DNA of 64,000 nt from Burkholderiales bacterium (lineage in GTDB: Bacteria; Pseudomonadota; Gammaproteobacteria; Burkholderiales; SG8-39), in contig JACZJT010000062.1 in the NCBI GenBank assembly GCA_014860445.1, forward strand, positions 1-64,000, read 5' to 3'. Shown here piece by piece: positions 1 through 64,000 of this stretch. How positions within the stretch are numbered: the stretch's first letter is position 1; each line of letters opens with the position of its first letter. A program made the translations under genes and the position numbers. The notes below the pieces were generated by a model. It was given only the letters and a program-made list of their open reading frames with translations, was not told the origin of the DNA and did no database searches.

Positions 1-1
1 G

Positions 2-1483
2 CTCCCAGAGCCAATCTCCAGCCAGTCGACGGTGTGGGATCTGATGCAGGACCCGGGACGCCTCGCTGCGCTCAGCGCCGATGCGCGCCTGCGCCTGGAT
101 CGCGTACGCCCGGTGCTGGCCTCTGCGCTTGCGCAACGCCAGCGCGCATCCTTGCGCGACGCGGTCGAAGGTACCTGGCTTGCGCTTGGCGGCCCCGCCT
201 GCGCCGCATCGCAGACCGAACTCGAAGATGCCGCGGCCTATCTCGATCATCTCGAATCCAAGGAAGAGGCCGGCGCCATCGCGGATTTCGCTGCGTTCAC
301 GCAAAGCCTCGACAAACTCTACGCCTTGCCCGACATGACGGCAGGCGAGGGCGCGGTGCAGATCATGACCATACACAAGGCCAAGGGCCTGGAATTCGAT
401 CACGTGATCGTGCCCGGTCTGCATCGGACGCCGCGCGCCGAGGGAAAGAAACTGTTCCTGTGGATGGAGCGCCCGGCGAACGCGGATGCGGACGCGCAAG
501 GGGCACAGTCGGACACGAGCCTGCTCCTTGCGCCGATCGAAGAAACCGGGGCCGAGCGCGACCCGACCTATGCCTGGATCAAACAACTTGGCGCCGAGAA
601 AACCGCGTTCGAGGACGGCCGCCTGCTCTACGTTGCCGCCACGCGCGCCAGGCAACGCCTGTATCTGCTCGGCGAAGCCGCGCTGCTGGACGACAAGGGC
701 GTACAGACCGCGCGCAAACCCGACGCGCGCAGCCTGCTTGCAAAACTCTGGCCCGTCCTCGCCGAGGATTTTCATGCAGCTGCTGCGAGTGCTCAGCCGG
801 CATCGGCGGCAATCGCCGCAAGCGCGGACGGCGACGCCATACCCGATCAGTCGCTGCGGCGCCTCGCGTCCGCATGGGTCATGCCCGCGCCACCGCCGGT
901 ACCCGCGTGGAGCACGGAGCGCGAGAGTGTGCGCACCCAGGACGACATCGAATACTCCTGGGTGGGCGAGACCGCGCGCCATGTCGGCAGCGTCGTCCAT
1001 CGCTGGTTGCAGAAAATCGCCGAAGACGAGTTGCGAGGCTGGGACGCGGCGCGGATCGAGGGCATGCGCGCTGCCTTCGACAAGGAACTCCTTGCGCGAG
1101 GCGTAGAGGCTGCGCAGCTTGCCGGCGCCGGCGCACGTGTCGCCGCTGCGCTCGTCAATGCACTTGCGGATGCGCGCGGGCGCTGGCTGCTCGGGCCGCA
1201 GCGTGAGGCGCGCAACGAATACCGGCTTACCGCCATGATGGACGGCGTGCGGCGAAATCTGATCATCGACCGGACCTATGTCGACGATGCGGGCAGGCGC
1301 TGGATCGTGGACTACAAGACCAGCGGCCACGAAGGCACCGACGTAGAGGGTTTTCTAGACCAGGAGCGGGAACGCTACCGCGCGCAGCTCGCGCGCTACG
1401 CACAGGCGCTCGCGCAAGGCGGACCGGCCACGCTGGGACTGTACTTTCCCTTACTCACGGGCTGGCGGGAGTGGGAGGCTTAG
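2..1483 (+). CDS. RecB/AddA-like UvrD-type helicase with C-terminal PD-(D/E)XK nuclease domain, 5' truncated by window edge
   Basis: Motifs VQIMTIHKAKGLEFDHVIVPGL, DGRLLYVAATRARQRLYLLG (SF1 helicase C-terminal motifs) and WIVDYKTSGHE (RecB nuclease motif); frame open to window start. Confidence 0.9.
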   Translation, partial: LPEPISSQSTVWDLMQDPGRLAALSADARLRLDRVRPVLASALAQRQRASLRDAVEGTWLALGGPACAASQTELEDAAAYLDHLESKEEAGAIADFAAFTQSLDKLYALPDMTAGEGAVQIMTIHKAKGLEFDHVIVPGLHRTPRAEGKKLFLWMERPANADADAQGAQSDTSLLLAPIEETGAERDPTYAWIKQLGAEKTAFEDGRLLYVAATRARQRLYLLGEAALLDDKGVQTARKPDARSLLAKLWPVLAEDFHAAAASAQPASAAIAASADGDAIPDQSLRRLASAWVMPAPPPVPAWSTERESVRTQDDIEYSWVGETARHVGSVVHRWLQKIAEDELRGWDAARIEGMRAAFDKELLARGVEAAQLAGAGARVAAALVNALADARGRWLLGPQREARNEYRLTAMMDGVRRNLIIDRTYVDDAGRRWIVDYKTSGHEGTDVEGFLDQERERYRAQLARYAQALAQGGPATLGLYFPLLTGWREWEA

Positions 1484-1614
1484 GGGGCATTTCAAACGCA
1501 ACTGAAAAACCGTTGCTCGCGGAGGCAGCCCTGAGCGTCGGCGGCCATTTGCGGTCCAAGTCTTGGTGCGCTATTCCCGGTCGCGGCGGACCAAGGTTGC
1601 GTCAAAGTGGTTTT

Positions 1615-2394
1615 CTATTGGAGCGGTGAGTAAATGACCGATGGCAGGCTCGCAATTTGGAGCTGAACGTCAAGAAGATAATATTGAAGGTACGCCAATG
1701 TCAGGCTTAACAAACCGACGGTCTGCCGTAGAAGCGGCGATCTGGTGAGCGCAGGACTCGGATGCGGGCGCTCGGTCGTTCTTCGTTTAGAGGCTTCCGC
1801 CAATCGTTTGATTACAGTGTCGGTTTGTTCTTTCGCCCAAGTGTCGGATTCCAAGACCTCCAGCTCGCCGGGCGCGGCGATTGCTTCATTTCGTTTTTCG
1901 ATTGCCGTGGTCAGTTTAGCCTCTGCCTTGAGCCAATCCACCAGCTCGCGGTCCTCGCGGTCGATATGTCGATTCATCCAGTTTCGGAGATAACCGGTTA
2001 TCTGGACAGCATTTCTATGACCCAGCTCAAACCTGTAGCGATTCCCTGCAATTTCCGTCAGCAGTGCGCTGTGCTCTTTCGCGTGCGCATCCGTCCGCGG
2101 GTAGTCCACCGACCGCATCAAGTCTTCCTCGAATCGAAAATGCTGATAGGAAACATCAATGAAGGCTTGAAGTAGTTCGAGTGGATCGCTTTCGACGTCA
2201 TCCGCGCGAGCATTAACTAGAGACTCAACGATGGCGTCTGCCAGCAGAAACATTCGGTCGTGCTGCGCGTCGATTTCCGAATTGCCAAGCTTGATTAGCT
2301 CAGTCTGATCAAATCTGGATCGAGGCGAGATTCGCAATGGAACTTTTTTACGACCGATTATCACGATATCCGTCTGCGCGATCGAGTAATGCAT
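1615..2394 (-). CDS. Bacteriohemerythrin-domain protein with long C-terminal extension
   Basis: IDAQHDRMFLLADAIV ... HFRFEEDLMRSVDYPRTDAHAKEHSALL hemerythrin His/Glu pattern; start codon uncertain (ORF open to 2439). Confidence 0.75.
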   Translation of the reverse strand: MHYSIAQTDIVIIGRKKVPLRISPRSRFDQTELIKLGNSEIDAQHDRMFLLADAIVESLVNARADDVESDPLELLQAFIDVSYQHFRFEEDLMRSVDYPRTDAHAKEHSALLTEIAGNRYRFELGHRNAVQITGYLRNWMNRHIDREDRELVDWLKAEAKLTTAIEKRNEAIAAPGELEVLESDTWAKEQTDTVIKRLAEASKRRTTERPHPSPALTRSPLLRQTVGLLSLTLAYLQYYLLDVQLQIASLPSVIYSPLQ

Positions 2395-2972
2395 CCTGAA
2401 TGGCCTGGTTCGGCGAGAGCCGCAAATAACTGGCGGCAACGGGCGCGTGCAGCCTCGACCTTGGCGGCTGCGTCGGTCCGGTTTGCGTCGATCTTGGACG
2501 CATCGGTCACGGTATTGATCAGCGCGGCCTCGGCTTTGGCGAGGGCTGCTTCAAGAAGTTCTCGGGCAGCCGTTGCCTGGGCGAGTGCGATTTCAACGTC
2601 CTCGTGCCTGTCCACAGTGATTGAACCCCCGGGAATTGGGTATTGTTAAAATTTGTTAAAGTCTATGTGAAGAGCCTTGATCCGCATATAGATCAAATGG
2701 ATAGCAGGTGGATTATTACGCAAGAAATGCCAAATAATTCACACAAGCAAGGTTTTCTGGTGGTTGACGATCCGATCCACAACCGGCGATGAGCGTGCGT
2801 AAAGGTCCGCGAACGGCATGGGCAGAGGGTCAGAAACTGCGATGCAGAATGTCTCTTCAAGGTCAAAGTTGTTGAGGAATTGCTCTGGTTTTCACGCCAG
2901 GGAAGAGCGCGACCCTAAGCTCGCCTATTGCTTCGGCAGCAAAGTAGACAAACCAATGCACAGATCGTGTGA

Positions 2973-4118
2973 TCACGACTTGTTGCGGGCGCGCGCGCCC
3001 CTGCGGAATATATACCCCCCGCAGCCCATCAGTACCGCATTCACCCAGAACACCGGGAACAAGCCGAATGCAGAGCCTACCAATCCAAACGCAAGCGGGC
3101 CGATCACGCGCACGAAATGATTGGCGGTAAAGCGCAAGCCCAGCGCCTCGCCCGAGCGGTCTGCCGGCGACTGGCTGTAGGTCATCATCATGGTGATTGG
3201 AGGACCGCAGCCCATACCGAGGCCAAGCAGCAGGGCCGCCAGGGAAAGCAGGGCGGTATTGCCGCAAAACGGAATCAGAAAATAGCTGGCGGCGGCAATG
3301 TAGAACGCACCGGCCAGTATCACCTCCTCGTTCATTCGCGCGACCATATGCGGTATGACGGCACGCACGATGAATGAAGCTGCAGCGAACATTGCCAGTA
3401 CCACGCCGATCGCGGAAGCGGAGAGGCCGATGTCGTGGCCGTAGATCGGCAGATAGAACTGGAATAGGTCGATGCCGAGTTGCACCATGCTGCTTGTCAC
3501 GAGCACGCGACGCACATTTCGGTCGGCCAGCATTTCTTTGATGCTGCCAGCGGGCCCGGTATCGGATTTGTCGCCCGGGAGAAGACCGCCTCGAAAGACG
3601 AGCATCAAGACGGCGATCAGCGAAAGCAGCACGAAATTGAGGCAGGCCAGGCCGAAGCCGATGTGGTCGATGGAAAATCCGGAGACCATAGGGCCGAGGA
3701 AGTTGGCGAAAGCCGCAACCATCGCGAAATTGCTGTAGTTACGCGCATGTTCCTTCGATTTCCCCAAAGCGCCCACAAGGTTCTGCAATGAAACGGTATA
3801 GAAGGTGAACGACAGACCGAGCAACGCCGCGGAAAAATACAGCGCTGGCAGCCGCGGAAACAGGTACGGAATCAGCATGCCGCAGCCGCTGCCAGCTGCG
3901 CCAAAGATAAGCAGCCAACGCGCGCCAAATCGATCTGTCAGTCTGCCTGCCAACCATGCAAGCAGCATCGGAAACGCGGAGAATGTCGCAGCAAGCACAC
4001 CGATTGCAAACGGCAGCGCGCCAAACTGAAGGGCGTACAGCGTGAGCAATACGCGACCGCCGGCAACGGTGCTGAAATTGAGCAGCGCAAGCGCAAGGAC
4101 GAGATGGATGGGCTTCAA
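2973..4118 (-). CDS. MFS transporter
   Basis: 381 aa, about 12 hydrophobic segments, motif GRLTDRFGARWLLIFG. Confidence 0.88.
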   Translation of the reverse strand: MKPIHLVLALALLNFSTVAGGRVLLTLYALQFGALPFAIGVLAATFSAFPMLLAWLAGRLTDRFGARWLLIFGAAGSGCGMLIPYLFPRLPALYFSAALLGLSFTFYTVSLQNLVGALGKSKEHARNYSNFAMVAAFANFLGPMVSGFSIDHIGFGLACLNFVLLSLIAVLMLVFRGGLLPGDKSDTGPAGSIKEMLADRNVRRVLVTSSMVQLGIDLFQFYLPIYGHDIGLSASAIGVVLAMFAAASFIVRAVIPHMVARMNEEVILAGAFYIAAASYFLIPFCGNTALLSLAALLLGLGMGCGPPITMMMTYSQSPADRSGEALGLRFTANHFVRVIGPLAFGLVGSAFGLFPVFWVNAVLMGCGGYIFRRGARARNKS

Positions 4119-4131
4119 TCTTGTTTTCGAT

Positions 4132-5319
4132 TCAGATTGAAGTCAAAAGCCGTGGGGATATTTCCTCAGTTCGCGTGACTCCAAGAAGGGCCATATTCCT
4201 GCGAATTTCCGTCTTGAGAATATCCGCAGCCAAGGTGACGCCCTGCTCGCCTCCGACTGCGGCGGCGTAGAGAAATGGGCGCCCGACAAAGACGAACTTA
4301 GCACCCAGAGCCAGCGCCTTGATGACATCGGTGCCGCGGCGTATACCACTATCGAGCATCACAATCGTTTTGGATCCCACCCGGTTCACGATCGCGGGTA
4401 ATGCCGCCAGTGGGGCAATCGTTCCATCCAGCTGCCGTCCACCGTGATTGGATACGATGATTCCGTCTGCGCCGTGGTTTGCGGCGTTTGCCGCGTCATC
4501 TTCGTGCAGCAAGCCCTTTATGATCAGCCTGCCGGACCAGCGCTCTCGAATTTTTGCGAAATGACTCCAGTTGAGATGATCGCGCTTGCCCTGCTCACGC
4601 AGGATATTGGGCGAAATGATGGGGGCGCCGCGCGTCGCATACGAGTTCTCGAAATGCGGTATGCCGTAATTGAAAATCGTGCGCGCCAGCGTTCCCAGGC
4701 TCCAGGCCGGGTGCGACAGCCCGTCCCAGGCGAGGCGCAGGCTCGGACGCAGCGGCGTTGAAAAACCCGAGCGCACGTTGTTTTCCCGGTTGGCGAGTGC
4801 GGCGGTATCGACGGTCAGCATCAGCGTCCCGAATCCGGCGGCGGCAACGCGGTCCAATAAGGCATCGATCTTCTCCGCTTCGCCGGGCAGGTATGCCTGG
4901 AACCAGGTCCCCGGCGCAACCCTGGCGACGTCCTCCAGCGGAATCAGCGAGGATCCGCTCATGACCATAGGAATGCCGGCATTGCGCGCCGCCCGCGCCA
5001 TCACGATGTCCCCGCGATATGCCATCAGCGCGCTGATGCCCATGGGCGCGATACCGAAAGGCGCGCTGTAGGTCGTGCCCAAAAGCTCGGTATCGGTCGA
5101 GCGCGCGGATACGTTGGTCAGGACGCGCGGCAGAAAACCGTAGCGTTGAAACGACGCCTCATTCTGCCGCAGCGACGAACCGGTTTCGCTCGCGCCGGCG
5201 ATATAGCCGTACAGGGGCCGCGGCAGGTGGCGCTTTGCCAGCAGATCGAAGTCGTTCAGATTCAGGACGCCCCGGATACGCCTGGGCGGCCTGGATGCCG
5301 CTGCAACCGGCGCGGTCAT
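4132..5319 (-). CDS. FMN-dependent alpha-hydroxy acid dehydrogenase/oxidase (LldD/glycolate oxidase family)
   Basis: NHGADGIIVSNHGGRQLDG, LDSGIRRGTDVIKALALGAKFVFVGRPFLYA; ATG at 5319 overlaps the TctA stop by 4 bp. Confidence 0.92.
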   Translation of the reverse strand: MTAPVAAASRPPRRIRGVLNLNDFDLLAKRHLPRPLYGYIAGASETGSSLRQNEASFQRYGFLPRVLTNVSARSTDTELLGTTYSAPFGIAPMGISALMAYRGDIVMARAARNAGIPMVMSGSSLIPLEDVARVAPGTWFQAYLPGEAEKIDALLDRVAAAGFGTLMLTVDTAALANRENNVRSGFSTPLRPSLRLAWDGLSHPAWSLGTLARTIFNYGIPHFENSYATRGAPIISPNILREQGKRDHLNWSHFAKIRERWSGRLIIKGLLHEDDAANAANHGADGIIVSNHGGRQLDGTIAPLAALPAIVNRVGSKTIVMLDSGIRRGTDVIKALALGAKFVFVGRPFLYAAAVGGEQGVTLAADILKTEIRRNMALLGVTRTEEISPRLLTSI

Positions 5320-6836
5320 GCCTGCTTGTCGTTCGCTTGCGCGCCTGCGGAAGGCCGGCGCAGCCGGCGCATGATTGCGGGGCCGAAGACGACGCCGAGC
5401 GTCAATGCGAAGATGATCTGGCTGGTGGTATTGGCCCACAGGATGGTCCAGTCCCCGCGGCTGATGCGCAGCGCCAGGCGCAGGTTGGATTCGGCGAAAT
5501 CGCCGAGGATCAGCCCCAGCACCATCGGCGGAAGCGGGAACTTGAGCTTGTCCATGGCATAGCCGATCGCGCCAAAACCCAGCATCAGGTAGACGTCGTA
5601 CATGCGGCCGTGGATCGCGTAGACGCCGATTACCATCAGCGCCGCAATGATGGCGCCCAGGAGGGGCCGCGGCAGCCGCAGGACTTTGGCAAAGCTGTTG
5701 GTGGCCAGCGATCCGCCGAGGAAGATCAGCAGGATCGCACCGAACAGGAATTGCCACATGAAACCGAAGACGATGTCCGGATGCTCGCGGAACAGCATCG
5801 GCCCCGGCTGCATGCCGTGGATCAGCAATCCGCCCAGCATCACAGCCGCGACCGCCGTGCCGGGAATGCCGAGCGTCAAGGCCGGGATCATGGCCGCCGC
5901 GGTGTCGGCGTTGTTCGCAATTTCCGCAGCGGCGACGCCCTCGGGCTCGCCCTGGCCGAAAGCGTCCTGGTTGCGCGAAGCACGTTTGGCTTCGTTATAG
6001 CTGATGAAGGCCGCCATCGATCCGCCGGCGCCGGGCAAAATTCCAATCAGAATACCGATCACCGAACCGCGCAGCCAGGTTTTCCAGAAGCGGAACATGC
6101 TCGGAAGACTCTTCCACAGGCTTTGCGTGCCCAAATTCTGCGTTGCGGAGGCGTCGGCAGCTTCCGGGCTCTCGAGCAGATCGATCACCGGTGGCAGTGC
6201 GTAGAGGCCGACCAACAGCACCACGATATGTATGCCGTCGAGCAGTTCAGTCTGATCGTAGACGAAGCGGTCATAGCCCGTAATGCCGTCCGTCCCCACC
6301 AGCGAAAAGAGTACCCCGCCGGCTGCGCTGACCAGGCCTTTCACCGGGCTGCCACCGAGCAGGAAGACGATGCTCGACAGTCCGAATACCGCGGTCCAGA
6401 AAACCTCGGCCGGACCGAACAGCAAAGTCAGTTTGGCCAGCGGTGGCGCCAACAGCATCAGCGAGAAGGCGCTGGCAATTCCTCCCAGCGCCGACGACAC
6501 CACGGCGACCTGCAGGGCGTAGCCCCCGCGCCCCGATTGAGCCATCGGATAACCGTCGAAGGTCGTGGCGACTGCCGCCGGGGTTCCCGGGATGCGCAGC
6601 AGCACGGCCGGTATGGCGCCGCCATACATCGCTCCGTTGTAAATGCCGGCCATCATCCCCAGCGCGACCAGCGGACTAAGCGTGAATGTAAACGGGATCA
6701 GGACCGAGATCGCCATGGTGGCGCTCAGTCCCGGCAAGGCGCCGACGACGATTCCGGAGATAACGCCGACCACCACCGCCGCCAGGTTGGCCCATTGAAG
6801 CACGCCGGGGAGCGCGTCGAGCAATTCGCCGTACAT
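5316..6836 (-). CDS. Tripartite tricarboxylate transporter permease TctA family
   Basis: GVISGIVVGALPGLSATMAISVLIPFTFTLSP and GILPGAGGSMAAFISYNEAKRAS. Confidence 0.95.
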   Translation of the reverse strand: MYGELLDALPGVLQWANLAAVVVGVISGIVVGALPGLSATMAISVLIPFTFTLSPLVALGMMAGIYNGAMYGGAIPAVLLRIPGTPAAVATTFDGYPMAQSGRGGYALQVAVVSSALGGIASAFSLMLLAPPLAKLTLLFGPAEVFWTAVFGLSSIVFLLGGSPVKGLVSAAGGVLFSLVGTDGITGYDRFVYDQTELLDGIHIVVLLVGLYALPPVIDLLESPEAADASATQNLGTQSLWKSLPSMFRFWKTWLRGSVIGILIGILPGAGGSMAAFISYNEAKRASRNQDAFGQGEPEGVAAAEIANNADTAAAMIPALTLGIPGTAVAAVMLGGLLIHGMQPGPMLFREHPDIVFGFMWQFLFGAILLIFLGGSLATNSFAKVLRLPRPLLGAIIAALMVIGVYAIHGRMYDVYLMLGFGAIGYAMDKLKFPLPPMVLGLILGDFAESNLRLALRISRGDWTILWANTTSQIIFALTLGVVFGPAIMRRLRRPSAGAQANDKQA

Positions 6837-6849
6837 TGAGCGACCCTCG

Positions 6850-7305
6850 TCAGCGCAGGAAAAATTCGGCGGGAAACTGCTGGCCCATCGCGAAGTTGAA
6901 GACCGCGTAGACACTTCCCACGAAGATGGCGGTAGCCAGCAGCAGGCGCGCCGGATTGCGGTAGCCGAATGCCCAGGCCACGATAGGCACCATCAGAACG
7001 GTCGATGTGTAGAACCCGATCAGCGGCACCAGAACCGCATACGCCACCATGGCGAAATAGGCACTGAACGCCCGCTTGGGGCGACGAACCACAGGCGCCT
7101 GTGTCACTCCACGACGTTGCGCAATCACGTTCCGGCCGAGCAAGATCGCGCCGAGCACGATCAGGAAAACCAGCATCGCAACCGGCAGCATCGCCGACAT
7201 GGTGGGCATTTTCACGGCTTGGAAGAGCAGCGCCGCTGCAGCCAGAATGATGACGATTCCGGCTATGCCATCGGCGCCCACAACCGGACTGCTGGACTTG
7301 GACAT
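6850..7305 (-). CDS. Tripartite tricarboxylate transporter TctB family protein
   Basis: 151 aa, four hydrophobic segments, position between TctA and TctC. Confidence 0.85.
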   Translation of the reverse strand: MSKSSSPVVGADGIAGIVIILAAAALLFQAVKMPTMSAMLPVAMLVFLIVLGAILLGRNVIAQRRGVTQAPVVRRPKRAFSAYFAMVAYAVLVPLIGFYTSTVLMVPIVAWAFGYRNPARLLLATAIFVGSVYAVFNFAMGQQFPAEFFLR

Positions 7306-7339
7306 GCGTCGGTCCCCAAGGTTAAGTGCCTATTTCGAT

Positions 7340-7361
7340 GCGAGGGGATATCTCCCCTCGC
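7340..7361. other. Intercistronic hairpin in tct operon
   Basis: GCGAGGGGA-TATC-TCCCCTCGC, 9-bp perfect arms, between tctC and tctB-like genes. Confidence 0.7.
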
Positions 7362-7438
7362 GCTCCCCCAGATCAGGGGCTATTTCGCCAATTCTAAAAT
7401 GGCCATCAAAAAGCTGTTGCGCGTAAGCGAGCCTGGAC

Positions 7439-7468
7439 CATGGCCCGCAATGCAGAACGCGGGCCGTG
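7439..7468. other. Stem-loop immediately downstream of tctC-like gene
   Basis: CATGGCCCGC-N10-GCGGGCCGTG (9/10 plus one wobble); no U-tract. Confidence 0.65.
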
Positions 7469-7480
7469 TGCGCGTGCGCG

Positions 7481-8440
7481 CTATTTCCAGGGCGTCGCCT
7501 TGAAGACGTCCTTGGCGCGCTGCAGCTGTTCCGCATTCAGCGCCTTGAAGTCATCGCCAGCGGTCCATTCGGTTACATTGCCGGAGGCTTTCATCGCTTC
7601 CTGGAGCTTGGGATCGTCATAGGCCTTCTTGAAAGCCGAGATGAGTTTGGCCGCTATTTCGGCGGGCATTCCCTTGGGGCCTACGAACCCACGCAGCGAA
7701 CCGTTGATTACATTGGCGCCCTGTTCTTTGAGCGTCGGGATATCCGGTGCAAACGCCGAACGATTCGTCGAGGTCACCCCGAGCACGTTGAATTCGTTCC
7801 TGAAGCTGGTCACCTCGGACACGTTCATCACGGCGACGGGAACATGCCCGCCCATGACTGCGCTGCGCGTCGGCGCTGTTCCTTTGAACGGAACGACGTT
7901 GAATTTCGTGCCGGTCGCATTTTCCAGAGTCGTCAGGGCGAAGCGGTCGTCCCCGCTCAGGGCCGCCATGCCGACGGTCAATGCGCCGGGTTCCTTCTTG
8001 GCTTTGTCCAGCAATTTCGCCAGGGTGTCTATGCCGGTATTCTTTCCAGTCACGATAACGTTGGGATCGTTCACCATATTCGCCAGGAAGGTGAAACTGT
8101 CCGCCGTATATTTGACGCTGCTGCCGTCTATGGTCCGCGCCATCACGCCGGGCAGATTGTAGGTGCCCAGGGTGTAGCCGTCCGGGGCGGCTTCCGCCAC
8201 TGCCGTCACGGCGATGCGGCCGCCGGCGCCAGGTATGTTCTTGATGACGATCTTCGCGCCGTTGCCGAGGTATTTCTCGACAAAGGGTGCCACCGTGCGC
8301 GCCATCACGTCCGTGCCGCCGCCTGCCGAAAATCCGACCAGCATCTGAATTTCCTTTTCCGGGTACGCAGCCAGCGCCACGCTCGCCGCCATCATGCTGG
8401 CGGACACGGCCAGGACCGTTGCTTTCAGAAAATGCTTCAT
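7481..8440 (-). CDS. Tripartite tricarboxylate transporter substrate-binding protein (TctC/Bug family)
   Basis: MKHFLKATVLAVSASMMAASVALA signal peptide; YPEKEIQMLVGFSAGGGTDVMARTVAPFVEKYLG. Confidence 0.95.
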   Translation of the reverse strand: MKHFLKATVLAVSASMMAASVALAAYPEKEIQMLVGFSAGGGTDVMARTVAPFVEKYLGNGAKIVIKNIPGAGGRIAVTAVAEAAPDGYTLGTYNLPGVMARTIDGSSVKYTADSFTFLANMVNDPNVIVTGKNTGIDTLAKLLDKAKKEPGALTVGMAALSGDDRFALTTLENATGTKFNVVPFKGTAPTRSAVMGGHVPVAVMNVSEVTSFRNEFNVLGVTSTNRSAFAPDIPTLKEQGANVINGSLRGFVGPKGMPAEIAAKLISAFKKAYDDPKLQEAMKASGNVTEWTAGDDFKALNAEQLQRAKDVFKATPWK

Positions 8441-8726
8441 GAGAATTCCTCCGTTACATGGTTCGTCATAGTGAACCCGGATTAACGCTCCGGATTTGTT
8501 CGCACATCCGCCCGCAAGGCGGGAAGAAGTCGTTCTGCTTCGGCGCCTCGATTCGACACGCGCTGGACCGCTCGCCGGCCTGCATCTACGCACGAAAGAA
8601 TGCGGCCACATCTTAGGATTGCGCCGCTGATGCGGGCAATCCCGTTGCGCAGAGTGAAACGGCGTCGCTGACGCTCGATCCCGTGAAAGTCGAAGCTGTC
8701 GCGCGGCCCATGGCACAACTCCGCTC

Positions 8727-9788
8727 CTACTCCGAGTCCAGCACCTGCACCTGCTTGCCGAATGCGGCCTCGAATCGCGCCGCATATGCGGGCCACACCT
8801 CGGGATTGATCAGGCGTGGCGGCCTGCCGCCCTTGAGCACGCCCGCGATCTGTTCGGCCGCAATGGCGGCCATATTGCGCCGCGCCTCGTGGGTCACCCC
8901 GGCGGTGTGGTAGCCGGCGATCACGCTGTCGAGCTTCAGCAGCGGGTGGTCCAGCGGCGGCGGCTCCTTGTCCCATACGTCCAGCCCGGCGCCACCGACC
9001 TTGCCGGTCTCGAGTGCGGCAAGCAAGGCCCCTTCATCGTGGATGCCGCCGCGCGCGGTGGTGATGAACAGCGCGCCCTGCTTCATCCGCTGAAAGGCCC
9101 TGGCGTCGATCATGCCTATGGTGTCCGGCGCGCGCGGGCAGTGCAGCGAGACCACGTCCGAGCGCGCCAGCAAATCGTCGAAGGACACCGACACGCCGCC
9201 GCGCCGCGCGATTTCCTCCGCGGTCAGGTACGGGTCGGCGGCCAGCACACTCATGCCGAATGCGTGCGCCAGCGCCGCGACCCGGGTCCCGACATGGCCG
9301 ATGCCGATGATGCCGAGGACCTTGCCGCCGATTTCGTGGCCCATGACGTCTTCGCGCTTGAATCCGCGCTCATTGCGCATGCGCCGGTCAAGTTCGATGA
9401 CGCGCCGGTAAAGCGAAATGATCAGGCCGAAAGTGAGTTCCGCGACCGAGTTGGCGTTGCCACCGGCCTGATTCACCAGCGCGACGCCGGCTTTGGTGCA
9501 GGCGGGCACGTCCACCGTGTCGTAGCCGGCGCCGGCCGAGGAGACGCACAGCAACTGCGGACAGCGCGCGAGCAACTCGGCGCTGACGAACCAGCGCCGC
9601 GGCAGCTCGTCCTTGGCGGAGGAGGTGTGATAGACATGCGCCTGTTCCAGCGCCGCCCAGCCGGCCTCCTCCGGGTCGGCGCGTCTGCACACCGTCAGAT
9701 CGATATCGGACTCGTGCCCCAGTCGCTCGTCGAAGGCCGGATTGATGGGTAGATCGAAGCGGACTACATTTTTGGTTATTGCGGACAT
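8727..9788 (-). CDS. D-2-hydroxyacid dehydrogenase (phosphoglycerate dehydrogenase-like), NAD-binding
   Basis: GGKVLGIIGIGHVGTRVAALAHAFGM; VVSLHCPRAPDTIGMI; GGAGLDVWDKEPP. Confidence 0.93.
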   Translation of the reverse strand: MSAITKNVVRFDLPINPAFDERLGHESDIDLTVCRRADPEEAGWAALEQAHVYHTSSAKDELPRRWFVSAELLARCPQLLCVSSAGAGYDTVDVPACTKAGVALVNQAGGNANSVAELTFGLIISLYRRVIELDRRMRNERGFKREDVMGHEIGGKVLGIIGIGHVGTRVAALAHAFGMSVLAADPYLTAEEIARRGGVSVSFDDLLARSDVVSLHCPRAPDTIGMIDARAFQRMKQGALFITTARGGIHDEGALLAALETGKVGGAGLDVWDKEPPPLDHPLLKLDSVIAGYHTAGVTHEARRNMAAIAAEQIAGVLKGGRPPRLINPEVWPAYAARFEAAFGKQVQVLDSE

Positions 9789-9845
9789 CGGCTTTTCCTC
9801 AAATGGTCATGCCAGCCGTCGGCTGTCATGGGTGGTTCGGTTGGG

Positions 9846-10547
9846 TCACAGCGTCTCGCCGGCCTTGAGCACGCCGGCTGCGCGCAGCGCGCTGTCGAGC
9901 CACGCCGGCCGCAGCGCTTCATTGCGGCGTATGCCTTCGATGCGCTTGTTCTCCTCAGTCAACTTCTTTGCCGCGAGTTCCAGCAGCGATTCCGCCTTCT
10001 CGCGCTCTACCACCACGACACCGTCGGCATCACCGAGCACCAGGTCGCCCGGGTTCACGGCGACCCCGCCGACCGATACCGGCCAGTTGATTCGACCGGG
10101 TATGAATTTGGTCGGTCCATTCGGATTGGTGCCGACGGAAAACACCGGGAAGCCGAGTTCGATGAGCTCCAGGCTGTCGCGAACGGCCGCGTCGACGACC
10201 AGGCCGCCCAGGCCGATCACCTTGCAGGCATTCACCATGATGGCGCCGGTCAAGGCGCAGGTCTGATCGCCCTTGCCGTCTATGACCAGCACGTCGCCGG
10301 GCTGGGCCATGGCCATGGCCGCGTGGATCATCAGGTTGTCGCCCGGGCGCACTTCCACGGTGAAAGCCGGTCCTGCGAGTTTCATCGTCGGTGCCAGCGC
10401 GCGTATGCGGCCATGCATGGTGCCGCGCCGGCCTGCGACGTCGGCCAGTATCGCCGGCTGGAACGCCGCCGCCCGCTTCACGACTTCAGGGGAAACGCGC
10501 TCGATGTCGCGGCGAATATCCGGTGATGCGTTTGACTTGTCGTTCAT
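9846..10547 (-). CDS. RraA family protein / 4-hydroxy-4-methyl-2-oxoglutarate aldolase-like
   Basis: PGDNLMIHAAMAMAQPGDVLVIDGKG ... GLGGLVVDAAVRDSLEL ... VNPGDLVLGDADGVVVV. Confidence 0.9.
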   Translation of the reverse strand: MNDKSNASPDIRRDIERVSPEVVKRAAAFQPAILADVAGRRGTMHGRIRALAPTMKLAGPAFTVEVRPGDNLMIHAAMAMAQPGDVLVIDGKGDQTCALTGAIMVNACKVIGLGGLVVDAAVRDSLELIELGFPVFSVGTNPNGPTKFIPGRINWPVSVGGVAVNPGDLVLGDADGVVVVEREKAESLLELAAKKLTEENKRIEGIRRNEALRPAWLDSALRAAGVLKAGETL

Positions 10548-10649
10548 TGCGCTTGATTCCTGGAAAGCTGCGAGGGGGTGCGAAATGCTCTGGCGCGAAT
10601 ATAGGGTCGCGCGCTTGCAATGGACAATCGTGTTGCGTAGGATGAAACG

Positions 10650-11414
10650 ATGCCGACGAAGACCAAGGGTGCGGGCGTCACTGCCGTCGCACGGGCAATG
10701 GCGATTCTCGATGCCTTCCAGGCGAACGAATCCAGCGTCAGCCTGAGTGAGCTCGCGCGGCGCACCAAGCTGCACAAGACCACCGTGCTGCGCATTGCGC
10801 GCACCATGGCGGCGGCACGCTATCTGGTTCAGCTTGCCGACGGCTCATGGCGCCTGGGTCCGAATGCAGGCTGGATAGGCGCGCGCTATCAGACCACCTT
10901 CGACGGCTCGACACGCATCGAATCCATTTTGCGCAATCTGTCCAATGTGACCGGCGAAAGTGCGATCTACTACATCAGGGAAGAGAATTCGCGCATCTGC
11001 GTCGTGCGCGTCGACGGCCCGAATACCGACTATCACCATGTACGCGTAGGCGAGGCGCTGCCGCTAACTCACGGCGCAGTCGGCCATGTCCTGCTCGCAT
11101 TCTCCGGTGAACCCGGATCGCCGTACGACGCCATACGGCGTGCCGGTTACCACCTGACACTGGGTGAACGCGATCCACTCATCGGGAGCCTCGCCTGCCC
11201 GGTCTTCGGCCTGAATTCGGCGCTGCTGGGCTGCATCGGACTGGCCGGACCGATCAAACGCTTTACACGCGCGACCTGTGCGCGCCACCTGCCTGCGCTG
11301 CGCAAAGCGGCCGGCGCGCTGACCTACGAACTCGGTCGCATGCTCTCGGATGTACACGAGCCACGCGAGGAGCGAAGACTAACGCAAAACGCGAGGCGAT
11401 TGCGCGGCCAGTAA
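10650..11414 (+). CDS. IclR family transcriptional regulator
   Basis: AVARAMAILDAFQANESSVSLSELARRTKLHKTTVLRIARTM wHTH; divergent from the RraA-like operon. Confidence 0.9.
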   Translation: MPTKTKGAGVTAVARAMAILDAFQANESSVSLSELARRTKLHKTTVLRIARTMAAARYLVQLADGSWRLGPNAGWIGARYQTTFDGSTRIESILRNLSNVTGESAIYYIREENSRICVVRVDGPNTDYHHVRVGEALPLTHGAVGHVLLAFSGEPGSPYDAIRRAGYHLTLGERDPLIGSLACPVFGLNSALLGCIGLAGPIKRFTRATCARHLPALRKAAGALTYELGRMLSDVHEPREERRLTQNARRLRGQ

Positions 11415-11586
11415 GAACGGTTGGAGAAAGATCGAATTCTTCGCGACGCGACTGAATTTCGAAGGGGCGGATGCGTGAATGTCCGGTGCGAGGTATAACC
11501 GGTCATCCGATCATTTGAGCGTCAGTGACGGCCAAGGGTCGGGAGCGCTCGGTGACGGGTGGCCGCTTCCAGGAAACGGAAATTCA

Positions 11587-11695
11587 CTGACCGCTTTCCG
11601 GCGATGAACCCGAAGAGACGTCGGTCGCTTCACGACCCGAAGTCGCCGTTCGTGCCTCCACCCCTATCCGGCCGCTACCGGCAACAAGCGGTCAG
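11587..11695. repeat. About 109-bp intergenic element bounded by inverted repeats
   Basis: CTGACCGCTT (11587-11596) and its exact reverse complement AAGCGGTCAG (11686-11695). Confidence 0.6.
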
Positions 11696-11721
11696 AAAGC
11701 CAAGGAAGTTCGAGTCCTGAG

Positions 11722-11739
11722 TGGCTCGCCAACTAGGGC
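11722..11739 (+). repeat. Direct repeat copy 1 flanking two-gene island
   Basis: TGGCTCGCCAACTAGGGC; 17/18 match to 14531-14548. Confidence 0.7.
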
Positions 11740-11777
11740 ATATCTGGGTGCCAGTGGCACGTCCTCATGCGCTTGGG

Positions 11778-11806
11778 TTGACGTTGTGGTCCCCGTGCTC
11801 TAACTT
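11778..11806 (+). promoter_or_regulatory. Candidate sigma70-like promoter for the two-gene island
   Basis: TTGACG-N17-TAACTT, 32 nt upstream of the GTG at 11839. Confidence 0.4.
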
Positions 11807-11838
11807 GGGCCATTCGTAGCCACTTATTCCAACAAGAC

Positions 11839-13326
11839 GTGGACTACTACACCGCCTATAAACCGATCCGGAACCGACTTCGGAAATTCAAGCCAGCTTC
11901 TGTGCTGTCGCGCGCGCTCGAGGTGTTATGGCAGCCCGCCGATTCCGAGATGGCCGCCCTGCAGCGTGCCCCCTGGAACGTGCTGCTCTTGGTGAAATGG
12001 GCGCTCCTCAATGAGGACACCTCTGATCACCGCGGGCCAGACATGCCAATGGAAGTGTTCGATGCGATCCGGCAGGAGTTGTGGTCTTTCCCGGACCGTG
12101 TCGACATGATCCGAAAAGGCAGTATGCCGGTGCGCCTCTTCATGCGGCGACTGCTATTTCAGCAGATCGAGTTCCAAAGGAAAGTCACACCAAGCTTCGT
12201 GCGACAACCGGCAATCCTGGCAAGCCTGCCGCCTGAGCATGTGCTTCGCAGCCTCTTTCGCACCAGATCCGGCATGGAGCCGCTCGACTTTCTTGATCTC
12301 AGCCTGGCTGCTCACGGCGCAATTCTCAACGGCCGGGCGCAAATGACTCGCGATTGGTACAAGCCGCTATTGCCGGCGTATGGTCCCGAAAAGATCAACG
12401 CATTCCTTCGCTGCGTGTCAGCCGACTATCCGGAGCTCGTCGCGTACGTGCGCGGTCTCAAGAATGCAAACGAGCGAAATGTCTCCGAGCATTTCCACTT
12501 CACGCCTTTGAAGCGGTTTCCCTTTCTGCGAACGCAGGGCATCTACGTATGCTGGCATCGAATGGTCTTCCTCCGTGGCATGGAAGAATTCGCGCACCTG
12601 TTGATGAGTGAGGCGGGAGCCGATTACGCGCGGCGATTTGGCAAAGTCTTCGAGCGCCACATCATCGCAGAGATCGTCAAGACCGGTAGAAACTTCTATG
12701 ATGAGGACGCGCTGCGCCAAGCATTGGGAAATGACATCGAAGTGCCCGATGCGTTGATTCCCATGGGAGCGTTCAATCTTATCGTGGAAGCCAAAGCCGG
12801 CTTGTTCGACGATTCGGTCATGACGATCGGCGACTCCGAATACTTCATGCAGAGGACGAGGCCCCTTGCCAAAGCTATCAGGCAGGGATGGTCGGCATCC
12901 GTAGCCGCTCGAAAGGGCACAGCGCCAGCTGACCTCCGCAATGCCGCGGAGGACTATTTGTTCGTGGTCACCAATAAACCGCTCAACGTCGGCTCAGGAT
13001 CTGACCTGCGCTCTCTGTACCCGGTAGGCGAGCTCGAGTATCCAAACGAGGAAGCGAAGGCTTTGCTACCCTTTGAGCGCGTCTATTTCGTTTCTGTCGA
13101 CGAGTTCGAGCGCCTGATTGCTTCCGCTGCGGACGCGTCGAAGCTACATGAATTCTTGCGCGAGACCGTTAGACTCGATGCCGATCCAGCAACGGGTAGG
13201 TGGTTCTTTGATGACCATCTCAAGACATTTGCGGGGCTCAAAGAGTCCAGCTTCCTGGATGACACATTGGACGCCTCAAATGACCGCGTCGAGCGTGCGC
13301 TATCCACGGCGGAAAGGGCGCTATAG
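11839..13326 (+). CDS. Hypothetical protein with candidate PD-(D/E)XK nuclease signature
   Basis: 495 aa; RRFGKVFERHIIAEIV ... DIEVPDALIPMGAFNLIVEAKAG (PD-x12-ExK, with an upstream Glu in the FGKVFE helix); GTG start with no clear RBS. Confidence 0.75.
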   Translation: MDYYTAYKPIRNRLRKFKPASVLSRALEVLWQPADSEMAALQRAPWNVLLLVKWALLNEDTSDHRGPDMPMEVFDAIRQELWSFPDRVDMIRKGSMPVRLFMRRLLFQQIEFQRKVTPSFVRQPAILASLPPEHVLRSLFRTRSGMEPLDFLDLSLAAHGAILNGRAQMTRDWYKPLLPAYGPEKINAFLRCVSADYPELVAYVRGLKNANERNVSEHFHFTPLKRFPFLRTQGIYVCWHRMVFLRGMEEFAHLLMSEAGADYARRFGKVFERHIIAEIVKTGRNFYDEDALRQALGNDIEVPDALIPMGAFNLIVEAKAGLFDDSVMTIGDSEYFMQRTRPLAKAIRQGWSASVAARKGTAPADLRNAAEDYLFVVTNKPLNVGSGSDLRSLYPVGELEYPNEEAKALLPFERVYFVSVDEFERLIASAADASKLHEFLRETVRLDADPATGRWFFDDHLKTFAGLKESSFLDDTLDASNDRVERALSTAERAL

Positions 13327-13372
13327 GCGTGCTTAACTACGAGTTTCCAAGGTATCTTATCTAAGGCATTGA

Positions 13373-14443
13373 ATGATCAATTTCCCCGGTGACCCAGAAG
13401 AAAGACGCCGCTTCTTCTTCGAAGTGTTGCGAGCCGACAACGAACGGAAGGAGCGCCGCCGTGCAGAGCTGGCTGAGATAATCGCAAATGCACCGGTGCC
13501 CGACGAGGTAATGGCCGAGGTTGCATGGGGATGGGCGGACTTACTAAAGCACCATCCTGGGTTCGCGATTGAGGAGAAGGTACGCGCCCTTTCTGCGATG
13601 GTTAATGTCTTCAACGAAACGCATACCGACCTTGTAGCTCAACTCGATCGCTTCCACGACTTTTGCTCAAGTACACACTTCGGAAGCAAGACAGGGCGGG
13701 AGGAACTTTTGGCCATTGAGACCGCAGTCGATAAAGAACTTATGGCGTTTTCGATGGCAGCGATGTCTCTCGTGGATCATGTGCGGTCGGTTCGCGCTGC
13801 AATCGAAGTTGCCGACTTAGATTTAACGCGCGGCAGCATCTTCGATCACGAGGAGCACAGTTTCATTACAGACCTTCGAAACATGATCAGCCACGGCCAT
13901 TTCCCTGATGTGAGTTGGTACCTTCAATGGGGTGAGAAACGGGTATCAGATTTCGCTCTCATGTCAGAGCGACTGTTGCAGACCAAGGATGTTGGCAATA
14001 ATGCAAGACGTTTTATCACTCGATTCGGTGAGCGAGTTCAGATTCGGGCTGTTGTAGCCTCGTACTCATCAAGAGTGCGCCAGTTCTATGCATGGTATCT
14101 GCCCGCCTTAGAGGCCAATGCCACGCCGGAACTGATGGACTACCGTCGATGCAGGAAGATTTGTCGGCAAGCGTCTTCGCGTGCTTGGCACCGCGTCATG
14201 GTCGCTCACGCTATCCAATGGAAAGTGGACCCGTATGTCCACCTGGATAAGTACCTTACCCCGGACGAGGCCGAGGCTGCTTTACGGCTACCCATGCGTT
14301 CTAAGGAACAAGTCGACTGCATTATTGCCGCTGCAGATGAGCACGAGGCCTGCGATGCCGAGTTGCGAGGCATGGTGTACAAACTTTTTCGGGTAAACGT
14401 TGACGGGAACGATGCTCACCTCGCGGCGCCCACGGCCGAGTAG
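13373..14443 (+). CDS. Hypothetical protein with candidate HEPN-type Rx4H motif
   Basis: 356 aa; FITDLRNMISHGHFP (RN-x3-H) in a predicted all-helical context; 46 bp downstream of the previous gene, same strand. Confidence 0.75.
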   Translation: MINFPGDPEERRRFFFEVLRADNERKERRRAELAEIIANAPVPDEVMAEVAWGWADLLKHHPGFAIEEKVRALSAMVNVFNETHTDLVAQLDRFHDFCSSTHFGSKTGREELLAIETAVDKELMAFSMAAMSLVDHVRSVRAAIEVADLDLTRGSIFDHEEHSFITDLRNMISHGHFPDVSWYLQWGEKRVSDFALMSERLLQTKDVGNNARRFITRFGERVQIRAVVASYSSRVRQFYAWYLPALEANATPELMDYRRCRKICRQASSRAWHRVMVAHAIQWKVDPYVHLDKYLTPDEAEAALRLPMRSKEQVDCIIAAADEHEACDAELRGMVYKLFRVNVDGNDAHLAAPTAE

Positions 14444-14530
14444 CGCAGTGCTAACGGGCACGTAACGCGCACGGAGCTAGGCAATTCGGCCTATGCTGGA
14501 CCTGCGGACTGATTCAACTATTTGATTATT

Positions 14531-14548
14531 TGGCTCGCCAACCAGGGC
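14531..14548 (+). repeat. Direct repeat copy 2 flanking two-gene island
   Basis: TGGCTCGCCAACCAGGGC; 17/18 match to 11722-11739. Confidence 0.7.
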
Positions 14549-15193
14549 GTGAACAATTCCAAAACGGCAGGGAACCGAGCGGCAGCAATGCGTCGCGAGC
14601 GGTCGGTGGCTCTTGGTAGCGCGACGGTCCGGTCATGGCCGGGAGGGTGATGTCGCCAACGGCCGCTTCGTAGAAGCCCGGTTCGAAAATGGCGGACTTG
14701 GGCGAACGGCCGAAGCCTTAGCGGCTGCAACGGGTCGACTCCCGCCGTTCAGGTACAACCAAGAGCGTAGGAAAATTGCAGGACTCCGCGTGAGCGTCCG
14801 CGAAACTGTACGATCGACAGCGGACCGTTGCTACGACAATTTGGTGCCTGGAGGACAACTGTCATTTTGAACGAAGCGAGGAATAACAATTTCCACGTTT
14901 CATTTTGATCTGTACTCCCAGGCTCCACATCCACCCGCACACAAATACCATGCGCTGCCGCTCTGCGCAGGCGCTTGAAAACACGCATGAATCTTCGCGC
15001 GTCCCGTAGGGGTGCATGAATCTCTTGTACTTCGGCGCGCTTTCTGCTCCCGGTCGAGCTTGCCGATTTCAGCGACATGTCGTCGCATGTTATTGAAAAA
15101 ACACGCAGTTTGTTTCATGGTTGTGCTGCTGGCACGGCTGATGCTTTTACCAGGGTAAGCAAAGAACATTCACTTACCAGTACGGAGAACATC

Positions 15194-15559
15194 ATGAAAG
15201 CGCTAAAAAACATCCTGACAGCAAAACATGGTTTCATGGCCGAAGGCCCGGCATGGGCAGTTCCCGCCGAAACAGTCGCGGTGAAGAACGAAGCGGCTGC
15301 AGGCTTGCACCTGAAGAACGTCGCACTATTCCTTGCAGCGCCCTTCATCGGGTTGGCCTACCTCATAACATTCCCGCTGGTCGGAATGGGAATGATCGCC
15401 TGGATGGTCGGCAAGAAACTGCTCGCCAACAAAACGGCCCGCCCGATACTCCTCGCAGTCGCCGCGCCGTTCGTGAGCATCGCTTTCGTGACCGTCGGCC
15501 CGGTGGTCGGCCTGGGCGCCATGGCATACGTGGGCGGACGCGCCTTGCTGAATCCCTAG
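15194..15559 (+). CDS. Small hypothetical membrane protein
   Basis: 121 aa with two long hydrophobic segments; strong terminator follows. Confidence 0.65.
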   Translation: MKALKNILTAKHGFMAEGPAWAVPAETVAVKNEAAAGLHLKNVALFLAAPFIGLAYLITFPLVGMGMIAWMVGKKLLANKTARPILLAVAAPFVSIAFVTVGPVVGLGAMAYVGGRALLNP

Positions 15560-15579
15560 CAGCCAGGCAGCAGTAGCAC

Positions 15580-15612
15580 ACAACGGCCTCCTTCGAGGCC
15601 GTTGTCATTTTT
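15580..15612 (+). terminator. Rho-independent terminator
   Basis: ACAACGGCCTC-CTTC-GAGGCCGTTGT followed by CATTTTT. Confidence 0.9.
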
Positions 15613-15653
15613 GCGGCACGATCCGCTGAGAGGTCACGGTCTATACTTCGCCC

Positions 15654-16739
15654 ATGACCGCATCCTCGCGCACTTACGTTTATGTATCCAACGGCGCTGA
15701 CGGCGATATCGGCAGCTATCGACTGCGCGCCGACGGCACCCTGCAGCCGGGCGCGCGCTTCAGGGCCGCAGGCGCGGTCGGCCCTTTGGCGATCAGTCCG
15801 GACCGGCGCTTTCTCTATGCCGCAGTGCGCTCGCAGCCGTTCTCGGTGCATGTTTACGCGATCGCGCCGGACACGGGCGCCCTGAGCGCGCGATCGGTGG
15901 CGCCGCTGGCTGCCAGTTGTCCTTACATCGCGCTGGATCGCAGCGGCAGGTTTCTGTTCGGCGCGTCCTATCATTCGCATCTGATCAGCGTCAACGCAGT
16001 CGGCGCGGACGGGCAGGTCGCAGCGGAACCCCTGCAAGTGATCCCGGTCGGTCGCAACGCGCATTCCATCCGCGCGGACGAAAGCAACCGCAGCGTCTAC
16101 GTGCCCACGCTGGGGAGCGACCAGATATTCCAGTTTGCATTCGATCCCGGCTCCGGGCGTCTCGCTCCCTGCGCACCCGCTGCGGTGCAAGTGCAAGCCG
16201 GCACCGGGCCGCGCCATTTCGTCACCTCGGCCGACAACCGCTTCCTGTATGTGCTGAGCGAACTGCTGGGCAGCGTCTCGATCTTCGCACGCGACAGCGA
16301 GTCGGGCGCGCTGAACGAAATCGGCACGGTCTCGGGTGTGCCGCCCGGCAGCGGACTCGTGCCCGGCGCGCCGCGCCTGGCGCCGAACCCGGCGGACACC
16401 GCGCCGCCGCGCAATCGCGAGCGCGATGTCTGGGCCGCGGACATCCACCTCAGGCCGGACGGAAGATTTCTCTATACCTCGGAGCGTACCGGCAGCACGC
16501 TCTCGACCTTCAGCGTGGACGCCGATGCGCTGCGCTATCTGGGCAGCACGACCACGGAACTGCAGCCGCGCGGATTTGCGATTGCGCCGGACGGCCGCTT
16601 CCTGGTCGCCTGCGGGGAGCGTTCGGAGGCGGTTTCGGTGCATGCGATCGACCAGGAGAGCGGGGCGCTTGCGCTGCTCGAGCGATACCCCGGCGGCAAG
16701 GGCGCCAACTGGGTCGAGATCGTCAGCTTCGACGCGTAG
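15654..16739 (+). CDS. Lactonase family beta-propeller protein (6-phosphogluconolactonase-like)
   Basis: Repeated propeller blades: YVYVSNGADGDIGSYRL, RFLYAAVRSQPFSVHVYAI, GTGPRHFVTSADNRFLYVLSEL, DIHLRPDGRFLYTSERTGSTLSTF. Confidence 0.85.
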   Translation: MTASSRTYVYVSNGADGDIGSYRLRADGTLQPGARFRAAGAVGPLAISPDRRFLYAAVRSQPFSVHVYAIAPDTGALSARSVAPLAASCPYIALDRSGRFLFGASYHSHLISVNAVGADGQVAAEPLQVIPVGRNAHSIRADESNRSVYVPTLGSDQIFQFAFDPGSGRLAPCAPAAVQVQAGTGPRHFVTSADNRFLYVLSELLGSVSIFARDSESGALNEIGTVSGVPPGSGLVPGAPRLAPNPADTAPPRNRERDVWAADIHLRPDGRFLYTSERTGSTLSTFSVDADALRYLGSTTTELQPRGFAIAPDGRFLVACGERSEAVSVHAIDQESGALALLERYPGGKGANWVEIVSFDA

Positions 16740-16793
16740 AGGGGTGCGCTGTTTCGCGGCCGATTCCGCCGGCGCTATTGAATGCGCGAGGGC

Positions 16794-18149
16794 TCAGGTC
16801 TTACGCGCGCCCTTGACGAAATACATGTCGATTTCGCCCTTGCCCTTGGCGTCGACCTTGCCGCGATACTCGCATTCGAACTCGTCGCGGATCAGGTCGT
16901 AGGTGTAGGCCGAGACATTGACCCGGCCGACCGCGCCGGAACTTTCCATGCGCGAGGCGATGTTCACGGTATCGCCCCAGATGTCGTAGGCGTATTTGCG
17001 CCGGCCGACGACACCGGCCACCACCGGACCCGAATGCACGCCCAGGCGCAGCGACCACTTGAAGGCGGATGTCCGGTTTCTGTTTTCAAGATAGTCGATC
17101 ATGCGCAAGCCCGCGCGCACGCAGCGTTGCGCATGATCGGTACAGGCTTTCGGCAGACCGGCCGCGGCCATGTAGGCGTCGCCGACGGTCTTGATTTTTT
17201 CGACGCCGCACTCATCCGTGATGCTGTCGAAGGCCGCGAATATTTCGTTGAGCTCGCCCACCATGCGGTCCGCCGGCATGGCGGAAACAGCCTGCGTGAA
17301 ACCGCTGAAGTCGGTGAACAGGATGGTCGCGGCCTCGTGCCGGGCCGGACGCGCATGGCCCGTCGCAGACAGTTCCTCGGCGATATCGACGGGGAGGATG
17401 TTGTGCAGCAGTTCCTTGGTGCGCACCTGTTCGTGCTGGAGTTCGATCGTGCGCTGCGAGACTTTTTCCTCGAGTTCGTGCTCCGATCGCTGCAGGCCTT
17501 CGATGAGCGCGGTCTGCGACTCGAGCAACTCGCGCGACTTGCGTTCGTTTTCCTCGGACAGGCGCACCACCACCGGATAGAGCGCGGCGCCGCACAGAAA
17601 CGATGCCAGGCAGACCATGAGGGCCACGGTCAGGGAACCGGCGAAGAGCTGCTCCTCCTGCCACGCCGGGATGACGCGCACGCCCTCGAAGTAACCGGTG
17701 ATCGGCCCGCTGATGTCGCTTGCGTTCTTGCGCAGCGGGACGAAGGTGCGCAGGACCCAGCCCTTCTCCGCAAGCCGGAAGCTCTTGTAGGACGCTTCGG
17801 TATAGGCGGGCTGGACGTGGTGCGGCAGTGAGGACTCGATCGCGGCGCCCTTGGTGGTCATCGCTTCGGCAAGCTTGCGTCCGCTGCCATCGTAGATTTC
17901 GGCGATGTCGAACAAGCCGCCGGAAATGGTTTTCGCGGCGTTCTCGGCATGCTGCGCGGCGTCCGGTCCGATCAGATTGGCCGCCTCGTGCAGTTCAATC
18001 AGGCTTCGGGATTCCTCGATGGCCAGGGATACGATGCTCTCCTCGGCTCTTTCGCGCGAGACATACCACGAAACCGGGCTCGCAATTGCCGCCAGAATGA
18101 GGCTGACGCCCGCGATGCGGATTGCTGTGCGCTTTTTGAAGGAATTCAT
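16794..18149 (-). CDS. Membrane-anchored adenylate/guanylate cyclase (class III) domain protein
   Basis: ATILFTDFSGFTQAVSAM, GVEKIKTVGDAYMAAAGLP, LGVHSGPVVAGVVGRRKYAYDIWGDTVNIASRMES; N-terminal TM and periplasmic sensor region. Confidence 0.92.
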   Translation of the reverse strand: MNSFKKRTAIRIAGVSLILAAIASPVSWYVSRERAEESIVSLAIEESRSLIELHEAANLIGPDAAQHAENAAKTISGGLFDIAEIYDGSGRKLAEAMTTKGAAIESSLPHHVQPAYTEASYKSFRLAEKGWVLRTFVPLRKNASDISGPITGYFEGVRVIPAWQEEQLFAGSLTVALMVCLASFLCGAALYPVVVRLSEENERKSRELLESQTALIEGLQRSEHELEEKVSQRTIELQHEQVRTKELLHNILPVDIAEELSATGHARPARHEAATILFTDFSGFTQAVSAMPADRMVGELNEIFAAFDSITDECGVEKIKTVGDAYMAAAGLPKACTDHAQRCVRAGLRMIDYLENRNRTSAFKWSLRLGVHSGPVVAGVVGRRKYAYDIWGDTVNIASRMESSGAVGRVNVSAYTYDLIRDEFECEYRGKVDAKGKGEIDMYFVKGARKT

Positions 18150-18451
18150 CGCATTGTTCGTAGTCTGCGGAAAGTTCGGCTGTCATTCCGAACGTCGCGA
18201 GACAGGATAATCCATCTTCAGGCGATTGTGCCGGTCGAAGAAAAAAGCCGGTGGAACCTTGTGGGCGCCATCGGCTTAATTGCGGAGTTCCAGGAGAGAG
18301 TAAGAGGAGGTGAAGCCCCGCAAATCGATATTACAATCTGCCTGCTGCGCCGCAATCGTATTTATTGATCGCAGACATCAGCGATTCCGATTGTGCGGCA
18401 GCGGCGCGTATTGCGCAGCCGCGCTTGCTCGGGCCCTGGCGGAAATGCGAA

Positions 18452-18958
18452 TCAATTCGGCGGCGCGGCGTGAAAGGTGATCGGAGCCTTGACCAACGCC
18501 GCACGGCAACTTCCGCGTTTGATCACATCGATCCGGATCAGCGTGCTTGCGTCCAGGGTGCGCAAGGCGGTCTCCCGCTGGGGTCCAACCCAGGGGCCGC
18601 GGAAGTAGGAGCCCAGATAAGACCGCCCCATGGGCGCGACGCCCTTCGCATCCACATAGAGAAATTCCCGGACCCGCGTCAGGGTTCGCGCGCAGGCGGT
18701 GCGAAACGGCTCGGCGCTGGCAATCTTCACCGCGACGACGATCTCGATCCGGTCCGGATTGACATCAAAGGAAACGCCGGCGCCGTCGATCGGGAAGGGC
18801 CAGTCCTTGATGCCGGTCAGTGCGGTCTCGAGTTTGAAACTGCCGAATTCGAGCCTGGACACCGGCAGGCGGTGAACTTCCTCGAGCGGCGTAGCCTGGA
18901 GGGTGCTGCTGAAAGTCGCGGTCAAGGCCAGGAGCAGAGCGGCAAGGGGCGTGTTCAT
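18452..18958 (-). CDS. Hypothetical secreted protein
   Basis: 168 aa with N-terminal signal MNTPLAALLLALTATFSSTLQA. Confidence 0.6.
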   Translation of the reverse strand: MNTPLAALLLALTATFSSTLQATPLEEVHRLPVSRLEFGSFKLETALTGIKDWPFPIDGAGVSFDVNPDRIEIVVAVKIASAEPFRTACARTLTRVREFLYVDAKGVAPMGRSYLGSYFRGPWVGPQRETALRTLDASTLIRIDVIKRGSCRAALVKAPITFHAAPPN

Positions 18959-19195
18959 TGCCCGCCATTATGCCAAACGCGGCGCATTGACGTTGCTGGA
19001 CTGCGTTCTATCCTATTCGTGACTGCGATGCGCGTGCGTCCCGGTTGCGTTTGAAACTGCCGCGCTAACGATAAGCTTTCGCATTAAACAATTCTGGCGT
19101 AAAGTAATCTGCGTTCACGCAAGCAACTAGAAGAATCGGCGGTCAGAGCCGATCCAGGGCTCAGTGTTCGGGCCTTCGGAGCGCGTTTGTTTGTT

Positions 19196-19215
19196 GCAAA
19201 CCGGCATCGGTTTGC
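19196..19215. promoter_or_regulatory. Perfect dyad upstream of CoA-transferase gene (candidate operator)
   Basis: GCAAACCG-GCAT-CGGTTTGC, about 62 bp upstream of the 19278 start. Confidence 0.4.
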
Positions 19216-19277
19216 GAACTAGCGATTCCGCTTTTGCGTACCGACGGCGGCTCTGAATTTCCCATGGGAGGGGAAAC

Positions 19278-21206
19278 GTGAGACTGAAAAAAATCATCGA
19301 AGTGGAAGATGCGGTCGCCGTCATTCACAGCGGCGACGTCATCGCGTCGGCCGGCTACGGCGGCAACGGCACGCCGGATCAGCTTTTCGTTGCGCTGGAG
19401 AAGCGCTTTCTGGAAACCGGCACGCCGCGCGACCTGACGCTGGTATTCGCCGGCGGTCAGGGCGACATGAAGGACAAGGGCCTGAACCGGCTCGGTCACG
19501 CGGGACTGCTTAAACGGGTCATCGGCGGGCATTTCGGCCTGATTCCGCGCATCGAAAAGCTCGCGGTGGCCAATGAGATCGAGGCCTACAACCTGCCCGA
19601 AGGCATTCTCACGCATTTGTATCGGGACATCGGCGCCGGCAAGCCCGGAACGCTCTCGCCCGTGGGGCTGGGGACCTACATCGACCCGCGCCACGGCGGC
19701 GGCCGCATGAACGCGATGACCACCGAAGACATCGTGCGCCTGATCGAAATCGACGGCGAGGAGTTCCTGTTCTTCAAATCATTTCCGATCAAGGTCGCGC
19801 TCATCCGCGGCACCACAGCCGACCCGGATGGCAATATCACGGCCGAGCGCGAGGCGCTTACGCTGGAGAACCTGGCGCTCGCGATTGCGGCACGCAATTC
19901 GGGAGGCATCGTGCTCGCGCAGGTAGAGCGCATCGCGGCAGAGGGCTCGCTTGATGCGCGGCGCGTACAGGTCCCGGGCGTGCTGGTGGACTGCGTGGTG
20001 CTGGCCGAGCCGGAACACCACATGCAGACTTACGGCACGCAGTTCAGTCCGGCTTTCGCGGGAGAATTGCGCGTGCCGCAAAAGAAAGCGCAGGCGGCGG
20101 AACTCAACGAACGCAAGATCATCGCGCGGCGCGCGGCCCTGGAACTGTCGCCGAACTGCGTCATCAACGTCGGCGTCGGCACCGTCCCCGACCAGGTGCC
20201 GCTGGTCGCCGACGAGGAGCGCGTGCAGGACCTGATCACGCTCACGGTCGATCCCGGCATCATGGGCGGCGTGCCGATGAGCGGACTGGATTTCGGCGCT
20301 GCGGTCAACTACCAGGCGGTGATCGACCATTGCTCCGAGTTCGACTTCATCGACGGCGGTGGCCTGGATGCGGCGTTCCTCGGCTTCGGCGAGTGCGATG
20401 CCGGCGGCAATATCAACGCCAGCCGCTTCGGCAAGCGCATTCCCGGCTGCGGCGGCTTCATCAACATCAGCCAGAACGCGAAGAAGATCGTGTTCGTCGG
20501 CACCTTCACATCGGGCGGCCTCGAGGTGAAGATCGAAAACGGCGGCATGCGCATCGCCAAGGAAGGCAAATTCGCGAAGTTCGTCCGGAGCGTCGACCAG
20601 ACCACGTTCAGCGCGGCCTATGCGCAGCGCCGCGGACAGGACGTGCTCTACGTCACCGAGCGCTGCGTCTTCCGTCTGGGCGAAGAAGGCCTGACGCTCA
20701 CCGAGATCGCGCCCGGCGTCGATCTCGAGCGCGACGTCCTCGCGCACATGCCGTTCAGGCCGGCGATCGAGGGCCCGCGGCTGATGGACGCGGCGATCTT
20801 CAAGCCCGGGCCGATGGGGCTGCGCGAAAGCATGCTCGACATCAACATCGAAGACCGGCTCAGCTACGACGCCGCCTCGAACACGGTCTACATGAACTAC
20901 GCGGGCATGCGCATCCGCGATGAAGCCGACATACGCGCGATCGTTGGGGCGGTCGACGCGCTGCTCGCGCCGCTGGGCAGGCGGGTGCATTCCGTCGTCA
21001 ACTATGAGCGCTTTTCCTGCGACGAGGATGTGTTCAGCAAGTATGTCGATGCGGTCGAGTACGTCGAGGCGGCCTATTACCTCGACGTCAAGCGCTACAC
21101 CAGTGGCGCGTTTCTGCGCCACAAGCTCGGCAGCGAGTTGGCGAAGCGCGATATCACTGCCGAAGTGCTCGATTCGCACAAGGTTGCGAAACAGCGGACC
21201 GCGTAA
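19278..21206 (+). CDS. Fused acyl-CoA:acetate/3-ketoacid CoA-transferase
   Basis: 642 aa; SGDVIASAGYGGNGTPDQLFVAL; NVGVGTVPDQVPLVADEERV; DFIDGGGLDAAFLGFGECDAGGNINASRFG. Confidence 0.9.
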   Translation: MRLKKIIEVEDAVAVIHSGDVIASAGYGGNGTPDQLFVALEKRFLETGTPRDLTLVFAGGQGDMKDKGLNRLGHAGLLKRVIGGHFGLIPRIEKLAVANEIEAYNLPEGILTHLYRDIGAGKPGTLSPVGLGTYIDPRHGGGRMNAMTTEDIVRLIEIDGEEFLFFKSFPIKVALIRGTTADPDGNITAEREALTLENLALAIAARNSGGIVLAQVERIAAEGSLDARRVQVPGVLVDCVVLAEPEHHMQTYGTQFSPAFAGELRVPQKKAQAAELNERKIIARRAALELSPNCVINVGVGTVPDQVPLVADEERVQDLITLTVDPGIMGGVPMSGLDFGAAVNYQAVIDHCSEFDFIDGGGLDAAFLGFGECDAGGNINASRFGKRIPGCGGFINISQNAKKIVFVGTFTSGGLEVKIENGGMRIAKEGKFAKFVRSVDQTTFSAAYAQRRGQDVLYVTERCVFRLGEEGLTLTEIAPGVDLERDVLAHMPFRPAIEGPRLMDAAIFKPGPMGLRESMLDINIEDRLSYDAASNTVYMNYAGMRIRDEADIRAIVGAVDALLAPLGRRVHSVVNYERFSCDEDVFSKYVDAVEYVEAAYYLDVKRYTSGAFLRHKLGSELAKRDITAEVLDSHKVAKQRTA

Positions 21207-21241
21207 GGTTCGGAGTTTCGCCGGATCGCAGCACCAGGGAG

Positions 21242-22270
21242 CTAAAGGCGGCGCTCCGCGGCCGAAAAATCCATGCGCCGGGGTTTCAGCTGGCGGCGGC
21301 TAAGGCGGACGATGGCGGCGCTGCGCGCAAACAACTGCGCACCCCTGAGGGAAATATCGGCCAGGCGCAGTACCGCCGAAACATCTTCATCGGCGTCGGC
21401 CACGATGTTCAACGAGGTCAGCCGGTCTTCGATCTCGCTGAATGCGATGATGTCGGCAGGACTGGAGAATACTTCGATCACGCGCGCCAACCGCTCCTCC
21501 AGGGAGTTCGCGTGCCCGTGCAGGGACGCAAGCTGCCGGTCGTTTTCCATCAGCTGCTGGCGCGTATTCTGGAACGCCGCATGATCCGCTTCCGGGGGTT
21601 GATGCAGGACATCGAGCCCGGCGCGCGCGCGTTGCAGGAGTTTCAGGCGCTCGCGCAGCAGCGCGCTGATCCTGCCTTCGGCCAACCCGGTTTCGGTGAT
21701 CCCGACAATGCCGGCAAGCGCGTCAATCGCCAGGTGCTCAAATGCGCGCCATTCGATCTCGCAGCGCAATTCGGCCTCGCTCGCACTGGGGGCAAGCAGT
21801 CGATGATGCGAAAAGCTCACTGTGCGCTGTACATTGTCCTTGCGCACGACGTCGCCGTAATTGGCCCAGCCCAGCACCTTTTGTTCGGTGCGCACCACCG
21901 ATATCACCGCGAAAATTTCGTCGACGCCGGCTTGCGCGGCCTGTGCCGCAAACGCAAGCACCTCGGGAGAGCGGTCGAGCAGCCGGTCGATTTCCGCCGG
22001 CTGGGCGAACAGGGCGCGCACGCCCGGATTCTGGTACCAGGCATCGGGTAGCAGGTCGATCGGACCCGGAATCGCTGCTGCCAGCGCGCTGCAATGGGCC
22101 AGGGCGGTTTCCACCGCCGGCAGCATGCGATCGGCGTAACCCTCGACCAGGCTCAGCCGGGCGTCGACGCCGAGTATGGCAATATCGATTGCCTGCATGA
22201 CGCGCAGGTCTGCATTCGAATCGCGCACTCGCGGAACGCCGTCACGGTGCAACCAGTCCAGAATGCTCAT
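21242..22270 (-). CDS. Conserved hypothetical protein
   Basis: 343 aa from ATG at 22270; helical; no recognised motif. Confidence 0.65.
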   Translation of the reverse strand: MSILDWLHRDGVPRVRDSNADLRVMQAIDIAILGVDARLSLVEGYADRMLPAVETALAHCSALAAAIPGPIDLLPDAWYQNPGVRALFAQPAEIDRLLDRSPEVLAFAAQAAQAGVDEIFAVISVVRTEQKVLGWANYGDVVRKDNVQRTVSFSHHRLLAPSASEAELRCEIEWRAFEHLAIDALAGIVGITETGLAEGRISALLRERLKLLQRARAGLDVLHQPPEADHAAFQNTRQQLMENDRQLASLHGHANSLEERLARVIEVFSSPADIIAFSEIEDRLTSLNIVADADEDVSAVLRLADISLRGAQLFARSAAIVRLSRRQLKPRRMDFSAAERRL

Positions 22271-22338
22271 AGGAAATCCGCTTCTGCGCTCGCACTCTTG
22301 CAATACGGATTAGGTTGCGCCTAACTGTCGCGGCGGGC

Positions 22339-22352
22339 TTGATCAAGGTCAA
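22339..22352. promoter_or_regulatory. Candidate FNR/ANR-type binding site
   Basis: TTGATCAAGGTCAA: 9/10 to TTGAT-N4-ATCAA, in the divergent intergenic region. Confidence 0.6.
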
Positions 22353-22470
22353 ATCTGCGCGCCTGACGGGAAACAAGGCGGGCGCGCGCCGCGATATGCC
22401 CCGGATCAACGCTCTGTCGACCGGCTTCCGGATAAAATGCAGGCAAGAATAATTCCCGGAAGACTCCCGC

Positions 22471-23550
22471 ATGCTCCATCTGCTCGAACCGCTAAGCTTC
22501 AGCCATGGACCGGCCATGAAGAACCGCTTCATGCTGGCTCCCCTGACCAACCAGCAAAGCCATGAAGACGGCCGCTTGTCCGATGAGGAGTTCCGCTGGC
22601 TCACCATGCGTGCGGAGGGCGGCTTCGGCCTGACGATGACCTGTGCCTCGCACGTGCAGGCGATCGGAAAAGGCTTCCCCGGACAGCTGGGCATCTGGTC
22701 GGACGATCACCTGCCGGGATTGCGGCGGCTGGCGGGCGCGATCAAGGCGCAGAACAGCATTGCAATCGCGCAATTGCACCACGCCGGCATGCGCGCGCCC
22801 GCGGACGTAATCGGGGCCGCGCCGGTATGTCCGTCCGACAACGAAAAGACCGGCGCGCGCGCACTCACGCACGCCGAAGTGAAGCAGCTGATCGCGGATT
22901 TCATCGCGGCTGCCGTGCGTGCCGAGCGGGCGGGTTTCGACGGCGTGGAGCTGCACGGTGCCCATAGCTATATGCTGTGCCAGTTCTTCAGCGCCGAATT
23001 CAATCGCCGGGAAGACGAGTACGGTGGCACGTTCGAGAACCGCTCGCGCATCCTGTTCGAGATCATCGACGGCGTTCGCAGCCGGTGCCGCGAGGATTTC
23101 ATGCTGGGCGTGCGCCTGACGCCGGAGCGCTTCGGCATCAAGCTGGCCGAGGCCGTTCAACTCGCGCAGCGTGTGTTGCGCGAGGACAAAATCGATTTTC
23201 TGGACATGTCGCTGTGGGATGTGTTCAAGGAGCCCGAGGAAGCCGAGTACCAGGGCCGCACCCTGATGAGTTATTTCACCGAGCTCGATCGGCGCAATGT
23301 GCGCCTCGGTGTCGCGGGTAAAATCCGCACGCCTCGGGAAGCCGAAGCGACCCTGGCGGCGGGCGCCGACTGGATCATGCTCGGGCGCGCGGCGATGCTG
23401 CAGCATGATTTTCCGAATCGTTACAAGGCGGACCCCGCGTTCAAGCCGGTGCCGATGCCGGTGACGCGCCAGTACCTGAAGGACCAAGGCCTGTCGGAGA
23501 AGTTCCAGGCCTATGTTCAGGGCAGGTGGCCGGAATTTTTTGCGGACTAG
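22471..23550 (+). CDS. NADH:flavin oxidoreductase / Old Yellow Enzyme family
   Basis: GFDGVELHGAHSYMLCQFFSAEFNRREDEYGGTFENRSRILFEII; ADWIMLGRAAMLQHDFPNR. Confidence 0.93.
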   Translation: MLHLLEPLSFSHGPAMKNRFMLAPLTNQQSHEDGRLSDEEFRWLTMRAEGGFGLTMTCASHVQAIGKGFPGQLGIWSDDHLPGLRRLAGAIKAQNSIAIAQLHHAGMRAPADVIGAAPVCPSDNEKTGARALTHAEVKQLIADFIAAAVRAERAGFDGVELHGAHSYMLCQFFSAEFNRREDEYGGTFENRSRILFEIIDGVRSRCREDFMLGVRLTPERFGIKLAEAVQLAQRVLREDKIDFLDMSLWDVFKEPEEAEYQGRTLMSYFTELDRRNVRLGVAGKIRTPREAEATLAAGADWIMLGRAAMLQHDFPNRYKADPAFKPVPMPVTRQYLKDQGLSEKFQAYVQGRWPEFFAD

Positions 23551-23771
23551 TCTTCCAGCGGACGCAGGCGCGCAATCATTTCATTCCACGCATCGACGGC
23601 GGCGGCGATGGCGCTGGCTTCGTCCTTGCCTTCGGCCGGAATCGCCGGTCCGAGCTGGCCGCAGACCGGGCAGATCACTCGATAGACAATTTCGTCACGC
23701 CCGTCCGATGTGCGGCGCGTGCCGCGGCGCACATCGGCTTCGGCCCCACAGGTACAAAGTCTCTTTCGCAT
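23547..23771 (-). CDS. Small zinc-ribbon protein resembling Lar-family restriction alleviation proteins
   Basis: 74 aa; CTCG ... VICPVCGQLGP ... AIAAAVDAWNEMI; overlaps end of OYE gene by 4 bp. Confidence 0.55.
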   Translation of the reverse strand: MRKRLCTCGAEADVRRGTRRTSDGRDEIVYRVICPVCGQLGPAIPAEGKDEASAIAAAVDAWNEMIARLRPLED

Positions 23772-23874
23772 GATTCAGTATAGTAGAACTGCGGATCGCT
23801 GATCAGGTGCTTCCGCTAGCCGATGGGCAGGCAGAAAAACATGTCCGCCGTCGTTTCGTGGCAATATATCAGGC

Positions 23875-24294
23875 ATGGAACTCATCCAGTGGAATGACCG
23901 GCTCAAGTTGGGGATAGAAGTCGTCGACCGGCAGCACGAACGACTCGTGGAAATCATCAATCGACTCAACGAGGCGATGACGCAGGGCAGGGGCGCGGAC
24001 GTGATCGGCGAAATACTGGATGAGTTGATCATATACACAGCGACGCATTTCAGCATGGAAGAGAAGTATTTCGCCCAGTTTGATTATGCAGACGCCGCGG
24101 AACACAAGCTTGAGCACGACGCGCTGATAGAGAAAGTCACTGCCTTTGCGGATGACCTGGAAAAAGCGCAAGGCAGCGTGCGGTCGGCCCTGGCCACGGA
24201 GTTGCTGCAGTTTCTGGGCATATGGTGGCGCTATCACATGATGGACACAGACTCGAAGTTTGTCGCGCTCTTCAAAGAGCGCGGATTGACCTAG
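23875..24294 (+). CDS. Bacteriohemerythrin
   Basis: LGIEVVDRQHERLVEIINRL ... THFSMEEKYFAQFDYADAAEHKLEHDALI ... WWRYHMMDTD. Confidence 0.93.
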   Translation: MELIQWNDRLKLGIEVVDRQHERLVEIINRLNEAMTQGRGADVIGEILDELIIYTATHFSMEEKYFAQFDYADAAEHKLEHDALIEKVTAFADDLEKAQGSVRSALATELLQFLGIWWRYHMMDTDSKFVALFKERGLT

Positions 24295-24315
24295 AGGGCG
24301 AAATCCGTCCGCGTT

Positions 24316-25632
24316 TCAGAACCGCAGGATCCACAGCGTGATGGCGGGAAACGCGACAAGTACGCAGACGCGCAGAAAATCGCTCAGCACGAATGGCCAC
24401 ACGCCGCGATAGGTGTCGCTGATGGATATGTCCGGCGCCATCGATTGAATGACAAACAGGTTCATGCCGACTGGCGGCGTGATGAGGCCGACTTCGACCA
24501 CGATCAGCACCAGGATGCCGAACCAGATCGCCGTGTATTCCGCAGTGAGGCCGAAGTCCAGTCCGGAAATCATCGGAAAAAATATCGGTATGGTCAGCAG
24601 GATCATGGAAAGCGAATCCATTACGCATCCCATGATCAGATAAAACACGAGGATCGCCCACAGCACCGAGTAGGGGCCGAGTCCGAGCGTGCCGACCCAA
24701 AGGGCGAGCTCCTGCGGCAGTTGCGACAGGGCCAGAAAATTATTATAGGCGGCGGCGCCGAGCACGATCAAAAACACCATCCCCGTTCCACTGGCGGTGC
24801 CCTCGAACGCCGCGAGCAAATTCTTTTTGGACAAGCCGCCGTTGCGCCAGGCGAGAAGTCCGGTCCCCACGGCGCCCACGGACGCGCCCTCGGTCGGCGT
24901 AAATATACCGGTATAGATCCCGCCGATAACCGTGACGAAGATCACGATGGCCGGCCAGACCGCGCGAAACGCGCGCATGCGCTCGGACCAGGGTACCGCC
25001 GGAATGCTGCCTGCCGAACCCGGGGCCACGCGCACATAGATGCCGATCACCGCCATATATCCCAGCGCTGCGAGAATACCGGGAATCATTGCGGCGGCGA
25101 ACATCTTGGCGATGTTCTGTTCGGTCAGGATCGCGTAAATCACCAGAACGATGGACGGTGGAATCAGGATGCCCAGGGTTCCGCCCGCTGCGAGTGCACC
25201 GGTGGACAGGGCGCCTGAATATCCTGCGCGGCGCAATTCGGGCAGGGCCACCTGACCCATGGTCGCCGCAGTGGCGAGCGAGGATCCGCAGATTGAACCA
25301 AAGCCGGCGCAGGCGCCGATGGCGGCCATCCCGACGCCGCCCTTGCGGTGCCCGAGGAAGGCTTCGGCAGCCTTGAACAATGCCTGCGACATGCCGCCGA
25401 TCGATGCGAACTGCCCCATCAGCAGGAACAGCGGCACGATCGTCAGCGAATGGTTGGAGAACTGTACATAGGCCAGGGTTTTCATCTGGTTCAGCACCGG
25501 CGGCAGGCTGCCATAGACCTGCCATGAACCGGCCAGACCCAGCAACAGCATCGCGAGCCCGATCGGAAACCGCAGAAAGATCAGAAGCAGCAGGACGGGG
25601 AACGACCAGGCGGCAAGTGCAAGTGCATCCAT
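24316..25632 (-). CDS. TRAP transporter large permease (DctM)
   Basis: FGSICGSSLATAATMGQVALPELRRAGYSGALSTGALAAGGTLGILIPPSIVLVIYAILTEQNIAKMFAAAMIPG. Confidence 0.96.
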   Translation of the reverse strand: MDALALAAWSFPVLLLLIFLRFPIGLAMLLLGLAGSWQVYGSLPPVLNQMKTLAYVQFSNHSLTIVPLFLLMGQFASIGGMSQALFKAAEAFLGHRKGGVGMAAIGACAGFGSICGSSLATAATMGQVALPELRRAGYSGALSTGALAAGGTLGILIPPSIVLVIYAILTEQNIAKMFAAAMIPGILAALGYMAVIGIYVRVAPGSAGSIPAVPWSERMRAFRAVWPAIVIFVTVIGGIYTGIFTPTEGASVGAVGTGLLAWRNGGLSKKNLLAAFEGTASGTGMVFLIVLGAAAYNNFLALSQLPQELALWVGTLGLGPYSVLWAILVFYLIMGCVMDSLSMILLTIPIFFPMISGLDFGLTAEYTAIWFGILVLIVVEVGLITPPVGMNLFVIQSMAPDISISDTYRGVWPFVLSDFLRVCVLVAFPAITLWILRF

Positions 25633-25633
25633 A

Positions 25634-26152
25634 TCAGTGGCCGCCGCCGGCCAGGATGAAGTCTTCATGCGCTGCGACCAGACCCAGCGATTCGAGCAAG
25701 CGCCAAAAATAAATGACGCATCCGAGTACGGCCGGGATCATCGACGCGGCATAGCCCCACCATACCGGCATCTGCAGGATGAAGCTGACTTCTTCATTTG
25801 CCCGGTAGCCCAGCATCGCCACCCCCATGCGCCAGACCAGCAGCAGCCAGATGATCAGCATAAGTCCGTCGGAGGAGACCGAAAGCACGCGGCGCATGGA
25901 CGGTGGAAAGAGCTGCCAGAACAGATTGACGTCCGCATGGCGTTGCTTGAGGTGGCACCACGGAAGAAAGCAGAACACGGCAAGCGCGGTGCCGGCCTCG
26001 ACCAGTTCGAAATCGCCCGGCACAGGCCCCAGACCGGCGAAGCTGAAGGCGCGTCCGCTGATGCTGACGACGCTGAGCACCGCGAGCACGCTCAGCATGC
26101 CGCCGCCAAACCAGGCCATGATGCGGCTGGTGCCGTAGATGATCTTGCTCAT
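25634..26152 (-). CDS. TRAP transporter small permease (DctQ)
   Basis: 172 aa, four TM segments; FCFLPWCHLKQRHADVNLF; adjacent to DctM. Confidence 0.9.
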   Translation of the reverse strand: MSKIIYGTSRIMAWFGGGMLSVLAVLSVVSISGRAFSFAGLGPVPGDFELVEAGTALAVFCFLPWCHLKQRHADVNLFWQLFPPSMRRVLSVSSDGLMLIIWLLLVWRMGVAMLGYRANEEVSFILQMPVWWGYAASMIPAVLGCVIYFWRLLESLGLVAAHEDFILAGGGH

Positions 26153-26170
26153 TGTTTGTTGCGCAATCGA

Positions 26171-26202
26171 AAGCGCGGCGGGCGAAAGCGCCCGCCGCGC
26201 TT
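26171..26202. other. Strong intercistronic hairpin between dctP- and dctQ-like genes
   Basis: AAGCGCGGCGGGCG-AAAG-CGCCCGCCGCGCTT, 14-bp perfect arms; no U-tract. Confidence 0.8.
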
Positions 26203-26222
26203 ATCGGTGAATACAGCTACGG

Positions 26223-27239
26223 CTATTTGCCGGAATACTTGGCGACCAGTTTCTTGGCCTCGGCTGCGAGCTTCGCTCCGTCGATGCCTTTGCCCGACAC
26301 TTCCTTGAACCAGGCGTCGTCCACCCCCGCCGAAGCTTTCTTCCAATCGGCGGCGTCGAGCATGTAAATCTTGTTGCCCGCTTTCTGCGCCGCCGCCATT
26401 CCGCCCTTGTCACCGGTATCCATGGCGCGGCCGAACAGGGCCGCCGTTTCGGCGCCGCTGTTGGCGTCGATGACTTTCTTGAGATCGGCCGGCAGTTTGT
26501 CGTAGGCGGCCTTGTTCATGACGATCCCGAAAGTCTGGGTGTACAAGCCCTTGTCGCCGGCGAACCCGGTATGGTTATGGACGATCTGCTGAACCTTCAG
26601 CGCCGGCACCACTTCCCAGGGAATCGTCGTGGCATCGATCACGCCCTTGGACAAGGCCTCACTGACCGCCGGAACCGGCATGCCGACCGGCGTCGCGCCG
26701 AGTTGCCCCAGCATGATGTTGACGATGCGCGAACCGCCGCGCACTTTCATGCCCTTCAGGTCCTCGAGCTTGTTGATGGGCTGCTTGCTGTGAAACAAGC
26801 CGGGGCCATGCACGTGTACTGCAATGAGTTTGACATCCTTGAACTCGTCCATCGCGTACTTCTCGACGTAATCCTGAAAAGCGCGCGAGGCCGGTTCGGC
26901 CAGACCGCTGAAGAACGGTAGTTCGAACACCTCGGACTTCGGAAAGCGGCCGGGGGTATAGCCGAGCACCGTCCACACGATGTCGGCCACGCCGTCCTTG
27001 GCCTGGTCGAACAACTCGGGCGGTTTGCCGCCCAGCTGCATGCTCGGGAAGAGCTGCACCTTGATGCGCCCGCCGCTTTCCTTCTCGACCTTCTGCGCCC
27101 AAGGCGTGATGGCCTTCGACGGGATCGTCGCCTGCGGGGGCAGGAACTGGTGAAAGCGCAGCGTTACGTCCGCCGCGTAAGCGGTCTGCAAAAGCAGCAC
27201 GCCGATTGCCGCTGAAACAATTTTACCGATGAGCTTCAT
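26223..27239 (-). CDS. TRAP transporter substrate-binding protein (DctP)
   Basis: Signal peptide; VKVRGGSRIVNIMLGQLGATPVGMPVPAVSEALSKGVIDATTIPWEVVPA (as LKGMKVRGG...). Confidence 0.95.
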   Translation of the reverse strand: MKLIGKIVSAAIGVLLLQTAYAADVTLRFHQFLPPQATIPSKAITPWAQKVEKESGGRIKVQLFPSMQLGGKPPELFDQAKDGVADIVWTVLGYTPGRFPKSEVFELPFFSGLAEPASRAFQDYVEKYAMDEFKDVKLIAVHVHGPGLFHSKQPINKLEDLKGMKVRGGSRIVNIMLGQLGATPVGMPVPAVSEALSKGVIDATTIPWEVVPALKVQQIVHNHTGFAGDKGLYTQTFGIVMNKAAYDKLPADLKKVIDANSGAETAALFGRAMDTGDKGGMAAAQKAGNKIYMLDAADWKKASAGVDDAWFKEVSGKGIDGAKLAAEAKKLVAKYSGK

Positions 27240-27347
27240 GGTGTTTCTCCTCGCTAGGTTCTAGTGAATGCCGCCAGTTTTTATTGTACTTAGTCTATTT
27301 TTATCAGTTTGAATTCCAACATACTCGCTACATGATCGCAAGTCCAT

Positions 27348-27415
27348 GGACAATAATGGAATTGGGCAAAATTTCAATAGACGTGTTCGAATAACCGTTA
27401 TTTGATCTTGTGATA
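27348..27415 (-). promoter_or_regulatory. LTTR-type promoter/operator copy A, upstream of dctP
   Basis: Minus strand TATCACAAGATCAAATAACGGTTATTCG...CTATTGAA...CCAATTCCATTATTGTCC; about 56/68 identity by hand to copy B; core palindrome AATAACSGTTATT at 27390-27402. Confidence 0.8.
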
Positions 27416-27533
27416 AAGGTAAACGGCACAGTTCGAACAACGGCGGCTTCGCATAAAGGCAGGAGTCGCCGACGCGAGCCGCAGCCGGATCGCAGCGAAA
27501 AATCGGGGTATTGATCCGCGTACCCACTGCGGT

Positions 27534-28484
27534 CTACTTCCCGCTACTGTACATCGACGCTCCGATTTTCCATTCGTCCACCGCGTCGTTGAAATGGTTC
27601 GCCACGACTTCACGCAACCAGATGATTTTCGGGTCGTTGTGGTATTTGCGATGCCAATGTTGCTTCAATTCAATGTTCGGTATTTTGAATGGCGGCTTGA
27701 CCATTTTGATGTTGGCGCCGGAGCGCGCGAAATACATGCCCAAAGCGTGCGGCACCGTTACCACCAGATCGGAGCGGGCGATCACCGTCGGGATGCTCAT
27801 GAAGTGTTGCGTCCATAGTCCGATTTTGCGCCGGATCCGCTTTTTCTCCAGGAACCGTTCGAAAATCTCCTGGCTGCGCCCTTCGGCAAGCACCACCGCA
27901 TGATTGAGTTCCAGAAACTGCGCCAACGATAGCTTCGGTCCCTTGATCGGGTGGTCGGCCCGAAGCAGGCAGACGAAGTAATGGGTGAATAGCCGCTGCT
28001 GGAAGTAGTTGTTCTTCTTCAAGTCCGGAAAATAGCCTATCGCGAGATCGATTTCACCGCTTTCCAGTCCGCTTTCCACCCGCGCTGGCGAAGTGGAAAC
28101 GGACCGCACGAATGCGTGAGGCGCGTTCGTCTGAAAGTAGTCGAGGAGTTTCGGCAGAAATACCATTTCGCCGATATCGGACATCGCAAAGGTAAAGGTC
28201 TCGCGTGTCGTGGCCGGGTCGAAGCTCAACTTCGAGAGCAGGTCGCGGTTGACCCGGTTCAGGAGCTCGCGCGCGGTGGCGACGAATTCGATTGCTCGCG
28301 GTGTCGGCTCCATCCCGCGGATAGTCTTGACGAACAGGGGGTCGCCTACCGCAAAACGCAGCCGCGCGAGCGCCGAACTTGCGGCGGGCTGACTAATCCC
28401 CAGATTCCTGGCGGCGGCACTGACGCTATTCGTGTCAGCGACTGCCACCACCACGCGAAGCAGGTTCAGATCCAAATGCGCCAT
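27534..28484 (-). CDS. LysR family transcriptional regulator
   Basis: LDLNLLRVVVAVADTNSVSAAARNLGISQPAASSALARLRFAVGDPLFVKT. Confidence 0.95.
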   Translation of the reverse strand: MAHLDLNLLRVVVAVADTNSVSAAARNLGISQPAASSALARLRFAVGDPLFVKTIRGMEPTPRAIEFVATARELLNRVNRDLLSKLSFDPATTRETFTFAMSDIGEMVFLPKLLDYFQTNAPHAFVRSVSTSPARVESGLESGEIDLAIGYFPDLKKNNYFQQRLFTHYFVCLLRADHPIKGPKLSLAQFLELNHAVVLAEGRSQEIFERFLEKKRIRRKIGLWTQHFMSIPTVIARSDLVVTVPHALGMYFARSGANIKMVKPPFKIPNIELKQHWHRKYHNDPKIIWLREVVANHFNDAVDEWKIGASMYSSGK

Positions 28485-28491
28485 AGATCAC

Positions 28492-28559
28492 TATCACCTG
28501 ATCAAATAACCGTTATTCAAGTAATTCTATTGAATTATAGGCCAATTCCATTATTGTCC
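28492..28559 (+). promoter_or_regulatory. LTTR-type promoter/operator copy B, between lysR and acyl-CoA ligase
   Basis: TATCACCTGATCAAATAACCGTTATTCAAG...CTATTGAA...CCAATTCCATTATTGTCC; inverted copy of 27348-27415. Confidence 0.8.
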
Positions 28560-28700
28560 GGCTGTGCGTTAGTCATTGAACGGGATTGCGCTTTGCAGTC
28601 CGGTCGATGGCGCGCCTGGGTGGACGCGCCATACGGTGCGGAAATTCCCTAAGCACCCATGAACCGGGCGTCGACCCGGATTGCGAGGAGGAATGCCGGA

Positions 28701-30149
28701 ATGAACGCTGCTGAATTGCTGCTCGGCGGTGAGGCCGATGCTGTCGCGCTGATCGAGGGCGCGCGCAAAGTCAGCTATCGGGAGCTGCGCGATGCGGTCA
28801 GACAATCCGCGGCGGCGTGGCGCAGTCGCGGGCTCGCGCCTGGCGACGTCGGTATCGTCGCGATGCTGGACGGAATCGACCTAGTCGCGGCGCTCCTGGG
28901 CCTGATGTGGATCAACGCGATCCCGGCGCCCATCAGTCCGCGAACCGAGGCGAAGCAGATCAAGGAACTCCTGGCGGAAAGCGGCGCCAAGCTGCTGCTG
29001 TGCGAGGACGCGCTTGCGAACGAGCTTGCGGACGCGCGCATACTGCGCCGCTCCGCGTGGCTGGCAGGGCTCGCTTCGACGCGAGTGGACGCGGCGACGG
29101 CGGGCGAGGCAAAGGCCGAGGCGCCGTGTTTCATGCTGTTTTCGTCCGGGACGACGGGAAAGCCGAAGGGCATCGTGCATGCCCACCGCTGCGTTGCCGA
29201 GGCGCATGTGTTCGCACGCGACGTCCTGGGCGCGACCCCTGCAGATCGATTCATGTCCACCTCCAAGCTGTTTTTTGCCTACCCGATGGCCAATTCACTT
29301 TTCGCGGGATTGCGGCTCGGCGCCAGCGTCGTCCTGGACCCCGGATGGCCGAATCCCGAGGCTGTTGCGATCCTGGCGCGCGAGCATGCGCCGACCCTGT
29401 TCTTCAGCGTGCCGACGCTCTACCAGCGGTTGCTGGAGGCCGGGGTCGACCTCGCATCGGTGCGTCATTTCGTGTCCGCCGGGGAGGCCTGCCCACCGGC
29501 ACTGGCCGATGCCTGGCAGCTTCGCCACGGGCAGGCGCTCGTGAACGGCTACGGCACCACGGAAACGCTGGCGCTGATGCTATATCGCACGGCGGAAATG
29601 GAAAGCTTCCAGCCCACGCCGCTTACTGCGGTTCGGGAAGAATCGTCCGACCCTTCCGATACGGACGCCAGCCTGCGCCTGTGGTTCTCCCACCCGTCGG
29701 TGTCGCTCGGCTATACCCGGGTCGTGACGCACGATAGCGCCCGCTTCGGCGAACAGGGGTTTTCGCCCGGCGACTTGTTTCGACGCCAAGGCGCCACAGG
29801 GGATTGCGGCTGGGTATTCACCGGCCGTTCCGACCAAATGCTCAAGGTCTACGGCCGCTGGGTGGACACTGTCGCGCTGGAGCATTGGCTGCTGGCCAAG
29901 ATGCCGCACGCGATTCGCGAGTTGAGCATCGTCCCGCACGATGCTGATGGCGGAACGGTCAGCCTGCATTTGTTCGCGGTATCGCTTGGAGGGCAGGAAG
30001 ACCAGGTGAGGGCGCTGGTGAGATCCGTGTGCGAGGAGTTGCCCGCGTTCAAACGGCCGGCTGTCGTGCACCTGCTCGGCGAACTGCCGCGCACCGAAAC
30101 CGGAAAAATCCGGCGCGGCCATCTAAAGAACCTTGCACACCAAATATAG
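28701..30149 (+). CDS. AMP-dependent acyl-CoA synthetase (aromatic acid/benzoate-CoA ligase-like)
   Basis: CFMLFSSGTTGKPKGIVHAH; VNGYGTTETLALM; DLFRRQGATGDCGWVFTGRSDQMLKVYGRWV; AGGA-type RBS before ATG 28701. Confidence 0.88.
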   Translation: MNAAELLLGGEADAVALIEGARKVSYRELRDAVRQSAAAWRSRGLAPGDVGIVAMLDGIDLVAALLGLMWINAIPAPISPRTEAKQIKELLAESGAKLLLCEDALANELADARILRRSAWLAGLASTRVDAATAGEAKAEAPCFMLFSSGTTGKPKGIVHAHRCVAEAHVFARDVLGATPADRFMSTSKLFFAYPMANSLFAGLRLGASVVLDPGWPNPEAVAILAREHAPTLFFSVPTLYQRLLEAGVDLASVRHFVSAGEACPPALADAWQLRHGQALVNGYGTTETLALMLYRTAEMESFQPTPLTAVREESSDPSDTDASLRLWFSHPSVSLGYTRVVTHDSARFGEQGFSPGDLFRRQGATGDCGWVFTGRSDQMLKVYGRWVDTVALEHWLLAKMPHAIRELSIVPHDADGGTVSLHLFAVSLGGQEDQVRALVRSVCEELPAFKRPAVVHLLGELPRTETGKIRRGHLKNLAHQI

Positions 30150-30157
30150 TGGCGGCG

Positions 30158-33100
30158 ATGCCCATGATCGAACTTGCATTCGGCCTGTCCTTCGACGAGC
30201 TTTATTCTCGCGCAGGACTGCTGCGTTTGGACGCGGCGTTCCTGGAATTCCTGCGCGACGCCGACGGCGACCTGTATGCGCGTCTGGCCGCAGGCCGCGC
30301 CGATCCAGGCGCGCTGGCTGCCAGGGCGGAATCTGCGCTGATCCTGGAAATTGCACCGCATCTGGATCGTTTCATTTCCCGGTTGTTCAACATCGCCGAC
30401 GAGATTCAGGCGCTACGCCAGCGACACGAGGAGCAGGCAGCGCTGTTTGCGATCAAGCGCCAGTTCGTCCAGCGCCGCGCGGCAAGCAGAATCAAACCGG
30501 AGGAAGCGCAGCTCGTCGACGGCCCCGCGACCGAGCGCGAGCTGAGACGGCTGTTCGGCGGACGCTTCGACGAGCTGACGTTCGCGCAAAACGTGACGCG
30601 CTGGCTGGACGATGAGCCGGGGCGCCAGCGCGAACTCGACCTCGCCATGCGCTATGCAGCCTGGGCGCTGCACACGGAGGCCGGCCGCGAATTCACGCGG
30701 TCCGGTGTCCTGTTCAAGGCGCCCGCCAAGACCGATCCGACCGATCTGCTCCATCACAAGGAGGCGTTCAGCCTGCAGGGCGCCGCCGCCTACCGGATCC
30801 AGCCCGCCCATCTGCGGCGCCGCGACGGATTCAAGCTCACCGACCAGGGCGCGAGCCTGGTCAGCGCGCTCGACGAAACCAACTACTGCATCTGGTGCCA
30901 TGCGCAGGGCAAGGATTCCTGCTCCAAAGGACTGCGCGAGAAACCCTCCGCGGCCGAGCCGCAAAAGATCGTATTCAAGAAAGGCGCTTTCGGCGTCAAG
31001 CTCGCAGGCTGCCCGCTCGAGGAGAAGATCTCGGAATTCCAGACGCTCAAGGCCGCCGGCGAGGCGATCTCGGCGCTCGCGGTCATCTGCATCGACAATC
31101 CGATGGCGGCCGCGACCGGACACCGCATCTGCAACGATTGCATGAAGTCGTGCATCTACCAGAAACAGGAGCCGGTCGATATTCCGCAGGCCGAAACCCG
31201 CACCCTGCGGGATGTGCTCGCGCTGCCCTGGGGATTCGAGATATACAGCCTGCTGACGCGCTGGAATCCGCTGAACCTGCGCCACCCGCTGCCCAAACCG
31301 CCCTCCGGATACCGGGTGCTCGTGGTCGGCATGGGCCCCGCCGGTTTCAGCCTTGCGCATCAGCTTATGAACGAGGGGCACGAGGTCGTGGGCATCGACG
31401 GCCTGAAAATCGAACCGCTGCCCGAATCGATCTCGGGCGTCAGGCCCGATGGCGGGCGCACGCCGTTCGAACCGATACGCGATGCGATGGGCATGTACGA
31501 ATCGCTGGACGAGCGCGTGCTGGCCGGTTTCGGCGGCGTCGCCGAGTACGGGATCACCGTTCGCTGGGACAAGAATTTCCTCAAACTTGTGCGCCTGCTG
31601 GTCGAGCGGCGGGCCGAGTTCGCGCTGTTCGGCGGCGTGCGCTTCGGCGGCACGATCACGCTGGAAGATGCGTTGGAGGCCGGTTTCGATCACGTCGCGC
31701 TGTGCATGGGCGCAGGCAAGCCGACCACGCTGGACATTCCGAACGGTCTCGCCCGCGGCGTGCGCACAGCGTCGGACTTCCTCATGGCGCTGCAGCTCAC
31801 GGGCGCAGCCAAACGCGATTCCATCGCCAATCTGCAGATGCGACTGCCGGTGATGGTGATCGGCGGCGGCCTGACGGCGATCGACACCGCGACCGAGTCG
31901 CTCGCCTACTATGTCGCCCAGGTGGAGAAATTCCTGGTCCGATTCGAAATCCTGGCCGACGAACTGGGCGAAGATGCCATCCGCGACCGTTGGAATGACG
32001 AGGAGCGGGAGATCGCCGAAGAGTTCCTGTCGCACGCGCGCGCGATTCGCAGCGAGCGGCGCAAGGCGGCGCGGGACGGACGCGCGCCGCGCATCAGCGA
32101 ACTGCTGCGCCACTGGGGCGGCGTGACCGTCGCCTATAGGCGGCGGCTCATCGACAGTCCCTCCTATACGCTTAATCACGAGGAGGTCGAGAAAGCGCTG
32201 GAGGAGGGAATCGTGTTCGCCGAAGGGCTTACGCCGCTTGCGGTGGAACTCGACAATTACGGCGCCGCGAGCAGCATGCGCTTCATGCGCCAGGTTCTTG
32301 GTGACGACGGCAAGTGGCAGGAAGGCGGCGAAATGCAGCTGCCGGCGAGCACGGTGTTCGTCGCCGCCGGAACGCAGCCGAACACGGTGCTGGCGCGCGA
32401 GGACGCGCAGCACTTCGCCATGGACGGCAAGTATTTCCGGGCGTGCGGCGAGGACGGCAATCCGGTCAAACCCGAGTATGCCCTGTCAAAGACCGAGCGC
32501 GCCGACGTTCTGATTTCGCGACTGCCTGATGGCCGGTTCGTGTCGTTCTTCGGCGACCTGCATCCCTCGTATTTCGGCAACGTGGTGAAAGCACTTGGTT
32601 CGACCAAGCAGGGCTATCCGGTGGTCTCGCGCGTGCTGGCGCAGCGGCCACCGGTCGGCACCATCAGCCTCGACGCGTTCTTCGCGGCCCTCAATCGCGA
32701 GCTGCGCGCGAGCGTGCATGAGATCAAGCGCCTCACGCCGACCATCGTCGAAGTCATCATCAAGGCGCCCGCCGCAGCGCGCCGTTTCCAACCCGGCCAG
32801 TTTTTCCGGCTGCAGAATTTCGAGACCTTGGCTCCGCTGGTCGCTGATACGCGCATGCAGATGGAAGGCCTGGCGCTGACCGGCGCCTGGGTCGACCGCG
32901 ATGAAGGGCTGGTGTCGACGATCGTGCTGGAGATGGGCGGGTCCTCGAATCTGTGCGCGATGCTCGCACCCGGCGAGCCGGTGGTGCTGATGGGGCCGGC
33001 GGGCAGCCCGACGCATATCGCAGCGGGTGAAACCGTACTGCTTGCGGGCGGCGGCCTCGGAAATGCCGTGTTGTTTTCGATCGGCCAGGCGTTTCGCGCG

Positions 33101-33688
33101 CGCGGCTCCAGGGTGCTCTATTTTGCAGGCTATAAGAAAATCATCGACCGCTACAAGGTTGCCGAGATCGAGGCGGCGGCCGACCTCATCGTCTGGTGCT
33201 GCGACGAGGCCCCGGGGTTCCAGCTGGAAGGCGCGCGGCCGCAGGATCGCAGCTTCGTCGGCAACATCGTCCAGGCGATGGACGCCTATGCCTCGGGCCG
33301 GCTCGGCGCGCCGCAGATTGCCTTGTCGGACGTTGACCGCATTATCGCCATCGGTTCCGACCGCATGATGGCTGCGGTCGGCAGGGCACGGCATGCCGTG
33401 CTCGCGCCCTACCTAAAGACCGAGCACTACGCCATCGGCTCGATCAATTCGCCGATGCAGTGCATGATGAAGGAAATCTGCGCGCAGTGCCTGCAGCCGC
33501 AGCGCGATCCGCGGACCGGCGCGGTGAACTACGTGTTTACCTGCTTCGACCAGGACCAGCCGCTGGACTGCGTTGATTTCCACAGCCTGTCGGACCGGCT
33601 CAGACAGAATTCGCTTCAGGAAAAACTGACTGCGCAGTGGATACAGCATTGCATGCCCGAATTGAGGAAGCGGCGCGAACTTGTATAG
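30158..33688 (+). CDS. Very large multidomain flavoprotein: NAD(P)/FAD oxidoreductase (GltD-like) fused to a ferredoxin-reductase/PyrK-like module
   Basis: About 1177 aa; YRVLVVGMGPAGFSLAHQL; PVMVIGGGLTAIDTATE; AGGGLGNAVLFSIGQAFRARGSRVLYFAGY; Cys clusters CIWCHAQGKDSC, CNDCMKSC, CMMKEICAQCLQ. Confidence 0.88.
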   Translation: MPMIELAFGLSFDELYSRAGLLRLDAAFLEFLRDADGDLYARLAAGRADPGALAARAESALILEIAPHLDRFISRLFNIADEIQALRQRHEEQAALFAIKRQFVQRRAASRIKPEEAQLVDGPATERELRRLFGGRFDELTFAQNVTRWLDDEPGRQRELDLAMRYAAWALHTEAGREFTRSGVLFKAPAKTDPTDLLHHKEAFSLQGAAAYRIQPAHLRRRDGFKLTDQGASLVSALDETNYCIWCHAQGKDSCSKGLREKPSAAEPQKIVFKKGAFGVKLAGCPLEEKISEFQTLKAAGEAISALAVICIDNPMAAATGHRICNDCMKSCIYQKQEPVDIPQAETRTLRDVLALPWGFEIYSLLTRWNPLNLRHPLPKPPSGYRVLVVGMGPAGFSLAHQLMNEGHEVVGIDGLKIEPLPESISGVRPDGGRTPFEPIRDAMGMYESLDERVLAGFGGVAEYGITVRWDKNFLKLVRLLVERRAEFALFGGVRFGGTITLEDALEAGFDHVALCMGAGKPTTLDIPNGLARGVRTASDFLMALQLTGAAKRDSIANLQMRLPVMVIGGGLTAIDTATESLAYYVAQVEKFLVRFEILADELGEDAIRDRWNDEEREIAEEFLSHARAIRSERRKAARDGRAPRISELLRHWGGVTVAYRRRLIDSPSYTLNHEEVEKALEEGIVFAEGLTPLAVELDNYGAASSMRFMRQVLGDDGKWQEGGEMQLPASTVFVAAGTQPNTVLAREDAQHFAMDGKYFRACGEDGNPVKPEYALSKTERADVLISRLPDGRFVSFFGDLHPSYFGNVVKALGSTKQGYPVVSRVLAQRPPVGTISLDAFFAALNRELRASVHEIKRLTPTIVEVIIKAPAAARRFQPGQFFRLQNFETLAPLVADTRMQMEGLALTGAWVDRDEGLVSTIVLEMGGSSNLCAMLAPGEPVVLMGPAGSPTHIAAGETVLLAGGGLGNAVLFSIGQAFRARGSRVLYFAGYKKIIDRYKVAEIEAAADLIVWCCDEAPGFQLEGARPQDRSFVGNIVQAMDAYASGRLGAPQIALSDVDRIIAIGSDRMMAAVGRARHAVLAPYLKTEHYAIGSINSPMQCMMKEICAQCLQPQRDPRTGAVNYVFTCFDQDQPLDCVDFHSLSDRLRQNSLQEKLTAQWIQHCMPELRKRRELV

Positions 33689-33892
33689 CATCGCGCGGGT
33701 TCGTCAATTATCCGTTTGTTCCTCAAACTTTTTCCAGGGTTGCATGTGTGAATCCGGCGCACGCCGCGCGGGTTGACACGCCAAACGTAGCCGGTCTGCG
33801 GGTTCTCGATAAAGCGTGCGTCCACCCTCCGTTTTGGAGGATACTTGGCGGGCGGGACAGATCCTTTGGAGGAGACCTGACGGGAGACCTTT

Positions 33893-34684
33893 ATGGCAAG
33901 CCAATCCTCGACGCAGATTCGTCGCGCCCTGCACCTCGCGCAGACCGGCGCCGCGCTCGAACCCGGGTCGGCCGGAATTGTCCAGCTCAGAACCGAGTGT
34001 TCTGCCTGCAATTTGCGCGAACTATGCGCGCCCTGCTGCGGTCTGAACCAATCCGAACGGAATGTCGCCAAGCGGCTGGTCTTCAAGCGCATGCGGCTGC
34101 GGCGCGGCGAAAGCCTTTACCGCACCGGTGACCACTTCACTTCCATCTATGCGGTGCGCAAGGGCTTCTTCAAGTCCGTTCTCCTGCTGGAAAATGGCCA
34201 CCGCGCCCAGGTGATCGGGTTTTCGATGCAGGGCGAGGTACTGGGTCTGGATGGCATCGGCGCGGGGCAGCACAACTGCAATGCGATTGCCGTGGAGGAA
34301 AGCGAGATTTGCGCAATTCCTTTCGCCGGCTTGCAGCTGCTCGCACACGAAATACCCAGCCTGCAGCGCCATGTGCGCAGGATGATGAGCCGTGAAATCG
34401 TGCGCGAACAGGGCGTGATGCTGCTGCTGGGCAATATGAATGCCGAGGAACGCCTGGCGGTATTCCTGCTCAATCTGTCGCGGCGTTACGCGGCGCAGGG
34501 CTACTCGCCGTCCGAATTCGACGTGCGCATGACGCGCGACGAGATCGGCAGTTACATAGGCGCAAATCTGGAAACGGTCAGTCGGACATTCTCCAAATTC
34601 CAGAAAGACGGACTGCTCCGCGTGCGGCACAAATCCATCCGGATTCTTGACGGTGCCGGCCTGGAGGGGGTGGCCGGGCGCTGA
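33893..34684 (+). CDS. Crp/Fnr family regulator, FNR-like with N-terminal [4Fe-4S] cysteines
   Basis: CSACNLRELCAPC; cNMP-binding fold; C-terminal HTH RDEIGSYIGANLETVSRTFSKFQKDGLL. Confidence 0.93.
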   Translation: MASQSSTQIRRALHLAQTGAALEPGSAGIVQLRTECSACNLRELCAPCCGLNQSERNVAKRLVFKRMRLRRGESLYRTGDHFTSIYAVRKGFFKSVLLLENGHRAQVIGFSMQGEVLGLDGIGAGQHNCNAIAVEESEICAIPFAGLQLLAHEIPSLQRHVRRMMSREIVREQGVMLLLGNMNAEERLAVFLLNLSRRYAAQGYSPSEFDVRMTRDEIGSYIGANLETVSRTFSKFQKDGLLRVRHKSIRILDGAGLEGVAGR

Positions 34685-34753
34685 TCGGGTTGCGGATGCG
34701 GAAACGTCCCGAAACCGCCCAGTGCCGATGGTGCCCAGCGGCATCGGGCGTGG

Positions 34754-36370
34754 CTAGGCCGTCCCCGCCCGCTTAGCCTGGGGGTTCCGCGGCGGCAGCT
34801 TGCTCATGGCGCGCTCGCTGATCGCGGTGATCGACAGGGACGGGTTGACGCCGGGGTTGGCCGAGATCATCGAGCCGTCGCAGACGTAGAGATTGCGATA
34901 GCCGAACACGCGGTTGTCGCTGTCGATGACGCCCTCGCCGGCGTTGCGTCCCATGCAGGCGCCGCCGAGGATGTGCGCCGTAGACGGTATGCCGAACAGG
35001 GATTCGCTGACGAAGGCCATGGGTTTGCCGCCGACGATGGCCGCGTAGCGCTCGGACAGGTCGCGCGCCTCGGGCATGAACGCCGTAGGCGCCGGGCCGA
35101 CGTCGAGCTTCGTTGACAGCCCGAAGCTGCCGCGCACCATGCGCAGGGTGCTGTCTATGGTCTGCATGAACAGCAGCACCTGTGTGCGCTTGGCCCAGTC
35201 GTCGACGAACAGCACCTTCAGGTTCATCACCGGGTGCAGCAGCCAGTCGCCGAGCAACTTGAGCAGGCGCACTGCGCCGCTGCGGTGATACACGCGCGGT
35301 CCCGAGCCCAGTCGCCAGAATCCCGAACCGGCAGAGTAGCGCACGGGTTCCAGATGCGAATGCTCGTCGGTATGCAGGATCGAACCGATGGCGATGCCGT
35401 CGGAGAACACCGACTTGCGATCCGGCGTGGTCACAAAAACCAGCGCCTCCGAGTTCGTGCGCACGCCGTAACCCAGGCGGTCCGACAGTCGCGGCAGCGA
35501 GCCTTGCTTCAGCTTGAGCATAAGTTCCAGTGTGCCGAGCACGCCGCCGGCGAACACGGCGCCGCGGCAGCGCAGCGTGCCTCCCGCACCCTTGCGTGTC
35601 GCGCTGGGTTGCCAGTCCACCGCATAACCGTCGGCGCCATCGCTTGCGCCCAGCGGGCGCACGTCGGTGACCAGCGACTCGGCCTGGATGACCGCGCCGA
35701 GTTGTTCCGCGAGGTGGAGGTAGTTCTTGTCCAGCGAATTCTTGGCGTTGTGGCGGCAGCCGGTCATGCAGCCGCCGCAGAAAGTGCAGCCTGCGCGCGC
35801 CGGCCCTTTACCTTTGAAATACGGATCGGGCACGGTCTTCCCGGGTTCGCCGAAGAACACCGACACCTTCGTAGCCTCGAAATGCTGTTCCATGCCGATC
35901 TGCCTGCCCAGTTCGCGCAGGGCAAGGTCGCCGGTTTCCATGCGTGGATTGGTCGCGGCGCCGAGCATGCGCAGGGCCGTTTGATAGTAGTCCCGCAGTT
36001 CCGTCTCCCAGTCGGCCAGGTGTGCCCAGGAGGGCGAGGTGAAAAAACTTTTCTTCGGTATCGGCAGGGTGTTGGCGTAGACCAGCGACCCGCCCCCCAC
36101 GCCCACGCCGGAGAGCACGCCGACGTGGCGAAAGAACGTCAACTTGAACAGGCCAAAGCAGCGCATGGAAGGCAGCCACAGCCAGCGTTTCACGTTCCAG
36201 TTCGATTTCGGAAAATCCGCAGCGCCCATGCGCATGCCTTTTTCCAGCACCAGCACCTTGTAGCCTTTCTCCGACAGGCGCAGGGCCGAGACCGCACCGC
36301 CGAAGCCGGAGCCGATGATGATGTAGTCGTAATCGAAGGAGGCGCCGCCGTCGCTGCCGGATTTCATCAT
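34754..36370 (-). CDS. GMC family oxidoreductase (cholesterol oxidase-like)
   Basis: YIIIGSGFGGAVSALRLSEKGYKVLVLEKG; GGGSLVYANTLP; FGYRNLYVCDGSMISANPGVNPSLSITAISER. Confidence 0.93.
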   Translation of the reverse strand: MMKSGSDGGASFDYDYIIIGSGFGGAVSALRLSEKGYKVLVLEKGMRMGAADFPKSNWNVKRWLWLPSMRCFGLFKLTFFRHVGVLSGVGVGGGSLVYANTLPIPKKSFFTSPSWAHLADWETELRDYYQTALRMLGAATNPRMETGDLALRELGRQIGMEQHFEATKVSVFFGEPGKTVPDPYFKGKGPARAGCTFCGGCMTGCRHNAKNSLDKNYLHLAEQLGAVIQAESLVTDVRPLGASDGADGYAVDWQPSATRKGAGGTLRCRGAVFAGGVLGTLELMLKLKQGSLPRLSDRLGYGVRTNSEALVFVTTPDRKSVFSDGIAIGSILHTDEHSHLEPVRYSAGSGFWRLGSGPRVYHRSGAVRLLKLLGDWLLHPVMNLKVLFVDDWAKRTQVLLFMQTIDSTLRMVRGSFGLSTKLDVGPAPTAFMPEARDLSERYAAIVGGKPMAFVSESLFGIPSTAHILGGACMGRNAGEGVIDSDNRVFGYRNLYVCDGSMISANPGVNPSLSITAISERAMSKLPPRNPQAKRAGTA

Positions 36371-36458
36371 GGACTCAGTCTTTAGGATTGGGCCGGGTCA
36401 TTACTGCAGAACCGACAGGGCCGCGCCCGCTATTTCAGCACACTGTTTGCGTATCAGT

Positions 36459-36890
36459 TTACCAAACCGTGGAGATGCTCTGCAGCTTGCGCAGCTTCGC
36501 GTCCGACGTGACCAGCGGGGCGCGGTGCAGCAGGGCGGTGGCGGCGATCAGCCGGTCGGCAGGATCACCGTGCGCAAACGCATCGGATTGCGACAGCACC
36601 GCGATTTCGGAGGTGATAGGCAATACTTGCAGGCGCCGCGCGGCAATCAGGTCGTCGAGAAACTGTCCCGCGTCCATGCCCGGATCGAGCCGGTCGCGCG
36701 CGATCAGCATGGCGATCTCCCACAGACTGATGTCGCAGCAGGCGAGTTCGCGCTTTGCGGCGGCACCCTCTATCGCCTTGCGCGCTCGCGCCGAAAGCCG
36801 CGCCGGCGCGAGCGCGTCGTAGATGAGCGCATGGGTGTCAAGGACCAGCACGTTCTGCGTCCCAGTCTGCGCCAGTCGTACTGAGGACAT
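36459..36890 (-). CDS. PIN-domain toxin (VapC-type)
   Basis: VLVLDTHALIYDAL ... ISLWEIAMLI ... GDPADRLIAATALLH; start uncertain (GTG at 36851 possible). Confidence 0.85.
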   Translation of the reverse strand: MSSVRLAQTGTQNVLVLDTHALIYDALAPARLSARARKAIEGAAAKRELACCDISLWEIAMLIARDRLDPGMDAGQFLDDLIAARRLQVLPITSEIAVLSQSDAFAHGDPADRLIAATALLHRAPLVTSDAKLRKLQSISTVW

Positions 36891-37077
36891 CGCCGACGCG
36901 GCAGCGCTTGCGCGCAGCGAGCAGGCGCGCAAGCGCATCCTCGTGGGTTTCGCTTCCCGCGACAATGCGCGCAATCACCTTCCCGCGCGAAGTCACCTCG
37001 ATCTCCCTGCCCTTTTGCACTTCGACCAGGTAGGCGGGGAGATTCTGGCGCAGTTCCGTGACATTGACCTTGGACAT
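36838..37077 (-). CDS. Phd/YefM-type antitoxin
   Basis: MSKVNVTELRQNLPAYLVEVQKGREIEVTSRGKVIARIV; overlaps downstream PIN gene. Confidence 0.88.
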   Translation of the reverse strand: MSKVNVTELRQNLPAYLVEVQKGREIEVTSRGKVIARIVAGSETHEDALARLLAARKRCRVGDVLSTTGADWDAERAGP

Positions 37078-37191
37078 TGCATGTTCTCCGCTTGCATTCC
37101 GTACGTTTTCCTTATGTACAGATGAAGTGTACAGAATTGTGCGGCCGACGTAAATGCCGACAGGAACAAGACGAATCTTGTCAGCCGGGAT

Positions 37192-38334
37192 TCACCACCC
37201 GGCGAAACGCGGCCAGGTGGCGCCGACCGTGTCGCTGCCCTCGCGCACGACCTGATACGCCTGATGCTGCGCGCCCGTGGCGCAGGCGTGGTTGGGCAGG
37301 ATGCGCAGCAACGTGCCGAGCGGCAGGTCCGGCAATGCGGCGCGCGCGCCCTGACGCAAGGCGATGACGCCGTGTTCCTGGTTGGCGTCGGTCATGATCA
37401 GGTCCGGATAGGGCTCGCCTTGCGCATTGCAGACCAAGCCGTAGCCCTGATCGATTTTCTGCTTCGCGCTGCCGCGATCGCGCGACATCGCCATCCAGCC
37501 GGCATCGACGATAATCCAGCCCTTCTCGCGCTGATGGCCGATCACGCTCGCGAGCACCGAGAGGGCGATGTCGTCGAGCGTGCATACCTGCAAGCCGGCC
37601 ATCACCAGGTCGAAGAACACGAACACGCCGGCACGTACTTCGGTCACGCCAGTGAGGTTCCCGGCGCAGGTGGCGGTTGGTGTAGAGCCTACGCTTACCA
37701 CCGGGCAGGGCAGTTCCGCAGTGCGCAGGGCCTTCGCGGCGTTCAGGACTGCGTCGCGTTCCTGCAGGGCCATCGCTTTGATCGCCGCCACGGTAGTGCA
37801 GTTGTAGGAGCCGCCCGCGTGGGTCATCACACCACGCAGTTCGCAGCCGCCGTCGGCGAGCACGCGCCCCGCCTCGATCAGGGCAGGGTCGCCCGGCAGC
37901 ATGCCTGAACGATGTCCATCGCAATCGATTTCGATCAGCACCGGGATGCGGTCGGCGCGCGAGCGCGCGTGCGCGGCAACGGCGTGCGCCGCCTCGACGC
38001 TGTCGAGGATGAGCGCGAGCCCCGCGCCGCGCCGGCGCAGGTCGGTGACGTGCTCGAGTTTGTTCGGCGTCATGCCTACGGCATAGAGGATGTTCTGCAC
38101 GCCGTTGGCGAGGAAGTATTCCGCCTCTTTCAGTGTCGAAACGGTGATCGGGTCCTGCGGCGAGCGCAGCACGCGGCGCACCACGTCGATCGACTTGGCT
38201 GTCTTGACGTGCAGGCGCAGATTCACGCCCAGACTATCCAGGTGCGCGCGCATGCGTGCAACGTTGCGCTCGAGCCTGGATTCGTCGAGCAGCAGACAGG
38301 GCGTCTCGAGTTGGTCGAGTTTCATCACTTGCAT
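37192..38334 (-). CDS. DSD1/D-threonine aldolase family PLP-dependent enzyme
   Basis: LDQLETPCLLLDESRLERNVARMRAHLDSLGVNLRLHVKTAKSIDV; C-terminal metal-site LRILPNHACATGAQH. Confidence 0.92.
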   Translation of the reverse strand: MQVMKLDQLETPCLLLDESRLERNVARMRAHLDSLGVNLRLHVKTAKSIDVVRRVLRSPQDPITVSTLKEAEYFLANGVQNILYAVGMTPNKLEHVTDLRRRGAGLALILDSVEAAHAVAAHARSRADRIPVLIEIDCDGHRSGMLPGDPALIEAGRVLADGGCELRGVMTHAGGSYNCTTVAAIKAMALQERDAVLNAAKALRTAELPCPVVSVGSTPTATCAGNLTGVTEVRAGVFVFFDLVMAGLQVCTLDDIALSVLASVIGHQREKGWIIVDAGWMAMSRDRGSAKQKIDQGYGLVCNAQGEPYPDLIMTDANQEHGVIALRQGARAALPDLPLGTLLRILPNHACATGAQHQAYQVVREGSDTVGATWPRFAGW

Positions 38335-38383
38335 CGGACCGGCAGATCGCGCCGACTGCGCTCCGGCTTGCATTCGCGCAATT

Positions 38384-39403
<1,020 letters not shown>

Positions 39404-39532
39404 TCAAGCGGCCATTGCATGCGCCATTGCGTGCGCGAATGCTGGCCTGGGCGCAATGAAACAGGTAGGGTAGAGGGAAGCAGGGGGAAAAAAGATGAAA
39501 CGTTATGCGCGTCGTGAGGAGATCATAGGAGC

Positions 39533-40375
39533 ATGCTGAAAAAAACCATAGCCATATTGCATCCGGGCGAGATGGGCGCCGCCATCGGCGCCGGCCTGGT
39601 ATCGAAGGGGCATCGCGTGCTGTGGGTGTCGGAAGGCCGCGGTGCCGCCACGCGCAGGCGCGCCGAGAGTAGCGGCCTCGAAGACATCAAGACGCTGGCG
39701 CGTGCCGCGCAGGAGTCGGACATCGTTTTTTCCGTGTGTCCGCCGCATGCCGCGATGGAACTCGCGCAGGCCGTGGCGGCTTGCGGATTCGGTGGCGTCT
39801 ACGTCGATGCGAACGCGGTTTCGACCGAAACCACGCGTGCGCTGGGCCGGGTGGTCGAAGCGGCGGGCGCGAGCTACGTCGATGCCGGCATCATCGGCCC
39901 GCCACCCGTCGCCGGCGCCAGCGTTCGGCTCTACGTCTGCGGCAGCCGCGCAATCGAGGTCGCGGCGCTGTTCGAAGGATGCATCATGCAGGCGCATGCG
40001 CTCGAGGGCCCGGTGGGCGCGGCTTCCGCGCTCAAGGTCTGCTACGCCGCCTGGAACAAAGGTGCCACCGCCTTGCTCGCGGGCATACGCGCGCTGGCCG
40101 AGCACGAGGGCGTTGATGCGGCGCTGCTCGACGAATGGAAAATCTCACTGCCCGATATACCGAAACGATCGGAACTGGTCAGGAAGAATGCACGCAAGGC
40201 CTGGCGCTGGATCGCGGAGATGGAGGAAATCGCGGCGAATTTCGAGGCGGCGGGCTTGCCCGCGGGTTTCCATCTCGCCGCGGCGGACATCTATCGCAAG
40301 CTGGCGGGTTTCAAGGATGCCGCCGAGCCGCCGCCGTTGGCAGAGATCAAGGCGGCTCTGCTGCGCAGACCTTAA
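39533..40375 (+). CDS. NAD(P)-dependent 3-hydroxyisobutyrate dehydrogenase-like oxidoreductase
   Basis: IAILHPGEMGAAIGAGLVSKGHRVLWVSEGRG Rossmann motif; DAGIIGPPP; C-terminal helical domain. Confidence 0.85.
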   Translation: MLKKTIAILHPGEMGAAIGAGLVSKGHRVLWVSEGRGAATRRRAESSGLEDIKTLARAAQESDIVFSVCPPHAAMELAQAVAACGFGGVYVDANAVSTETTRALGRVVEAAGASYVDAGIIGPPPVAGASVRLYVCGSRAIEVAALFEGCIMQAHALEGPVGAASALKVCYAAWNKGATALLAGIRALAEHEGVDAALLDEWKISLPDIPKRSELVRKNARKAWRWIAEMEEIAANFEAAGLPAGFHLAAADIYRKLAGFKDAAEPPPLAEIKAALLRRP

Positions 40376-40384
40376 ACGCCGGTA

Positions 40385-40999
40385 TCAACGCGTCAGCGCG
40401 AGGCGGATGCCGAAGCCGATCAGAAACAGTCCGGCGAGCTTTTCCAGGGAACGCGAAATCAGCGGATTGGCGCGCAGTCGCGCGGCCAGAAAGTGGGTCA
40501 GCAGCACGGCGCACAGTCCGTAAAAGAACGTCAGCACCGCGATGGTCGCCGCCATGAATGCGAAGGTGACGATGCCCTGATGCCGGGTCGGGTCGACGAA
40601 CAGCGGCAGGAACGCCATGTAGAACACGATCGCCTTCGGATTGAGCAGGGTGATCATGAACGCCTGGCGCAGGTAGTGGCGCGGCTTGATGTGCAGCACC
40701 GGCGCGCTTCCCGCTTTGGCGAGCAGCAGCTTGCCTCCGAGCCAGGCGAGGTAGGCCGCTCCCAGCCATTGGACTGCGTAAAACGCGGCGGGGTAGGTGC
40801 CCAGCACGGCGGCGACACCGGCGAGCGCCATCCACAGGAGCGCCTGGTCTCCGAAGATCACGCCGAAAGTGGCTGCTATGCCGCCCTTGATTCCGCCCTT
40901 GCCGGTCGAGGTGATCAAGGCCAGATTGCCCGGGCCGGGAAGCAGCAGGAACACAAGGATGGCGACGACCAGCGCGCCGTAGTCGGTGACACCGAGCAT
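40385..40999 (-). CDS. LysE family translocator
   Basis: VFLLLPGPGNLALITSTGKGGIKGGIAATFGVIFGDQALL; about six TM segments. Confidence 0.93.
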   Translation of the reverse strand: MLGVTDYGALVVAILVFLLLPGPGNLALITSTGKGGIKGGIAATFGVIFGDQALLWMALAGVAAVLGTYPAAFYAVQWLGAAYLAWLGGKLLLAKAGSAPVLHIKPRHYLRQAFMITLLNPKAIVFYMAFLPLFVDPTRHQGIVTFAFMAATIAVLTFFYGLCAVLLTHFLAARLRANPLISRSLEKLAGLFLIGFGIRLALTR

Positions 41000-41036
41000 G
41001 GGGATTCTCTACTTAGAGGCCATATTCAAAATAACC

Positions 41037-41118
41037 TGTCATTCCGAAGCCGTAGGCTGAGGAATCTGCTTTTTTCGTTAGATTCAAAAGCAGATTCCTC
41101 GCTCCGCTCGGAATGACA
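41037..41118. repeat. Palindromic intergenic repeat (MITE/REP-like)
   Basis: Outer arms TGTCATTCCGA/TCGGAATGACA; inner 15-bp perfect arms GAGGAATCTGCTTTT (41059-41073) / AAAAGCAGATTCCTC (41086-41100). Confidence 0.85.
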
Positions 41119-41195
41119 ATGTTCGCAATTTCAATTCTGCAATTCGCTCTTAGAGGCGAGGGACGAAGTTTAACGGCTTTTACATCGCAGTCGCG

Positions 41196-42011
41196 CTAGG
41201 CGAATCCGTATTTTTCCAGCGATTCGCGCCATGGCCCCTTGGCCAGCTTTTCGAAACCCCTGGAATTCGGATGCAGTTCATTGTCCCAGTCGTTGTCGAT
41301 GTCCAGGCAGCCGCGGCTGTCGACCAGATGCACCAGGCGCGCGTCATCGTCGTAGGGCGCAAAGGTGTCGTGGATGCGGTCGATCAGGAGTTTGACCAGG
41401 TCGCGGCGAAATTCGGGGTCGTCGCGCACCTGGGCCCGGTCCATCGCGGGTTTGAGCCAGGGACCGAATGGCAGCGGGATGCCCGCGATCTGTGCGGCCC
41501 GGCCGTCGGGCGGGGCGTAGTCGTAGCAGTGGAGGAACACATGCGGCTGCCGCAGTGCGGCCGCGGCGCTCCACGCCCAGCGGATGTCGTGGATCATTCT
41601 TCCCATCCAGCCGCTCAGCTTGCGCATGAGGCCGTCGAAACTCGCTTCGTCGAAGCATTTCCTCGGAGAGCCGATGCCGGTGCACCGGGTCTTCAGCGCG
41701 AGAGAGTAATCGACTGCATCGTTGCCTGCGCCGCTGATGAGGACCGCCGAGTAGTACTGCGCATTGAGCGGTTTTAGTTCTTCCTGGAATCCGTCGGCGT
41801 AGCGGCCTTCGACATAGTCTTGCAGCGTGGCGCCGACGTAGCCCAGCGACAGGATGTTGGCGTAGTCCGGCTTGAGCACGTGCTCGGACAATTGCTGCAG
41901 CAGGTTGTACCCCGTGGGCAGGGGATACCAGAACCAGGAATCGCCGATGGCGAGCATCGCAGGAAACGCGCCAGGCACGATCGGTGTTCCGCTTCCGTAG
42001 TAGACCGGCAT
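41196..42011 (-). CDS. SGNH/GDSL-like hydrolase
   Basis: [55 protein letters not shown]. Confidence 0.7.
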
Positions 42012-42076
42012 GATGTTCTCCTTCGTAGCAGCCAGGACAAACGTGTATGCTCCGCGTTTTTACAAGTTTTGCCGCG

Positions 42077-42712
42077 ATGACCTACTCGGTCAAGGAAATC
42101 TTTTACACGCTGCAGGGAGAAGGCGCCAACAGCGGCCGGCCGGCGGTGTTCCTGCGCTTTGCAGCCTGCAATCTGTGGTCGGGGCGCGAAGCGGATCGCG
42201 CCGAGGCCGTGTGCCGCTTCTGCGATACCGAATTCGTCGGCACCGACGGCGAGGGCGGCGGGAAGTTCGCGTCGGCAGACGCGCTCACCGCCGCGGTCGT
42301 CGCGGCCTGGCCTGCGCGGGCCGCGGCGCAAGGCTTTGTCGTCTGTACCGGCGGCGAGCCGCTGCTGCAGCTAGACGCGACGCTGGTCGCCGCGCTGCGC
42401 GCACGGGGATTCACGGTTGCCGTGGAAACCAACGGCACGCTGGCACCGCCCGCGGGAGAACTGTGGCTCACGGTGAGCCCGAAAGCCGGTGCGCCGCTCG
42501 CGCTCATGCGCGGCGACGAACTGAAGCTGGTGTACCCGCAGACCGGCGCCGAGCCGGAACGCTATGCTGCGCTGGATTTCCGGCATTTTTTTCTGCAGCC
42601 CATGGATGGGCCGGAAAAGGCGCGCAATACGCAGCTCGCGATAGAGTATTGCCTCGCACATCCGCAGTGGCGCCTGTCGCTGCAAACCCACAAACTCATG
42701 GGGATTCGTTGA
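42077..42712 (+). CDS. queE: 7-carboxy-7-deazaguanine synthase
   Basis: [32 protein letters not shown]...[19 protein letters not shown]; followed by QueD with stop/start overlap. Confidence 0.94.
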
Positions 42713-43080
42713 TGGAAATCTGGAAAGCGTTCACCCTGGAGTCGGCACACCGGCTGCCCAATGTGCCCGAAGGGCACAAGTGCGCGCGCGTACACGGCCA
42801 TTCGTTTCGCGTCGAAATCCATGTGAGCGGCGAGGTCGATGCACATATCGGCTGGGTGCAGGACTTCGCCGATATTTCGGCCGTGTTTCAGCCGCTGCAC
42901 GAACAGCTGGACCACCGCTACCTCAACGACGTGCCCGGACTGGAGAACCCGACCAGCGAGCATCTGGCGCGCTGGATCTGGGACCGGTTGAAGCCGGTGC
43001 TGCCGCTGCTCGCGCAGGTGGTGGTGCACGAAACCTGTACCTGCGGCGCGATCTATCGCGGCGAGAACGGGAAAGCATGA
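42712..43080 (+). CDS. queD: 6-carboxytetrahydropterin synthase
   Basis: [66 protein letters not shown]. Confidence 0.94.
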
Positions 43081-43114
43081 GTGCAAACCTTGCAATCGAC
43101 GTGAAGGAAATCAA

Positions 43115-44236
43115 ATGACCGATACGCCCGCGAGCGCAAGTGCGGTGGATTTCATTGTCCGGCGCGACAATTTGCACGAATGCAAGTCGCTGCGCGCGCA
43201 AGATCCGGGCGCGGTCGACCTGCAGTCCGGGCAGGTCCTGATGCGCATAGACAATTTTGCTTTCACTGCGAACAATATCACCTACGCCGCTTTCGGCGCG
43301 GCCATGTCCTACTGGGATTTCTTTGCCGCGCCGGAGGGCTGGGGCCGCATCCCCGTGTGGGGTTTCGGCGATGTGATCCGTTCGAATCACGAAGCCGTCA
43401 AGCCGGGTGAGCGTTACTACGGCTACTACCCGATGTCCACCCATGTCGTGCTGCAAGCGGCGCGCGCCGGCGCGGCCGGTTTTTCCGACGGCGCCGAACA
43501 ACGCAAGGCGCTGCACCCGGTCTACAACCAGTACCTGCGCACCGCGACCGACCCGGGTTACGACGCGGGCCGCGAGGACCAGCAGATGCTGCTGAAGCCG
43601 CTGTTCGTGACTTCGTTCCTGATCGATGATTTTCTTGCCGACAACGCGTTCTTCGGCGCGCGCGCCGTGCTGCTCTCCAGCGCGTCGAGCAAGACCGCCT
43701 ACGGCACGGCGTTCCAGCTGGCGCGCCGTGGGGCAACAGGCGGGCGCTGCGAAATCATCGGACTGACTTCCCCCGGCAATGTCGCCTTCGTCCAGAGGCT
43801 GGGCTGCTACGACCGCGTGCTCAGTTACGATCAGATCGAGTCGATTCCGGCTGATCTTCCGCTGGCGTATGTCGACATGGCGGGCAATGCGGAATTGCGC
43901 AGCACGCTGCATCATCGTTTCGGCGACAGCCTGAAATACAGCTGCGCCGTGGGCGGTACGCATTGGGATGCACTGGGTGGCGCGGGCAAGCTGCCAGGCC
44001 CGCGCCCGACACTGTTCTTCGCCCCGGCGCAAATCAAGAAGCGCGCGCAGGACTGGGGCGCGGCCGAGTTCCAGCGGCGCCTGGGCGCAGCCTGGCTGCA
44101 ATTTCTGGGGGCGTCCGCGGCGTGGATGCGGGTGATCCACGCGCGCGGACCGGCGGCAGTCGAGCGCGTCTATCTCGAAGTGCTCGAAGGCCGCGCGCGG
44201 CCGGATGAAGGCCATGTGCTCACGCTGTTCGAGTAA
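43115..44236 (+). CDS. DUF2855 family protein
   Basis: VLMRIDNFAFTANNITYAAFGAAMSYWDFFAAPEGWGRIPVWGFGDV; MDR-like. Confidence 0.82.
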   Translation: MTDTPASASAVDFIVRRDNLHECKSLRAQDPGAVDLQSGQVLMRIDNFAFTANNITYAAFGAAMSYWDFFAAPEGWGRIPVWGFGDVIRSNHEAVKPGERYYGYYPMSTHVVLQAARAGAAGFSDGAEQRKALHPVYNQYLRTATDPGYDAGREDQQMLLKPLFVTSFLIDDFLADNAFFGARAVLLSSASSKTAYGTAFQLARRGATGGRCEIIGLTSPGNVAFVQRLGCYDRVLSYDQIESIPADLPLAYVDMAGNAELRSTLHHRFGDSLKYSCAVGGTHWDALGGAGKLPGPRPTLFFAPAQIKKRAQDWGAAEFQRRLGAAWLQFLGASAAWMRVIHARGPAAVERVYLEVLEGRARPDEGHVLTLFE

Positions 44237-44307
44237 GCGGGCCCATAGGTATTTGCGCAGAGCGCGCGCTTGTGTTCGTTAAACGATTGAATCAGGCAGG
44301 GGGGCAA

Positions 44308-45081
44308 ATGGATCTGGAACTGAAAGACAAAGTCGCGATTGTCACCGGCGGCACGCAGGGCATAGGCAGGGCGACCGCGTTGCGGCTGGCAGCGGAAGGC
44401 GCGAGCGTGGTGATCGCGGCGCGCGGCCGGGAAGGGCTGGATGCGGTCGCAGCGGAAATTCGCGCCGCCGGGGGGAAGGTTGCCGCAGCGCAGGCGGATG
44501 TGAGCCGCGCCGAGGATTGCGCAAAGCTGGTGAGCGAAGCCGTCAAGGCATTCGGTCGTCTCGACATTCTGGTGAACAATGCGGGCACCTCGGCGGTGGG
44601 TGACTTCGAATCGGTGACCGATGACATCTGGCAGGCAGACTTCGAACTCAAGCTCTTTGCCGCGATCCGGCTCGCGCGTCTCGCGATCCCGCACATGAAA
44701 CAGCAGGGCGGGGGGCGCATTGTCAACATCACCAATATCGGCGCCAAGCAACCGCGCGCCAAATCGATGCCGACCACGGTCACGCGTGCCGCCGGCCTCG
44801 CCTTCACCAAGGCGCTGTCCAAGGAATTCGCGCCGCACCAGATCCTGGTCAATACCATCTGTATCGGACTGGTGCGCGCCGGACAGCATGAGAAAAAAGC
44901 CGCCAAGGCGGGCAAGACCGTCGAGCAACTCTACGCCGACATGGCCAGGGACATACCGCTGGGCCGCGTGGGGCGCGCCGAAGAGGTCGCCAACGCCATC
45001 GCGTTCCTCGTCTCGGGCGCAGCCAGTTTCATCACCGGCAGCAGCATCAATCTGGATGGCGGCGCCTCGGCGGTTCTGTAG
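44308..45081 (+). CDS. SDR family oxidoreductase
   Basis: DKVAIVTGGTQGIGRATALRLAAEGASVVIAARG; LVNNAGTSAVG; ITGSSINLDGG. Confidence 0.93.
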   Translation: MDLELKDKVAIVTGGTQGIGRATALRLAAEGASVVIAARGREGLDAVAAEIRAAGGKVAAAQADVSRAEDCAKLVSEAVKAFGRLDILVNNAGTSAVGDFESVTDDIWQADFELKLFAAIRLARLAIPHMKQQGGGRIVNITNIGAKQPRAKSMPTTVTRAAGLAFTKALSKEFAPHQILVNTICIGLVRAGQHEKKAAKAGKTVEQLYADMARDIPLGRVGRAEEVANAIAFLVSGAASFITGSSINLDGGASAVL

Positions 45082-45121
45082 GCGGCCTCGCGGCATTCAT
45101 GAGATATCAGGGAGAGACTGC

Positions 45122-45889
45122 GTGAGCAAAGCATTCGATCTTTCAGGCCGGGTCGCGATCGTCACCGGCGGCAATGGGGGCATTGGCCTTGGCATGGCGA
45201 CGGGGCTCGCGCATGCGGGGGCGTCCGTGCTGATCGCCGGGCGCAACGCCGGGAAGAACGCCGCCGCGGTGAAGGCGCTCCACAAGCAAGGCGCGAAAGC
45301 CGCGGCCTTCGAGGCCGACGTAACCGTGCAGGCCGAGTGCGTCGCCTTGATCGCCGCAGCAAGCAGGCAGTTCGGCAGGCTGGACATACTCGTCAACAAT
45401 GCCGGCATCAATATTCGCAAGCAGCCCCAGGATTACACCCTGGACGAATGGAAAACCGTGCTCGACACGAATCTCACCAGCGCCTTTCTCTGCAGCCAGG
45501 CCGCCTATCCGGCCTTGCAGAAAGCGGGAGGCGGCAAAATCATCAACATCGGTTCGATGCTGTCGATATTCGGGGCTGCCTTCGCCGGGCCGTACGGCGC
45601 GAGCAAGGGCGGCATCGTGCAACTGAGCAAATCGCTCGCCTGCGCCTGGGCCAAGGACAACATCCAGGTGAATGCAGTGCTGCCGGGCTGGATCGATACG
45701 GAACTGACCCGCCGGGCGCGCGAGGATGTGGCTGGCCTGCACGAGCGCGTGCTCGCGCGCACGCCCGCGGCGCGCTGGGGAGATCCCGCGGATTTTGCCG
45801 GTATCGCCGTGTTTCTCGCCTGCAGCGCGTCGGATTACGTGACCGGCGCGGCAATTCCGGTCGACGGAGGCTATTCGACGCAGGTTTGA
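45122..45889 (+). CDS. SDR family oxidoreductase
   Basis: GTG start; GRVAIVTGGNGGIGLGMATGLAHAGASVLIAGRN; LVNNAGINIRK; YGASKGGIVQLSKSLA; VTGAAIPVDGGYS. Confidence 0.94.
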   Translation: MSKAFDLSGRVAIVTGGNGGIGLGMATGLAHAGASVLIAGRNAGKNAAAVKALHKQGAKAAAFEADVTVQAECVALIAAASRQFGRLDILVNNAGINIRKQPQDYTLDEWKTVLDTNLTSAFLCSQAAYPALQKAGGGKIINIGSMLSIFGAAFAGPYGASKGGIVQLSKSLACAWAKDNIQVNAVLPGWIDTELTRRAREDVAGLHERVLARTPAARWGDPADFAGIAVFLACSASDYVTGAAIPVDGGYSTQV

Positions 45890-45959
45890 ATTTCTGCCGG
45901 TCGCGCAGGGGACGATCCGCCGCACGGCGGTTGCAAATCCGGTCCGCAAGGCATAAAAT

Positions 45960-45973
45960 TGAACGATGGTTCA
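45960..45973. promoter_or_regulatory. Dyad at tetR start codon (candidate autoregulatory operator)
   Basis: TGAAC-GATG-GTTCA spanning ATG 45966. Confidence 0.4.
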
Positions 45974-46652
45974 GTTTCTGAATAAGAGTTCCAATCCCGG
46001 TTCCGGCAAAACGGTCTCAGAGCGCATGCGGCGCAAGAGCGAGGCGCGTCGGCTGGACATATTGCACGCTGCGGCACGCGTGTTTCGCCGCAGCGGTGTG
46101 GCCGCTGCCGGCATGCGCGAGATCGCCGAGGAGGCCGATCTGTCGCCGGGCAACCTCTACTACTATTTCTCCGGCAAGGACGAGCTGCTGTTTTTCTGTC
46201 AGGACCGTACGCTGGACCGCATGCTGGAGGCGGCCGAAACCGCGCGCGCATCCACCATCCCCGTTGGCGACCAGCTGCGTGCCGTGATCCGCGCCCATTT
46301 GCATTACACGCTGGATGAACTCGAGGGCGCGACCGCGCACCTCGAAATCGACATGCTGGCCGAGAATCTGCGCCGCGGCATCATCGACAAGCGCGATAAA
46401 TACGAGCTGGCGGTGCGCGCGCTCATCACCAAGGGGGTCAAGCGCGGCGAGTTCGCCCCCTGCGACGCGGCCCTGGTGGCGCGGGCCATTCTGGGCGCGC
46501 TCAACTGGACCGTGCGCTGGTACCGCCCCGACGGCGCACAGAGCGTCAGCGCGATCGCCGAGGGGCTGGCCAACTACCTGGTGCGCGGCATCGCCGCGCA
46601 TCCGCAAGAAACAACCGTGCCCGTCAGGGCCCAATCCGGAGGTCGAAAATGA
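45966..46652 (+). CDS. TetR/AcrR family regulator
   Basis: RRLDILHAAARVFRRSGVAAAGMREIAEEADLSPGNLYYYFSGKDELL; true start may be an internal Met. Confidence 0.93.
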   Translation: MVQFLNKSSNPGSGKTVSERMRRKSEARRLDILHAAARVFRRSGVAAAGMREIAEEADLSPGNLYYYFSGKDELLFFCQDRTLDRMLEAAETARASTIPVGDQLRAVIRAHLHYTLDELEGATAHLEIDMLAENLRRGIIDKRDKYELAVRALITKGVKRGEFAPCDAALVARAILGALNWTVRWYRPDGAQSVSAIAEGLANYLVRGIAAHPQETTVPVRAQSGGRK

Positions 46653-47194
46653 ATGCCGTAGCGAAACCGACAGCGCAGCGCAACGCCCATATCAGACTGC
46701 GCGTGAACGGAGAGGAGGTCGAAGTCTCCTTCGCGCCTTACAAAACCCTGCTCGAAGTGCTGCGCGAGGACCTGGACCTCACCGGAACCAAGCACGGCTG
46801 CGAGCTGGGCGAATGCGGCGCCTGCGCGGTGCTGGTCGATGGTGAGCCGCTGCTGTCCTGCCTCAAGCTGGCGATCGAGTGCGACGGCAGCGCGATCGAG
46901 ACCATCGAAGGCCTGGCGGCAGGTGCGGAACTGCACCCGCTGCAGGCGGCGTTCTCCGATCACGGCGGCTCGCAGTGCGGCTATTGCACGCCGGGGGTGC
47001 TGATGACCGCGAAGGCGCTGCTCGATGCGGAGCCCAATCCCAGCCGCGAGCGCATCAAGGAGGCGCTGTCCGGGAACCTGTGCCGCTGCACCGGCTATCA
47101 GCAGATCGTCGATTCGGTGGAAGACGCGGCGCGCATTATCAACGAGACGACGATCAACGAGACGACGGCAAACCAAAAGAGGGCAGGAGCATGA
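46649..47194 (+). CDS. [2Fe-2S] subunit of xanthine oxidase-family enzyme (4-hydroxybenzoyl-CoA reductase gamma-type)
   Basis: [60 protein letters not shown]. Confidence 0.93.
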
Positions 47195-49656
47195 ACGCGC
47201 CGAAGAAGTTCGATGTCATCGGCCACGCGCGCAGGCGCGTCGACGGCCGTGACAAGGTGACCGGGGCGTTGCGCTACGCCGACGACCTGAAGCTGCCGCG
47301 CATGCTGCACATGAAGCTGCTGCGTTCGCCGCACCCGCATGCGCTGATCGAAGCGATCGACGTTGCGCGTGCGCAAGCGTATCCGGGCGTGCACCTGGTG
47401 CTCACCGGCAAGGACTTTCCGGTGCCCTTCGGCATCATGCCGGTGGCGCAGGACGAACACCCGCTCGCGCCGGAGCATGTGCGCTACGTAGGCGATCCGG
47501 TGGCGGCAGTGGTGGCCAAGGACGAGCAGACCGCCTCCGAGGCGCTGGCGCTGATCGACGTGAAGTACAAGGCATTGCCGACGATCTCGACGCCGGAGGA
47601 AGCGCTGGCGCAGCCCGAAGCGCGCATTCACGACTATACCGACGCGGGCAACATCCATCGCAACCAGTCCTTCGAGTTCGGTGACGTCGAGGAGGCGCTG
47701 GAGAAGTCGGACCACGTTTTCGAAGACCTGTTCTTCTACGAGGGCGACAACCACATGGCGATGGAGCAGCACGCTTCGCTCGCCAGGGCCGAGGGCGATG
47801 GCAAGCTCACCATCTGGTCGAGCACCCAGGACCCGCACTACCTGCACCGGCAACTCGCGCGCGTGCTGCAGATGTCGGCCGCGCACATACGCGTGATCGC
47901 CTGCGACAACGGCGGCGGCTTCGGCGGCAAATGCGATCCGGCCGGGCATGAGTTCGTCGTGTCCAAGGCGGCGCTCATGCTCGGGCGGCCGGTCAAGATC
48001 TGCCTCACGCGCGAAGAAGTGTTCTATCTGCACCGCGGCAGGCATCCGGTGCTGATGAAATTTCGCACCGGCGTGACGAAGGAGGGCAAGCTCACGGGCA
48101 TGCATTTGCAGACCCTGCTCGACGGCGGCGCCTACGGCTCCCACGGACCGGCGAGTACGTTTTACACCGGTGTGCTGACGCCGTTGACCTACGAGCTGCC
48201 GCGCTTCAAGTTCGAGGCCTGCAGGATGTTTACCAACAAGCCCGCCTGCGGCCCGAAGCGCGGCCACGGCACGCCGCAACCGCGCTTCGGCCAGGAAATC
48301 CAGCTCGACAAAATCGCCGAAAAACTCAAGCTCGATCCGGCGCAACTGCGGCTCAATATGGTGACCAAGCCCAACACGCTCACCGCGAGCTGGCTCAAAA
48401 TCGGCAGCAACAGCCTCGCGGAATGCATACGCCAGGTGGTCGACGGATCGGGTTGGAAGCAAAAGCACGGCAAACTGCCGCAGGGCCGCGGCGTAGGCAT
48501 CGCCTGCAGTTCCTACATGACCGGCGCGGGCGTGTCGATCTACTGGAACAAAATGCCGCATACGGGCGTGCAACTGAGCCTGGACCGCAGCGGCCAGGTG
48601 ACGGTGTTCTGCGGCGCGACCGAAGTCGGGCAGGGTTCGGATGATGTGCTTGCAGCGGTCGTCGCGGAAACCCTGGGCATCACCACCAGGGAAGTGCGCT
48701 GCATCACCGGCGACACCGGCATCACGCCGATCGACCTCGGATCGTATTCGAGCCGCGTGACGCTGATGATGGGCAATGCGGCGCTGCAGGCGGCGGGTCG
48801 CGCGCGCGAGATGCTGGTCGCGGCGGCGGCCGAACAACTCGAGGTCCTGCCCGAGAGCATCGTGCTCTCGCAGGGGCGCGTGTTCGCCGCGGGCGACGCG
48901 AACAAGAGCATGAGTTTTGCTGAATGCGTGGTCTATGCGGAAACCAAATTCGGCACGCTCGGGACGGTGGGTTCCTACACGCCGCCCAAGCCGCCGGGCA
49001 AGTTCAAGGCCGCGGGCGTGGGCCCGTCACCCGCGTATTCCTTCTCTGCCTGCGTGGTCGAGGTCGAGGTCGACGAGCATACCGGCTGGATTACCGTACC
49101 GAAAATATGGGTCGCGCACGACATCGGGCGCGCGCTCAATCCGACGCTCGCACACGGCCAGGTCATCGGCGGGATCTACATGGGACTGGGCGAAGCCCTG
49201 ATGGAAGAGCAGGTGTTCCGGCGCCTGCCACCCAAGCTCTCCAATGCACTGGTGCACAAGATTCCCTCGCTGCTCGAATACAAGAGCATCACGTCGCTGG
49301 ACATGCCGGATGTCGAGGTGTATCTGGTCGAAGACCCGGACCCGAACTGTCCCTTCGGCGCCAAGGAGGTGGGGCAGGGGCCGCTGCTGCCGGTGATGCC
49401 GGCGGTCGCGAACGCGGTGTTCGATGCAGTCGGGGTGCGCATCGACGAAGTGCCGATCACCCCGGAAAAAATCCTGCGCGCGCTGCACCTGAAGCGTGAA
49501 GGCAAGAACCCGCGCGTCGGGCCGGATCATTTCCCCGATGTGCCCTACGTCGAGCCGACCTACGTCATTCCTCCCGGCGAAGGTGGCGACGGCACGGAAA
49601 GCAAAATGGCGGTGCGAAAATCCGCGAACACACGCGCGGAAAGGGCGGCATCATGA
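47191..49656 (+). CDS. Molybdopterin-binding subunit, xanthine oxidase family (4-hydroxybenzoyl-CoA reductase alpha-like)
   Basis: NGGGFGGKCDP; ACGPKRGHGTPQPRFGQE; ATG at 47191 overlaps upstream stop by 4 bp. Confidence 0.92.
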   Translation: MNAPKKFDVIGHARRRVDGRDKVTGALRYADDLKLPRMLHMKLLRSPHPHALIEAIDVARAQAYPGVHLVLTGKDFPVPFGIMPVAQDEHPLAPEHVRYVGDPVAAVVAKDEQTASEALALIDVKYKALPTISTPEEALAQPEARIHDYTDAGNIHRNQSFEFGDVEEALEKSDHVFEDLFFYEGDNHMAMEQHASLARAEGDGKLTIWSSTQDPHYLHRQLARVLQMSAAHIRVIACDNGGGFGGKCDPAGHEFVVSKAALMLGRPVKICLTREEVFYLHRGRHPVLMKFRTGVTKEGKLTGMHLQTLLDGGAYGSHGPASTFYTGVLTPLTYELPRFKFEACRMFTNKPACGPKRGHGTPQPRFGQEIQLDKIAEKLKLDPAQLRLNMVTKPNTLTASWLKIGSNSLAECIRQVVDGSGWKQKHGKLPQGRGVGIACSSYMTGAGVSIYWNKMPHTGVQLSLDRSGQVTVFCGATEVGQGSDDVLAAVVAETLGITTREVRCITGDTGITPIDLGSYSSRVTLMMGNAALQAAGRAREMLVAAAAEQLEVLPESIVLSQGRVFAAGDANKSMSFAECVVYAETKFGTLGTVGSYTPPKPPGKFKAAGVGPSPAYSFSACVVEVEVDEHTGWITVPKIWVAHDIGRALNPTLAHGQVIGGIYMGLGEALMEEQVFRRLPPKLSNALVHKIPSLLEYKSITSLDMPDVEVYLVEDPDPNCPFGAKEVGQGPLLPVMPAVANAVFDAVGVRIDEVPITPEKILRALHLKREGKNPRVGPDHFPDVPYVEPTYVIPPGEGGDGTESKMAVRKSANTRAERAAS

Positions 49657-50675
49657 TGCGTCTGCCGTGGTTCCAGTATCAGGCGCCGAAGAGCGTGGCG
49701 GAAGCCGCGCGCATGCTCGCAGGCGAAGGGCCGCGCGGCATGCTCATCGCGGGCGGTACCGACCTTCTGCCGAATATGAAGCGCCGCCAGCAGACGCCGG
49801 CAACGCTCATATCGCTCAAGCGGGTCGAAGGGCTCAAGAAGATCGCCAACGGTTCCGGCCTCACGCTGGGCGCCGGCCTCACGCTGACCGAGGTCGTCGG
49901 AGCACTCGCCGTGCGCGAAAAGTATCGCGGCCTCTGGCAGGCGGCCGCGCAGGTGGCTTCCCCGCACTTGCGCAACATGGGCACGCTGGGCGGCAATCTG
50001 TGCCTGGACACGCGCTGCAATTACTACAACCAGAACGAGGATTGGCGCGAAGCCATCGGGTACTGCATGAAGAAGGAGGGCAAGACCTGCTGGGTCGCGA
50101 CCGCCAGCAAGCGCTGCCTCGCGGTGTCGTCGACCGATACCGCGCCGGCGCTGATCGCGCTCGGCGCCAAAGTGCGCCTGGTTTCCGCTGCAGGCGATCG
50201 CGAACTCGAACTCGCGAGCCTCTATAACAACGACGGCATGGACTACATCACGCGCAAGCCGGACGAGATCCTGACCGAGGTGGTCCTGCCGGATTCCGCC
50301 GGCTGGAAGAGCACGTACTGGAAACTGCGCCGGCGCGGATCCTTCGACTTTCCGCTGCTGGGCGTGGCCGCGGCGGTGCGCGCCGCGGCGGATGGCACGG
50401 TCGAGGAAGCGCGCCTGGTACTGGGAGCGGTGGCCTCGCAACCGATCGTCGCGAGCAAGGCGAGCGAGTTTCTCGTCGGCAAAAAGCTGACGGACGAGCT
50501 CATTGCCGAGGCCGGCAGATTGGCCGCGTCCCGCGCCAAGCCCATGGACAACACCGATCTGGATGTCTACTGGCGCAAGGAAGTCGTGCCCAGTTTCGTC
50601 GGCTATGCGCTGCGCGAAATTCGCGGCGACGACATGCGCGCCGTACGCATGCAGACGGCCCGCCAGGCGCTTTGA
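49653..50675 (+). CDS. FAD-binding subunit with [4Fe-4S] insertion (4-hydroxybenzoyl-CoA reductase beta-like)
   Basis: LIAGGTDLLPNMKRR; HLRNMGTLGGNLCLDTRCNYYNQNEDWREAIGYCMKKEGKTCWVATASKRCLAV: cysteine-rich insertion typical of HcrB. Confidence 0.9.
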   Translation: MMRLPWFQYQAPKSVAEAARMLAGEGPRGMLIAGGTDLLPNMKRRQQTPATLISLKRVEGLKKIANGSGLTLGAGLTLTEVVGALAVREKYRGLWQAAAQVASPHLRNMGTLGGNLCLDTRCNYYNQNEDWREAIGYCMKKEGKTCWVATASKRCLAVSSTDTAPALIALGAKVRLVSAAGDRELELASLYNNDGMDYITRKPDEILTEVVLPDSAGWKSTYWKLRRRGSFDFPLLGVAAAVRAAADGTVEEARLVLGAVASQPIVASKASEFLVGKKLTDELIAEAGRLAASRAKPMDNTDLDVYWRKEVVPSFVGYALREIRGDDMRAVRMQTARQAL

Positions 50676-50865
50676 GCCCGGCGGTCGGACGCGCTGTTCA
50701 CCGCGTTTCGGCGGCTGCAGTCGGCTCGCGATTTTCCCGGTTCCGGCATTAGTCCTGCCGCGGTTGCGCGTATACTTCACCGACGCGGCAGAAAGGCGTG
50801 GGCGGAAACTCGCAGGGGCGAAGACGCCGGCTTTTCTTTTTCCATGCACTGAATTGGAAGTGCGC

Positions 50866-51327
50866 ATGAAATCAATGCGATCCGAAGTGGTCCAAGGCGG
50901 GCTTGCAATGCTGCTCTCCGGCGTCTGCCTGTCCGCAGCGGCGACCCTCGGTGAGGATGCGGGTTCGGTGGCGGTCGATCAGGCGCAACTGCAGGCCGGA
51001 CTCAAAGTCAGCGGCACTGCGAAGTTTTCAGTACACCAGCTGCAACTGTCTTCGGGCACCATGGTCAAGGAATATGTGTCGCCGGCGGGGATGGTGTTCG
51101 CCGTGTCCTGGCAGGGCCCGTCGATCCCGGATCTGCAGCAGGTGCTGGGCCGGTATTTCGAAGCGTATGTGGACATGTTGAAGAACCGTGGCAACGCGGG
51201 CGGTGCAAGCGCGACGCAGCAGTCCGGGCTCGTCGTGCAAAGCGGCGGGCATATGCGCGCCTACTTCGGCCGGGCGTACATTGCGCCGATGTTGCCGCGG
51301 GGTGTTGCCGCGGAAGAAATCGAGTAG
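50866..51327 (+). CDS. DUF2844-like secreted protein
   Basis: Signal peptide; YVSPAGMVFAVSWQGPSIPDLQQVLGRYF; adjacent to DUF3443-like gene. Confidence 0.72.
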   Translation: MKSMRSEVVQGGLAMLLSGVCLSAAATLGEDAGSVAVDQAQLQAGLKVSGTAKFSVHQLQLSSGTMVKEYVSPAGMVFAVSWQGPSIPDLQQVLGRYFEAYVDMLKNRGNAGGASATQQSGLVVQSGGHMRAYFGRAYIAPMLPRGVAAEEIE

Positions 51328-51338
51328 GGCCCGGCCGC

Positions 51339-52586
51339 ATGCGCTACGGACTTGCGTCGGCATTGCTTGCAGCCCTCACCCTGATCCAGGGTTGCGGCGG
51401 CGGCGGTGGGGGCGGCGGCGACGCTGCAGCGCCGGCGCCGACTCCGGCTGCCGCGCCTAGTGCCGTCACGACCGTTTCCACGGCGGCGAATGTACACCCG
51501 ATATCCGTCAATCCCGGATTGTCAAACAACATCAATCTGGCGTTCACCAGCGTAACGCTGTGCGCACCGGGCAGCAGCACCAACTGTCAGACCATAGACA
51601 ATATCGTCGTAGACACCGGGTCCAGCGGGCTGCGCGTACTATCTTCCGCGCTGTCGGCTACGCTGGGCCTGCGGCAACAAGTCGATGCCGGCGGCACGCC
51701 ACTGATCGAATGCGCGCATTTCGTGGACGGCTATGCCTGGGGCCCGGTCAAGCTGGCGGACCTGAAACTCTCAGGCGAACTGGCGAGTTCGCTGCCGATC
51801 CAGGTGATGGGCGATCCGAATTACCCCGGGGTGCCGACCCGATGCGCGGCCACCGGCCCGTCGAAGAACAGCGTACAGGAATTGCGCGCCAACGGAATAC
51901 TCGGTGTCAGTGTGTTCCGGCAGGACTGCGGCAGCGCCTGCACGCTGCCCAACAACCGGGGCTTGTACTACGCCTGCCTCTCGCCTTTCTTTTGCGCGCA
52001 GGCAGCGGTCCCGCTGGCGCAGCAGGTGCAGAATCCGGTATCGATGTTTGCGGTCAACAACAATGGCGTGATCATCCAGCTGCCCTCGGTGCCGGCGGTC
52101 GGCGCTGCGACCGTGAGCGGTTCGCTGGTGTTCGGCATCGGCACGCAGTCCAACAACGCGATCGGAGCGGCAACCGTGCTGGGCGTGAACCCGGCCAACG
52201 GGAATTTCACCACGCTCTACAAGGGCAGCAGCTACACGGCCAGCTTTTTAGACAGCGGGTCCAACGGGCTGTTTATTTCGGACAGCATTGCCGTCTGCGG
52301 AAGCGCGACGGCGGCACCGGGATTCTACTGTCCCGCTTCGACCATCAACGGCTCCGCGGTGCTTCAGGGGACCAACGGGACCAGCGCAACGGTCGATTTC
52401 AGCATCGCCGACGTGGGAAGCCTGCTCGCCGCAAATCCGGGCTTTTCCGCCTTCGCGAATGTGGGAGCGCCCTTCCTCTCGAACAGCTTCGACTGGGGTC
52501 TGCCGTTCTTCTACGGACGCAATGTCTACACGGCGATCGAAGGCGCCGGCACGCCGGCCGGACCCGGGCCTTATGTCGCGTTTTAG
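51339..52586 (+). CDS. DUF3443-like lipoprotein with two D(T/S)GS motifs (aspartic protease-like)
   Basis: Lipobox-like LIQGC; IVVDTGSSGLRVLSS and SFLDSGSNGLFISD. Confidence 0.75.
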   Translation: MRYGLASALLAALTLIQGCGGGGGGGGDAAAPAPTPAAAPSAVTTVSTAANVHPISVNPGLSNNINLAFTSVTLCAPGSSTNCQTIDNIVVDTGSSGLRVLSSALSATLGLRQQVDAGGTPLIECAHFVDGYAWGPVKLADLKLSGELASSLPIQVMGDPNYPGVPTRCAATGPSKNSVQELRANGILGVSVFRQDCGSACTLPNNRGLYYACLSPFFCAQAAVPLAQQVQNPVSMFAVNNNGVIIQLPSVPAVGAATVSGSLVFGIGTQSNNAIGAATVLGVNPANGNFTTLYKGSSYTASFLDSGSNGLFISDSIAVCGSATAAPGFYCPASTINGSAVLQGTNGTSATVDFSIADVGSLLAANPGFSAFANVGAPFLSNSFDWGLPFFYGRNVYTAIEGAGTPAGPGPYVAF

Positions 52587-52667
52587 CTTGCGTTTTAGGT
52601 CGCGTTCTAGCCCGCATTCGGGGCCGGCCTATGGCGCCGACGCGGCAGACTGCACACGCCTGCGCGC

Positions 52668-54599
52668 ATGCGCATAGTTCCGGCCGAACTCGCATTCGAC
52701 GCCGAAGGAACGCCGACCTCGCCAGTCTACGGCGACGTCTATCACAGTGCCGAATCCGGTCCAGGACAGGCACAACATGTATTTCTCGCGGGCAACGGCC
52801 TGCCGGGCAGATGGGCGCGTGCGCGGGTTTTCACGATAGTCGAGACCGGATTCGGGCTGGGCCTGAATTTTCTCGCCACCTGGCGCGCCTGGCGCGCCGA
52901 CCCGGAGCGCTGCGAGCGTCTGCATTTCGTATCCATCGAAAAGCACCCGTTCGATCGCGATGCGCTCGCGGCGCTGCATCGGCGCTACGGCGAATTCGCG
53001 TCCCTGGCCGAACAGCTGCGGGATGCGTGGCCGCCGCCGGTTTCCGGACTGCACCGTCTGCATTTCGAGGACGAGCGGCTGATGCTGACCGTGGCCTTCG
53101 GCGACGTAAACGATCTCGCGCCGCGGCTGCGTCTGCACGCCGACGCTTTTTATCTGGACGGTTTCTCGCCGCGGCTCAACCAGGACATGTGGTCGCCGCT
53201 GCTGATGCGCAGTCTTGCGCGGCTCGCCCGTCAGGGTGCCACGCTTGCGACCTATTCGAGCGCGGCCCCGGTGCGCCAGGCACTGGAGGCGGCCGGGTTC
53301 AATATGGAGAAGTGTCCCGGCTTCGGGCGCAAGCGTGAAATGCTGCGCGGCAGCTACCAGCCGCGGCGTGCGCAGGCGGGGCAGGCGGTGGCCGGCGCGC
53401 GCAGCGGCCGCCATGCGATCGTGATCGGCGCCGGTATCGCCGGGGCGGCAATCTGTGAGCGTCTCGCGCGGCGTGGCTGGGACATCGACCTGATCGAAGG
53501 CCGCGCACCGCCGGCAGGGCAGGTGCCGGCGAAATATGCCGGGGTGTTCCACCCGCACATTTCACGCGATGACTGCATTCTGTCGCGGGCGGCGCGCAAT
53601 GGATTTTTGTATGCCATCCAGCGCTGGCTCGCGCTGGAGCGTTCAGGGCTAAAGCTGAGCTGGTCGTGTTGCGGCGTGCTGCAACTCGCCGGCGGTCCGG
53701 CGCAGGCGCAGCGGATGATCGCGGCAGTTGCGGCGATGGGCTTTCCAGCCGATTTCCTGCAATACCTCGAACGCGAGGCAGCCGAGCAGCATGCCGGCTG
53801 CGAACTGGGCAGTGGCGGCTGGTGGTATCCCGGTGCAGGATGGATGCGGCCCCTGAGCCTGATCGCGGCGCAACTCGCCGCGGCCGGTCGGGGATTGCGA
53901 ATGCACTACGGCGCCAGGGTGGAGACCATCCATCACGAGGGCGAGTGCTGGCACGCCTTGGACGCAGGGGGCAAACGCCTCGCCGCCGCCCCGGTGCTGG
54001 TGCTCGCGAATGCGAACGATGCGGTGCGGCTCGCCCACATCGCGCAGCCGCTGCAACAGACCCGCGGACAGGTCAGTTACCTGCCCGAAGCGGCGATGCG
54101 CGCGCCCCGGGCAGTCCTGACCGGTTCGGGATATGTGCTGCCGGCAGTCGACGGCGTGATCGTGACCGGCAGTACCTACGATCGCGACGACAGCGACCCG
54201 GAGCCGCAGGCGCGCAGCCACGCCGAAAATCTGCACAGCCTCGCACAGATGATGCCGCACACGGTCGTGCAGGCCAACGCGGCGGAACTCGACGGCGCAG
54301 TGGGCTTTCGTTGCGCCGCGCCCGATCACCTGCCCCTGGTGGGCGCGCTGCCCGATGTGGACGCGGCGCGTGCCGGCAAGACGGCGCTGACCGGTGCGCA
54401 GCTGGCGGATCTGCCGCGCCGCGACGGGCTTTACTGCGCAAGCGCTTATGCTTCGCGCGGGCTGGTCTGGGCCGCGCTGGCGGGCGAAATGCTCGCCAGT
54501 CAGCTTGAGGGCGAACCCATGCCGCTCGAGGGCGATCTGATCGATGCGCTCGATCCTGGCCGTTTCGTGATGAAACAGGCGCGCCGCGGAATCCTGTAG
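52668..54599 (+). CDS. mnmC: Bifunctional tRNA mnm5s2U biosynthesis protein MnmC
   Basis: PVYGDVYHSAESGPGQAQHVFLAGNGLPGRW; VETGFGLGLNFLATW; C-terminal FAD oxidase AIVIGAGIAGAAICERLARRGWDIDLIEG. Confidence 0.95.
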   Translation: MRIVPAELAFDAEGTPTSPVYGDVYHSAESGPGQAQHVFLAGNGLPGRWARARVFTIVETGFGLGLNFLATWRAWRADPERCERLHFVSIEKHPFDRDALAALHRRYGEFASLAEQLRDAWPPPVSGLHRLHFEDERLMLTVAFGDVNDLAPRLRLHADAFYLDGFSPRLNQDMWSPLLMRSLARLARQGATLATYSSAAPVRQALEAAGFNMEKCPGFGRKREMLRGSYQPRRAQAGQAVAGARSGRHAIVIGAGIAGAAICERLARRGWDIDLIEGRAPPAGQVPAKYAGVFHPHISRDDCILSRAARNGFLYAIQRWLALERSGLKLSWSCCGVLQLAGGPAQAQRMIAAVAAMGFPADFLQYLEREAAEQHAGCELGSGGWWYPGAGWMRPLSLIAAQLAAAGRGLRMHYGARVETIHHEGECWHALDAGGKRLAAAPVLVLANANDAVRLAHIAQPLQQTRGQVSYLPEAAMRAPRAVLTGSGYVLPAVDGVIVTGSTYDRDDSDPEPQARSHAENLHSLAQMMPHTVVQANAAELDGAVGFRCAAPDHLPLVGALPDVDAARAGKTALTGAQLADLPRRDGLYCASAYASRGLVWAALAGEMLASQLEGEPMPLEGDLIDALDPGRFVMKQARRGIL

Positions 54600-54682
54600 T
54601 GCCTGATCGTTCTAGCTAGGATCGGCCCCGATGCGGGCCGCGGGGGTCCCCGTGTTAGCAGGGGCATAGGCGCTCCGGTACA

Positions 54683-54704
54683 CGACCGTTGCGACACACG
54701 GTCG
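54683..54704. promoter_or_regulatory. Dyad upstream of RND adaptor gene (candidate operator)
   Basis: CGACCGT-N8-ACGGTCG, 7-bp perfect arms. Confidence 0.35.
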
Positions 54705-54811
54705 ATTGATGATATAGATTGCCGTCCATTCGCTGCAGCAGAGGAGTTTAAAATCGACGCGAGTACGTTCCCGCCCGGTCAAAGGGCGCGCAAGCTGAAT
54801 CCGAGCGCGGC

Positions 54812-55909
54812 ATGAATCGCTTGCGCATGCCGCGGGTAGTTGCGTGCCGGAGACCGGCTTTGCGCACTGTTCTCGTACCTATCGTGCTTCTGGCGGCGTT
54901 GGCGGGGTGCGGTGCGGAGTCCAATGGCAAACCCGCCGCCCGGCAAGCGCGTGCGCATCTGGTCGAACTGGCGGTGGCGGAACCCGGGCGCCTGTCCTAT
55001 ACGGCCGACCGCGCGGGTAGCCTGCGCGCGCTGCGCGAAGTGATGATCGTCAACCAGGAGGAGGGCCGGCTCACCGAACTGCGCGTGCGCGAAGGCGACC
55101 GCGTCAAGGCTGGCCAGGTGCTGGTGCGCTATGACGACCAGATCCTGCGCGCCCAACTCGACAAGGCCAGCGCCACACTGGGACAGGCGGAACTGGACCA
55201 TCGCCGCAATCAGCAATTGAAGGCGAAAGGTTTTGTCAGCGAAGACGCGGTCGCGCGCGCAGCGACCAACCTCGAGATCGCGCGCGCCGAGGTGCGGTTG
55301 CTGCAAACGCGGGTACAGCACATGACCATCGCTGCGCCTTTCTCCGGCGTGGTTGCGAAACGCCTGGTCGAGCCGGGCAATGTGACGCCGCAGCACACGC
55401 ACCTGCTCACTGTGATCGATCCCTCGCAGCTGGTGACCGATGTGAATGTCTCCGAACTGGTGATGCCCTATCTGTCGGTGGGGGCGTCGGCCGAGGTGCG
55501 CATCGATGCGCTGGGCGAGGCGCTGCACCCGGGCAAGATCGTGCGCATCCACCCGACCATCGATTCCGCCACGCGCACCGGCCGTGTCGAAGTGGTGCTC
55601 AATCCGGTGCCGCAGGGTGCGCGGCCCGGCCAGTTCTGCCGCGTGCTGCTTTCCACCGGCAGCCGCGAATGGCTGGTGGTACCACTGGCCGCACTGCAGC
55701 GCGACGCGCAGGGCGAATTCGTTTATGCCTACCAGCAGGACAGCACCGTGCGCCGGGCCGGCATCACGAGCGGCCTGCGCCTTGCCGACCGCGTGGAAAT
55801 TCGCGCGGGACTGGAACGCGGCGCAAAAGTCGTCGTGAAGGGCTTTCTCGGGCTTGCGCCCGGCCAGAAGGTGAAGCCGGTCGAAGCGCGCGCGGCGAAG
55901 GATAGTTAG
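54812..55909 (+). CDS. RND efflux periplasmic adaptor subunit
   Basis: Lipobox-like LAALAGC; EEGRLTELRVREGDRVKAGQVLVRYDD; TIAAPFSGVVAKRLVEPGNV. Confidence 0.94.
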   Translation: MNRLRMPRVVACRRPALRTVLVPIVLLAALAGCGAESNGKPAARQARAHLVELAVAEPGRLSYTADRAGSLRALREVMIVNQEEGRLTELRVREGDRVKAGQVLVRYDDQILRAQLDKASATLGQAELDHRRNQQLKAKGFVSEDAVARAATNLEIARAEVRLLQTRVQHMTIAAPFSGVVAKRLVEPGNVTPQHTHLLTVIDPSQLVTDVNVSELVMPYLSVGASAEVRIDALGEALHPGKIVRIHPTIDSATRTGRVEVVLNPVPQGARPGQFCRVLLSTGSREWLVVPLAALQRDAQGEFVYAYQQDSTVRRAGITSGLRLADRVEIRAGLERGAKVVVKGFLGLAPGQKVKPVEARAAKDS

Positions 55910-55910
55910 C

Positions 55911-58900
55911 GTGCGCCGCGGCGGCATCGCGGTCTGGTGCATCCATCACCCCGTAAGCACGCTGATGCTTACGCTGACCGCGATCGTGCTCGGCGCGTTT
56001 GCGCTCAGCCGGCTTTCGATCGACCTGCTGCCGCAGCTTATCTATCCGCAGATCGGGGTGCGCATCCTCGATTCCGCGGTGCCTGCGAACATCATGGAGG
56101 ATCAGGTGACGCGCCAGCTCGAGGAGCAGCTGGCGATTACCGAGGATTCCAGCGGCGTCGAGTCGACCACGCTCGAGGGCACCACCGAACTGGAGCTGTA
56201 TTTCGATTACGGCAAGGATATCGACGTCGCGCTGCGCGACGCGAGCACGCGGCTGGATCGCGCCAAGCGCTTCCTGCCGGCCACCATCGATCCGCCCATC
56301 ATCTTCAAGCGCGATCCCTCGCAGATTCCGGTGATGGAATTCGTGGTGTCGTCGCCGTTGCGCGACGTGACCGAAATGCGCACCTGGACGGACGATGTGT
56401 TCGCCAAGTATTTCCTCAATGTCCCGGGCGTGGCCGCCGTCGAAGTGGGCGGCGGGCTGGTGCGCGAGGTGCAGGTGCTGCCGGACCAGCGCCGGCTTGC
56501 CGGTCTGGGGCTCTCGGTCGATGCAATCGTGCAGGCGATCGAGCGCGGCAACGTCGACGCGCCCGCCGGCCGCTTGCGCATGGCAGGGCAGGAGTATTCG
56601 AGCCGCACCGCGGGCCGGATCACCAGCGTTGCGGCGCTGGGCGCACTGCCGATCCGGCTGCCCAAAGGCGCGTCGGTGCCGCTTTCGGACATTGCGCAGG
56701 TGATCGATACGCACGAGGATGAGCGCATCCGCGTGCGCTACAACGGCACGTTGGGCGTGCGCGTGTCGGTGCAAAAACAGCCGACCGCCAATACGGTTGA
56801 TGTCGCCGAGGGCGTCAATGCGCGCCTCGCCGAGTTGCGCGAGCGCAGCGTGGTGCCCGCAGACGTGCAGGTCGATATGGTGTCGAACCAGGCGGTGTAC
56901 GTGCGCCAGTCGATCGACAATGCCACCCTGGCTGCACTGGCCGGCGCCCTGCTCGCGATGCTGGTGGTGTATGTTTTTCTTGGCAGCGTGCGCGGCACGC
57001 TCATCATCGGCAGCGCAATTCCGATTTCGATCATGATCGCGTTTTCCATCATGGCGCTGGGCGGCCTGTCACTGAACCTGATGACGCTGGGCGGGCTCGC
57101 GCTCGGCATCGGCATGCTGATCGACAATACCATCGTGATGCTGGAGAACATCGAGCGTCACCAGCGTGAAGGCGAGGGGGCCGTCGAGGCCGCGGAGAAC
57201 GCCGCCGCCGAAGTGAACAGCCCGATCATCGCCTCGACCAGCACCAATCTCGCCGCGGTGCTGCCGTTCCTGTTCATCAGCGGGCTGGTCGGGCTGCTGT
57301 TTCGCGAATTGATTTTCACCATTTCGGCCTCGATCGTCGCCTCGCTCGTCGTGGCGGTAACGCTGGTGCCGGCGCTCGCCGCGCGCGGCCGGCCGGCGCC
57401 GCCGTCGCGGATTACCCGCGCGGTGCGCGGCATGGTCGCCGCCGCGCAGCGCGTGTACATACCGGCCGTCTCGGCCATTCTCAAGGCGCCGTGGCTGTCA
57501 GTGGTGGTGGCGGTCGCGCTGCTCGCCGGCTTTGGCACGCTCTTTTTTCAGCTCGCGGGCAAGCAGGCATTTCTCCCGAAAATGGACGACGGCCGCGTGC
57601 AGGTAACCGTGTTCACCGATCCGGGCGGCTCGCTCGAGAAGATGGACCGCACGGTGTTGCGGCTCGAGGAACTGGCGCGCGCGCAGGGCGAGGTCGAAGG
57701 CATTTCGGCTCTCGTCGGCGGGTCGATCTTCGGGCGCTCGCAGCGCGAACGTCCGAGCCGGAGCACGCTCAGTTTTCAGCTGGTGCCGGTGGACGCGCGC
57801 GCGCGCAGCGTAGAGCAGTGGGTGGACGATTATGCGCGCGCGGTCGCGGCCGAGGAGCTTGCCGGGGTCAAGGTGCTCGCGCGCGCCGCGGGTATACGCG
57901 GCGTGCGCACGTCGCGCGCCGACGAGGACGTGAGCGTGCGCGTGCAGGGGCCGGACCTCGCGGTCCTCGCTTCGCTTGGAGACGCGCTGGTGAAGCGCCT
58001 GCGCGGCAGGCCCGGCCTGCGCAACGCACAGCACTCGGCCGAGGAGCGGCGCCAGGAGTTCGCGGTACGCGTCGATCGCACGCGCGCCGCCGAACTCGGC
58101 GTCGACGTGACACAGATCGGACGCGCACTGCGTTTCGCGCTCGACGGCATCGTGGTGAGCGACTTCATCGAGGCCGACCGCGTCTACGACGTGCGCGTGC
58201 GTCTGCCGCGCGGCACCATCGACAGCCCGGCTGCGATGGAGGCGATACTTCTGTTCGGCGCGCAGGGCGGCAAGCCGGCGATCTATCTCGGCGATGTCGC
58301 GCGCGTCGATCTGGCGGTGGCGCCCACAGAGATCCGGCGCGAGAACCAGCGGCGCATCGTCGAGGTGAGCGCCGCGCTCACCGGCGATCTGCCGCTAGGC
58401 GCGGTACTGGCAAGCGTGCGCGAGGATCTGCGCGACTTCAAACTGCCGGACGGATATTCGCTCTACTTCGGCGGCGCCTACGAGAGCCTGCAGCGCGGCA
58501 ACGTCCTGGTGGCCACGCTCGCCTCGCTGGCGCTTTTTCTGGTGTTCGTAGTGATGGCGGTGCAATACGAGTCGCTGCGCAATCCGGCGGTGATCATGCT
58601 GGGCGTGCCTTTCGCGCTGATCGGCGTGGTGATTGGACTGCTGGTCACCGGGCTGCCTTTGTCGATGCCGGTGTGGCTGGGGATCATCATGCTGATCGGG
58701 GTGGTGGTGAACAACGCCATCGTGCTGGTCGAGTACATCGAACTGCTGCGCGCGCGGGGCGCGGGCGTGCGCGAGGCGATCATCGAATCGGCGCGGCTGC
58801 GCCTGCGGCCGATCCTGATGACCACGCTGACCACCGTCGCGGGCATGTCGCCGCTCGCCTTCGGCCTGGGCGAAGGCTCCGAAATGCTGCGGCCGCTAGC

Positions 58901-59042
58901 GGTGTGCATGGTATTCGGGCTTGCATTTTCGATGTTCGTGAGCCTGTTGCTGATTCCGTCGATCTATTTGCTCGCGCAGCCGCGCGCGGCGCGTTCCGAA
59001 CTTGCCGCTGCGCTTCCCGCGGCGGCGGGGGATTCTCTATGA
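55911..59042 (+). CDS. RND efflux permease (AcrB/MdtC superfamily)
   Basis: 1043 aa; HHPVSTLMLTLTAIVLGAFALSRL; LGGLALGIGMLIDNTIVMLENIERH; VNNAIVLVEYIELLRARG; GTG start. Confidence 0.95.
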   Translation: MRRGGIAVWCIHHPVSTLMLTLTAIVLGAFALSRLSIDLLPQLIYPQIGVRILDSAVPANIMEDQVTRQLEEQLAITEDSSGVESTTLEGTTELELYFDYGKDIDVALRDASTRLDRAKRFLPATIDPPIIFKRDPSQIPVMEFVVSSPLRDVTEMRTWTDDVFAKYFLNVPGVAAVEVGGGLVREVQVLPDQRRLAGLGLSVDAIVQAIERGNVDAPAGRLRMAGQEYSSRTAGRITSVAALGALPIRLPKGASVPLSDIAQVIDTHEDERIRVRYNGTLGVRVSVQKQPTANTVDVAEGVNARLAELRERSVVPADVQVDMVSNQAVYVRQSIDNATLAALAGALLAMLVVYVFLGSVRGTLIIGSAIPISIMIAFSIMALGGLSLNLMTLGGLALGIGMLIDNTIVMLENIERHQREGEGAVEAAENAAAEVNSPIIASTSTNLAAVLPFLFISGLVGLLFRELIFTISASIVASLVVAVTLVPALAARGRPAPPSRITRAVRGMVAAAQRVYIPAVSAILKAPWLSVVVAVALLAGFGTLFFQLAGKQAFLPKMDDGRVQVTVFTDPGGSLEKMDRTVLRLEELARAQGEVEGISALVGGSIFGRSQRERPSRSTLSFQLVPVDARARSVEQWVDDYARAVAAEELAGVKVLARAAGIRGVRTSRADEDVSVRVQGPDLAVLASLGDALVKRLRGRPGLRNAQHSAEERRQEFAVRVDRTRAAELGVDVTQIGRALRFALDGIVVSDFIEADRVYDVRVRLPRGTIDSPAAMEAILLFGAQGGKPAIYLGDVARVDLAVAPTEIRRENQRRIVEVSAALTGDLPLGAVLASVREDLRDFKLPDGYSLYFGGAYESLQRGNVLVATLASLALFLVFVVMAVQYESLRNPAVIMLGVPFALIGVVIGLLVTGLPLSMPVWLGIIMLIGVVVNNAIVLVEYIELLRARGAGVREAIIESARLRLRPILMTTLTTVAGMSPLAFGLGEGSEMLRPLAVCMVFGLAFSMFVSLLLIPSIYLLAQPRAARSELAAALPAAAGDSL

Positions 59043-59073
59043 TGTCGGCAGCCATGGAAAGGAGAAATGCCGC

Positions 59074-60567
59074 ATGAACAGCAGATCACCGTCGTCCGCC
59101 AAGGACGCGCCGCCCATATTGAACTTCATCGGCGGCGAATTCGTCGCCGCAGGCTCGGGCAAGACCTTCGAGAACCGCTCGCCGGTGGATGCGCGCCTGC
59201 TCGGGCTCGTGTCCGAGGCCGGCAAGGCGGAGGTGGACGCGGCGGTGAAGGCGGCGCGCGCGGCGCTGGCCGGGCCCTGGGGCGCGCTCGAGATGAACGA
59301 ACGCACCGAACTGCTCTACGCGGTCGCGAACGAAATCAATCGCCGCTTCGACCAGTTTCTCGAGGCCGAGGTCGCCGATACCGGCAAGCCGGTCAGCCTG
59401 GCCAGGCACATCGACATTCCGCGCGGTGCGGCGAACTTCAAGATCTTCGCGGATGTGGTGAAGAACGTGCCCAGCGAATTCTTCCAGATGGCGACGCCAG
59501 ACAAAAAAGGCGCGATCAACTACGCCATTCGCGTGCCCAGGGGCGTGATCGCGGTGATCGCACCGTGGAATCTTCCGCTGCTCCTGATGACCTGGAAAGT
59601 CGGTCCCGCGCTCGCCTGCGGCAATACCGTGGTGGTCAAACCGTCGGAGGAAACACCGGCGACGGCGACGCTGCTGGGCGAAGTCATGAACGCGGTCGGC
59701 GTACCCCGGGGCGTGTACAACGTGATCCACGGTTTCGGCCCGGGTTCCGCGGGAGAACTGCTCACGCGCCATCCCGGCATAGACGCGGTCACCTTCACCG
59801 GCGAGACGCGCACCGGCGCCGCCATCATGAAAGCCGTCGCGGACCGCGTGCGCCCGGTGTCGTTCGAACTCGGCGGCAAGAACGCGGGCGTGGTATTCGC
59901 CGACTGCGATTTCGATGCGGCGGTCGAAGGCATGGGGCGCGCGGTGTTCGCGAACTGCGGACAGGTGTGCCTGGGGACCGAGCGCGTCTACGTCGAGCGG
60001 CCGATATTCGACAAGTTCGTCGCCGCACTCAAAGCCAGGGCCGAGAGCTTCAAGCTCGGCCGTCCCGAAGACGCGAGCACCGGCCTGGGGCCGCTGATCA
60101 GTCCGGAGCACCGCGACAAAGTGCTCTCCTACTACGAGCGCGCGCGCAAGGAAGGGGCCACCGTGATCACCGGCGGCGGCGCACCGAAGATGGAGGGCGA
60201 ACTCGCAAAGGGTTGCTGGGTCGAGCCGACCATCTGGACCGGGCTGCCCGAGGATTCCGCCGTGGTGCGCGAGGAGATTTTCGGGCCCTGCTGCCACGTG
60301 CGGCCCTTCGACACCGAGGAGGAGGCGGTGCGGCTCGCCAACGACACCCAGTACGGTCTTGCGACCACCCTCTGGACCACGAATCTCGCGCGCGCGCATC
60401 GCGTCGCTGCGCAAATCGAAGTCGGCATCTGCTGGGTCAACTGCTGGTTCCTGCGCGACCTGCGCACGCCCTTCGGCGGTTCCAAGCAGTCGGGCATCGG
60501 CCGCGAAGGCGGCGTGCATTCGCTGGAGTTCTATACCGAGTTGCGTAATATCTGCGTGAAACTCTAG
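59074..60567 (+). CDS. Aldehyde dehydrogenase (hydroxymuconic semialdehyde dehydrogenase-like)
   Basis: VIAPWNLPLLLMTWKVGPALACGNTVVVKPSEETP; FELGGKNAGVVFADCDFD; NCGQVCLGTERVYVE; PFGGSKQSGIGREGG. Confidence 0.94.
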   Translation: MNSRSPSSAKDAPPILNFIGGEFVAAGSGKTFENRSPVDARLLGLVSEAGKAEVDAAVKAARAALAGPWGALEMNERTELLYAVANEINRRFDQFLEAEVADTGKPVSLARHIDIPRGAANFKIFADVVKNVPSEFFQMATPDKKGAINYAIRVPRGVIAVIAPWNLPLLLMTWKVGPALACGNTVVVKPSEETPATATLLGEVMNAVGVPRGVYNVIHGFGPGSAGELLTRHPGIDAVTFTGETRTGAAIMKAVADRVRPVSFELGGKNAGVVFADCDFDAAVEGMGRAVFANCGQVCLGTERVYVERPIFDKFVAALKARAESFKLGRPEDASTGLGPLISPEHRDKVLSYYERARKEGATVITGGGAPKMEGELAKGCWVEPTIWTGLPEDSAVVREEIFGPCCHVRPFDTEEEAVRLANDTQYGLATTLWTTNLARAHRVAAQIEVGICWVNCWFLRDLRTPFGGSKQSGIGREGGVHSLEFYTELRNICVKL

Positions 60568-60582
60568 GCGCGCGATCGGACC

Positions 60583-61278
60583 GTGTGCGGCCGCTACAAC
60601 ATCATCACCGATCCGCAGGCGCTCTATGATGCGTTTCAGGTCGAAGTCGAATTGAACGCGTCGCCTTTGGCGCGCTACAACGTCGCGCCGGCCACCGATC
60701 AGCTGGTGGTCCTGGAGGAGGACGGCCGCAGGGCCGCACGCTGGCACCACTGGGGGTTGATCCCGCATTGGGCCAAAGACATGTCCATCGGATACAAGAC
60801 CATTAATGCGCGTGGCGAAAGCGTCGCCGCGAAGCCGGCTTTTCGCGCCGCATTCCGGCAGCGACGCTGCCTGGTTCCGGCGAGCGGGTTCTATGAATGG
60901 AAAGCGCTTGCGGGCGGCAAGCAACCGTATCTGATCCGGATGCGCAGCGGGGAGCTGTTCGCCTTCGCCGGGTTGTGGGAGTCATGGGCCGGCCCCGAGG
61001 GGGAGCGGCGTTCGTTCACCATTGTCACCACCGCGCCGAATGCCTTGATGGAACGCATCCACGACCGCATGCCGGTGATCATTCCGCGCGCGCAGTACGC
61101 GCGCTGGCTGGACCCCGCCTTGCGGGACCCGGCGCAAGTCCAGGCGATGATCGCAAGCTACCCGGAAAGTGAATTGGAGGCTATTCCGGTCGGCCGCCAG
61201 ATTGGCAACGTCCGCAATCAGGGGCCGGCGTTGATCGAGCCGGCGGGCGCGCCGCTAGCTTCAGGTCCGCCCGGATAG
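60583..61278 (+). CDS. SOS response-associated peptidase family (YedK/HMCES, SRAP)
   Basis: MCGRYN with catalytic Cys2; ARYNVAPATDQLVV; NARGESVAAKPAFRAAFRQRRCLVPASGFYEWK; HDRMPVII. Confidence 0.95.
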   Translation: MCGRYNIITDPQALYDAFQVEVELNASPLARYNVAPATDQLVVLEEDGRRAARWHHWGLIPHWAKDMSIGYKTINARGESVAAKPAFRAAFRQRRCLVPASGFYEWKALAGGKQPYLIRMRSGELFAFAGLWESWAGPEGERRSFTIVTTAPNALMERIHDRMPVIIPRAQYARWLDPALRDPAQVQAMIASYPESELEAIPVGRQIGNVRNQGPALIEPAGAPLASGPPG

Positions 61279-61333
61279 GCATCGGTTAAACTCGGCGGGC
61301 ACAAGCCACCTATCGGCGCAAAAAAGGAGTTGC

Positions 61334-63631
61334 ATGTTGCAAAGCGCGCAAGCGGCAGGCGCACCCGCTGTGAAGCGCCCCGGGCTGGGTACCTTTGCCG
61401 GCGTGTTCACGCCGAGCATACTGACCATCCTGGGCATCATCCTTTTCCTGCGGCTGGGTTATGTCGTCGGGCACTCGGGGCTGGCACGGACGCTGGCGAT
61501 CATCGCTGTCGCGCATGCCGTGTCCCTGCTCACCTCGCTGTCGCTGTCGGCAATCGCGACCAATCTGCGCGTCAAGGGCGGCGGCGATTATTACCTCATT
61601 TCGCGAACCCTGGGCGTGAGTTTCGGCGGTGCCATCGGTCTGGTGTTGTTTCTCGCGCAGGCGGTATCGGTGGGTTTCTATTGCATCGGCTTCGCCGAGG
61701 CGGTCGGCGCCTGGTTGCCCGAACGCAACGAACTGCTGCTGCGCGAAATCGGTGGCGGCGCGGTGCTTGCCCTCGGCCTGCTCGCCTGGCTGGGCTCGGA
61801 TTGGGCAACGCGATTTCAGTACGTGGTGATGGTGGCGATCACCGCGGCAATCGGCGTATTTGCGGTGGGCGCGCTGGGCGCGTGGAACATGGACACGCTC
61901 GCCGCGAACTGGCGGCCTCCGGCCGGGCATCTCTCGTTCTGGGTCGCCTTCGCGATCTTTTTCCCCGCGGTCACGGGTTTCACCCAGGGCGTGAGCATGT
62001 CGGGCGATCTGGCCGATGCCGGGCGCAGCATTCCGCGCGGCGTGCTCTGGGCGGTGGGTTTGTCGTTGCTGATCTATGTAGGCGCGGCCGTGCTGTTCGC
62101 GGCGGCGCTGCCCAACGCCGAACTGTCTGCCGACTATGACGCCATGCAGCGTGTAGCCAGCTACGCGCCGCTGGTCGTCGCGGGCGTGCTTGCGGCGACG
62201 CTGTCCTCGGCGCTCGCCTCGTTTCTCGGTGCGCCGCGCATTCTGCAATCCCTGAGCGCGGACGGCATTTTCCCGGTGCTCAAGCCCTTCGCCGCCGGCA
62301 GCGGCACCAGCAATAATCCGCGTCGCGGCGTGCTGCTGACCTTCGTCATCGCCGCCGCGGTCGTGGCGCTGGGCGATCTCAATGCCATTGCTTCGCTGGT
62401 GTCGATGTTCTTCCTGCTCTCTTACGGCTTGCTGAACTACGCCACCTATTTCGAGGCGCGCACGCACAACCCGTCGTTTCGTCCGCGCTTTCGCTACTTC
62501 GATCAGCGCGCGAGCCTGGTCGGCGCGCTGCTGTGCGGCGGCGCGATGCTTGCCATCGATCTTTCGGCCGGCGCGATTGCAGTCACTGTGCTGTTCGGCA
62601 TCTATCAATATCTCGAACATAAGGCCGCGCCGGGAGGCTGGGCGGACAGCCGGCGTTCCAGCCACCTGCAACAGGCGCGCAAGCACCTGCTCGCCGCTGC
62701 CGCCGAACCCGAGCATCCGCGCGACTGGCGACCGCAACTGCTGGTGTTCTCGGACACCGCGCGCCGCCGGCAGCGCTTGGTGCAGTTCGCGTCCTGGATA
62801 GAGGGCGGCAGCGGGCTGACTACAGTAGTGCGTGTGCTCCAGGGCCAGGGAGCGGAAATGATCGAGCAGCGCAAGGGCGTACTCGAGGAGCTGGCCGAAG
62901 AATTGCGCGAGTCCAAATCCACCGCGTTTCCGCTGGTGGTCACCGGCGCCGCGCTCGATCCGATGCTTTCGGCGATTGTGCAGGCGGCGGGAATAGGCCC
63001 CCTGCGTGCCAATACCGTGGTAGCGAACTGGATCGAGGACGCTTCCACTTCCGTGCATGCGCTAGGCGTGAATCGCTTCGGGCAGAATCTGCGCACGGCT
63101 TTTCGCCTCGGCAGCAATCTGCTCATTCTCGATGGCAATGAACAGGAGTGGAGCGAGGTGACCGGACGCCCGGCAAGCGAGCGTGTCATCGATGTCTGGT
63201 GGCGCCCGAATCCGACCGGCGAGTTGATGCTGCTGCTCGCGCACCTGGTCACGCGCAGCCATGACTGGGAGGGTGCGCAGATTCGCCTGCTGGCGGCGCC
63301 TGAGGAAGGCGAGAACAAGGAGAGCGCGTCCGCGGCGCTCAAGGCAACGCTGAAGGAATTCCGCATCGAAGCGCGATTCGAGGTGATCGATCATCTCGAC
63401 GCAGAGGCGATCGCCGCGCACTCTCGCGACAGTTCCCTGGTGTTCTTGCCTTTCGGCATTCACGGCGGGCGCTTCTACGGCCCGGCTGGAGGCGATCTGC
63501 GGAGCCTGCTGCAGGCGCTTCCCCTGGTGGCGATGACCATGGCGGCGCAGGATGTGGATCTGGACGCCGATCCGGACATTGATCCTGAAAATGCGCCGGA
63601 TCAACCCGCCGGGCAGGTCTCACCCGGCTAG
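61334..63631 (+). CDS. APC-superfamily cation-chloride cotransporter-like permease (SLC12-like)
   Basis: GTFAGVFTPSILTILGIILFLRLGYVVG; 12 TM segments plus soluble C-terminal domain as in NKCC/KCC. Confidence 0.85.
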   Translation: MLQSAQAAGAPAVKRPGLGTFAGVFTPSILTILGIILFLRLGYVVGHSGLARTLAIIAVAHAVSLLTSLSLSAIATNLRVKGGGDYYLISRTLGVSFGGAIGLVLFLAQAVSVGFYCIGFAEAVGAWLPERNELLLREIGGGAVLALGLLAWLGSDWATRFQYVVMVAITAAIGVFAVGALGAWNMDTLAANWRPPAGHLSFWVAFAIFFPAVTGFTQGVSMSGDLADAGRSIPRGVLWAVGLSLLIYVGAAVLFAAALPNAELSADYDAMQRVASYAPLVVAGVLAATLSSALASFLGAPRILQSLSADGIFPVLKPFAAGSGTSNNPRRGVLLTFVIAAAVVALGDLNAIASLVSMFFLLSYGLLNYATYFEARTHNPSFRPRFRYFDQRASLVGALLCGGAMLAIDLSAGAIAVTVLFGIYQYLEHKAAPGGWADSRRSSHLQQARKHLLAAAAEPEHPRDWRPQLLVFSDTARRRQRLVQFASWIEGGSGLTTVVRVLQGQGAEMIEQRKGVLEELAEELRESKSTAFPLVVTGAALDPMLSAIVQAAGIGPLRANTVVANWIEDASTSVHALGVNRFGQNLRTAFRLGSNLLILDGNEQEWSEVTGRPASERVIDVWWRPNPTGELMLLLAHLVTRSHDWEGAQIRLLAAPEEGENKESASAALKATLKEFRIEARFEVIDHLDAEAIAAHSRDSSLVFLPFGIHGGRFYGPAGGDLRSLLQALPLVAMTMAAQDVDLDADPDIDPENAPDQPAGQVSPG

Positions 63632-63762
63632 GGCCACGCCCGCTCGATGCAAGTTCACGGCACAGGGTCGGCGCCCCGGCTGTGGGCCGGCGTAGCCCAA
63701 TCGGGATGGCAAAGGTTAGAATGGCGCCATACCAATCGACGATGCGCAATGGAACAAGCCTG

Positions 63763-64000
63763 ATGGAACAGCCGTTTGAAATGGATCTGAGCTTACAGAT
63801 CGGCAAGTACGACATCCGCAAGCAGCTCGGCAAGGGCGCGACCGGTACCGTCTATCTTGCCGTGGACACGTTCTCGGGCAAGGAAGTCGCGCTCAAGGTG
63901 ATCGAGCCCGAGGTGTTCAAGGACCCCGAGTTCGGCGCGGTGTACCGCTCGCAGTTCCTCAACGAAGCTTCGCTGGCGGGCAAGCTCAAGCACCCGCATA
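63763..64000 (+). CDS. Serine/threonine protein kinase, truncated at window end
   Basis: IGKYDIRKQLGKGATGTVYLAVDTFSGKEVALKVIEPE (Gly loop and VALK); in-frame ATG also at 63742. Confidence 0.85.
   Translation, partial: MEQPFEMDLSLQIGKYDIRKQLGKGATGTVYLAVDTFSGKEVALKVIEPEVFKDPEFGAVYRSQFLNEASLAGKLKHPH

Follow-up and report, generated by a model that had tools for sequence, protein, structure and literature searches.

A divergent GapS1-family protein and an adjacent, plausibly HEPN-like gene in a variable locus of a Burkholderiales bacterium

Two adjacent genes were analysed in a stretch of 64,000 nucleotides from a Burkholderiales bacterium (the window). They are probably a stand-alone GapS1 anti-phage protein (gene 1) and an independently acquired HEPN-like gene (gene 2), both carried as cargo of a variable locus, which would explain why they lie side by side. 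The initial annotation had taken them for an undescribed two-gene module; the family of gene 1 has in fact already been described as GapS1, and its pairing with gene 2 does not recur. The family, fold model and conserved site of gene 1, the homology between gene 2 and its relatives, the non-recurrent pairing and the variable locus were all obtained by computation.

Gene 1 and the GapS1 family

The two genes are the following:

11839..13326, + strand: gene 1, GapS1-family protein, 495 aa, GTG start (NF047931 match; start matches the Nitrosomonas homologue)
13373..14443, + strand: gene 2, all-alpha protein of an unnamed family, 356 aa, ATG start (no named-family match; relatives found by phmmer and tblastn)

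Both open reading frames are longer than the longest stop-free frame obtained in 1000 shuffles of positions 11415-15076 (maximum 332, 99% 267). The two reading frames first proposed are real, and their coordinates, the 46-bp gap and the numbering of D304, E317, K319, R169 and H174 were all correct. The GTG start of gene 1 is supported by an end-to-end alignment with the annotated start of the Nitrosomonas homologue. The genes lie on the same strand, separated by 46 bp, and may share one transcript. Their GC contents are 0.571 (gene 1) and 0.541 (gene 2), against 0.63-0.68 for most neighbours.

It had been stated that neither gene resembles a family that can be named, which is wrong for gene 1. 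The NCBIfam model NF047931 (antiphage_GapS1) matches residues 10-460 with 366 bits (cut-off 320, E 2.8e-109), and the model is covered over its full length (1-455 of 455). Gene 1 has no match in Pfam, in PADLOC 2.0 or, by direct sequence search, among PDB sequences. Judged from its sequence, gene 1 is a new, divergent member of the already described GapS1 family of anti-phage nucleases. GAPS1 was reportedly described by Mahata et al. in 2024.

Homologues of GapS1 were gathered from Nitrosomonas, from plasmids of Erwinia and Klebsiella, from P2-like prophages of Klebsiella, from IMG/VR contigs and from several whole genomes. Gene 1 is approximately 19-31% identical to the other GapS1 proteins examined, the nearest one found being that of Methylovorus mays (31%), and given these low values a conserved function of gene 1 is an assumption. 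The family is sparse and patchy, members being found in 4 of 274 genomes and, within the order, in 6 of 399 (profile matches, two of these six being weak or partial). At approximately 13 loci the homologues are lone genes, located in prophages, plasmids, ICEs and chromosomes. A GAPS1-like protein is known from the Klebsiella prophage ST437-OXA245phi4.1 (PMC12774648), the same phage as one of the GapS1 loci analysed here (L008), and according to a conference report GAPS1 of K. pneumoniae is protective against many phages (PMC12908700).

Within gene 1, two parts can be distinguished:

11839..12558, + strand: N-terminal helical domain of gene 1, residues 1-240 (AlphaFold secondary structure; invariant alignment columns)
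12622..13098, + strand: PD-(D/E)XK nuclease core of gene 1, residues 262-420, with E272, D304, E317-x-K319 and Q349 (AlphaFold; alignment)

This layout of a helical N-terminus and a PD-(D/E)XK core is the same as that of GapS1, and so are the invariant residues, although gene 1 is at most 31% identical to its nearest homologue and has an unrelated gene 46 bp downstream. In an alignment of eight GapS1 members, which are 19-25% identical to gene 1, residues E272, D304, K319 and Q349 are invariant and position 317 is always D or E; the Methylovorus homologue, closer to gene 1 and outside this alignment, has E at position 304. Also invariant among the eight are P45 and R103-x5-Q109-x3-Q113-x8-R122 (12145-12204) in the N-terminal part.

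The AlphaFold model of gene 1, made with seven sequences, has a pLDDT of 81 and a pTM of 0.83. Its core is formed by a helix (262-280), two strands (305-308 and 312-319), a second helix (341-358) and a further strand (371-378). This is the order of helix, strand, strand, helix and strand expected for PD-(D/E)XK, with the acidic residues and the lysine placed on adjacent strands. The model supports a PD-(D/E)XK nuclease fold for the C-terminal part of gene 1, from which we infer nuclease activity. The PD-x12-ExK signature that had been guessed as the active site is thus borne out, both by its conservation in the relatives and by the modelled core.

In a Foldseek comparison with the PDB, where all E-values for gene 1 are above 0.001, the best match is Upx (9wuf; prob 0.99, E 8.8e-3); next come the nickase Nt.BspD6I, Hjc resolvases and Vsr. 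Upx is listed among the nuclease-type anti-phage systems, which act by nucleic-acid degradation (PMC10855318). Although it is the top structural match, Upx differs from gene 1 in having 1212 residues against 495, in aligning with a TMq of 0.32 and in giving no sequence match. The weak structural matches to Hjc resolvases and Vsr would suit a nuclease of DNA repair or recombination that is not a defence protein. Nonetheless, the full-length match to GapS1, the patchy distribution in both genome sets and the carriage of the family by prophages and plasmids make such a role for gene 1 highly improbable.

Gene 2 and its relatives

Gene 2 has no match in Pfam, NCBIfam, PADLOC or PHROG, and nothing useful was found among PDB sequences. 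Searches with peptide patterns gave nothing in genome or viral contigs, and tblastn gave nothing in phages or plasmids. Among 98 genomes of the bacterial family, only the source genome has a copy. The first relative (L030, E 8e-5, 23% identity) came from the search of 399 genomes of the order and led to plasmid-borne proteins in Micromonospora, Vibrio, Miltoncostaea and three haloarchaea. With a profile search, members were found in two further genomes. The gene 2 family spans Proteobacteria, Actinobacteria and haloarchaea. A profile built from seven relatives, with gene 2 left out, recovers residues 58-257 of gene 2 at 81.9 bits, which makes the homology secure.

13544..14143, + strand: core of gene 2 common to its relatives, residues 58-257, with R169-x4-H174 at 13877-13894 (profile; alignment)

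Within this core, R169 is invariant in all ten aligned sequences of the family. The position of H174 is kept in seven of the ten, all seven of them bacterial, mostly as LRNxxxH. The three haloarchaeal members (L036, L037 and L038) have LRH or IRH instead of LRNxxxH, with a lysine replacing the histidine; from their sequences, the activity of these members may have been lost or changed.

By itself the Rx4H motif is uninformative for gene 2, given that 78% of the shuffles of this protein contain one; a second Rx4H is present in gene 2 at 274. The pattern PD-x(8-20)-[DE]xK arises in 12% of the shuffles of gene 1. Since both patterns arise in shuffled sequences, the motifs of the two genes gain weight only from their conservation in relatives.

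No HEPN profile matches gene 2, its relatives or the family consensus. The AlphaFold model of gene 2, obtained from the single sequence, is all-alpha with a pLDDT of 46, a value at which the fold search carries no evidential weight, and the Foldseek matches to 14-3-3 and syntaxin complexes were discarded for this reason. A match of the relative L035 to Csm2 among the PADLOC models (17.7 bits) was judged a chance helical similarity.

It is plausible that gene 2 is HEPN-like, on the basis of the conserved motif in the bacterial relatives and of the helical prediction. As in the RNases of the HEPN superfamily (PMC3710099), gene 2 is predicted to be all-helical, with an R-x4-H at the end of a helix that is kept in seven bacterial relatives; it differs from them in lacking a profile match and in having haloarchaeal relatives without the motif histidine. 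The original assignment to HEPN rests on the Rx4H that is conserved in the bacterial relatives; no profile match was found, and the model has a pLDDT of 46. Like the HEPN/MNT toxin-antitoxin systems (PMC7641770), the locus would have a HEPN-like gene that possibly forms a unit with one other gene, but here the neighbour of gene 2 is a PD-(D/E)XK protein and not a nucleotidyltransferase.

Four of the nine loci of the gene 2 family adjoin restriction, methylase or abortive-infection genes, as a raw count. At L084 (3976-8802), the relative overlaps a DprA-like gene; upstream are genes for an Eco57I methylase and for a PLD-SNF2 helicase, and a Bro-N gene lies downstream. This gene cluster is a possible defence operon. 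At L033 (6360-10376), the relative stands tail to tail with a gene whose product has an Mrr_cat_2 nuclease, a helicase and six HA domains. At L035 its vicinity includes a putAbiC gene together with a RelE/HigA pair, and at L038 a C5 methylase. Around the remaining five loci there are integrases or metabolic genes, or nothing informative. These surroundings are suggestive of a link between the gene 2 family and defence.

A second reading of gene 2 takes it for a non-catalytic HEPN-like protein, or another helical binder of nucleic acids, with no role in defence and with an incidental neighbourhood. The histidine that is missing in three of the ten aligned members, the HEPN profile that matches no member, and the several relatives that sit among metabolic genes all point this way. 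Against it stand the invariant arginine, the RNx3H, or a near variant, in seven of seven bacterial members, and the defence neighbours at four of the nine relatives. On balance, we regard a non-catalytic gene 2 as possible, if somewhat unlikely.

The variable locus and the pairing of the two genes

The locus and the repeat that flanks the two genes are defined as follows:

1484..15653, strand not assigned: variable block of ~14.2 kb containing genes 1 and 2 (flanking genes ~110 bp apart in G013 and G015)
11722..11739, + strand: left copy of an 18-nt direct repeat, TGGCTCGCCAACTAGGGC (17/18 identical to 14531-14548)
14531..14548, + strand: right copy of the 18-nt direct repeat, TGGCTCGCCAACCAGGGC (17/18 identical to 11722-11739)

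The helicase gene (32-1483) and the lactonase gene (15654-16739) that enclose the block are only ~110 bp apart in two genomes of the same genus (G013 and G015), indicating that the region from ~1.48 to 15.65 kb of the window is a variable block. In a third genome (G011, locus L082) the gap between helicase and lactonase is filled by two methyltransferase genes, and this interval is therefore a place of variable content. The lactonase served as synteny anchor instead of IclR, for which no close orthologue was found in the genus.

The block contains genes for a hemerythrin, an MFS protein, an FMN dehydrogenase, a TctA/TctC transporter, a 2-hydroxyacid dehydrogenase, RraA and IclR, as well as GapS1, gene 2 and a small membrane ORF, with genes 1 and 2 situated at one end of its ~14 kb. 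The initial annotation had placed the pair in an island that breaks a metabolic gene order. The variable DNA is there, but it extends over ~14.2 kb and includes the metabolic operon itself. Given that these metabolic genes belong to the variable block, genes 1 and 2 do not simply interrupt an ancestral metabolic order. As regards a GMT island, the Pfam annotation of the 14-kb block gave no integrase-type match in any gene with a name, and within this annotation no GMT-type mobile-island protein was noticed around gene 1.

The 18-nt repeat flanking genes 1 and 2 might be a scar of insertion or recombination, and chance also fits. It was rejected as proof of insertion because its local score of 31 is exceeded by the best of 200 shuffles (34). 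Five other sites of the repeat occur in the genome, each with 2 mismatches.

Just downstream of gene 2 there is an ORF at 15077-15559, which encodes a hydrophobic protein of 160 aa and has a lower GC content (0.56). No match to a Pfam family passes the cut-off, and the ORF may be part of the same acquired segment as genes 1 and 2.

Several observations would fit a co-operating two-gene defence module, in which gene 1 acts as a DNase on phage DNA and gene 2 as an RNase that arrests the cell. The genes share strand and low GC content, are 46 bp apart and have a possible flanking direct repeat. The HEPN superfamily has been linked to restriction-endonuclease domains (PMC3710099), and one relative of gene 2 is found beside an Mrr-helicase gene, while a second seems to share an operon with Eco57I and PLD-helicase genes. 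The comparison of loci argues against it. When both profiles were run on flanks of ~3 to 19 kb per locus, the gene 2 family was absent from all of the ~13 other GapS1 loci, and GapS1 from all nine loci of the gene 2 family. In the co-occurrence check that had been set beforehand, homologues of the two genes were found together only in the source genome: among the 399 genomes of the order, the GapS1 profile has matches in six, two of them weak or partial, and the gene 2 family in four, and elsewhere the GapS1 homologues stand alone. A recurrent two-gene defence system is not supported, and a co-operating module in this genome is unlikely. Of the defence context that had been proposed, the naming of the gene 1 family for anti-phage activity is in its favour, and the proximity of four of the nine gene 2 relatives to defence genes gives it some support; the joint module is not supported.

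It could also be that gene 2 belongs to an undescribed, widespread family of defence-linked HEPN-like RNases and was recruited here as a partner or backup of GapS1, giving a two-component variant of GAPS1. We consider this quite unlikely.

Proposed roles of the two genes

Under the preferred reading, that of a stand-alone GapS1 protein beside an independently acquired gene, the helical N-terminal part of gene 1 (~240 residues) would sense infection or be released by it. The PD-(D/E)XK domain would then cut DNA in a reaction dependent on divalent metal, the target being either incoming phage DNA or, in an abortive response, the host chromosome. The trigger, the substrate and the anti-phage effect of gene 1 are inferred, as are, for gene 2, a fold of the HEPN type and activity as an RNase. 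If active, gene 2 would be a metal-independent RNase acting through R169 and H174, and would represent a defence or toxin gene in its own right.

For the GapS1 family, the invariant R-x5-Q-x3-Q-x8-R of the N-terminal part marks a possible sensor or regulatory site. For gene 2, the analysis newly exposes a protein family that is present in bacteria and haloarchaea and is covered by no Pfam, NCBIfam or PADLOC model.
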